From positions 1-26,223 of the IMG/VR virus record IMGVR_UViG_3300046004_001589: a stretch of DNA of 26,223 nucleotides; one strand, written 5' to 3'. Of this stretch, positions 1 to 26,223 are shown piece after piece; positions within the stretch are counted from its first letter, which is position 1; each line of letters opens with the position of its first letter. The DNA comes from a virus. Below the pieces are notes generated by a model that was not told the DNA's origin, did not search any database, and saw only the letters and a program-made list of their open reading frames with translations. Position numbers and translations under genes: made by a program.

Positions 1-5
1 CTCAT

Positions 6-125
6 TTTGTTTCTCGCATAAAAAAAACCAATCTGCTGGCATGGTGACAGTGGCTAATGATTGAGCCTCACGCTTCGCTAAATTGGTTTTGTTTAAATCA
101 TTATTTACGGGCTGTCACACCACAA
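6..125 (-). promoter_or_regulatory. Structured leader RNA A (loop-loop pairing)
   Basis: This would be the 5' leader of a minus-strand gene that starts at position 5 and runs off the left edge (ATG at 5-3). Read on the minus strand it has a strand GTGACAG (118-112), then AAACAAAACC, then a 9-bp stem formed by 90-82 and 32-24 (AAAACCAAT/ATTGGTTTT), with a run of Ts after the stem. Inside this stem are a small hairpin GGCT/AGCC (67-52) and the strand CTGTCAC (50-44), which is the exact complement of GTGACAG. The layout matches leaders at 16893-17012 and 24066-24181. The function is not known. Attenuation, a put-like antitermination element or a protein-binding leader are all possible. Confidence 0.55.
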
Positions 126-130
126 CACGC

Positions 131-160
131 ATTATATCACAGTGTTTTAATATATTCCAA
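131..160 (-). promoter_or_regulatory. Sigma-70-type promoter for leader A
   Basis: On the minus strand the -10 is TATAAT (136-131) and the -35 is TTGGAA (160-155), separated by 18 nt. Transcription would start near 125, exactly where leader A begins. The promoter overlaps the 3' end of the gene at 137-610, so the gene to the left of the window can be transcribed independently of the recombination operon. Confidence 0.6.
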
Positions 161-610
161 CGCTGCTTTTTTATCACCACCAAAAGCATAATCAGTTAGT
201 ACGCCTAATGGTGTGTTTTTAGCGTTGAATTTATCAGTCGGTGTTTTTGGGTGTGGTTTTGGTGTTTTTTCAGGCTTTAATTCACTTATCAATTGGTAAA
301 ACTTTTGCACTTCATCATCGTTGGTGGCTCTATAAACATCATAAGACAATGAATCCCTAAAATGCGTTATTATTTTGGGGTCAATAAATAAATAAAAGGC
401 TTTTGTTATCCAACAACCAGACCATCTATCGTAATCTTCCTCGCTCATTCTTGAAATTACAAAGCCATTTAGCTTTTCATTGGTGTCATCGTCTTTAGTG
501 TTTATTGCTTCAACTACAACGTTTTTTAATTCCACGTTATTTATTTTTATTTCATAATATCCGCATTGTGGAATGATTCCATTAAACAATGTCCATTCAT
601 TTTTACTCAT
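137..610 (-). CDS. Hypothetical protein, last gene of the recombination operon
   Basis: A 157-residue protein I do not recognise. The first 105 residues are mixed and acidic with several aromatics. Then comes a Lys/Pro-rich linker (about 109-125, ending KTPTDKF) and a short C-terminal segment. No membrane segment, signal peptide or cysteine cluster is visible. Its ATG overlaps the TGA of the upstream helicase gene in an ATGA arrangement, so it is translationally coupled and belongs to the early minus-strand operon. That context suggests a role in DNA metabolism or host takeover, but the sequence itself gives no function. Confidence 0.75.
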   Translation of the reverse strand: MSKNEWTLFNGIIPQCGYYEIKINNVELKNVVVEAINTKDDDTNEKLNGFVISRMSEEDYDRWSGCWITKAFYLFIDPKIITHFRDSLSYDVYRATNDDEVQKFYQLISELKPEKTPKPHPKTPTDKFNAKNTPLGVLTDYAFGGDKKAALEYIKTL

Positions 611-2373
611 AAAATAACCTCTTTGTTGTAACCGTAAATCTTAAAAAAATCGCCTTCTTTACGATATGTCACGGTTTTAATACTCAAGTTTTGTGCCAGT
701 TCGAACTCTATTTGCAATGCGGTTTGTTTCGGCGTTGACTTGTTGAACCAAACTAAAAACGAGCGCGTGGGCGTTGTGAATTTCACTTTTAAGCACTCAT
801 TACCTGCTTTTGAAAGTGTCGGTGTGACTTGCACATCAAGACATTCTTCAGTCTGTAAAATGGTTGCATCTTTGATTTGCGCGTGTTCAAGTTTTAGCTT
901 GTCATTCGGATCTATAATTTCGCTTTTGCAATTCGCACAGTAACGCGCAGCAATATCATTCTCATGTCCACATTCTTCACACTCTTTAAACGTCCAGCGA
1001 TAAGAGCATCTATCAATTACACCACGATTCACGACCGTAAAAGTACAACGCCGTCCGTAATGCGCTGGCATTGCGCCTAAGCCTTCAACTTCGATTCTGT
1101 TGCCTTCTAAATCCAAAAGGTAGCCGTTATCATCAATCGGTTGCTCCTTGTCAATGTCACGGCGTTTTGAGAACTCATTTACACCATTACAGCTAGGGCA
1201 TTTTGCTTTAACTGGTACGCCTGTTTCACCGCCGCCACTTGCTTTTATTTCAGGATTAAACACGTCACCGTCGGGACAATGCCTTTCGATGTTTCCAGCA
1301 TAATCCAAAACCAAGCAATCCGATTTACCTTCGCAGATACGCAAGCCACGCCCGATAATCTGTTGAAGTAATGAAATGCTTTCGGTGGCGCGTAAAATCG
1401 CTATAGTGTCACAGTTTGGCGCGTCGAACCCTGTTGTAAGCACGGCAACATTAACCAAGTATTTAATCGCGCCACTTTTGAACAAAAACAGAATTTCAGC
1501 CCTTTCATTCGCTGGTGTTTCACCTGTTACGATTTGCGATAAACAGCGTGGCAATGATTCCATTACTTCATGCGCGTGTTGAATGGTTGCAGCGAATATC
1601 ATCACACCTTTACGACCTTGTGACTTTTCGACAGCATCCGCAACAATCAAACTTGTTAAACGACCTTTGCCGATAAAAGCCTTATCAACTGTCGCACTGT
1701 CAAAATTACCCATTTTGTTCTGTGTCAATCCGCTAGTGTCATAATGCGCGTTAGTTGCACCAATTACTGGATTTGATAGAAATCCTTGTTCAATCAATTC
1801 ACGCGCATCTAAGCGATAAACTAGCCGCTTAAAATAAGGCTCTTTCGCTTGCGTATCGTCTAGCATCTTACCGTTTGCATCAATTGCGAAAATATACCCT
1901 TGAGACAAGCGATAAGGGCTTGCCGTCATTCCGATAACTCTAAGGTTTGGATTAACCAGTAAAAGAGAATCAATGATTGATTTCACGGTCGGGCTTATTT
2001 TATGTGCTTCATCTAAAATAACAGCACAGAATTTCGAGCCGAATCTATGGATTTGATTTTTAACACTTACAGGCGTACCGATAACCATTGCATTTTTTAA
2101 GCAAGTTTCACCGACACTAGCAGAAAATAACGACACGTTACTGCCTGTCATTCTTAACTTTTCGGCATTTTGTTGTAATAATTCGCGCGATGGAACTAAG
2201 CATAAAATATGCTTTCCGTTGCTGATTTTGTGCAATTCATTAGCAAGCGCGGAACAAACCAAACTTTTACCCGCTCCAGTTGGTAGCTCAATAATACAGC
2301 TTTCTTTTGTTGATTTAACCCAATCTATAGCGGCATTAACAGCATCATTTTGGTAGTATCTAAGTTTCAACAT
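607..2373 (-). CDS. Superfamily 2 DEAD/DEAH-box helicase
   Basis: ATP-dependent nucleic-acid translocase of the type I restriction/RecG-like SF2 group, 588 residues. Numbering from ATG at 2373: Walker A PTGAGKS at 31-37, DEAH at 121-124, motif III TASP at 150-153, and motif VI QQIIGRGLRI at 337-346. A cysteine-rich C-terminal part follows, with CPSC at about 392 and two further CxxC pairs (ECGH and CANC regions), probably zinc-binding. A longer reading from TTG at 2394 is possible, but GGGGG lies just upstream of the ATG at 2373, so I prefer that start. It overlaps the upstream small gene by 14 nt. Beside exonuclease, ssDNA-binding protein and annealase genes it probably acts in recombination-dependent replication. 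Confidence 0.9.
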   Translation of the reverse strand: MLKLRYYQNDAVNAAIDWVKSTKESCIIELPTGAGKSLVCSALANELHKISNGKHILCLVPSRELLQQNAEKLRMTGSNVSLFSASVGETCLKNAMVIGTPVSVKNQIHRFGSKFCAVILDEAHKISPTVKSIIDSLLLVNPNLRVIGMTASPYRLSQGYIFAIDANGKMLDDTQAKEPYFKRLVYRLDARELIEQGFLSNPVIGATNAHYDTSGLTQNKMGNFDSATVDKAFIGKGRLTSLIVADAVEKSQGRKGVMIFAATIQHAHEVMESLPRCLSQIVTGETPANERAEILFLFKSGAIKYLVNVAVLTTGFDAPNCDTIAILRATESISLLQQIIGRGLRICEGKSDCLVLDYAGNIERHCPDGDVFNPEIKASGGGETGVPVKAKCPSCNGVNEFSKRRDIDKEQPIDDNGYLLDLEGNRIEVEGLGAMPAHYGRRCTFTVVNRGVIDRCSYRWTFKECEECGHENDIAARYCANCKSEIIDPNDKLKLEHAQIKDATILQTEECLDVQVTPTLSKAGNECLKVKFTTPTRSFLVWFNKSTPKQTALQIEFELAQNLSIKTVTYRKEGDFFKIYGYNKEVIL

Positions 2374-2629
2374 TAAATCCCCCTTCGCGTTCAACGTCTT
2401 TTTTTGCTTGATTCCAAATTAAAAAAGCGCGAATAAATGGCATCAATGGATAAAATAAACCAACTGCTAATAACGCTAAAAAAGATAAAAATACCTCAAA
2501 AAAAACAACAACATCCTCTTTAAATCGTTTTCTTTGATTGTTAAAAACCCACCAATAGCCAAGAATTACAGCGTTTTTAGCGCAAACAATCGGCTTTCCT
2601 TTTGAATCTTTTACTATCTCTTTTTTCAT
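2360..2629 (-). CDS. Small membrane protein
   Basis: An 89-residue protein with one long hydrophobic stretch at about residues 42-71 (VVVFFEVFLSFLALLAVGLF and onward). This could be one long or two short membrane segments, flanked by basic and acidic ends. I do not recognise a family. The ATG follows the stop of the 77-residue gene without a gap, and the gene's end overlaps the start of the helicase gene, so it is coupled to both. An inner-membrane location is inferred from hydrophobicity alone. Confidence 0.7.
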   Translation of the reverse strand: MKKEIVKDSKGKPIVCAKNAVILGYWWVFNNQRKRFKEDVVVFFEVFLSFLALLAVGLFYPLMPFIRAFLIWNQAKKDVEREGGFNVET

Positions 2630-2863
2630 TTAAAACCTACCTTGCTTATTGGTTAATAATTCCAGTGCGTTGTCGAACTCAACTAAACTACGCATTTGAT
2701 TCGGATGTCCGTCCTGTGTGGATAATTCAAGCGGTTCATCCGCGCCAAAAAACACAATGGCGCGGGGTAAACCTTTAGAATCTAAACCGACGCGAATAAA
2801 TGAAATTCTGACGCTGTTAATCAGCAATAACTCTTCTGATTTGGTTTCGATTTCAACAAACAT
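2630..2863 (-). CDS. Hypothetical small phage protein
   Basis: A 77-residue soluble protein with a beta-rich first half and an acidic C-terminal part ending NALELLTNKQGRF. There are no cysteines and no obvious motif. It starts at an ATG that overlaps the stop of the exonuclease gene by one base (TAATG). Its close packing in the recombination operon makes it a real gene. The function is unknown. Confidence 0.7.
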   Translation of the reverse strand: MFVEIETKSEELLLINSVRISFIRVGLDSKGLPRAIVFFGADEPLELSTQDGHPNQMRSLVEFDNALELLTNKQGRF

Positions 2864-3903
2864 TATTTCAAAGTCCAGTAGCTTGTTGTTGATTCATACG
2901 CGCTCAAATCAGCATCGGGCAATAAATCCTTCACTGCTTTTGCATAACCGATTGACTTACGATTAACGCGCGTTAGTTTGTGGTCGCCAATTACGCTTTC
3001 ATTTTCGCCGCAATCTTCAATAATTTGTTTTAGCATCTCGTCTGCTAATTCACTAAACGATTTTGATTGCTGTTTAAGCTCTAAATAATGCAAAACCTTT
3101 TCATTCATCAAGTCGCTTTCAACTACATCATGGCGTGATTTTAAATGCGCTGGGTTGTGCAATTCTTCGAGAAACTCATCGTAAAACGCTTTCAGTTTTG
3201 GCAGGATTGCAGCAACATAACAAATATCATATTTAACAGTTTCAATCTTTATTCCGTCTTTGTGCCATTGCACAAAGTCACATAACGGCGTTTTAGTAAC
3301 AAACATTTGAATTTGGATTTGCGCGTAATAATGAGGTTGTTCTTCAATGCTTTTAAATTCACCACCATTACGCAATGAATACGGGCATTTAATTTCAATA
3401 ATGCCGTCTTCAATAAACCCGTCAGGGCTTGCACCTAGCCATAAATCATGCGTGTGAAAGCCTGTTGTTTCAACGATGTTTCCAGTTTTTAACTGGTAAT
3501 CAGTACGCGCTAAATGTTCATTCATATTTCCATATTCTGTTGCAACATTACCAGTGAACTCATTTAATGCACCGTGCCATTCACGAACCATTGCACGCAT
3601 AACTTGGTCGCGTGTTCGAAATGGTGATAATCCTAAAATTGCACCGACGTTTGATGCTGTTACACGTCCGATACGTGCGTTAAACCAATCGTCACTGCCT
3701 TGCTCTAATTCTGTTGTGTTTTCAATTCCCCAGTTGTGAATTTCCTCAAATTCTTTTCTAAAATCGCACTCAAAAACATACGATGCTTTTTTTGCTCCGA
3801 CAGCTGGAACTATTTTTGCTCTAAATCCATTTAATTCATTTCCAACAAATCCCTTTAAATAAAATTCAGTTCCTGTTTTTTTGTTTTTATATTTAATACT
3901 CAT
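2863..3903 (-). CDS. YqaJ-type phage recombination exonuclease
   Basis: Member of the lambda-exonuclease/YqaJ nuclease family, which degrades one DNA strand from double-strand ends to leave a 3' tail for annealing. Residues 1-65 form an extra N-terminal segment. The nuclease core follows: DDWFNARIGRVTAS (about 71-84), the helix with NMNEH (Glu about 129), SPDGF (Asp about 161) and IEIKCPY (Glu 170, Lys 172). Together these form the usual PD-(D/E)xK metal site. An ATG two codons earlier (3909) is possible, but AGGA is only about 3 nt from it, against 9 nt from the ATG at 3903. It lies directly downstream of the ssDNA-binding protein and annealase genes, as in known phage recombination modules. 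Confidence 0.88.
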   Translation of the reverse strand: MSIKYKNKKTGTEFYLKGFVGNELNGFRAKIVPAVGAKKASYVFECDFRKEFEEIHNWGIENTTELEQGSDDWFNARIGRVTASNVGAILGLSPFRTRDQVMRAMVREWHGALNEFTGNVATEYGNMNEHLARTDYQLKTGNIVETTGFHTHDLWLGASPDGFIEDGIIEIKCPYSLRNGGEFKSIEEQPHYYAQIQIQMFVTKTPLCDFVQWHKDGIKIETVKYDICYVAAILPKLKAFYDEFLEELHNPAHLKSRHDVVESDLMNEKVLHYLELKQQSKSFSELADEMLKQIIEDCGENESVIGDHKLTRVNRKSIGYAKAVKDLLPDADLSAYESTTSYWTLK

Positions 3904-3934
3904 CGCCATAATTCCTAAAAAGTTAATTAAAAAT

Positions 3935-3978
3935 GCACAATCCTTGTGCGTGAAAGTCCCATTTGATACTAAAATGGG
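3935..3978 (-). promoter_or_regulatory. Tandem hairpins between ssDNA-binding and exonuclease genes
   Basis: Two perfect small hairpins occupy the only sizeable gap in the early operon. CCCATTT/AAATGGG (3958-3964 with 3972-3978) carries the TAG stop codon of the upstream gene in its loop. GCACAA/TTGTGC (3935-3940 with 3944-3949) has a 3-nt loop and on the minus strand is followed by ATTTTT. The second resembles a weak intrinsic terminator. The pair could also be an RNA-processing or stability element that lowers exonuclease expression relative to the upstream genes. Confidence 0.45.
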
Positions 3979-4490
3979 ATGTCGTCATCGTAAGGCGCGT
4001 CAAAACTTGGCACGGGCGCGGCAGCAGGTTGTGCCGCTGGTACTTGTGCCGCATTGCTTGAACGCGGTGAAACTTTGCTAATCCAGTTTCCGCTTTTGTC
4101 ATTCATTTCCCACACCGTTACTTTAATCAGCATTGGTTTGTTTAGTAGTGAAAACAACGTGCCGTCTGTTGGACGTTCGCCACTTGCAACCATTTTTCCA
4201 CCTGTTGCGTTTTGGTCAATCGCTGCAAACATCTTGATTGCGTTGTCTAACTTTTTGCTGTCGGTTTCCATCAATTGAATCTTTTGAAACACAACACGAT
4301 TAGCGTATTGACTTGGTTTTGTGACTTGCCACTTGGCATTGATGTAGCTTTTTCCTTCATAACTTTTCCATGCGCATTCAACAATCATTGCTTCGCATGT
4401 TGTGTTGTCAGGGATTAACTCAAATCCACCTTGCTCTACTTCACCTGTGCTTTTTACCGCTTCGCCTGTTGATAATTTAAAGAAACTCAT
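3969..4490 (-). CDS. DUF669-like single-stranded DNA-binding protein
   Basis: A 173-residue protein resembling the DUF669 group found beside phage recombinases. It begins MSFFKLSTGEAVKSTGEVEQ and has a compact beta-rich domain to about residue 140. An Ala/Pro-rich linker follows, then the acidic tip DDDIPF, which is the hallmark of ssDNA-binding proteins that recruit partners through the C-terminus. The start at 4490 has AGGAG upstream and overlaps closely with the end of the ATPase gene. A longer frame to 4607 exists but runs inside the ATPase gene and lacks support. Expected role: coat ssDNA and stimulate the Sak4-like annealase. Confidence 0.75.
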   Translation of the reverse strand: MSFFKLSTGEAVKSTGEVEQGGFELIPDNTTCEAMIVECAWKSYEGKSYINAKWQVTKPSQYANRVVFQKIQLMETDSKKLDNAIKMFAAIDQNATGGKMVASGERPTDGTLFSLLNKPMLIKVTVWEMNDKSGNWISKVSPRSSNAAQVPAAQPAAAPVPSFDAPYDDDIPF

Positions 4491-4492
4491 TT

Positions 4493-5266
4493 TTATTCTC
4501 CTACGTTGTTTAAAAATTGTGATAAAGGATTGATGCCGAATTGCACGGCTAAATCGTCCGCGATGCCCATGCGGTTTTTTGAGATACTGCTTGCGGCTGT
4601 TGTACATTGCAAAATACGCTCACCACTTGAACGTGCTTTTGCTTTTTTGTTGTCGTCTGTCATGACAAATGTTTCGAGACGTAAAAACCCCACTAAATCC
4701 ACGTCATCAACATAGTGCGCCACTGATTGTTTATTCATTTTTAATCCGAAACGGTTGTGCGCTGGTGCATCTGGTAAATCAATGGTTTCAATCTCGGCGT
4801 GTCCGATAAAAACCACGTTCATATTCTTCTTTTCAACAAGAATGCCGCAAGCATTACGAATGCGTTGATGATAGTTTGAAAGGATTTGATAACCCGCACC
4901 GTAACCACCACCCGCTTTTGCTAAAGCTTTATTGTCAAATTGGTTTGTGCCACTTTTCGAGCTACCTTGAACAATTTCCTCAATAAAAATGCGTTCAGCT
5001 TTTGTGATGCTGTCAATGACTAGAGTTTTGTAGTCGTGTTGTTCATTGATTAACGCCATAAGTTGTGAAACTGCGTCATTAAATGAATGTGCCACTGGGA
5101 ACGCGTCAGGGCGGTTTGTGTTTGGAATTGACTGCATACCGTCTTCAAACCGAATAAAAATCGGTTTTGGAAATGTTGCTGCAAGGTTTGTTTTACCAAT
5201 ACCTGCACCGCCATAAATTGTGAACAGTTTGAACCTGTCAACTGGTTTTGAAATTGTGTTTAACAT
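4493..5266 (-). CDS. Sak4-like RecA-fold ATPase (AAA_24), putative annealase
   Basis: A 257-residue protein with a single RecA-type ATPase core: Walker A GGAGIGKT (19-26), Walker B TLVIDS (81-86) and a following strand ending FIGHAE (153-158). Size and layout fit the AAA_24/Sak4 group of phage single-strand annealing proteins, which work with a phage ssDNA-binding protein. Here that partner and a YqaJ exonuclease follow in the same operon. The ATG at 5266 has GGAG seven bases upstream, and a TATAAT box lies about 47 nt upstream of the start. AAA_24 proteins also occur with other roles, so the annealase call rests partly on context. Confidence 0.75.
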   Translation of the reverse strand: MLNTISKPVDRFKLFTIYGGAGIGKTNLAATFPKPIFIRFEDGMQSIPNTNRPDAFPVAHSFNDAVSQLMALINEQHDYKTLVIDSITKAERIFIEEIVQGSSKSGTNQFDNKALAKAGGGYGAGYQILSNYHQRIRNACGILVEKKNMNVVFIGHAEIETIDLPDAPAHNRFGLKMNKQSVAHYVDDVDLVGFLRLETFVMTDDNKKAKARSSGERILQCTTAASSISKNRMGIADDLAVQFGINPLSQFLNNVGE

Positions 5267-5312
5267 AAATACTCCGATTGGCGTGTTGTGCAGCTCACTG
5301 GCTACGGTTCAA

Positions 5313-5343
5313 ATTATAGCGATATTTTTCTAAAAGTACACAA
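5313..5343 (-). promoter_or_regulatory. Early minus-strand promoter
   Basis: A perfect TATAAT box (5318-5313 on the minus strand) lies 46 nt upstream of the ATPase start. A weak -35 (TTGTGT, 5343-5338, spacing 19) is the best I can see. It would drive the recombination operon and is flanked by the TTTTAGA-type repeats at 5326-5383, so it is probably repressed. Confidence 0.55.
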
Positions 5344-5383
5344 TTATTTTTAGATTTTAAAAATATATTTTTATTTTCTAAAA
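5326..5383. promoter_or_regulatory. Operator-like TTTTAGA repeats between divergent genes
   Basis: TTTTCTAAAA occurs at 5326-5335 and again at 5374-5383. The inverted core TTTTAGA lies between them at 5348-5354. Three related half-sites in alternating orientation in a divergent promoter region, next to a Cro-like gene, look like a phage operator. The region is very AT-rich, so some similarity is expected by chance. Confidence 0.4.
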
Positions 5384-5388
5384 ATTAC

Positions 5389-5396
5389 TATATTAT
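5389..5396 (+). promoter_or_regulatory. Candidate -10 for the rightward early genes
   Basis: TATATTAT about 35 nt upstream of the Cro-like start is the best -10 candidate on the plus strand. No clear -35 is present in the AT-rich sequence before it. It partners the leftward promoter at 5313 across the operator-like repeats. Confidence 0.35.
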
Positions 5397-5429
5397 GCGC
5401 GAACCAAAACAACTATGGAGAATTTGGCA

Positions 5430-5600
5430 ATGTTGACATTAGAACAAGTAAAAGAGCGCATGAAACCAATGAATTTAATCGCCGTGAGCAATATAACAGG
5501 CATTAAATATAATCGCTTATGGATGACGTTGAACGGAAGAAAACGCAATGTTAATTATGAAGACGTAGTGAAGTTGTCTGATTATTTGGAGTCGTTATGA
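5430..5600 (+). CDS. Small Cro-like helix-turn-helix regulator
   Basis: A 56-residue protein beginning MLTLEQVKERMKPMNLIAVS. It has the size and helix pattern of the minimal XRE/Cro-type proteins common in phages: helix 2 plus recognition helix around residues 16-38 and a C-terminal VVKLSDYLESL helix. An in-frame ATG lies five codons earlier at 5415, but GGAG nine bases before 5430 supports the later start. Its TGA overlaps the ATG of the primase-helicase. It probably binds the repeats at 5326-5383 and sets the balance of the divergent early promoters. Confidence 0.7.
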   Translation: MLTLEQVKERMKPMNLIAVSNITGIKYNRLWMTLNGRKRNVNYEDVVKLSDYLESL

Positions 5601-7528
5601 TTGCCGATAATTTATTTGATGCAATGCGTGAACATGGTTTTTTAATTGAATCATTCCCTGTTTATGGATTGGTTACACGGTTTGTAACGTCAAAAGTAAA
5701 AGAAAAAACTGGTTGGGTTTATCCGTTTGATGATGGCAAAGGCGCATCTTTTGGTGACTGGCTAACAGGTGAAAAACATGATTGGTTTTTAGGTGGTGAC
5801 ACTGAAAAGCTAACCGACGAACAAAAGATGCAACGTGATGAACAGCGTTGGATTGCGCGAACTAAAGCAGAAAATGAACGCAACGCCGAATATAAACGCG
5901 CTGCGATTGAAGCGCAAACAATATGGGAAAACGCTTTGCCGTGTGATAAACACGCCTATTTTGACAAAAAAGGCATTGCACCAGTCGGTAATTTTAGGAT
6001 TGATTGTGATAATCGGCTAATTATTCCAGTGTACGACAAAGACCAAAACATTCAATCTTTGCAATTCATAACTCACGATGGCAACAAACAGTTTTTAACT
6101 GGTGGGAAAATAAAAGGCGGTTGTTTTGTTATTGGACAAATTGAAATAGGCAAAGATGCGTTATTGTGCGAAGGTTTAGCAACTGGTTACTCGGTTAATT
6201 TAGCAACGGATTTACCTGTTATTGTGGCGTTTAGCGCGTCAAATTTGTCGGCGGTTTATGAATCATTTAAACCGCATTGCAATATCAAGATAGCCGCCGA
6301 TAATGACAAAAGCGGGGCTGGCATCAAAGGGGCGCAAAGGTGTGAAGGGGTGCATATATTTGTGCCGCCCGAAGTTGGAATGGATTTTAACGATTTACAC
6401 CAACAAAAAGGAATTGGCGCGCTGCGTGATGTTTTTAACACGCGACCTGAAACGGATTTTTTATGTTTTTCTGACATGATGAAAGGCATCATAAAGCCAG
6501 AATGGATTTTAAAAAGCATTTTGGCGCGTCAGTCAATCAACATTCTTTTTGGTGAAAGTGGCGCGGGTAAATCTTTGTTTGCGCTTGATTGGGCTTACAG
6601 CATTTCACGCGGTCAAGATTGGGAGTTTTCAAAGTGTAAAAATAAAGGTGATGTTATTTACATTGCTGGTGAGGGGCAAATGGGGCTTGCAATGCGAATG
6701 CAAGCCATTATGCAAAAATACGATGGAACGCCTAACGATCGCATCCATTTTAGCAAAAAATCGTTTGATTTTTACAAAGAAGATGAAGTGAATGACGTAA
6801 TAAGGCAGGTTGATTTGATTTACGACAAAGGCGTTAAGCCTGTTGCGATATTTATCGACACGCTGGCGCGTAACTTTACTGGCGATGAAAACAAAGCATC
6901 TGACGTGGCTATATACGTTAAGGGCATCGAGTACCTTTGCAAAAAATACAATTGCGCGGTTATTACAGTACACCATAGCGGTCATGGCGATAAAGATAGG
7001 GTTAGAGGTAGCAGCGCGTTAAAAGGCGCACACGATGGCGAATTTTGTATAACCAAAGATAATGACCACACATCTACTATTTCATGTACTAAGTTGAAAG
7101 ACGGTAAAAAGTTTGCGCCGCGTCAATTTGCCATTAAAGAAGTCGATTTGCTTGGCGATGTTTTTTATGACGAAGACGAAGACGCGCCATTAACAAGCGT
7201 TCATTTGGAATTTTTAGACTTTGCCACAGAAAAACCAAAAGATAAAAAAGAAAAGTTAAGCCCACTGCAAAAACAATTTATGGAATGTGTTGCTCAAATT
7301 CTTGATGATAACAACGCTGAAATAAATAGTTTTGATGGGTCGGTCGATAATCGGTTATGCCTCGATGCACCGACCGATGTACGGATAATTAGTAACAAGG
7401 TCATTTCTGACTACATGAAAGACCGAATGAAGTGTGATGATGTAGCAGGGACACTGTATGAACAAAAGAAAAACCTAAGTAAAAAGGGGCTTTTGTGCCA
7501 CTCAGGAATCTATTTGTGGTTAAAGTAA
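5597..7528 (+). CDS. Toprim primase fused to RepA-like hexameric helicase
   Basis: A 643-residue replication protein. Residues 1-110 form an N-terminal module without a cysteine zinc-finger pattern. A Toprim fold follows: CEGLATG with Glu 192, and the metal-binding AADND at 233-237. A RecA-type ATPase comes next: GESGAGKS 319-326, AIFIDT 417-422, HHSGH 459-463 and RGSSALKG 470-477, typical of RepA/AAA_25 helicases. The last 100 residues are probably a linker and DNA-binding tail. Their DNA (7340-7377) contains two copies of the TCGGTC repeat that is dense just downstream. Start overlaps the upstream stop (ATGA). It most likely unwinds and primes the phage origin. Confidence 0.85.
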   Translation: MIADNLFDAMREHGFLIESFPVYGLVTRFVTSKVKEKTGWVYPFDDGKGASFGDWLTGEKHDWFLGGDTEKLTDEQKMQRDEQRWIARTKAENERNAEYKRAAIEAQTIWENALPCDKHAYFDKKGIAPVGNFRIDCDNRLIIPVYDKDQNIQSLQFITHDGNKQFLTGGKIKGGCFVIGQIEIGKDALLCEGLATGYSVNLATDLPVIVAFSASNLSAVYESFKPHCNIKIAADNDKSGAGIKGAQRCEGVHIFVPPEVGMDFNDLHQQKGIGALRDVFNTRPETDFLCFSDMMKGIIKPEWILKSILARQSINILFGESGAGKSLFALDWAYSISRGQDWEFSKCKNKGDVIYIAGEGQMGLAMRMQAIMQKYDGTPNDRIHFSKKSFDFYKEDEVNDVIRQVDLIYDKGVKPVAIFIDTLARNFTGDENKASDVAIYVKGIEYLCKKYNCAVITVHHSGHGDKDRVRGSSALKGAHDGEFCITKDNDHTSTISCTKLKDGKKFAPRQFAIKEVDLLGDVFYDEDEDAPLTSVHLEFLDFATEKPKDKKEKLSPLQKQFMECVAQILDDNNAEINSFDGSVDNRLCLDAPTDVRIISNKVISDYMKDRMKCDDVAGTLYEQKKNLSKKGLLCHSGIYLWLK

Positions 7529-7660
7529 AAATTATCGGTCGGTCGTTTTTTTTAGTAAAACCGATTGACCGATGGTTGTTTTTGGGTCAAATCAGTATAT
7601 CGGTCGGTCGGTGTGTGTCTATAGACACACGACCGACCGATAATGCTGACCGATAATTTT
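7340..7660. repeat. Cluster of inverted TCGGTC/GACCGA repeats, candidate origin
   Basis: The six-base unit occurs about ten times: as TCGGTC at 7340, 7535, 7539, 7600 and 7604, and as GACCGA at 7372, 7567, 7631, 7635 and 7648. The centre is a large palindrome at 7599-7641: 9 bp around CTATAG, a 3-nt bulge, then 11 bp. An outer 13-bp inverted pair (AAAATTATCGGTC at 7528-7540 and its complement at 7648-7660) encloses it. It lies at and beyond the end of the primase-helicase gene, where phage origins often sit. No T tract follows the main palindrome, so it is not a simple terminator. Confidence 0.55.
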
Positions 7661-7682
7661 AGACAAAACTGAGATTAAAATT

Positions 7683-7928
7683 ATGAAAGATTATTTTGCT
7701 GTAGAAATGAATTCAGGTGCGGTTAATGGTTTTTATTCAATCAAAAAAGATTGCATTGAAACTACAAATTATTTGGCTGAAAGGTATGTTGGCAGTCGGT
7801 GGTTGTTTTCTGAGGGTTCTAAAATTATTGGACACCATGAAAAACTTTATCGCTCACAATTTCACTCGCAGGATAAAAGAATGCGTGAATTACTAACCGC
7901 TATGTTTGGCGATATTGAAAACCCATAA
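7683..7928 (+). CDS. Hypothetical small phage protein
   Basis: An 81-residue soluble protein beginning MKDYFAVEMNSGAVNGFYSI, rich in aromatic and charged residues. I recognise no domain. It starts at the first ATG after the repeat cluster with only a weak GAG in front. It ends just before the promoter at 7933-7962, so it belongs with the replication genes rather than the lysis genes. Confidence 0.65.
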   Translation: MKDYFAVEMNSGAVNGFYSIKKDCIETTNYLAERYVGSRWLFSEGSKIIGHHEKLYRSQFHSQDKRMRELLTAMFGDIENP

Positions 7929-7932
7929 ATAG

Positions 7933-7962
7933 ATGACAATCTAGCGCGGTTATGGTTATAAT
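7933..7962 (+). promoter_or_regulatory. Strong sigma-70-type promoter for lysis and late genes
   Basis: The -35 is ATGACA (7933-7938, 5 of 6 consensus) and the -10 a perfect TATAAT (7957-7962), with an 18-nt spacer. It precedes the lysozyme gene and no strong terminator is visible before the packaging genes, so it could drive a long late transcript. Confidence 0.7.
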
Positions 7963-8000
7963 CGTGCTAACATAAAATTTTTATAACGGTGGCTATCGCC

Positions 8001-8462
8001 ATGAATCAACAACTAATCGAACAACTCAAAAAGCACGAAGGGTTTAGAAGTAAAGTCTATCAATGCACCGCAGGTCGTAACACTATCGGCTATGGCTATA
8101 ATTTAGATGCTAACCCGCTTAAATTGAGCAATTACGAATTAAACCAATTCAACGCTAAGGGTATTGAAGAAAAGGTCGCAGAATGGCTATTATTGCGAAT
8201 GATTGATAAATGTACTGGTGAGTTAGTTCATAACATTTCATGGTTTGAATCGCTCGATGATGTTAGACAGGCAGTTTTAATCAACATGGCTTTTAATTTA
8301 GGCATAACAGGCTTATTGCAATTCAAAACAACATTAGCAATGGTGAAAGCAGGGGATTATGTTTTAGCCGCTGAAAACATGCTTAAAAGCAAATGGGCAA
8401 CACAGGTTAAAGGTCGTGCAACTGAGCTTTCTGAACAAATGAAAACTGGTAAATTCGCATGA
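8001..8462 (+). CDS. Phage lysozyme (GH24 endolysin)
   Basis: Muramidase that cleaves peptidoglycan at lysis; 153 residues, the usual size. The catalytic set is visible with the spacing of the family: Glu 13 (KHEGF), Cys 22 and Thr 28 in NTIGYGYNLD. Position 22 is Cys as in P1-like enzymes, where T4 lysozyme has Asp. There is no signal peptide or N-terminal membrane anchor, so export would depend on a holin. A GTG at 7989 could extend it by four residues. I chose the ATG at 8001 because GGTGG lies eight bases before it. The stop overlaps the start of the next membrane-protein gene. Confidence 0.88.
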   Translation: MNQQLIEQLKKHEGFRSKVYQCTAGRNTIGYGYNLDANPLKLSNYELNQFNAKGIEEKVAEWLLLRMIDKCTGELVHNISWFESLDDVRQAVLINMAFNLGITGLLQFKTTLAMVKAGDYVLAAENMLKSKWATQVKGRATELSEQMKTGKFA

Positions 8463-8749
8463 TGTTTGAATTAAGTACAGATAACATCATTGCGCTATGC
8501 GGCATCGGTGGCACAATCGTTACAGGCGTTTTGGGTTTTGGCATTCGTATTGTCTCAAATCAAAACGATGCGCTAAAAAAAGAATTGGATGATGTTCGTG
8601 ATTGCTTGCAAAATACACGCGAGAGCTACGTTACTAATGAACGATTTGATAAAGTTACGGATAAAATAATGGGAAAGCTGGACGAGATTATGATGCTGTT
8701 ATCAACAAAACCCGATAAGAATGATTGTTTTGAACGGTGTAAAAAATGA
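8459..8749 (+). CDS. Membrane-anchored coiled-coil protein, lysis accessory candidate
   Basis: A 96-residue protein with one N-terminal membrane segment (about 8-31, IIALCGIGGTIVTGVLGFGI) followed by a charged helical region that looks coiled-coil (about 35-85) and two C-terminal cysteines. Such topology fits an inner-membrane spanin or a holin-associated protein, but no diagnostic motif is present. Its start ATGATG overlaps the lysozyme stop, and its own stop overlaps the next gene, so the lysis genes are coupled. Confidence 0.65.
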   Translation: MMFELSTDNIIALCGIGGTIVTGVLGFGIRIVSNQNDALKKELDDVRDCLQNTRESYVTNERFDKVTDKIMGKLDEIMMLLSTKPDKNDCFERCKK

Positions 8750-8901
8750 ATTATCAACCAAAAGGTTCAATGTGTGCAGCTTGCCAATATCGGTTATTAG
8801 TTTGCGGGCATTTAGAATTTAGCAAAATGAAGGTAATTGAAATACTTGATAATGACGTTGCGGTTGTTAAATGCACAGAATTTAAAAGGATTGGTCAATG
8901 A
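8746..8901 (+). CDS. Small cysteine-containing protein, 51 residues
   Basis: Starts with ATG overlapping the previous TGA and ends overlapping the next ATG. Residues 9-22 contain CAAC followed by CGH, a possible minimal metal site. The rest is a short beta-rich segment (VIEILDNDVAVVKCTEF). The tight coupling on both sides is the main evidence that it is expressed. I do not recognise a family. Confidence 0.6.
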   Translation: MNYQPKGSMCAACQYRLLVCGHLEFSKMKVIEILDNDVAVVKCTEFKRIGQ

Positions 8902-9047
8902 ATTGGTTATTTGCACGTCTACGCGAACCTAGCACCATTGTTGCACTGTTAGCGGTTGCTAGTGCATTCTTTGGATTAGATTTAACACCAGACCAACAGG
9001 CAGCCGTTACGATGCTTGCAGGTGCTATTTTTGTCAGTAAGGGCTGA
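8898..9047 (+). CDS. Small two-segment membrane protein, holin candidate
   Basis: A 49-residue protein beginning MNWLFARLREPSTIVALLAV. It has two hydrophobic segments (about 12-28 and 35-48) around a short polar turn with DLTPDQQ. Very small proteins of this pattern sit in the lysis cassettes of many phages and are commonly considered holins or holin-like. It is coupled by ATGA to the preceding gene and precedes the terminase genes. Confidence 0.65.
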   Translation: MNWLFARLREPSTIVALLAVASAFFGLDLTPDQQAAVTMLAGAIFVSKG

Positions 9048-9062
9048 TTTTTCAGTAAAGTA

Positions 9063-9329
9063 GTGAAAAATACTGAAAATAGAAAGCCGCCAAATGCTGG
9101 TCAAGGCAGACCAAAAGGCATACCAAACAAAGCTACAAAAGCACTTAAAGACATGATTTTAGGCGCATTAGACGACGTTGGCGGTCAGGAATATTTGGCG
9201 CGTCAAGCAGAAGAAAATCCAGCAGCGTTTTTGAAATTGATTGGAAGTGTTTTGCCAAAAACATTGGATGCAACAATCGAACAAAAAGGCGATCGTAGAT
9301 TCATTATTGAAAGGGCAAGGCGTGACTGA
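9063..9329 (+). CDS. Terminase small-subunit-like protein (DUF5681 type)
   Basis: An 88-residue basic protein with GRPKGIPNKATKALKDMI near the N-terminus and a helical segment EYLARQAEENPAAFLKLIGS, typical of small phage proteins placed directly before the terminase large subunit. It probably recognises or loads phage DNA for packaging. The only in-frame start after the preceding stop is GTG at 9063, with a poor ribosome site. The stop codon overlaps the TerL start by eight bases. Confidence 0.7.
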   Translation: MKNTENRKPPNAGQGRPKGIPNKATKALKDMILGALDDVGGQEYLARQAEENPAAFLKLIGSVLPKTLDATIEQKGDRRFIIERARRD

Positions 9330-10575
9330 TACCGTAATCAAACTAACTGAACCTCAAGAGGATTTTATATTTAGCACGGCAATACATCCCGCCATGGTGG
9401 CAGGGTATGGCGCTGGTAAAAGTCAAGCGGGTGTTATTCGCATTGCATTGTTAGCGTTAAAATATGACGGCTTGTCATTTGGATTTGTTGAGCCGACTTA
9501 TGACTTGATACGCTTAATTGCATTCCCGCGCTTTCAAGAAATACTCGAATCGTGGGGCGTTGGTTTTAATTTGAATAAATCAGACGCGGTTTTAACACTC
9601 GAGAATAATTCACAGATTATTTTTCGCAGTGCTGATAATCCTGAGCGTTTAGTTGGATTTGAAATTGCCGACGGCGTGATTGATGAAGCCGACACCCTGC
9701 GACTTGAACAGGCGCGTATTGTGTGGACAAAGATGCTAGGGCGTTGCCGTCAAATGAAACCAGACGGAATGCCTAACACACTCGCAGCCGTATCAACGCC
9801 AGAAGGTTTTGGCTTCATGTATGAAATGTGGGGTAAGAAACAACGCAAAGGCTACGAGCTAATCAAAGCCCCCACAATGTCAAATCCTTATCTGCCTGAC
9901 GGTTATATTGAACAATTAAAAGCCACTTATTCGAGTTCACAGCTTGCTGCTTATTTAGACGGCGAATTTGTAAATCTTAACGCTGGTAGTGTTTACCATG
10001 AATTTGACAGAAAACTTAATACAAGCAATGAACAAATTAAAACAGGCGATACTTTGCACTGTGGAATGGACTTTAACGTTACAAATTGTAGTGTTGTTAT
10101 TCATGTTATACGCGATAACGATACCGCTCATGCCGTTGCAGAAATTACAGGAGTTTTTGATACACCATCAATGGCGCGAATCTTAAAAGAGCGATACGCA
10201 AACCATAAAATTATGATTTATCCAGATGCAAGCGGTAACAGTCGTAAATCAAACAATGCCAGTGAATCCGACCATTCAATTCTACGCGAGGCAGGTTTTC
10301 AGGTGTTATCAAATAATCGCAATCCGTTTGTGAAAGACCGCGTGCTATCGGTTAATAACATGATTCACAATCAAGGCAACAGACGTTATTTTGTCAATCC
10401 TATTACCTGCCCGTCATTAGTTGAGTCGCTTGAAAAACAAGCATACGATAAAAACGGCGAGCCTGATAAAAAAGGCGGGTTTGACCATGTGGCAGACGCA
10501 ACAGGCTATTTCATTGCTTATCGTTATCCAGTGGTTCAAAACCGTCCACAGTTTGCTCAAATAGTAGGTATTTAA
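9322..10575 (+). CDS. terL: Terminase large subunit
   Basis: Motor and nuclease that packages DNA into the prohead; 417 residues. N-terminal ATPase: Walker A-like GYGAGKS (28-34) and VIDEAD (119-124, Walker B plus catalytic Glu). C-terminal RNase H-like nuclease: Asp 250 (CGMDFNV), Asp 302 (YPDASG) and Asp 388/392 (GFDHVADATGY). The start is GTG at 9322, overlapping the small-subunit stop and preceded by AAGGGCAAGG. An upstream TTG in the same frame at 9241 lies inside the small-subunit gene and is not needed. The tail-protein gene follows with no gap. Confidence 0.92.
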   Translation: MTDTVIKLTEPQEDFIFSTAIHPAMVAGYGAGKSQAGVIRIALLALKYDGLSFGFVEPTYDLIRLIAFPRFQEILESWGVGFNLNKSDAVLTLENNSQIIFRSADNPERLVGFEIADGVIDEADTLRLEQARIVWTKMLGRCRQMKPDGMPNTLAAVSTPEGFGFMYEMWGKKQRKGYELIKAPTMSNPYLPDGYIEQLKATYSSSQLAAYLDGEFVNLNAGSVYHEFDRKLNTSNEQIKTGDTLHCGMDFNVTNCSVVIHVIRDNDTAHAVAEITGVFDTPSMARILKERYANHKIMIYPDASGNSRKSNNASESDHSILREAGFQVLSNNRNPFVKDRVLSVNNMIHNQGNRRYFVNPITCPSLVESLEKQAYDKNGEPDKKGGFDHVADATGYFIAYRYPVVQNRPQFAQIVGI

Positions 10576-12045
10576 ATGTCAACATGGATTGCAACAATCG
10601 GCGCGTTAGATGGTAACGACGCAAGTGTTACGCTTCGATTCAGTGATGGCGCGTATATCGATAACGATGGCTACTACTACGAAAACCGCATGACTCAACC
10701 TGCATTGATTAAAGTATCACCTGACGATGGTGGTACGTTTGGCGTATTTAGTTCGCCTAGTATCGGTGAAATTGAGCTAATCAATATCGACGGTGGTTTG
10801 AATTATTTAGCTGATTACGCTTTAGATAATGGCACAATCAATTTGTCGTTAATAGGTGAAAATGGTCAAAAAACAGACTATCTTAGCGGAAAAGTAGAAA
10901 ACAGGGCATTCCGTAAGGACAAGGTTTATTTAATCGTGCGCTCGATGTCAGAGGTGTTATCGCGCAATCACGTTAATAATAAGTTTTTGGGCAATAATTC
11001 GCTTCCCGCAGGTGTTGAAGGCGTAGCAGGTGATATTAAAGGAAACGTGAAACCTCGTGTTTTTGGTAGTGTATTGAATGCAACGCCTGTTTTGGTTAAT
11101 ACGTCGCGCTTGATTTATCAGTTTTCAGACCGTGACACTGCTACAGTTAGCGCGGTTTATGATAAGGGCGCAGCTTTGACACTTGGTACGACTTACACAT
11201 GGGCTAACTTTGCAACTTTTCAAACCGCAGCAGTTACAGCTGGGCAGTTCAATCGTTGTGCTGGTTATGTGAAATTAGGTAGCACGCCCGTTGGAACTAT
11301 AACAGGCGATTGCGCGGATAGTACAACGCTTGCAGGTGATGTTTTTGAAACAATACTTGTTGAAGAATCGCTAACAATGGATTCGACAAGCAAAACCACG
11401 CTGAATGCAGTTGGCGCGGTGGGATTATTTGTTACCAGTGAAACAAGCACAACCGCGTTACTCAATCAAATAGCCCAATCATGTGGCGCGTATTGGTACT
11501 TTTTGAACAACGTTGTTTATGCAAAAAAGATTGCACTTGCAACATCGAGTGTGCTTGATTTAACTAATTCCGAAAACATTGATTTTGAGCTTGTTGGCAC
11601 TGGACTTGGTTCTAATTTTAATCGAGTTTCTGCTATCACAATTAAGTACGACAAAATCGAAACCGTGCAACAAGAAACTGAATTAGCGGGTAGTGTAACG
11701 GCTGCTAGAAAGTCGGTGTTATCAAATCAATATCGTAGTGCATTTATTACCGATACGGCTGTGATTACGCGCCACCCGTTGGCTGGTGCAATAAAAATTG
11801 ATAGTTGCTTGCGCGTTGAGGCAGATGCAATAACAGTTGCAACGGCATTACTCGATTTATCAAAAGTTCGTGTTGATGTTGTGAATATCACGGCGGTTGT
11901 AAATGAAATCCCTGCTATTGATTTAGGTGATGGCGTGCTAGTGACAACGGACAAAATCGGGTATGATAACGGCAAAATTTTAACCATTATCGGCTTTACG
12001 ATTGATGCTAAAAAGAAAACTATCATACTGGAGTGTATCGGATGA
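10576..12045 (+). CDS. Tail structural protein, hub/central-fibre type
   Basis: A 489-residue beta-rich virion protein. The N-terminal third (to about residue 95) has the pattern found in large tail proteins of some siphoviruses, such as those of the Pseudomonas YuA/M6 type: a short domain, FGVFSSPSIGEIELINIDGG, and a 'GxLxxLxDYALD' segment. The rest is repetitive Thr/Ser/Val-rich sequence and a C-terminal domain ending TIILECIG. There is no membrane segment. It starts immediately after terL and overlaps the next tail gene, and I assign it to the tail by composition and neighbours. The exact position in the virion is uncertain. Confidence 0.65.
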   Translation: MSTWIATIGALDGNDASVTLRFSDGAYIDNDGYYYENRMTQPALIKVSPDDGGTFGVFSSPSIGEIELINIDGGLNYLADYALDNGTINLSLIGENGQKTDYLSGKVENRAFRKDKVYLIVRSMSEVLSRNHVNNKFLGNNSLPAGVEGVAGDIKGNVKPRVFGSVLNATPVLVNTSRLIYQFSDRDTATVSAVYDKGAALTLGTTYTWANFATFQTAAVTAGQFNRCAGYVKLGSTPVGTITGDCADSTTLAGDVFETILVEESLTMDSTSKTTLNAVGAVGLFVTSETSTTALLNQIAQSCGAYWYFLNNVVYAKKIALATSSVLDLTNSENIDFELVGTGLGSNFNRVSAITIKYDKIETVQQETELAGSVTAARKSVLSNQYRSAFITDTAVITRHPLAGAIKIDSCLRVEADAITVATALLDLSKVRVDVVNITAVVNEIPAIDLGDGVLVTTDKIGYDNGKILTIIGFTIDAKKKTIILECIG

Positions 12046-13238
12046 CATCAAACGTTAGTCTTTCATACCCAAATCGGTGCGATGAATGTTCAATTACAGA
12101 AACTGGGTCGGCAACATGGCAAACAAATCTGCCGCTAACCAACATTCAGAACAAAGTAATTAAGCGTGTAGCGCGTACCGATATTGGAAAACGCACGTCT
12201 GAGTTAAAAATAAATTTTCCTTATGAATCGCGCTCGATTGGTGTTGTGTCGGTTATCAATCATAATTTCACAACAAATGCTAAAGTACGATTTATTGGCT
12301 ACAGTGGCTTAAACTTCACAGGCGATGTTCGTTTTGATAGTGGCTCAAACTTTAGAGCGTGGACAATTCTTTATCCAATTTATGCAGACGGTGCGGCTGG
12401 TGCAAAGATACCTTGGGAATCGACAAACTGGTTCTTAGGTAGCGTAGAAAAAGAACAGCGAGACAGTTACACGTCACTTGCAACTTTTTATCCACCAAAA
12501 CGCACCGATAACACTATCGATTTGCCAAATAACAACAATTACACGGTGCGAAGTGTTAAAATTATCATTGATGACACACCATCTACACCAGTAACAAGTT
12601 CTACCAGCGTCACAGTTGGCACAGGTAGCAAAATATTCATCTTTTCAACTGGCTTGTCATTTATTGCAGGTCAAGAGGTTACGATTTACAAAACTAGCGA
12701 TAATACAACGTTTGTAAGTGGTAAAATTCAGTATTATGACAGTGCAACGGGTTCGTTAATTCTTAATGCGACAATGTACGGTGGCACAGGTTCGCACAGC
12801 GCGTGGTCATGTATCAATGGTGACAATTACCTCGAAATAGGGCGTATTTTCTTAGGTCGTACAGTTGAGCCGCGTATCAATCCTGAGTATGGTGATATTC
12901 AACAGGGTTATGTTGATTTAACTGAAATTCAACGCTCGATTGACAACACCAAATACTTTTACGTTAAGCCAAAGATGCGTACTTTATCGTGTGTGTTTAA
13001 ATCGTTGTCGCAAGATGAGGCGTTTAGTGGTTTTTACGATGCACAGCGAGAAGTAGGTTTGAGTGGCGAATTACTTTATACTTACTCAAAACCTGATTAT
13101 ATTGGCGACATTAACATGACAGTTGATAAGAATTTCTACGCACGCACGTTTTTATGTAACTTTTCAGAATTAAGCCCGATTGACAATCCATTCGTTGGCA
13201 GATTTCAAACCGCTTTAAAACTCGAGGAAATAGTTTAA
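12042..13238 (+). CDS. Tail structural protein with GTGSK-type domain
   Basis: A 398-residue virion protein. Residues 1-180 form a beta-rich part in which Trp and Asn-Phe-Thr motifs recur. Residues about 185-258 (DNA 12595-12820) are a small domain, GTGSKIFIF to GTGSHSAWSCIN, which also occurs in the next gene. The C-terminal 140 residues form another domain (IGRIFLGRTVEP onward). The ATG at 12042 has GGAG nine bases upstream and overlaps the previous stop. A GTG at 12033 is less likely. It probably forms part of the tail tip or of a fibre attachment. Confidence 0.65.
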   Translation: MTSNVSLSYPNRCDECSITETGSATWQTNLPLTNIQNKVIKRVARTDIGKRTSELKINFPYESRSIGVVSVINHNFTTNAKVRFIGYSGLNFTGDVRFDSGSNFRAWTILYPIYADGAAGAKIPWESTNWFLGSVEKEQRDSYTSLATFYPPKRTDNTIDLPNNNNYTVRSVKIIIDDTPSTPVTSSTSVTVGTGSKIFIFSTGLSFIAGQEVTIYKTSDNTTFVSGKIQYYDSATGSLILNATMYGGTGSHSAWSCINGDNYLEIGRIFLGRTVEPRINPEYGDIQQGYVDLTEIQRSIDNTKYFYVKPKMRTLSCVFKSLSQDEAFSGFYDAQREVGLSGELLYTYSKPDYIGDINMTVDKNFYARTFLCNFSELSPIDNPFVGRFQTALKLEEIV

Positions 13239-13804
13239 TGGTTAATACAGTTTATTTTGACCCTGCTGCGGGTGGTGACGGATCAACGGTTACAGACGAC
13301 GACAACGCAACTACTGGACTTGGAAACGGTGGGCATTTATTACGATTAGTTGCAGCAATGCAGCAAGTTGTTAATGTTGCAAAGTCAGCTGTGACGGCTG
13401 CATTATCCGCGCTTGGTGGTGCAACGACAAATTCAACCAGTACGACATCTTTGTTAATTGGAACGGGTAGTAAATCGATTACACTTGTTGAAAGTGGCAA
13501 GGCTTATATAGTTGGTCAGTTTGTTTTGGTAGCATCAACTGCAAGCCCGTCTAATTATATGATTGGGCAGGTAACTGCATTTAGCGGAACTTCACTAACT
13601 GTAAATGTTACGTCCATAAACGGAAGTGGAACAATTGCCGCGTGGTCGATTAGCGTTACATCGTCTGCATTATCTGCAACTAGCGTATCAAATACACCAG
13701 CAGGTGGAATTTCAGCAACGAATGTTCAAGCAGCATTAAATGAACTCGATACTGAAAAATTATCACTGTCGCGCGGGAAATTACTTTTTTTAACTGGTAG
13801 GTAA
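13238..13804 (+). CDS. Short tail fibre or fibre-adaptor protein
   Basis: A 188-residue protein. After a helical N-terminal part it carries the domain LLIGTGSKSITLV to GSGTIAAWSISV (about residues 64-143), followed by GGISATNVQAALNELDTEK, a motif common near the ends of phage fibre proteins. The first domain type is common in fibres and is also present in the preceding gene. Start and previous stop overlap. Trimeric fibre assembly and receptor contact are inferred from these families. Confidence 0.65.
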   Translation: MVNTVYFDPAAGGDGSTVTDDDNATTGLGNGGHLLRLVAAMQQVVNVAKSAVTAALSALGGATTNSTSTTSLLIGTGSKSITLVESGKAYIVGQFVLVASTASPSNYMIGQVTAFSGTSLTVNVTSINGSGTIAAWSISVTSSALSATSVSNTPAGGISATNVQAALNELDTEKLSLSRGKLLFLTGR

Positions 13805-13805
13805 A

Positions 13806-14117
13806 ATGGCATATTTCAATAATTCGGCAGATTTAGCTGCCACAACAAACACGACGCTGCGAACAATAACATCTGGGCAGACGGGTGTTTTTAGCGTGAG
13901 TTTTGCAAATCGCACGGCATCAGCAATTAACATCAGACTTGCTCATGCTGCTGCAACGACAACGCCAGCTTTGGCGGAATGGCGACTTTATGACTTTTCT
14001 GTTGCGGGAAATTCGGCATTAGAGCTGTCTGGTCTTAGTGCTGTTGCAGCAAAAAACATCGTTGCTTATGCAAGCGCGACAGGCATTAGCGTTAATGTTT
14101 ATGGATTTGAGGAATAA
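13806..14117 (+). CDS. Small virion protein of the tail cluster
   Basis: A 103-residue Ala/Thr/Ser-rich beta protein (MAYFNNSADLAATTNTTLRT) without charged clusters or membrane segments, as expected for a virion protein. It lies one base after the fibre gene and is followed closely by another small beta protein. Receptor-binding or decoration at the tail end is likely, but no catalytic motif is visible. Confidence 0.6.
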   Translation: MAYFNNSADLAATTNTTLRTITSGQTGVFSVSFANRTASAINIRLAHAAATTTPALAEWRLYDFSVAGNSALELSGLSAVAAKNIVAYASATGISVNVYGFEE

Positions 14118-14119
14118 CG

Positions 14120-14374
14120 ATGGGGCAGAATTTAACAGCACCGACTGGGATTAAGTCGATACAGCGGGGTACTTTTTATGGCAGCGGTTCGTCTTCTTAT
14201 ACAACAACAATTTCAGCAGTTAATACAGCTAAAACAGAATTGCGAAAATTAGGATTCACACAATCAACCAATAGCGGAGCATATATTAGTTTATCAAATT
14301 CAACAACAATAACGGTTAATTGTATTAGTACAAATTCGTTGACATTTTCGTGGGAAGTAACGGAGTTTTATTAA
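14120..14374 (+). CDS. Small tail-associated beta protein
   Basis: An 84-residue protein, Ser/Thr-rich, starting MGQNLTAPTGIKSIQRGTFY and ending FSWEVTEFY. Proteins with the 'IKSIQRGTxxG' opening occur among phage tail genes. GAGG lies eight bases upstream of the ATG. It probably belongs with its two neighbours in a small receptor-binding or fibre-tip set. Confidence 0.6.
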   Translation: MGQNLTAPTGIKSIQRGTFYGSGSSSYTTTISAVNTAKTELRKLGFTQSTNSGAYISLSNSTTITVNCISTNSLTFSWEVTEFY

Positions 14375-14375
14375 A

Positions 14376-14738
14376 ATGTATTATGCACAACTTACAAATG
14401 GTATTGTCACTAGCGTCACGGAAACAGCCGAAAAATTACCCGAATCGCCTGATTTAATCATGATTGATTCTTATGATGTTTCGTTACTAGGTAGTACATA
14501 TGACGGTTTAAATTTTCATCCGCCAATGACTGTAATTAGCCTTGAGGCGCAAATAGAATCAGACTTTAACTCATTTTTGAAAGAAAAAAACATCGATTCT
14601 ATTGGTGAAGCAAGCGCGTTGTTAAATTCAACAAATCCGATTTGGAAAAGTGAAGCGCAAAGAGCAATTGAACTGTGGGATTTAACATGGCAGGCGTTTT
14701 ACAATAATGAGCCACTACCAGAATTAGCTTGGTTATAA
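14376..14738 (+). CDS. Tail fibre assembly-like or fibre-associated protein
   Basis: A 120-residue protein with an N-terminal beta part (MYYAQLTNGIVTSVTETAEKL, then 'STYDGLNFHPP') and a helical, acidic C-terminal part with several Trp residues (WKSEAQRAIELWDLTWQAFY). This two-part layout resembles small fibre-associated or chaperone proteins located at the end of fibre gene clusters. GGAG precedes the start. It is followed directly by the portal gene. Confidence 0.55.
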   Translation: MYYAQLTNGIVTSVTETAEKLPESPDLIMIDSYDVSLLGSTYDGLNFHPPMTVISLEAQIESDFNSFLKEKNIDSIGEASALLNSTNPIWKSEAQRAIELWDLTWQAFYNNEPLPELAWL

Positions 14739-14741
14739 TTT

Positions 14742-16124
14742 ATGCCTGTAAATACGGAACATCACGAATACAAAGAAAACAAAAAGCTATGGCGCAAATG
14801 CAAGCACGCAGTAGCAGGGCAACATGAAATACACGAACGCGGTGAAATGTATCTGCCAAAACTTAGTGGTCAAAATGACGCTGAATATCGAGCTTATGTT
14901 AAACGCGCATTGTATTACAACGCAACAGGAAGAACACTTGACGGTTTAACGGGAATGTTGTTTTTAAAACCGCCAAAAGTTGAATATCCTGCGGCAATGC
15001 AAGGAATTATTGATGACGTGACGATGACAGGATTGTCGTTGCATCAATTTTCTGAAATGGTAACGGATGACATTGTAACGGTCGGACGCTGTGGCGTGTT
15101 GGTCGATTTTCCACCGATAACTAATGCGTCAACCATGGCAGAAATGACGCAACTAGGTGCAAGACCTTATGCAACAAAGTATGATGCTGATTGCATTATC
15201 AATTGGAAAACTAAGCGCGTGAATAACGTGCAGATGTTGTCGATGGTGGTATTGAAAGAATCCGCGCAAATTGCCAAAGATGAATATGAATCAGAAAGCG
15301 TGACACGTTATCGAGTTCTTGATATTGAAACTGTTTATCGTCAACGTGTATTTGAAGAAGACAAGCACGGCAACATTAAGCAAGTAATTGATGATATTTA
15401 TCCGCTTAAAAATGGAAAAACCCTATCATTTATACCGTTTGAATTTATCGGCGTTCGCGATAATTCGCCATGTGTTGATAAACCGCCGTTGCTTGATTTA
15501 GTCGATGTTAATTTATCGCATTATTGCACCAGTGCAGATCTTGAACATGGTCGCCATTTCACTGGATTGCCTACACCTGTAGTTTGTGGCGTTCAATTAG
15601 AAAGCGGGCAATCGTTAAGTATTGGTAGTGCTAAAGCGTGGGTATTTCCAGACCCGAAAGCAAGCGCAACATTTTTAGAATTCACAGGTCAAGGTTTGGG
15701 TGAATTACGTGAGGCTATGCGTGAAAAAGAAAGCATGATGGCAACATTAGGGGCTAGAATGCTTGCACCTGAAAGAAAGGGCATTGAATCGGCTCAAACA
15801 GCTTCAATACATCGTGCTGGTGAAAATAGCGTATTAGCTTCAATATCGCAGTCAATTTCGATTTCACTTACTCACATTTTGGAATGGTTGCGTGATTGGT
15901 CAAATATCACGGGCGAAGTTGGCGTTGAGTTAAATCGTGACTTTGTACCACCAACCATGACCGCGCAAGATTTAACTGCGTTGGTGCAAAGTTGGCAGGC
16001 TGGGGCGATTTCGTTTGACACGTTGTTTTTAAACTTAAAAGCAAACGACATTATTGCAGCCGACAAAACTGTCGATGATGAAAAAGAATTGATTGCAATG
16101 AATCCAATGGGCGAGGTGTTATGA
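14742..16124 (+). CDS. Portal protein, DUF4055 type
   Basis: A 460-residue protein of the DUF4055 portal group. It forms the dodecameric ring through which DNA enters the head. Visible features: an N-terminal YLPKLSGQNDAEYRAYVKRA segment, 'GRTLDGLTGMLFLKPPKV', a core with 'MVTDDIVTVGRCGVLVDFP', and a C-terminal helical part with 'MREKESMMATLGARML' typical of portal stems. It lies after a block of tail genes instead of next to terL, which is unusual. The next small gene's ATG overlaps its stop. Confidence 0.8.
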   Translation: MPVNTEHHEYKENKKLWRKCKHAVAGQHEIHERGEMYLPKLSGQNDAEYRAYVKRALYYNATGRTLDGLTGMLFLKPPKVEYPAAMQGIIDDVTMTGLSLHQFSEMVTDDIVTVGRCGVLVDFPPITNASTMAEMTQLGARPYATKYDADCIINWKTKRVNNVQMLSMVVLKESAQIAKDEYESESVTRYRVLDIETVYRQRVFEEDKHGNIKQVIDDIYPLKNGKTLSFIPFEFIGVRDNSPCVDKPPLLDLVDVNLSHYCTSADLEHGRHFTGLPTPVVCGVQLESGQSLSIGSAKAWVFPDPKASATFLEFTGQGLGELREAMREKESMMATLGARMLAPERKGIESAQTASIHRAGENSVLASISQSISISLTHILEWLRDWSNITGEVGVELNRDFVPPTMTAQDLTALVQSWQAGAISFDTLFLNLKANDIIAADKTVDDEKELIAMNPMGEVL

Positions 16125-16258
16125 ATGCTTTAGAAATTTTATTTGATTTTTTAACATACATAATAATTGGCATTCCTTTATTTTTAGTTGTAGTTATTAT
16201 GATTGCATGGATATTTATGTTTTACTATTCAATTTTATGTTTTGGAGTATGTAAATGA
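16121..16258 (+). CDS. Small membrane protein, 45 residues
   Basis: Single strongly hydrophobic segment (about residues 10-37, LTYIIIGIPLFLVVVIMIAW and onward) with a short charged N-terminus and two late cysteines. ATG overlaps the portal stop, and the stop overlaps the next ATG. It would insert in the inner membrane. No family recognised. Confidence 0.6.
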   Translation: MNALEILFDFLTYIIIGIPLFLVVVIMIAWIFMFYYSILCFGVCK

Positions 16259-16377
16259 AACAGTGGTTAAAAGAGTTTGTACACAATTGCTTAGTTCATC
16301 CATTATTGCCATTTATGCCTAGTGAATATGCAAACAAGTTGCACGAATGGCATGGTGATTGGACGTTTGGAAAATAA
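16255..16377 (+). CDS. Small phage protein with HN-HP motif, 40 residues
   Basis: Begins MKQWLKEFVHNCLVHPLLPF and ends WHGDWTFGK. The pattern 'H-N-x-x-x-H-P ... H' occurs in short phage proteins of unknown role. It is preceded by TTTGGAG and coupled to the membrane-protein gene. A strong terminator follows directly. Confidence 0.6.
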   Translation: MKQWLKEFVHNCLVHPLLPFMPSEYANKLHEWHGDWTFGK

Positions 16378-16378
16378 T

Positions 16379-16409
16379 AAAAAGCCCGTTGTTTAGACGG
16401 GCTTAGTTT
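16379..16409. terminator. Bidirectional intrinsic terminator, copy 1
   Basis: Stem GCCCGT/ACGGGC with A and T flanks: AAAAAGCCCG on one side and CGGGCTTAGTTT on the other. It separates the plus-strand portal operon from the convergent minus-strand gene at 16409. The T tract is better on the minus strand. The same 31 bases recur at 25186-25216. Confidence 0.85.
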
Positions 16410-16681
16410 TATGGATTTGTTGCCTTTTCAATTGCAGATTTAATTTTATCGACCGTATCAAAGTGGCTTACGTTAGAATCGCCTGCAATTAACTCAAGTG
16501 CATCAATCAAAGCATCAATCATTTTTGGTGATGCAGATATTAGTTTAGCGTTAGCTTCAGTATTATAAAATCCACGATTTGTAATTTGTGCTACTTCTTC
16601 ACCATTAGAATCTTCGATGTAAATTCTATCAATGCCGTTTTTAACTTTCCACGGAGCTGGTGTGTGTTTAAATTCATTCAT
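16409..16681 (-). CDS. HTPAPW-motif small phage protein, paralogue 1
   Basis: A 90-residue protein starting MNEFKHTPAPWKVKNGIDRI and containing NAKLISASPKMIDALIDALE. The N-terminal HTPAPW motif and the 'ANAKLISASP' helix mark a family of small phage proteins of unknown function. A second member lies at 22385-22774. The ATG follows a GAGAG ribosome site in the 36-nt leader repeat. The terminator at 16379 ends the transcript. Confidence 0.75.
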   Translation of the reverse strand: MNEFKHTPAPWKVKNGIDRIYIEDSNGEEVAQITNRGFYNTEANAKLISASPKMIDALIDALELIAGDSNVSHFDTVDKIKSAIEKATNP

Positions 16682-16684
16682 TTC

Positions 16685-16720
16685 ATTCTCTCAATAAAAG
16701 CCGACCGTGGCTGTGGGTGG
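16685..16720 (-). repeat. 36-nt leader repeat, copy 1
   Basis: This block differs at one position (16704) from 25452-25487. On the minus strand it contains CCACAGCCACGG, a short AGCC/GGCT hairpin, TTTT and then a GAGAG ribosome site placed just before a start codon. Both copies precede small minus-strand genes that end at copies of the same terminator. Confidence 0.75.
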
Positions 16721-16721
16721 T

Positions 16722-16892
16722 TTAGTCTTGTTGGCTTTTAAACTTTAGCCAAAACTGCAAATCAATTTCATGACCTATAATTGACTCTTGCGTTTTAAAG
16801 TCAAAAATTGCACCGTTTTCTTTTGCCAAATTGTATAGCTTTAAAATCGATTCGTGCATTTCAATCTGAATGTCTATTTGCTGTTTTTTCAT
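16722..16892 (-). CDS. Small acidic helical protein, 56 residues
   Basis: Begins MKKQQIDIQIEMHESILKLY and ends WLKFKSQQD. Mostly helical, no cysteines, no membrane segment. The start lies 126 nt after the TATAAT promoter at 17018-17023 and is preceded by leader RNA B. It ends within a few bases of the leader repeat of the next gene. It is the first gene of this minus-strand island. I recognise no family. Confidence 0.6.
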   Translation of the reverse strand: MKKQQIDIQIEMHESILKLYNLAKENGAIFDFKTQESIIGHEIDLQFWLKFKSQQD

Positions 16893-17012
16893 AATTTTTA
16901 CTCATAAAAAAAACCGCTCTTTTTAAATCGTTCGCGCAGGTCAAGAAATGAACCTCGATTTAATAAAGTAACGGTTTTGTTTAATCTCTTATTTCAAATG
17001 GCGCGAACCACA
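16893..17012 (-). promoter_or_regulatory. Structured leader RNA B (loop-loop pairing)
   Basis: Read on the minus strand, TTTGTTT and AAACAAA can close a first hairpin whose loop carries GTTCGCGC (17008-17001 as the complement of GCGCGAAC). A second stem AAAACCG/CGGTTTT (16978-16972 with 16916-16910) follows. Inside it lie an 8-bp stem (16963-16956 with 16930-16923), a small AGGT/ACCT hairpin and the exact complement of the first loop strand (16937-16930). The stem ends in a run of eight Ts. Flanks AAACAAAACC and GGTTTTTTTTATG are identical to leader A, while the paired strands differ. Confidence 0.6.
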
Positions 17013-17017
17013 AACAA

Positions 17018-17045
17018 ATTATACCATAATCAGTGCTATAATCAA
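17018..17045 (-). promoter_or_regulatory. Promoter of the 16.4-16.9 kb island
   Basis: -10 TATAAT (17023-17018 on the minus strand) and -35 TTGATT (17045-17040), spacing 16. It overlaps the divergent plus-strand promoter at 17034-17042, so the two probably compete for RNA polymerase. Confidence 0.6.
17034..17042 (+). promoter_or_regulatory. Extended -10 promoter of the MuF-like gene
   Basis: TGCTATAAT carries the extended -10 TG motif before a perfect TATAAT. No good -35 is visible. Transcription would begin about 15 nt before the GGGG ribosome site of the head gene at 17066. Confidence 0.55.
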
Positions 17046-17065
17046 AAGAAAACAAAGGGGAATTT

Positions 17066-18100
17066 ATGACCGCTAACGAAATTTTACGCGACAAAACAAT
17101 TGCACACTCGATTCTATTGCAAAGGTACAACAAAGGAACGATAACTAAAATAATGAAGTTATTGTCTAGCGTTGAAAAAGAGCTAATCAAGGAATTAAAA
17201 AGCCTTGATTTTAGCACTGCTTGGAATGTAGATAGAATTGACAAGCAGTTGGAATCTGTAAAAACAATCAACACAGAATTGCACACTGCTTTATACAATG
17301 ATTTGGTTGACCAAATGCAAAAGGTGTCGGTATATGAATCTGAATGGCAAAAAACCACAGTTGAAGGTTCATTGCCGATAGTTTTTGATACGATAGCACC
17401 AGCACCGACAACAATAACCGCCGCCGTATTGTCAAAACCATTTCAAGGGCGATTGATACGCGAATGGGTAGATAAATTAGACGATAGTTCGTACACTGCT
17501 ATTCAATCGGCTGTTAGACAAGGGTTGATAGCTGGCGAATCTTATGACGTTATCACTAGAAAAATAATAGGCATAAAACCGCTTAGATATTCTGACGGAT
17601 TGCTTGCGTTAGGTAGGAATCAAACGCAGGCACTAATTAGCACGGCGGTTGCTCACTCGGTTAATGTTGCAAGGGATGAATTTTACAAATCAAACAATGA
17701 CATAATTCAAGGGGTTCAATTTTTAGCTACTTTGGATTTTCGCACTACCACAATTTGCAAATCACTAGATGGAAAAGTGTTTAAAATCGGAGAAGGAACA
17801 CGCCCCCCTGTCCACATACGATGCCGCTCAACAACTGTTCCAGTGCTTAAATCATGGAAGGAATTTGGGCTAAAAGAACCAGCCGAAGGCACGAGAGCCA
17901 GCCTAAATGGACAGGTAAGCGAATCAATAAACTATGAACAATGGTTAAGAAAACAATCAGTAGAAAACCAAAATGAAGCACTTGGAGTTGGTAAAGCTGA
18001 ATTATTTAGGGGTGGTATGCCGTTGGATAGATTTATCGACAACGGCAAAGAATTAACATTAGAACAACTAAGAATTAAGGATGGATTTAAAGGCAAGTAA
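17066..18100 (+). CDS. MuF/gp7-like head morphogenesis (minor head) protein
   Basis: A 344-residue protein with a helical N-terminal part (1-120) and a C-terminal Phage_Mu_F-type domain. The signature is AVAHSVNVARDEFYK, then 'FLATLDFRTTTICKSLDGKVF' and 'RPPVHIRCRSTTVPV', where the conserved Cys/His/Arg residues of the family are visible. These proteins enter the prohead next to the portal. ATG at 17066 follows GGGG. The last 14 bases overlap the end of the convergent HNH gene, so the HNH gene arrived without removing an essential end. Confidence 0.8.
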   Translation: MTANEILRDKTIAHSILLQRYNKGTITKIMKLLSSVEKELIKELKSLDFSTAWNVDRIDKQLESVKTINTELHTALYNDLVDQMQKVSVYESEWQKTTVEGSLPIVFDTIAPAPTTITAAVLSKPFQGRLIREWVDKLDDSSYTAIQSAVRQGLIAGESYDVITRKIIGIKPLRYSDGLLALGRNQTQALISTAVAHSVNVARDEFYKSNNDIIQGVQFLATLDFRTTTICKSLDGKVFKIGEGTRPPVHIRCRSTTVPVLKSWKEFGLKEPAEGTRASLNGQVSESINYEQWLRKQSVENQNEALGVGKAELFRGGMPLDRFIDNGKELTLEQLRIKDGFKGK

Positions 18101-18809
18101 TTTTTGCGCCTTTTTTAAGGTTATCAGCTGCCCAAAGTGGCTGATAATTAGAATAGTGATTTAGCTTGATAATATCTTGTTCTGTTTTTGCTGTTGCCAG
18201 TGGAACAATGTGGTCAAAATGAATTTCACCTATTCTCTCCCAGCTCATACCATCTTTAAATTGTGATTCAATGTGAATCATAAAATCATTGTAACTACAT
18301 CCAAGTATTTCAAATGTTTTAGATTTTTTAGTGTAGTTTTTATTTCTAAATGCCGCAGCTATCAGATTTCTTATTCTTACCTTTGCGGCATATACACTAT
18401 CTGTTTTTATTTTTTCATTATTCCATTTTCGCTGCCTATCCAATATACGCAGCCTATTGTTTTTGGCATATTGTGATTTTTTAACTGCTATTATTTCTTT
18501 GTTTTTTTCTCGGTATTCTTTTGCTTTCTGGCTTATTTTATCCTTGTTTTTACTATAGTATTTAGCACACCTTTCAGATAAATAATCTTTATTTTTTTCC
18601 CGATATACCGAAACCCTTTCTTTTATTAAAGTCTTGTTTTTTGCCACATATAACTTTTGCGAAGTCATATATTTTTCTTTGTTTGCAGCGAATTTTTCAG
18701 CGGCGCATTTTCTGCAAACGTAATTTAAGCCGTCTTTACTTGCAGTTAGTTTGTTAAACAAAGAAACATCTTTTTCGATTTTACATCTTGAACAAATTTT
18801 TGTAGTCAT
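18087..18809 (-). CDS. HNH endonuclease with period-15 repeats
   Basis: A 240-residue free-standing endonuclease. CSRC (6-9) and CRKC (32-35) form an N-terminal zinc ribbon. Next come about five lysine-rich repeats of 15 residues built on 'Y..KNK..I', probably a helical DNA-binding spacer. The C-terminal HNH site lies in EIHFDHIVPL and 'NYQPLWAADNLKK'. ATG at 18809 has AAGGA nine bases upstream; a TTG three codons earlier is not needed. It lies antisense at the end of the MuF-like gene with its own promoter and leader, as expected for a homing-type mobile gene. Confidence 0.85.
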   Translation of the reverse strand: MTTKICSRCKIEKDVSLFNKLTASKDGLNYVCRKCAAEKFAANKEKYMTSQKLYVAKNKTLIKERVSVYREKNKDYLSERCAKYYSKNKDKISQKAKEYREKNKEIIAVKKSQYAKNNRLRILDRQRKWNNEKIKTDSVYAAKVRIRNLIAAAFRNKNYTKKSKTFEILGCSYNDFMIHIESQFKDGMSWERIGEIHFDHIVPLATAKTEQDIIKLNHYSNYQPLWAADNLKKGAKITCL

Positions 18810-18854
18810 TTTTGACAATCCTTTTATCAGTTGGATTATGTTATCGAAAGGTTA

Positions 18855-18902
18855 TGTGCCAACGGGTGATAAATCCGTGTTCGACCGCTAAGTCTAGGCA
18901 CA
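18855..18902 (-). promoter_or_regulatory. Structured leader of the HNH gene
   Basis: Outer stem TGTGCC/GGCACA (18902-18897 with 18860-18855) encloses an ACGG/CCGT hairpin (18878-18875 with 18865-18862) and a weak GAC/GTC hairpin. The loop of the ACGG hairpin contains TTTATC, which can pair with GATAAA just before the AAGGA ribosome site. Translation of the endonuclease may therefore be damped. It does not share the conserved bases of leaders A and B. Confidence 0.4.
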
Positions 18903-18907
18903 AAGTA

Positions 18908-18913
18908 ATTATA
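18908..18913 (-). promoter_or_regulatory. -10 box of the HNH promoter
   Basis: TATAAT on the minus strand (18913-18908), 99 nt before the HNH start and directly before the structured leader. I see no convincing -35. Confidence 0.5.
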
Positions 18914-18965
18914 ACATATTTTAAGCAATACACGCTTGAACAATTAAAGAAAATTGAGAAATAAA

Positions 18966-18990
18966 AAAGCTGCCTTTGTGGGGCGGCTTA
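18966..18990 (-). terminator. Intrinsic terminator of the 19-20 kb island
   Basis: On the minus strand the stem AAGCCGCC/GGCAGCTT (one mismatch, 18989-18982 with 18974-18967) is followed by a T run. It lies just after the stop of the gene at 18994 and shares the CTTAGTTT edge with the terminators at 16379 and 25186. Confidence 0.75.
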
Positions 18991-18993
18991 GTT

Positions 18994-19389
18994 TCATTCT
19001 ACACGATAAAAGTTTTCAACAAACCATTTAATAGGATAAAAGGGGCTATTCCTTCCCTCTCCTTCTACTTTAAATGATAAAGCAATTATTTTTTTATTTT
19101 TTTCTGACAAGTCATCGATGCGAACAACTTCTACATTTTTTCCTTCCATGTAATTTTTATCCTTGTGCTTCCAAACCTGCCCAACTTCAACTAATTCACT
19201 ATCAGTAAAGATTTTTTGTTTTGCGATTGGTTCAAGTATTTTTAAATCATCCGTAAATACCACCATAAAACATTCGACTAAAAAATCTGAGTCACAATCC
19301 ATTTCTTCCTTTGTTTCATAAGCAACTAAAACACCATTTTTATCAGTTCCTGCAAATTCAGCCCAAACAGGCAATTCATTCACTGCCAT
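18994..19389 (-). CDS. Hypothetical phage protein with shared C-terminal domain
   Basis: A 131-residue protein starting MAVNELPVWAEFAGTDKNGV. The second half, from LVEVGQVWKHKDK to FVENFYRVE, resembles the end of the 237-residue protein at 23179-23892 (VVEVGRVWSDEG ... FLAKFERVL). The two islands therefore carry related proteins. GGAGAG lies a few bases before the ATG at 19389. A longer frame to 19476 overlaps the small gene upstream and is less likely. The function is unknown; a small beta-barrel of SH3 type is my guess from the pattern. Confidence 0.7.
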   Translation of the reverse strand: MAVNELPVWAEFAGTDKNGVLVAYETKEEMDCDSDFLVECFMVVFTDDLKILEPIAKQKIFTDSELVEVGQVWKHKDKNYMEGKNVEVVRIDDLSEKNKKIIALSFKVEGEGRNSPFYPIKWFVENFYRVE

Positions 19390-19532
19390 TTCATTCTCTC
19401 CGAAACTAATTTTGAAATCGTTGAGCTTATTCCGCCTTGTTTTTTTAACCATTCCAACTGTGACGGTTTTAAGCATATTTGAGCGCGAATAACGCGCTCA
19501 CTTGTATCACCTAACTTTTTACGTCCTTTCAT
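19380..19532 (-). CDS. Small ribbon-helix-helix-like protein, 50 residues
   Basis: Sequence begins MKGRKKLGDTSERVIRAQIC and continues with 'LKPSQLEWLKKQGGISSTISKLVSERM'. A basic N-terminal arm, a short strand (VIRAQICL) and two helices match the layout of ribbon-helix-helix DNA-binding proteins. AGGAG lies before the ATG, the start overlaps the upstream stop, and the gene overlaps the start of the next gene by 10 nt. It could be the regulator of its own island, for example at the repeats at 20068-20102. Confidence 0.65.
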   Translation of the reverse strand: MKGRKKLGDTSERVIRAQICLKPSQLEWLKKQGGISSTISKLVSERMKWQ

Positions 19533-19534
19533 AT

Positions 19535-20020
19535 TTACTCCTGGTTGCCCAGCTTGCCAAGATTGTTAGTATTTGCTGGTTTTTTAAAGATATTTTTCAT
19601 TTGTATTACCTGGTCTATTTGGCGCGCTAATTCATACAGCTTGCATTCATTTTCAAATGTTTCAATTCCTTTTAGTTTTTCGGCACTACTTACAAGGCTA
19701 TCAATAATTTCTTGAAGTGAATGCCGCGTAGATTCATCGCATTTCATTAAATCACAGCTTTCACAATCGCTCGCAACGCTTGAACAATCACATTCATTGT
19801 AAGCATTATCATTATTAGTTATTACAGTATCGCAGAAAAAACCACTTTTTACAGCTTTCATAATTTCAAATTCTGCAAATGCCATTAGAACGTATGGGAC
19901 AGTTGAATCGCTAACTGTGTTTAATTCACCATCAACTAAAACAAAAGATGAAAATCCATAAGCCTTTAATCCAGGCAACAACTCCAAAACTTTTTCTAAC
20001 TTCAATTCTTGTATTGCCAT
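19535..20020 (-). CDS. Hypothetical phage protein with cysteine cluster
   Basis: A 161-residue protein starting MAIQELKLEKVLELLPGLKA. A central segment contains several cysteines close together (from NECDCSSV to SCDLMKCDES), a possible metal-binding loop. The C-terminal 60 residues are helical (EIIDSLVSSAEKLKGI onward). GAGG lies nine bases before the ATG at 20020. A longer frame to 20074 lacks a ribosome site. It is the first gene of its island. No family recognised. Confidence 0.65.
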   Translation of the reverse strand: MAIQELKLEKVLELLPGLKAYGFSSFVLVDGELNTVSDSTVPYVLMAFAEFEIMKAVKSGFFCDTVITNNDNAYNECDCSSVASDCESCDLMKCDESTRHSLQEIIDSLVSSAEKLKGIETFENECKLYELARQIDQVIQMKNIFKKPANTNNLGKLGNQE

Positions 20021-20067
20021 TTTCTTATCCTCTGTGTGCGGTTCAAATTTAAACCGTGATTTATTAT

Positions 20068-20102
20068 TACACACTATTTTTTAATTGTACACACTTTTTT
20101 TT
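20068..20102. promoter_or_regulatory. Direct repeats TACACACT in a divergent promoter region
   Basis: TACACACT followed by a T run occurs at 20068-20082 and 20088-20102, 14 of 15 bases identical and spaced exactly 20 bases, about two helix turns. The repeats lie between the minus-strand island (first gene starts at 20020) and the plus-strand capsid operon, so they could be an operator controlling one or both. Confidence 0.4.
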
Positions 20103-20117
20103 ATTTATTTTTTAATA

Positions 20118-20123
20118 GATAAT
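20118..20123 (+). promoter_or_regulatory. Candidate -10 of the capsid operon
   Basis: GATAAT (5 of 6 consensus) lies about 52 nt before the structured leader. The sequence upstream is nearly all T, and no -35 stands out. The call is weak. Confidence 0.25.
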
Positions 20124-20174
20124 CCGCGCATCTAAACAACGCCATTGGTTAGATTCCTAAAAAAGTAAAAAGAA

Positions 20175-20266
20175 TAGCGGTTAATGTTCGGGCTGTCGAA
20201 CCGTGAAGATGCACGTGATACTAACCTAACCGAGGTAGAGCAAGAGTTCAGCACTTGCAACCGCTA
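20175..20266 (+). promoter_or_regulatory. Multi-branched leader RNA before the capsid genes
   Basis: An 8-bp stem TAGCGGTT/AACCGCTA (20175-20182 with 20259-20266) encloses four small perfect hairpins in a row: GTTCG/CGAAC (20186-20201), CGTG/CACG (20202-20215), ACCT/AGGT (20224-20236) and GCAAG/CTTGC (20240-20258). The first and last loops can pair through GCTG and CAGC. The last hairpin stacks directly on the closing stem. It ends 41 nt before the scaffold start. It is not a tRNA: the arms do not have tRNA spacing or invariant bases. The function is unknown. Confidence 0.5.
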
Positions 20267-20307
20267 ATTTTAAAAAGGCAGAGCCTAAACAATCCAGAGG
20301 ATTAAAA

Positions 20308-20898
20308 ATGCAATATACACAAGAACAACTAGATGGAGCTGTTGCGAATGCAGTTGAAGAAGCAACCGCACCGCTAATTAAAAAACGAGACGAGCTTTTA
20401 AAAGAAGTAAAAACAGCGCGTAAAAACTTAGAAAACGTCGGTGACGTTGAAAAGTTACATGAACGCATTGAAGCACTCGAAACAGAGCGCGATACGTTAG
20501 CAAAACAAACCAAAGAAACCACTAAGCAATTAGAAACCGTTGCAAAACAATTAGAAAGTGAATCGGGTTTTACAAGCAAGTTGCTTTTAGACAATGGATT
20601 GACTGACGCTTTAGTGAAAGCTGGTATTAAAAAAGAATTATTGCCCGCTGCCAAGTCTTTGCTATCAACACAAGCAAAAGTAATCGCAGACGGTGATACA
20701 CGCAAAGCTGTAATCGGCGATAAAGAATTATCCGCATTCGTAACTGAATGGTCTACAAGTGACGAAGGAAAACATTTTGTACAAGCACCTGCCAATGGTG
20801 GAGGCGGTGCTGATGGCAGTAAAACACCAACCAACAACGACTTAATGAAGTTGCCACCAGCAGAACGCATGAACGCGGCACGAGCGCAAGCAAAGTAA
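20308..20898 (+). CDS. Head scaffolding protein
   Basis: A 196-residue, highly charged, helical protein immediately before the major capsid gene. Residues 10-95 are Glu/Lys-rich heptad-like coiled coil (KLHERIEALETERDTLAKQT and neighbours). Then comes a second helical part (LLLDNGLTDALVKAGIKKEL) and a Gly-rich linker before a basic end. This is the usual layout of phage scaffolds, which guide prohead assembly and then leave. AGAGG lies upstream of the ATG. The long open frame on the opposite strand here is only a shadow of this gene. Confidence 0.75.
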   Translation: MQYTQEQLDGAVANAVEEATAPLIKKRDELLKEVKTARKNLENVGDVEKLHERIEALETERDTLAKQTKETTKQLETVAKQLESESGFTSKLLLDNGLTDALVKAGIKKELLPAAKSLLSTQAKVIADGDTRKAVIGDKELSAFVTEWSTSDEGKHFVQAPANGGGGADGSKTPTNNDLMKLPPAERMNAARAQAK

Positions 20899-20908
20899 AG
20901 CCAATCGT

Positions 20909-20943
20909 CCATAGGGCTGGGTGCAATATCAGTTTAACTATGG
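20909..20943 (+). promoter_or_regulatory. Hairpin over the major capsid ribosome site
   Basis: CCATAG (20909-20914) pairs with CTATGG (20938-20943). The latter contains the start of the Shine-Dalgarno TATGGAG of the capsid gene. The loop is 23 nt. It may adjust capsid translation or protect the transcript end after processing. Confidence 0.35.
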
Positions 20944-20951
20944 AGTAAAAC

Positions 20952-21893
20952 ATGGCTTTAACATTATTGGAAGCTGCAAAGCTCGAAACTGGCAATGCTT
21001 ATAAAAGCGGCGTTATCGAGCTTTATGCAGGTTCATCTGAAATCCTCACAAACTTACCATTCCAAAATATCACTGGCAATGCCCTGTCATACACACGCGA
21101 AGATTCTTTGCCAGGTGTTGGATTTCGTGGTGTCAATGAATCTTATACCGCTTCAACTGGTGTTTTAAATCCACTTACCGAATCTCTAGTGATTGCCGGT
21201 GGTGATTTAGACGTTGATAAATTCATTGTTGACACAATGGGCGCTCAACAACGCACCGTTCATGAGCAAATGAAAATCCGTGCATTATCGCTCGCGTGGA
21301 CTAAAAAATTCATTAAAGGCGATAACCAAAGCGACCCGCGTGAATTTGACGGTTTGCAGGTTCGCGTTGTGGGTGACCAAAAAATCGCAGCGGGTACAAC
21401 AGACGGCGGTACGGCGTTATCACTCGCTAAACTCGATGAAGCAATTGACCAGACGTTGAATCCAACGCATATGATTATGTCAAAAGCAATGGCTCGTAAA
21501 TTTAAGGCGGCAGCTCGTACAACTTCAATTGCAGGTTATATCAGTTATAACATCAATCAATTTGGTCAAGATGTAATGGCTTATAATGGCATTCCAATTA
21601 TAACAGTTGACCTAGATAATACAGGCGCAAAAATCCTTGATTTTAACGAAGTGTCATATACATCAAGCGCATGGGGTGGTACTGCAACAGGAGCGTCTAT
21701 TTACATTGTTTCAATGGGTGGGGATGCTTTAACTGGCTTGCAGAATGGCACAATTGACGTGCGTGATTTAGGCGAATTACCAACAGCACCAGTATTTAGA
21801 ACTCGCGTTGAGTGGTACAACGGTCTGGCAATCTTTAACGGTCGCGCTGTAACTCGTTTGGGTTCTATCGCAAATTCTGCAATCGTGGCTTAA
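20952..21893 (+). CDS. Major capsid protein
   Basis: A 313-residue protein starting MALTLLEAAKLETGNAYKSG. Size, position after the scaffold gene and order of elements fit the HK97-fold shell proteins: N-terminal arm and E-loop region to about 80, a core with 'THMIMSKAMARKFKAA' and 'MAYNGIPIITVDLD', then 'IYIVSMGGDALTGLQNG' and an end 'RVEWYNGLAIFNGRAVTRL'. These patterns are characteristic of a widespread group of phage and prophage shell proteins. GGAG precedes the ATG. It is expected to be the most abundant virion protein. Confidence 0.82.
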   Translation: MALTLLEAAKLETGNAYKSGVIELYAGSSEILTNLPFQNITGNALSYTREDSLPGVGFRGVNESYTASTGVLNPLTESLVIAGGDLDVDKFIVDTMGAQQRTVHEQMKIRALSLAWTKKFIKGDNQSDPREFDGLQVRVVGDQKIAAGTTDGGTALSLAKLDEAIDQTLNPTHMIMSKAMARKFKAAARTTSIAGYISYNINQFGQDVMAYNGIPIITVDLDNTGAKILDFNEVSYTSSAWGGTATGASIYIVSMGGDALTGLQNGTIDVRDLGELPTAPVFRTRVEWYNGLAIFNGRAVTRLGSIANSAIVA

Positions 21894-21903
21894 GGGGTAA
21901 TTT

Positions 21904-22335
21904 ATGGCTAATTTATATTCACAATTTACTTATGACAACGCTCTGTTATTGCGTGCAGATGGCGCGGCAATTACTGCAACTGAAACAGGCTCAACTATTT
22001 TAGATTTTGGAACTGGCTTAATTGATGCTTATGCTGTTTTTGATGTTACGGCATTGGACGTGACAACTGGTGATGAAAGCTACAAGTTTATGATTGAAAT
22101 GTCACCAGACGCTGCATTCGGCACGGCTGGTAATATCCGTGTTGTTGCTCAATTACATATCGGCGGCGCGACAGCTACAGCACCAAACGGTGCGGCTGAT
22201 ACAATCGGTCGTTTTGTTTTACCTTTCAGAAATGAAAAGAACGGTACGACATATCGATATATGCGTTTATACACGCTTATTGCTGGTACTTCACCATCAA
22301 TTGATTTTAGCGCGTTCTTAGCTAAAGACGAATAG
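21904..22335 (+). CDS. Capsid decoration (cement) protein, Bbp16-like
   Basis: A 143-residue beta-rich protein, MANLYSQFTYDNALLLRADG, with 'DVTALDVTTGDESYKFMIE' and 'RFVLPFRNEKNGTTYRYMRL'. This resembles the Bbp16 type of capsid cement proteins that follow the major capsid gene in a number of phages. It would stabilise the expanded shell from outside. The gene starts 10 nt after the capsid stop and ends before a strong terminator. Confidence 0.65.
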   Translation: MANLYSQFTYDNALLLRADGAAITATETGSTILDFGTGLIDAYAVFDVTALDVTTGDESYKFMIEMSPDAAFGTAGNIRVVAQLHIGGATATAPNGAADTIGRFVLPFRNEKNGTTYRYMRLYTLIAGTSPSIDFSAFLAKDE

Positions 22336-22350
22336 TTTACTACACAAAAG

Positions 22351-22379
22351 AAAACCCGCTTTTTTAAGGCGGGTTTTTT
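22351..22379. terminator. Bidirectional intrinsic terminator after the head operon
   Basis: Stem AAAACCCGC/GCGGGTTTT (22351-22359 with 22369-22377), 9-nt loop and a TTTTTT tail on the plus strand, with an A-rich side for the minus strand. It separates the convergent decoration gene and the HTPAPW gene at 22385. Confidence 0.88.
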
Positions 22380-22384
22380 GTTGC

Positions 22385-22774
22385 TTATTGCGTAGACTTA
22401 GCCACCGCAGCATTCCAATTTTCTTGCGCTTCGTGCTGTTCATGGCAATCGAACAACTCAACTAATTGCTCAAGGGCTTCGTCTTCATAAAGACCGTCTG
22501 GAATTAAATACCGACAAAGTATTGCCTGAGCTTTCTTGATGATTTCGTTTAATTGTGTTCCGCCCACAAGAAAATCAGGTGCAGCGGAGATGAGTTTTGC
22601 GTTAGCTTCTTCAATCGATAGGTTTTCATCAATATCTGAATCGTAGCATCTACATATCCCTGCGATAATTACAAAATATCCTTTTCCATCTGGTTTGCCA
22701 TGTGAAATAGTATACTCACCTGTAGAAGGTGATTTACTTATTCGCCAAGGCGCAGGCGTGTGTTTAGTTGTCAT
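22385..22774 (-). CDS. HTPAPW-motif phage protein, paralogue 2
   Basis: A 129-residue protein starting MTTKHTPAPWRISKSPSTGE. It shares with the 90-residue protein at 16409 the HTPAPW opening and the helix EEANAKLISAAPDFL. The extra length is a middle segment with two cysteines (GICRCYD) and a longer C-terminal helical part (EALEQLVELFDCHEQHEAQE). AGAGG precedes the ATG. It is the last gene of the minus-strand island. Function unknown. Confidence 0.75.
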   Translation of the reverse strand: MTTKHTPAPWRISKSPSTGEYTISHGKPDGKGYFVIIAGICRCYDSDIDENLSIEEANAKLISAAPDFLVGGTQLNEIIKKAQAILCRYLIPDGLYEDEALEQLVELFDCHEQHEAQENWNAAVAKSTQ

Positions 22775-22889
22775 TTTTAACCTCTTTAATACATTCTGCC
22801 TTGACTATTGTTTTTATTTGATTACCAATCAAGTTTGGTATAACCAAGCCAATTGAAAATCCTAAAACTGCTAAAATTATGTATCTCAT
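22764..22889 (-). CDS. Small membrane protein, 41 residues
   Basis: MRYIILAVLGFSIGLVIPNL is an N-terminal hydrophobic segment, followed by a short charged tail (KTIVKAECIKEVKNDN). It could be a membrane anchor or an uncleaved signal. The start overlaps the stop of the zinc-ribbon gene (TGATG) and its end overlaps the HTPAPW gene by 11 nt, consistent with translational coupling. Confidence 0.55.
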   Translation of the reverse strand: MRYIILAVLGFSIGLVIPNLIGNQIKTIVKAECIKEVKNDN

Positions 22890-23182
22890 CACTCACATCC
22901 AACGCGCTCTAACTTAGCAAGTTCTTCTATTTCTTCCAGCTCATCCCAATCCTTAGCAATAATATAAACCGCCGATAGCTTATTACTTAAGATTGTTTCT
23001 GATGCTTCGGTTAACGAGCGATAATTAACTTTCGAAATCAAGAATTGTTTACCACATGAGCAAGACTGTCGACAGTCTTGCTCGGTTTTTTCAGTAAGCA
23101 TATCTAATGTCAACATAGTCATTTGAAGCGCAACCGTTTTGCAAAACGGACAAATGACATCATGTAATCCTTCGTTACTCAT
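22889..23182 (-). CDS. Zinc-ribbon-like hypothetical protein
   Basis: A 97-residue protein with CPFC at 11-14 and CSCG near 42-45, plus a further cysteine at about 37, a four-cysteine zinc-ribbon arrangement. The second half is helical and acidic (WDELEEIEELAKLERVGCE). The start overlaps the stop of the 237-residue gene (ATGA). No enzyme motif is visible. A nucleic-acid or protein adaptor role is plausible. Confidence 0.68.
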   Translation of the reverse strand: MSNEGLHDVICPFCKTVALQMTMLTLDMLTEKTEQDCRQSCSCGKQFLISKVNYRSLTEASETILSNKLSAVYIIAKDWDELEEIEELAKLERVGCE

Positions 23183-23892
23183 AAAACCCTCTCAAACTTA
23201 GCAAGGAATTCATCGGTATCAATCAATCTAAGTTTTCCATTTTTTAGTTTAATGCACACGTTATATTGGCTAACCGCCACAACTTCAAATTCAAAACCTT
23301 CATCACTCCAAACCCGCCCAACTTCAACGACTGGTGCTGGTGGAGTGGGGCGTTTTATTTGTGCTAGTGTTTTAGATGTGCAAGTGTGACCTTCTTTTGT
23401 TGTAAAATATTCAACCACGCTATATTCTACGGCATCATCAGGCGTATTATCCCAATTAGGTGGAAGTTCAAATCCAACTGGTGACCTTTTAATGTCCAAA
23501 TCATCTACAGCCTCCAATTCTCCTACGTTTTGCGTGGTGACCTGCGCTTTGAGTTTTGAGTATTCGCTTTCAAGCGCAATAAAGTCATCCTTTAGCTTTT
23601 CAATTTCTTGATTGCGTATATCAACTTCGACCATTGCAGCTTTAAACGCTTCTGATGGTTGTGCGAAGGTTTTGGTTTTAGCCCATTCTTTGTAGACATC
23701 TACGAGATTATAGCTTTTATGTCGTCTGTAAAAGCTATGCAAATCATCTGCCTGCTCATCAGTAAGACCAACAACTACTGGTTCAACTGGGTTTTGCTCG
23801 AACCATTCAGTTAGTAACTCAACCTCATCGCGTGACGCATTTTCGCTGTTATAAATCCATTCTGCTAATTCTTCAATTAGTTCTTTATTCAT
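23179..23892 (-). CDS. Hypothetical phage protein with coiled coil and shared C-terminal domain
   Basis: A 237-residue protein. N-terminal helical part (1-85), an apparent coiled coil at about 88-118 (NQEIEKLKDDFIALESEYSK), a linker, and a C-terminal beta-rich part from VVEVGRVWSDEG to FLAKFERVL that resembles the end of the protein at 18994-19389. Both proteins also have a 'TKE' segment a short way before this domain. The start overlaps the upstream stop. The role is unknown. The modular make-up suggests an adaptor with different N-terminal parts. Confidence 0.7.
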   Translation of the reverse strand: MNKELIEELAEWIYNSENASRDEVELLTEWFEQNPVEPVVVGLTDEQADDLHSFYRRHKSYNLVDVYKEWAKTKTFAQPSEAFKAAMVEVDIRNQEIEKLKDDFIALESEYSKLKAQVTTQNVGELEAVDDLDIKRSPVGFELPPNWDNTPDDAVEYSVVEYFTTKEGHTCTSKTLAQIKRPTPPAPVVEVGRVWSDEGFEFEVVAVSQYNVCIKLKNGKLRLIDTDEFLAKFERVL

Positions 23893-24065
23893 TTCATTTC
23901 TCCAATTTTATTGCCAATAATTTTCAAAAAATACTTTCCGTCATTTGTGGAAAATGATTCTAAATCTTTAATGCAAACTGTCCATTTTAATTCAGGTTGT
24001 GAAATTCCAACCTCTGCATCTTGGTTGTGTTTCAATAATGCTTCAATCAATTCTTTGACTTTCAT
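23889..24065 (-). CDS. Small phage protein of the 'MKVKELIEALLKHNQDAEV' type
   Basis: A 58-residue protein. The N-terminal helix followed by 'DAEVGIS' and a beta-rich end (DGKYFLKIIGNKI) is a common pattern among short phage proteins of unknown role. ATG at 24065 has TTGGAG eight bases upstream and follows leader RNA C. A longer frame to 24098 would run into the leader stem. It is the first gene of the island. Confidence 0.7.
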   Translation of the reverse strand: MKVKELIEALLKHNQDAEVGISQPELKWTVCIKDLESFSTNDGKYFLKIIGNKIGEMK

Positions 24066-24181
24066 TTTGTAAGCTCCAATAAAAAACCCGCGTAACAATA
24101 CAGGGCAAGTGCATTATTAAACGGGTTAGGAATAAATCCTTTAGATTGTCACGTCTTGCCCACGCAAATCTAAAAAACTCA
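24066..24181 (-). promoter_or_regulatory. Structured leader RNA C (kissing loop)
   Basis: On the minus strand a first hairpin (AGATT/AATCT outer, CGT/ACG inner) presents GGGCAAG in its loop (24161-24155). A second stem AACCCG/CGGGTT (24127-24122 with 24090-24085) holds the exact complement CTTGCCC (24109-24103) in its loop, 12 nt before the 3' side of the stem. It ends in six Ts and TTGGAG. Promoter, spacing to the start codon and order of parts match leaders A and B, though the sequence is different. Confidence 0.55.
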
Positions 24182-24186
24182 CAGCC

Positions 24187-24209
24187 ATTATAACCGATTT
24201 TGCTATAAT
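24187..24209. promoter_or_regulatory. Back-to-back promoters between island and plus-strand genes
   Basis: TATAAT on the minus strand (24192-24187) drives leader C and the genes down to 22385. TATAAT on the plus strand (24204-24209) precedes the gene at 24240 by about 30 nt. The two -10 boxes are only 11 bases apart, so the promoters must exclude one another. Neither has a convincing -35. Confidence 0.55.
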
Positions 24210-24239
24210 TAAAACTCTTATTTTAAAAAGGATTCCAAC

Positions 24240-24452
24240 ATGCAAACCGTTTATGATTCAAAAACAGGCGAACCAATCACATTAAACAAAGTAGATGCAC
24301 GCGAGCGTTTAGTGGCAGGCTTGGCAAATTCAACACCTAAACCAATTGTTGAAGAATCTTTAACTACTGAAATTGAACAACCAATTGAAACAAAGAAACG
24401 AAAATACCCTGTTGAAAATTCAGTTGTTGAAGCGGTAAAAGATGATGAATAA
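24240..24452 (+). CDS. Small acidic virion-operon protein
   Basis: A 70-residue charged, probably disordered protein (MQTVYDSKTGEPITLNKVDA, ending VVEAVKDDE). AAAGG lies upstream of the start, and the end overlaps the next gene by 11 nt. It may be a linker or assembly protein for the following structural genes. No family recognised. Confidence 0.6.
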   Translation: MQTVYDSKTGEPITLNKVDARERLVAGLANSTPKPIVEESLTTEIEQPIETKKRKYPVENSVVEAVKDDE

Positions 24453-24723
24453 CGCCATTTACATCGAGAATCAAACACAGGCATCGTTTGCAATATCGTC
24501 AACAGCTGCTCAATCTAGCGCATTAGAGCGCGGTTATTACGATGTTTGGTCAACAATTGATTGTTATTTGCGCGTAGATGAAACCGCAACAGGCGTAACA
24601 ACTGCAAACGGTTATATGCTTTTTTCTGGCAATACAATTACATTGTTTGTTGATGACCAACGAAAAATCGGCGCAATCACTGCGGCTGGTACTGGCACAT
24701 TGTCATTACATAAGGTAGGTTAA
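24442..24723 (+). CDS. Small structural protein
   Basis: A 93-residue beta-rich protein starting MMNNAIYIENQTQASFAISS, with TLFVDDQRKIGAI and a Thr/Gly-rich end. No charged helices, cysteine motif or membrane segment. The composition is that of small virion proteins. Two adjacent ATGs (24442, 24445) are possible starts. It is coupled to the genes on both sides. Confidence 0.62.
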   Translation: MMNNAIYIENQTQASFAISSTAAQSSALERGYYDVWSTIDCYLRVDETATGVTTANGYMLFSGNTITLFVDDQRKIGAITAAGTGTLSLHKVG

Positions 24724-24726
24724 TCC

Positions 24727-25182
24727 ATGCCAAGACAGATTAAAAACCAATCTGACCACATTGCTAAAACATCCGCAAAGGTCATGGTGAATGGTGATAC
24801 CTTATTCAATATCACAGGTGACGTGCTTATTTATGCGTTGGTGTCAGAATGTTACACGGCTAACAATGCAACGGCATCGACGTTGCAATTCAGTATAACC
24901 AACAACGATACCGCAACAAGCCAAACCATTAGCTCGGAATCAGCAACACTTGCAAGTAAAGCACCTAAAACAAGCGTGCTGGCTCAATTAGGTTCATTAT
25001 CAAATGCACCAGTGATAAGCAATGCAAGCGGTGTAGGTGCGTTCCCGTGGGGTGCAATTCGCGCGGCAGGAAACAGTATCTTAACTAGTGTTATTGGTGT
25101 CGGTTCAACAACTGGCACTTGGAAGCATTACATTCGATATGAACCATTAGAAGACGGTGCAACCATTACACCAGCGTTTTAA
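24727..25182 (+). CDS. Probable virion structural protein
   Basis: A 151-residue Ser/Thr/Ala-rich beta protein starting MPRQIKNQSDHIAKTSAKVM, ending WKHYIRYEPLEDGATITPAF. It resembles the small beta-sandwich proteins of phage tails and heads in composition, but I cannot name the family. It follows its neighbour after 3 nt and is the last gene before terminator copy 2. Confidence 0.62.
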   Translation: MPRQIKNQSDHIAKTSAKVMVNGDTLFNITGDVLIYALVSECYTANNATASTLQFSITNNDTATSQTISSESATLASKAPKTSVLAQLGSLSNAPVISNASGVGAFPWGAIRAAGNSILTSVIGVGSTTGTWKHYIRYEPLEDGATITPAF

Positions 25183-25185
25183 AAG

Positions 25186-25216
25186 AAAAAGCCCGTTGTT
25201 TAGACGGGCTTAGTTT
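25186..25216. terminator. Bidirectional intrinsic terminator, copy 2
   Basis: Identical over 31 bases to 16379-16409, with the stem GCCCGT/ACGGGC. It again lies between a plus-strand virion operon and a convergent small minus-strand gene. Confidence 0.85.
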
Positions 25217-25218
25217 AT

Positions 25219-25446
25219 TTATCCTTTATCCACATAGTGTAAATTTAAACCGAATAAAGTAATCCGAAATTCACGCCAACCTTTAGAAAATTTATAAAAA
25301 TAAGGATGAAAGGACAAGCTTAAATGCTTGGAAAAGTATGCAGGGGAATTTTCCTTTGATTTGATGTTCTTACACCACAAAACTCTAAATAAAGTAAATC
25401 TACTATCGCCTGTAATTCTTTTTTGCATAACAAATTGTAAAATCAT
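25219..25446 (-). CDS. Hypothetical small phage protein
   Basis: A 75-residue, basic, aromatic-rich protein (MILQFVMQKRITGDSRFTLF, ending GLNLHYVDKG). The ATG at 25446 lies eight bases after the GAGAG of leader-repeat copy 2. The TTG upstream at 25461 lies within the repeat and is unlikely to be used. No family recognised. It shares both flanks with the gene at 16409, although the two proteins are not visibly related. Confidence 0.55.
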   Translation of the reverse strand: MILQFVMQKRITGDSRFTLFRVLWCKNIKSKENSPAYFSKHLSLSFHPYFYKFSKGWREFRITLFGLNLHYVDKG

Positions 25447-25451
25447 AAATA

Positions 25452-25487
25452 ATTCTCTCAATAAAAGCCGTCCGTGGCTGTGGGTGG
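25452..25487 (-). repeat. 36-nt leader repeat, copy 2
   Basis: 35 of 36 bases match 16685-16720. It fills nearly the whole gap between the KilA-N gene and the next gene. The AGCC/GGCT hairpin with TTTT could end part of the transcripts, and the GAGAG serves the following start. Confidence 0.75.
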
Positions 25488-25490
25488 GGG

Positions 25491-26171
25491 TTAAATATCT
25501 TTTATTGTTTGCAATAGTTGCTCAAAAGATTCAATGAAACCAAGTTTTAAAATCGTCATCAATTGGTTTTCGATGGTTGTGCGGCGTTTCAATTCGTCAT
25601 ACGTTGCTGTATTCCAATCTCCGCCCGTTGGTTTTACGTTGTCTTTGATTGCTTTTGCAACGGTTTGATAAACCCAAGTTTCAGGACGGTTGCCAGTTTC
25701 TTTTACCACTGTTAAATCAAGCACAACATTTAATGCTTTGAATGAGTCGCCACTATCGTCACGCCATTCTAGCAATTTACCTTCCACCAATATGTCAAAC
25801 ATTCGCACTTTAAAATCCGCGTCCATTCGAGCTGCGGCATCAAGCAAAATGTAAAGATGCGCCCAAGTACCACCGCCATGACGACCACGTTTAGTTTGAA
25901 TCAATTGCGATTGAATTGTACTAACTGTGCCGTTTTTTAAATGTGTGGATTCCACGGATTTAAAACCCTGTTTTCTTTCAATGGCATGTACAAGCTCAAG
26001 AGTTTCAGGCGAGCGCAAATAGTTTGACATATCCATTGTTGGCAATCCTTTTGATTCACGGATTGAATTACCAATAGCCCATAATTCCGTTAAACTTCCC
26101 ATTTTAGTTTTATGCTCAATAGCAAGTGTTTTATCATCGAACTGTAAAAGCATTGTTTGATTCGTTTTCAT
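25491..26171 (-). CDS. KilA-N domain protein
   Basis: A 226-residue protein. Residues about 15-130 form a KilA-N-type DNA-binding domain with 'MDMSNYLRSPETLELVHAIE' and the signature block 'RGRHGGGTWAHLYILLDAA' followed by DFKVRMFDILVEG. The C-terminal 90 residues are helical and may mediate dimer or partner contacts. Phage KilA-N proteins include antirepressors and other early regulators. This one lacks a clear ANT or nuclease domain. ATG at 26171 follows AGAAGG, and a TATAAT box lies about 40 nt upstream. Confidence 0.8.
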   Translation of the reverse strand: MKTNQTMLLQFDDKTLAIEHKTKMGSLTELWAIGNSIRESKGLPTMDMSNYLRSPETLELVHAIERKQGFKSVESTHLKNGTVSTIQSQLIQTKRGRHGGGTWAHLYILLDAAARMDADFKVRMFDILVEGKLLEWRDDSGDSFKALNVVLDLTVVKETGNRPETWVYQTVAKAIKDNVKPTGGDWNTATYDELKRRTTIENQLMTILKLGFIESFEQLLQTIKDI

Positions 26172-26201
26172 GTTTAAACCTTCTAAGTTAATTGTGAAAA
26201 C

Positions 26202-26207
26202 GAATTA
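26202..26207 (-). promoter_or_regulatory. -10 box upstream of the KilA-N gene
   Basis: TATAAT on the minus strand (26207-26202), about 31 nt before the start codon. The -35 would lie at the very edge of the window or beyond it. Confidence 0.5.
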
Positions 26208-26223
26208 TAACAAACATTTAAAA

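Follow-up and report, generated by a model that had tools for sequence, protein, structure and literature searches.

Introduction

Examples are already known of attenuators, of pseudoknot switches and of phage leader RNAs that act on themselves. In preQ1-I riboswitches and in the antisense attenuation of pT181 and pIP501, the choice of terminator or read-through depends on a pseudoknot or on antisense pairing. The closest described phage systems are three. The Gifsy-1 IsrK RNA is made from a phage promoter as a short transcript ending at an intrinsic terminator, the read-through mRNA encodes AnrP, and it is on this longer transcript that the short RNA acts (PMC4825925). In satellite P4, the CI RNA is processed from a longer early leader RNA in which internal complementarity (seqA–seqC) controls premature termination, with type-specific immunity (PMC4825925). 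The putL and putR RNAs of HK022 are about 70 nt, consist of two adjacent stem-loops with no pseudoknot, and suppress distant terminators with no need of a phage protein (PMC9378689).

Here we describe leader RNAs on the minus strand of a 26,223-base IMG/VR virus record (the whole stretch analysed, referred to as the window) that resemble each of these in part. They are like IsrK in combining a phage promoter, a short terminated RNA and read-through, termination of the leader being predicted, but they have a two-pseudoknot fold, precede many unrelated genes, and any action in trans is hypothetical. They share with P4 CI the character of an early leader RNA with internal complementarity, but have two long-range helices inside a 110-nt unit ending in its own U-tract. 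The HK022 put sites are also promoter-proximal phage leader RNAs present in one or a few copies per genome, whereas the leaders described here are ~110 nt with six helices, two pseudoknots and their own U-tract, do not correspond to put sites in anatomy, and head cassettes that are often closed by an ordinary terminator. Unlike in preQ1-I, few conserved unpaired nucleotides able to form a ligand pocket were noticed, and unlike in pT181 and pIP501, no conserved promoter on the opposite strand was noticed.

Two leaders in the window

The initial annotation had placed two leaders (A and B) in the window, each with 126 nt between a TATAAT box and a start codon, and this is confirmed for both on the minus strand, with the start codon of the B cassette at positions 16890–16892 (Table 1). 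The long-range pairing it proposed, with different strands in the two leaders, is present in both and is named PKa here. The boxes that it found common to the leaders also co-occur as described: the pattern AAACAAAACC and GGTTTTTT separated by 30–60 nt has two occurrences in the window and none in 100 shuffles. In addition, the boxes AAACAAAACC and GGTTTTTTTT are mutually complementary and form the two arms of a stem (P3), which ends in a U8 tract. The first observation is real and larger than was initially seen. A further covarying helix of long range (PKb), which in leader B includes G-U pairs, had been missed. A covariance model made from other leaders only, and without pseudoknots, matches leader A with 55.7 bits (E 7e-10) and leader B with 50.5 bits (E 1e-8). 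Searching the window with the covariance model found no third leader; further leaders are found in relatives. An ATG within TTTTTTTTATG overlaps the ribosome-binding region, and was rejected as a gene start because it is not conserved at that place, with ATT, AGT or ATC in some relatives.

Table 1. Positions of leader RNA elements and associated features in the window
Feature	Position	Strand	Remarks
Leader A cargo gene start, cut by window end	1..5	-	start codon 3-5
Leader A, promoter -10 box	131..136	-	TATAAT, extended TGA
Leader RNA A, P1 to end of U8	20..125	-	
Leader A, PKa	112-118 with 44-50	-	GTGACAG/CTGTCAC
Leader A, PKb	96-103 with 55-62	-	TAATGATT/AATCATTA
Leader A, P3	80-90 with 24-34	-	
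Leader A, P4	69-73 with 39-43	-	
Leader A, P5	64-67 with 52-55	-	
Leader A, AAAC	91-94	-	
Leader A, U8	20-27	-	
Leader B, promoter -10 box	17018..17023	-	TATAAT, extended TGG; weak -35 TTGATT at 17040-17045
Leader RNA B, first P1 base to U8 end	16906..17011	-	
Leader B, P1 hairpin	16998..17011	-	GTGG/CCAT; PKa 5′ strand inside its loop
Leader B, PKa 5′ strand	17001..17008	-	GTTCGCGC; helix of the initial annotation
Leader B, PKa 3′ strand	16930..16937	-	GCGCGAAC
Leader B, PKb 5′ strand	16984..16991	-	TAAGAGAT; 5 nt ahead of P3 5′ arm
Leader B, PKb 3′ strand	16942..16949	-	ATTTCTTG; mostly within P5 loop
Leader B, conserved AAAC and P3 5′ arm	16970..16982	-	AAAACCGTT
Leader B, P4 around P5 and both pseudoknot 3′ strands	16923..16963	-	P4 TTAAATCG/CGATTTAA; P5 AGGTT/GACCT
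Leader B, P3 3′ arm and U8 tract	16906..16918	-	terminator-like RNA end
First cargo gene of leader B	16722..16892	-	56 aa, no family found
Second cargo gene of leader B	16409..16681	-	90 aa, phrog_1273, no assigned function
Ordinary intrinsic terminator closing B cassette	16382..16404	-	terminator-like on both strands

An RNA family and its distribution

By sequence and predicted fold, leaders A and B are members of an RNA family that is absent from Rfam. The window has no match in Rfam 15 at the gathering threshold, and permissive Rfam scans of the loci around seven leaders gave weak matches only, far below the gathering score; the suggestion of a new phage leader RNA agrees with this. None of the titles and abstracts found in our literature searches describes the family. 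A search with the two-box pattern identified 37 viral contigs and a Methylomonas MAG contig, and looser patterns gave extra types in which the P3 stem itself is changed (e.g. AAAAGCAC/GTGCTTTT and AAAAGCC/GGCTTTT). A covariance model of eight leaders with nested helices only recovers A, B and most of the other types, as well as new copies in relatives. The family as found is spread over more than 50 viral contigs and the one Methylomonas MAG contig, and has 21 sequence types. Most leader-bearing records have a single copy, and there are three in G008 (a relative of the window phage) and two in G021. Isolated phages gave no match to the window by megablast or to one leader by blastn, and among 201 genomes of the host family, that of G016, there is a match in the one MAG only. 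The link to Methylomonas is weak because the MAG contig carries phage genes.

Pattern matches lacking the fold were set aside as chance occurrences or ordinary terminators (L041, L042, L052, L060, L109, L113–L115, L117, L119, L121 and L148–L153, among others); L041 was the second genome match. In L148, L149, L150 and L153 an ordinary terminator has a T8 running straight into ATGRGTAAA with the start codon 8–12 nt on, and no leader fold. A model match at L062 3898–4016 (E 0.0004) has no leader features, and model E-values near 1e-4 are unreliable for this reason.

Topology and covariation

A single topology is predicted in all 21 distinct types, for an RNA of ~105–112 nt with six helices and two pseudoknots. 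P1 begins 4–9 nt past the -10 box, so predicted structure extends over the RNA from its very first bases up to the U-tract. In 5′ to 3′ order, the P1 hairpin is followed by the PKb strand, AAAC and the 5′ arms of P3, P4 and P5, and then by the P5 loop, which is almost wholly the PKb partner strand, the P5 3′ arm, the PKa partner, the P4 3′ arm, and the P3 3′ arm running into U7–8. PKa pairs the P1 loop with its partner strand lying between P5 and P4.

The types were folded singly by a topology search because MAFFT by itself does not align P1 and PKa correctly across distant types, and the covariation controls were shuffled and slid partners. The helices from the topology search are selected as paired, and three tests are less circular than comparison of these helices. 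First, eight leaders aligned with MAFFT show pairing in 95.3% of cells and two-sided changes in 19 of 37 pairs, compared to 32–46% pairing and 2–4 two-sided pairs when partners are slid by 1–3 columns in the same alignment. Second, when 5′ halves are swapped between types the mean summed PKa and PKb score drops from 34.9 to 19.0, and four of 837 shuffles attain their own native PKa and PKb value. Third, on an alignment (A5) fitted to P1, P3, P4 and P5 only, with PKa and PKb absent from its model, PKa and PKb pair in 85% of cells versus 67% when shuffled, with 70 two-sided cells versus 21 in shuffles.

A fixed-arm comparison across all types shows two-sided change in every PKa, PKb, P1, P4 and P5 column compared, and permuted arms pair at 47–65% (85% for P3); the fixed-arm helices were chosen as paired, such that the native percentage is true by construction. 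P4 and P5 of L044 were set by hand for this and for the linker comparison (see below). P3 covaries too, and in one type an A-U pair of the A-run and U-run has become U-A. Judged from these comparisons, all six helices covary, and the proposal that the compensatory changes reflect selected RNA structure is borne out by the slid and shuffled controls and by the covariance model. Homologues with change in only one strand were sought, and PKa persists in every one of the 21 types, its 5′ arm occurring in 13 versions, these being helices selected as paired. One leader, L040, is a natural double swap in which both strands of PKb and P5 are of the L023 type and both strands of PKa and P4 are of the L010 type, with the L023-type and L010-type segments alternating along the leader. 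Little sequence is common to the types beyond AAACAAA and the U-tract, with no pocket-like motif noticed, and the predicted shape of the RNA is conserved more than its sequence.

A terminator-like 3′ half and linker geometry

When the 3′ half is folded alone, the MFE structure is P3-P4-P5 followed by an unpaired UUUU in all six of the types folded (z between -3.2 and -6.3). Nineteen types have a U-run of 8; the other two have a run of 7, and one A fewer on the opposite arm (an A-run of 3). Run length is only partly independent because the search patterns favour 7–8 U. A predicted terminator-like stem (P3-P4-P5) with U7–8 is thus located ahead of the start codon, as it would be in an attenuator. 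At ~50–60 nt, the loop between the P3 arms greatly exceeds that of ordinary terminators, and the leader is not called as a terminator in a simple scan. We found no clear case of an alternative pairing that sequesters a P3 arm in the style of a textbook attenuator, and inspection of pseudoknot and P3 stability values across types revealed no clear trend.

The linker from PKb to the first P3 pair is 4–7 nt with a reach of about 31–50 angstrom, and the stacked P3-P4-P5 is 19–27 pairs or 53–76 angstrom, in all 21 types. The linker is too short for a straight stack in every type, and therefore PKb and P3 should exclude each other if the P3-P4-P5 stem is straight. With P3 open, the linker becomes 16–23 nt spanning 7–13 bp of P4 and P5. 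That the PKb helices and P3 are both conserved despite this exclusion suggests that there are two functional states. The main escape from the argument is a sharp bend between P3 and P4, with which PKb and P3 could coexist; in the L001 type these two stems are separated by an internal loop with about 8 nt per side. If P3 bends back in this way, PKa, PKb and P3 would together make a compact RNA that binds a protein, protects the 5′ end or persists as a stable small RNA, instead of switching. Structure from the first bases onwards and the retention of shape over sequence are consistent with such an RNA, but the P3-P4 stem in leader B is predicted to be almost continuous with little hinge room, the PKb linker is short in all types, and a U7–8 end directly before a gene would be left unexplained. 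We regard a compact RNA of this sort as improbable, at perhaps one chance in several.

We favour a conditional transcription attenuator, in which the leader is a two-state RNA alternating between knot and terminator, and give this a probability of about one half. Transcription would start at the base of P1, and in the nascent RNA the P1 loop would pair with the region between the P4 arms (PKa) and the strand just 5′ of AAAC with the P5 loop (PKb). In the knotted state, the P3 5′ arm (AAAC-AAAACC) would be the linker crossing P4-P5, leaving P3 unable to close over the U-tract, and while the knot is kept RNA polymerase would read through to the ribosome-binding site and the start codon about 12 nt on. 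If the knot is absent or undone, P3-P4-P5 would form a long stem before U7–8, leading to termination and release of a ~105–112 nt RNA. PKa and PKb can pair while the P3 3′ arm is still to be made, and we infer that read-through may be the default.

In most cases the start codon is 20–25 nt past the first U with a weak SD-like GGG or GAG between, and a U-rich stretch beside an SD can aid initiation. An alternative is thus that control is translational, with the knot freeing, or P3 hiding, the U-rich stretch and the ribosome-binding site 12 nt before the start codon. However, the SD and start codon are outside the folded region in both states with no conserved pairing to them seen, and the terminator-like U-tract would have no role, making this explanation rather unlikely.

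Genes behind the leaders and genomic context

The gene behind leader A is cut by the window end, and in the relatives L016 and L020 the same leader as A precedes Rha-family genes. First genes behind leaders include Rha (PF09669, one with P63C), AntA (PF08346, with P63C), HNH_3 and GIY-YIG nucleases, an MT-A70 methyltransferase, and small family-less proteins. A type III toxin-antitoxin system (ToxIN), with a tandem repeat RNA and a gene for a ToxN-like endoribonuclease, was considered and rejected, as the leader is a single unit and the cargo (Rha, AntA, HNH, GIY-YIG, MT-A70 or family-less) is too varied.

Many cassettes in the window's phage group hold one to three genes and are closed by an ordinary intrinsic terminator. 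Leader B sits between the portal and head-morphogenesis genes, oriented against these flanking late genes. In a second phage group the leader has a primase-helicase gene on one side and, downstream of it, small genes and then TerS and TerL, these names being given by sequence resemblance judged by eye. The initial annotation likened the leader position to put/nut antitermination sites, and a leader that confers long-range terminator resistance on RNA polymerase would fit with its being directly promoter-proximal, with the gene order in the second phage group, and with occurrence across unrelated phages, for which the host enzyme would suffice. But the strong terminators that often end window-group cassettes, the direction of leader B, and an anatomy unlike that of put (~70 nt with two stem-loops; PMC9378689) count against it; for the window's phage group, processive antitermination of the put kind is unlikely, and as a general account of the leaders we consider it very improbable, although it keeps some plausibility in the second group, where the terminase genes lie downstream of the leader. 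The initial interpretation is in this respect supported only in part, and a local attenuator is favoured because of the leader anatomy and the cassettes ending in ordinary terminators.

Several other repeated elements are present. Near-identical terminators (97%) at window 16376–16409 and 25183–25216 end two minus-strand cassettes and are possible cassette-exchange sites. A 36-nt element at 16685–16720 and 25452–25487 (97% identical) is upstream of two minus-strand reading frames, and has a short hairpin (GCC-ACGGTC-GGC) followed by TTTTATTGAGAGA (a U-run and SD), resembling a mini hairpin/U-tract/ribosome-binding site; a similar one is in G008 behind the leader at 29644. There is also a 27-nt direct repeat (93%) at 1438–1464 and 15363–15389, inside the sequences coding for helicase and portal.

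Modular swapping of leaders and cargo

Leaders that are 99–100% identical are found before unrelated downstream sequences (about 52% identity), and leader interiors only 47–72% identical are found between flanks that are 87–100% identical downstream. One example is L003 and L032, which are 100% identical downstream, 93% upstream and 72% in the leader interior; a second is L010 and L036 (98%, 91% and 68%, respectively), and a third is L004 and L050, with 87% downstream and 47% in the leader. At the portal/head locus, the promoter is common to window B and G008, and the leader type and cargo differ. The multi-leader records (the window, G008, G021 and the record of L055) have two or three leaders each, always of different types. 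From these sequence relationships, leader types appear to replace each other between conserved flanks, with modular swapping of leaders and cargo. We note that in related phages window 16124–17066, G008 29590–30921 and G022 14810–15901 each have a cassette of leader and gene at or near the portal/head-morphogenesis junction, and that these cassettes differ in leader type and cargo.

This pattern is what type-specific recognition would produce, although recombination alone could also produce it. In an extension of the attenuator, a terminated leader, in which P3 is closed and the PKa and PKb strands are free, would pair with a nascent leader of the same type, block the knot and enforce termination. 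Leaders would then be self-specific, shutting off their own type through the two knot helices. Each cassette would in this way have its own RNA-based control of dosage or immunity to superinfection, comparable to that of P4 CI RNA, and recombination would exchange the types. The replacement of leader interiors within conserved flanks and the different types within each of the four multi-leader records are consistent with this, and there are precedents in Gifsy-1 IsrK and P4 CI, with a short phage RNA acting on its own longer transcript (PMC4825925). However, four records are too few to show mutual avoidance of types, and recombination of equivalent leaders could give allele swapping without specificity; we view self-recognition as a speculative extension, with odds well against it.

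Returning to the attenuator itself, the accessory genes that the leader travels with are antirepressor-like regulators, homing-type endonucleases, a methyltransferase and orphans, and the leader would meter their expression. No Rfam model matches the RNA family, its double-pseudoknot topology or its use before mixed accessory genes, and two phage groups place this structured RNA before such genes. The more than 20 matched natural variants are a set for structure-function work. If the proposed switch is true, a terminator would be blocked by a pseudoknot that takes up the terminator's own arm as its linker instead of base-pairing to it, and the leaders would provide a testable RNA control over antirepressor and homing-endonuclease genes.
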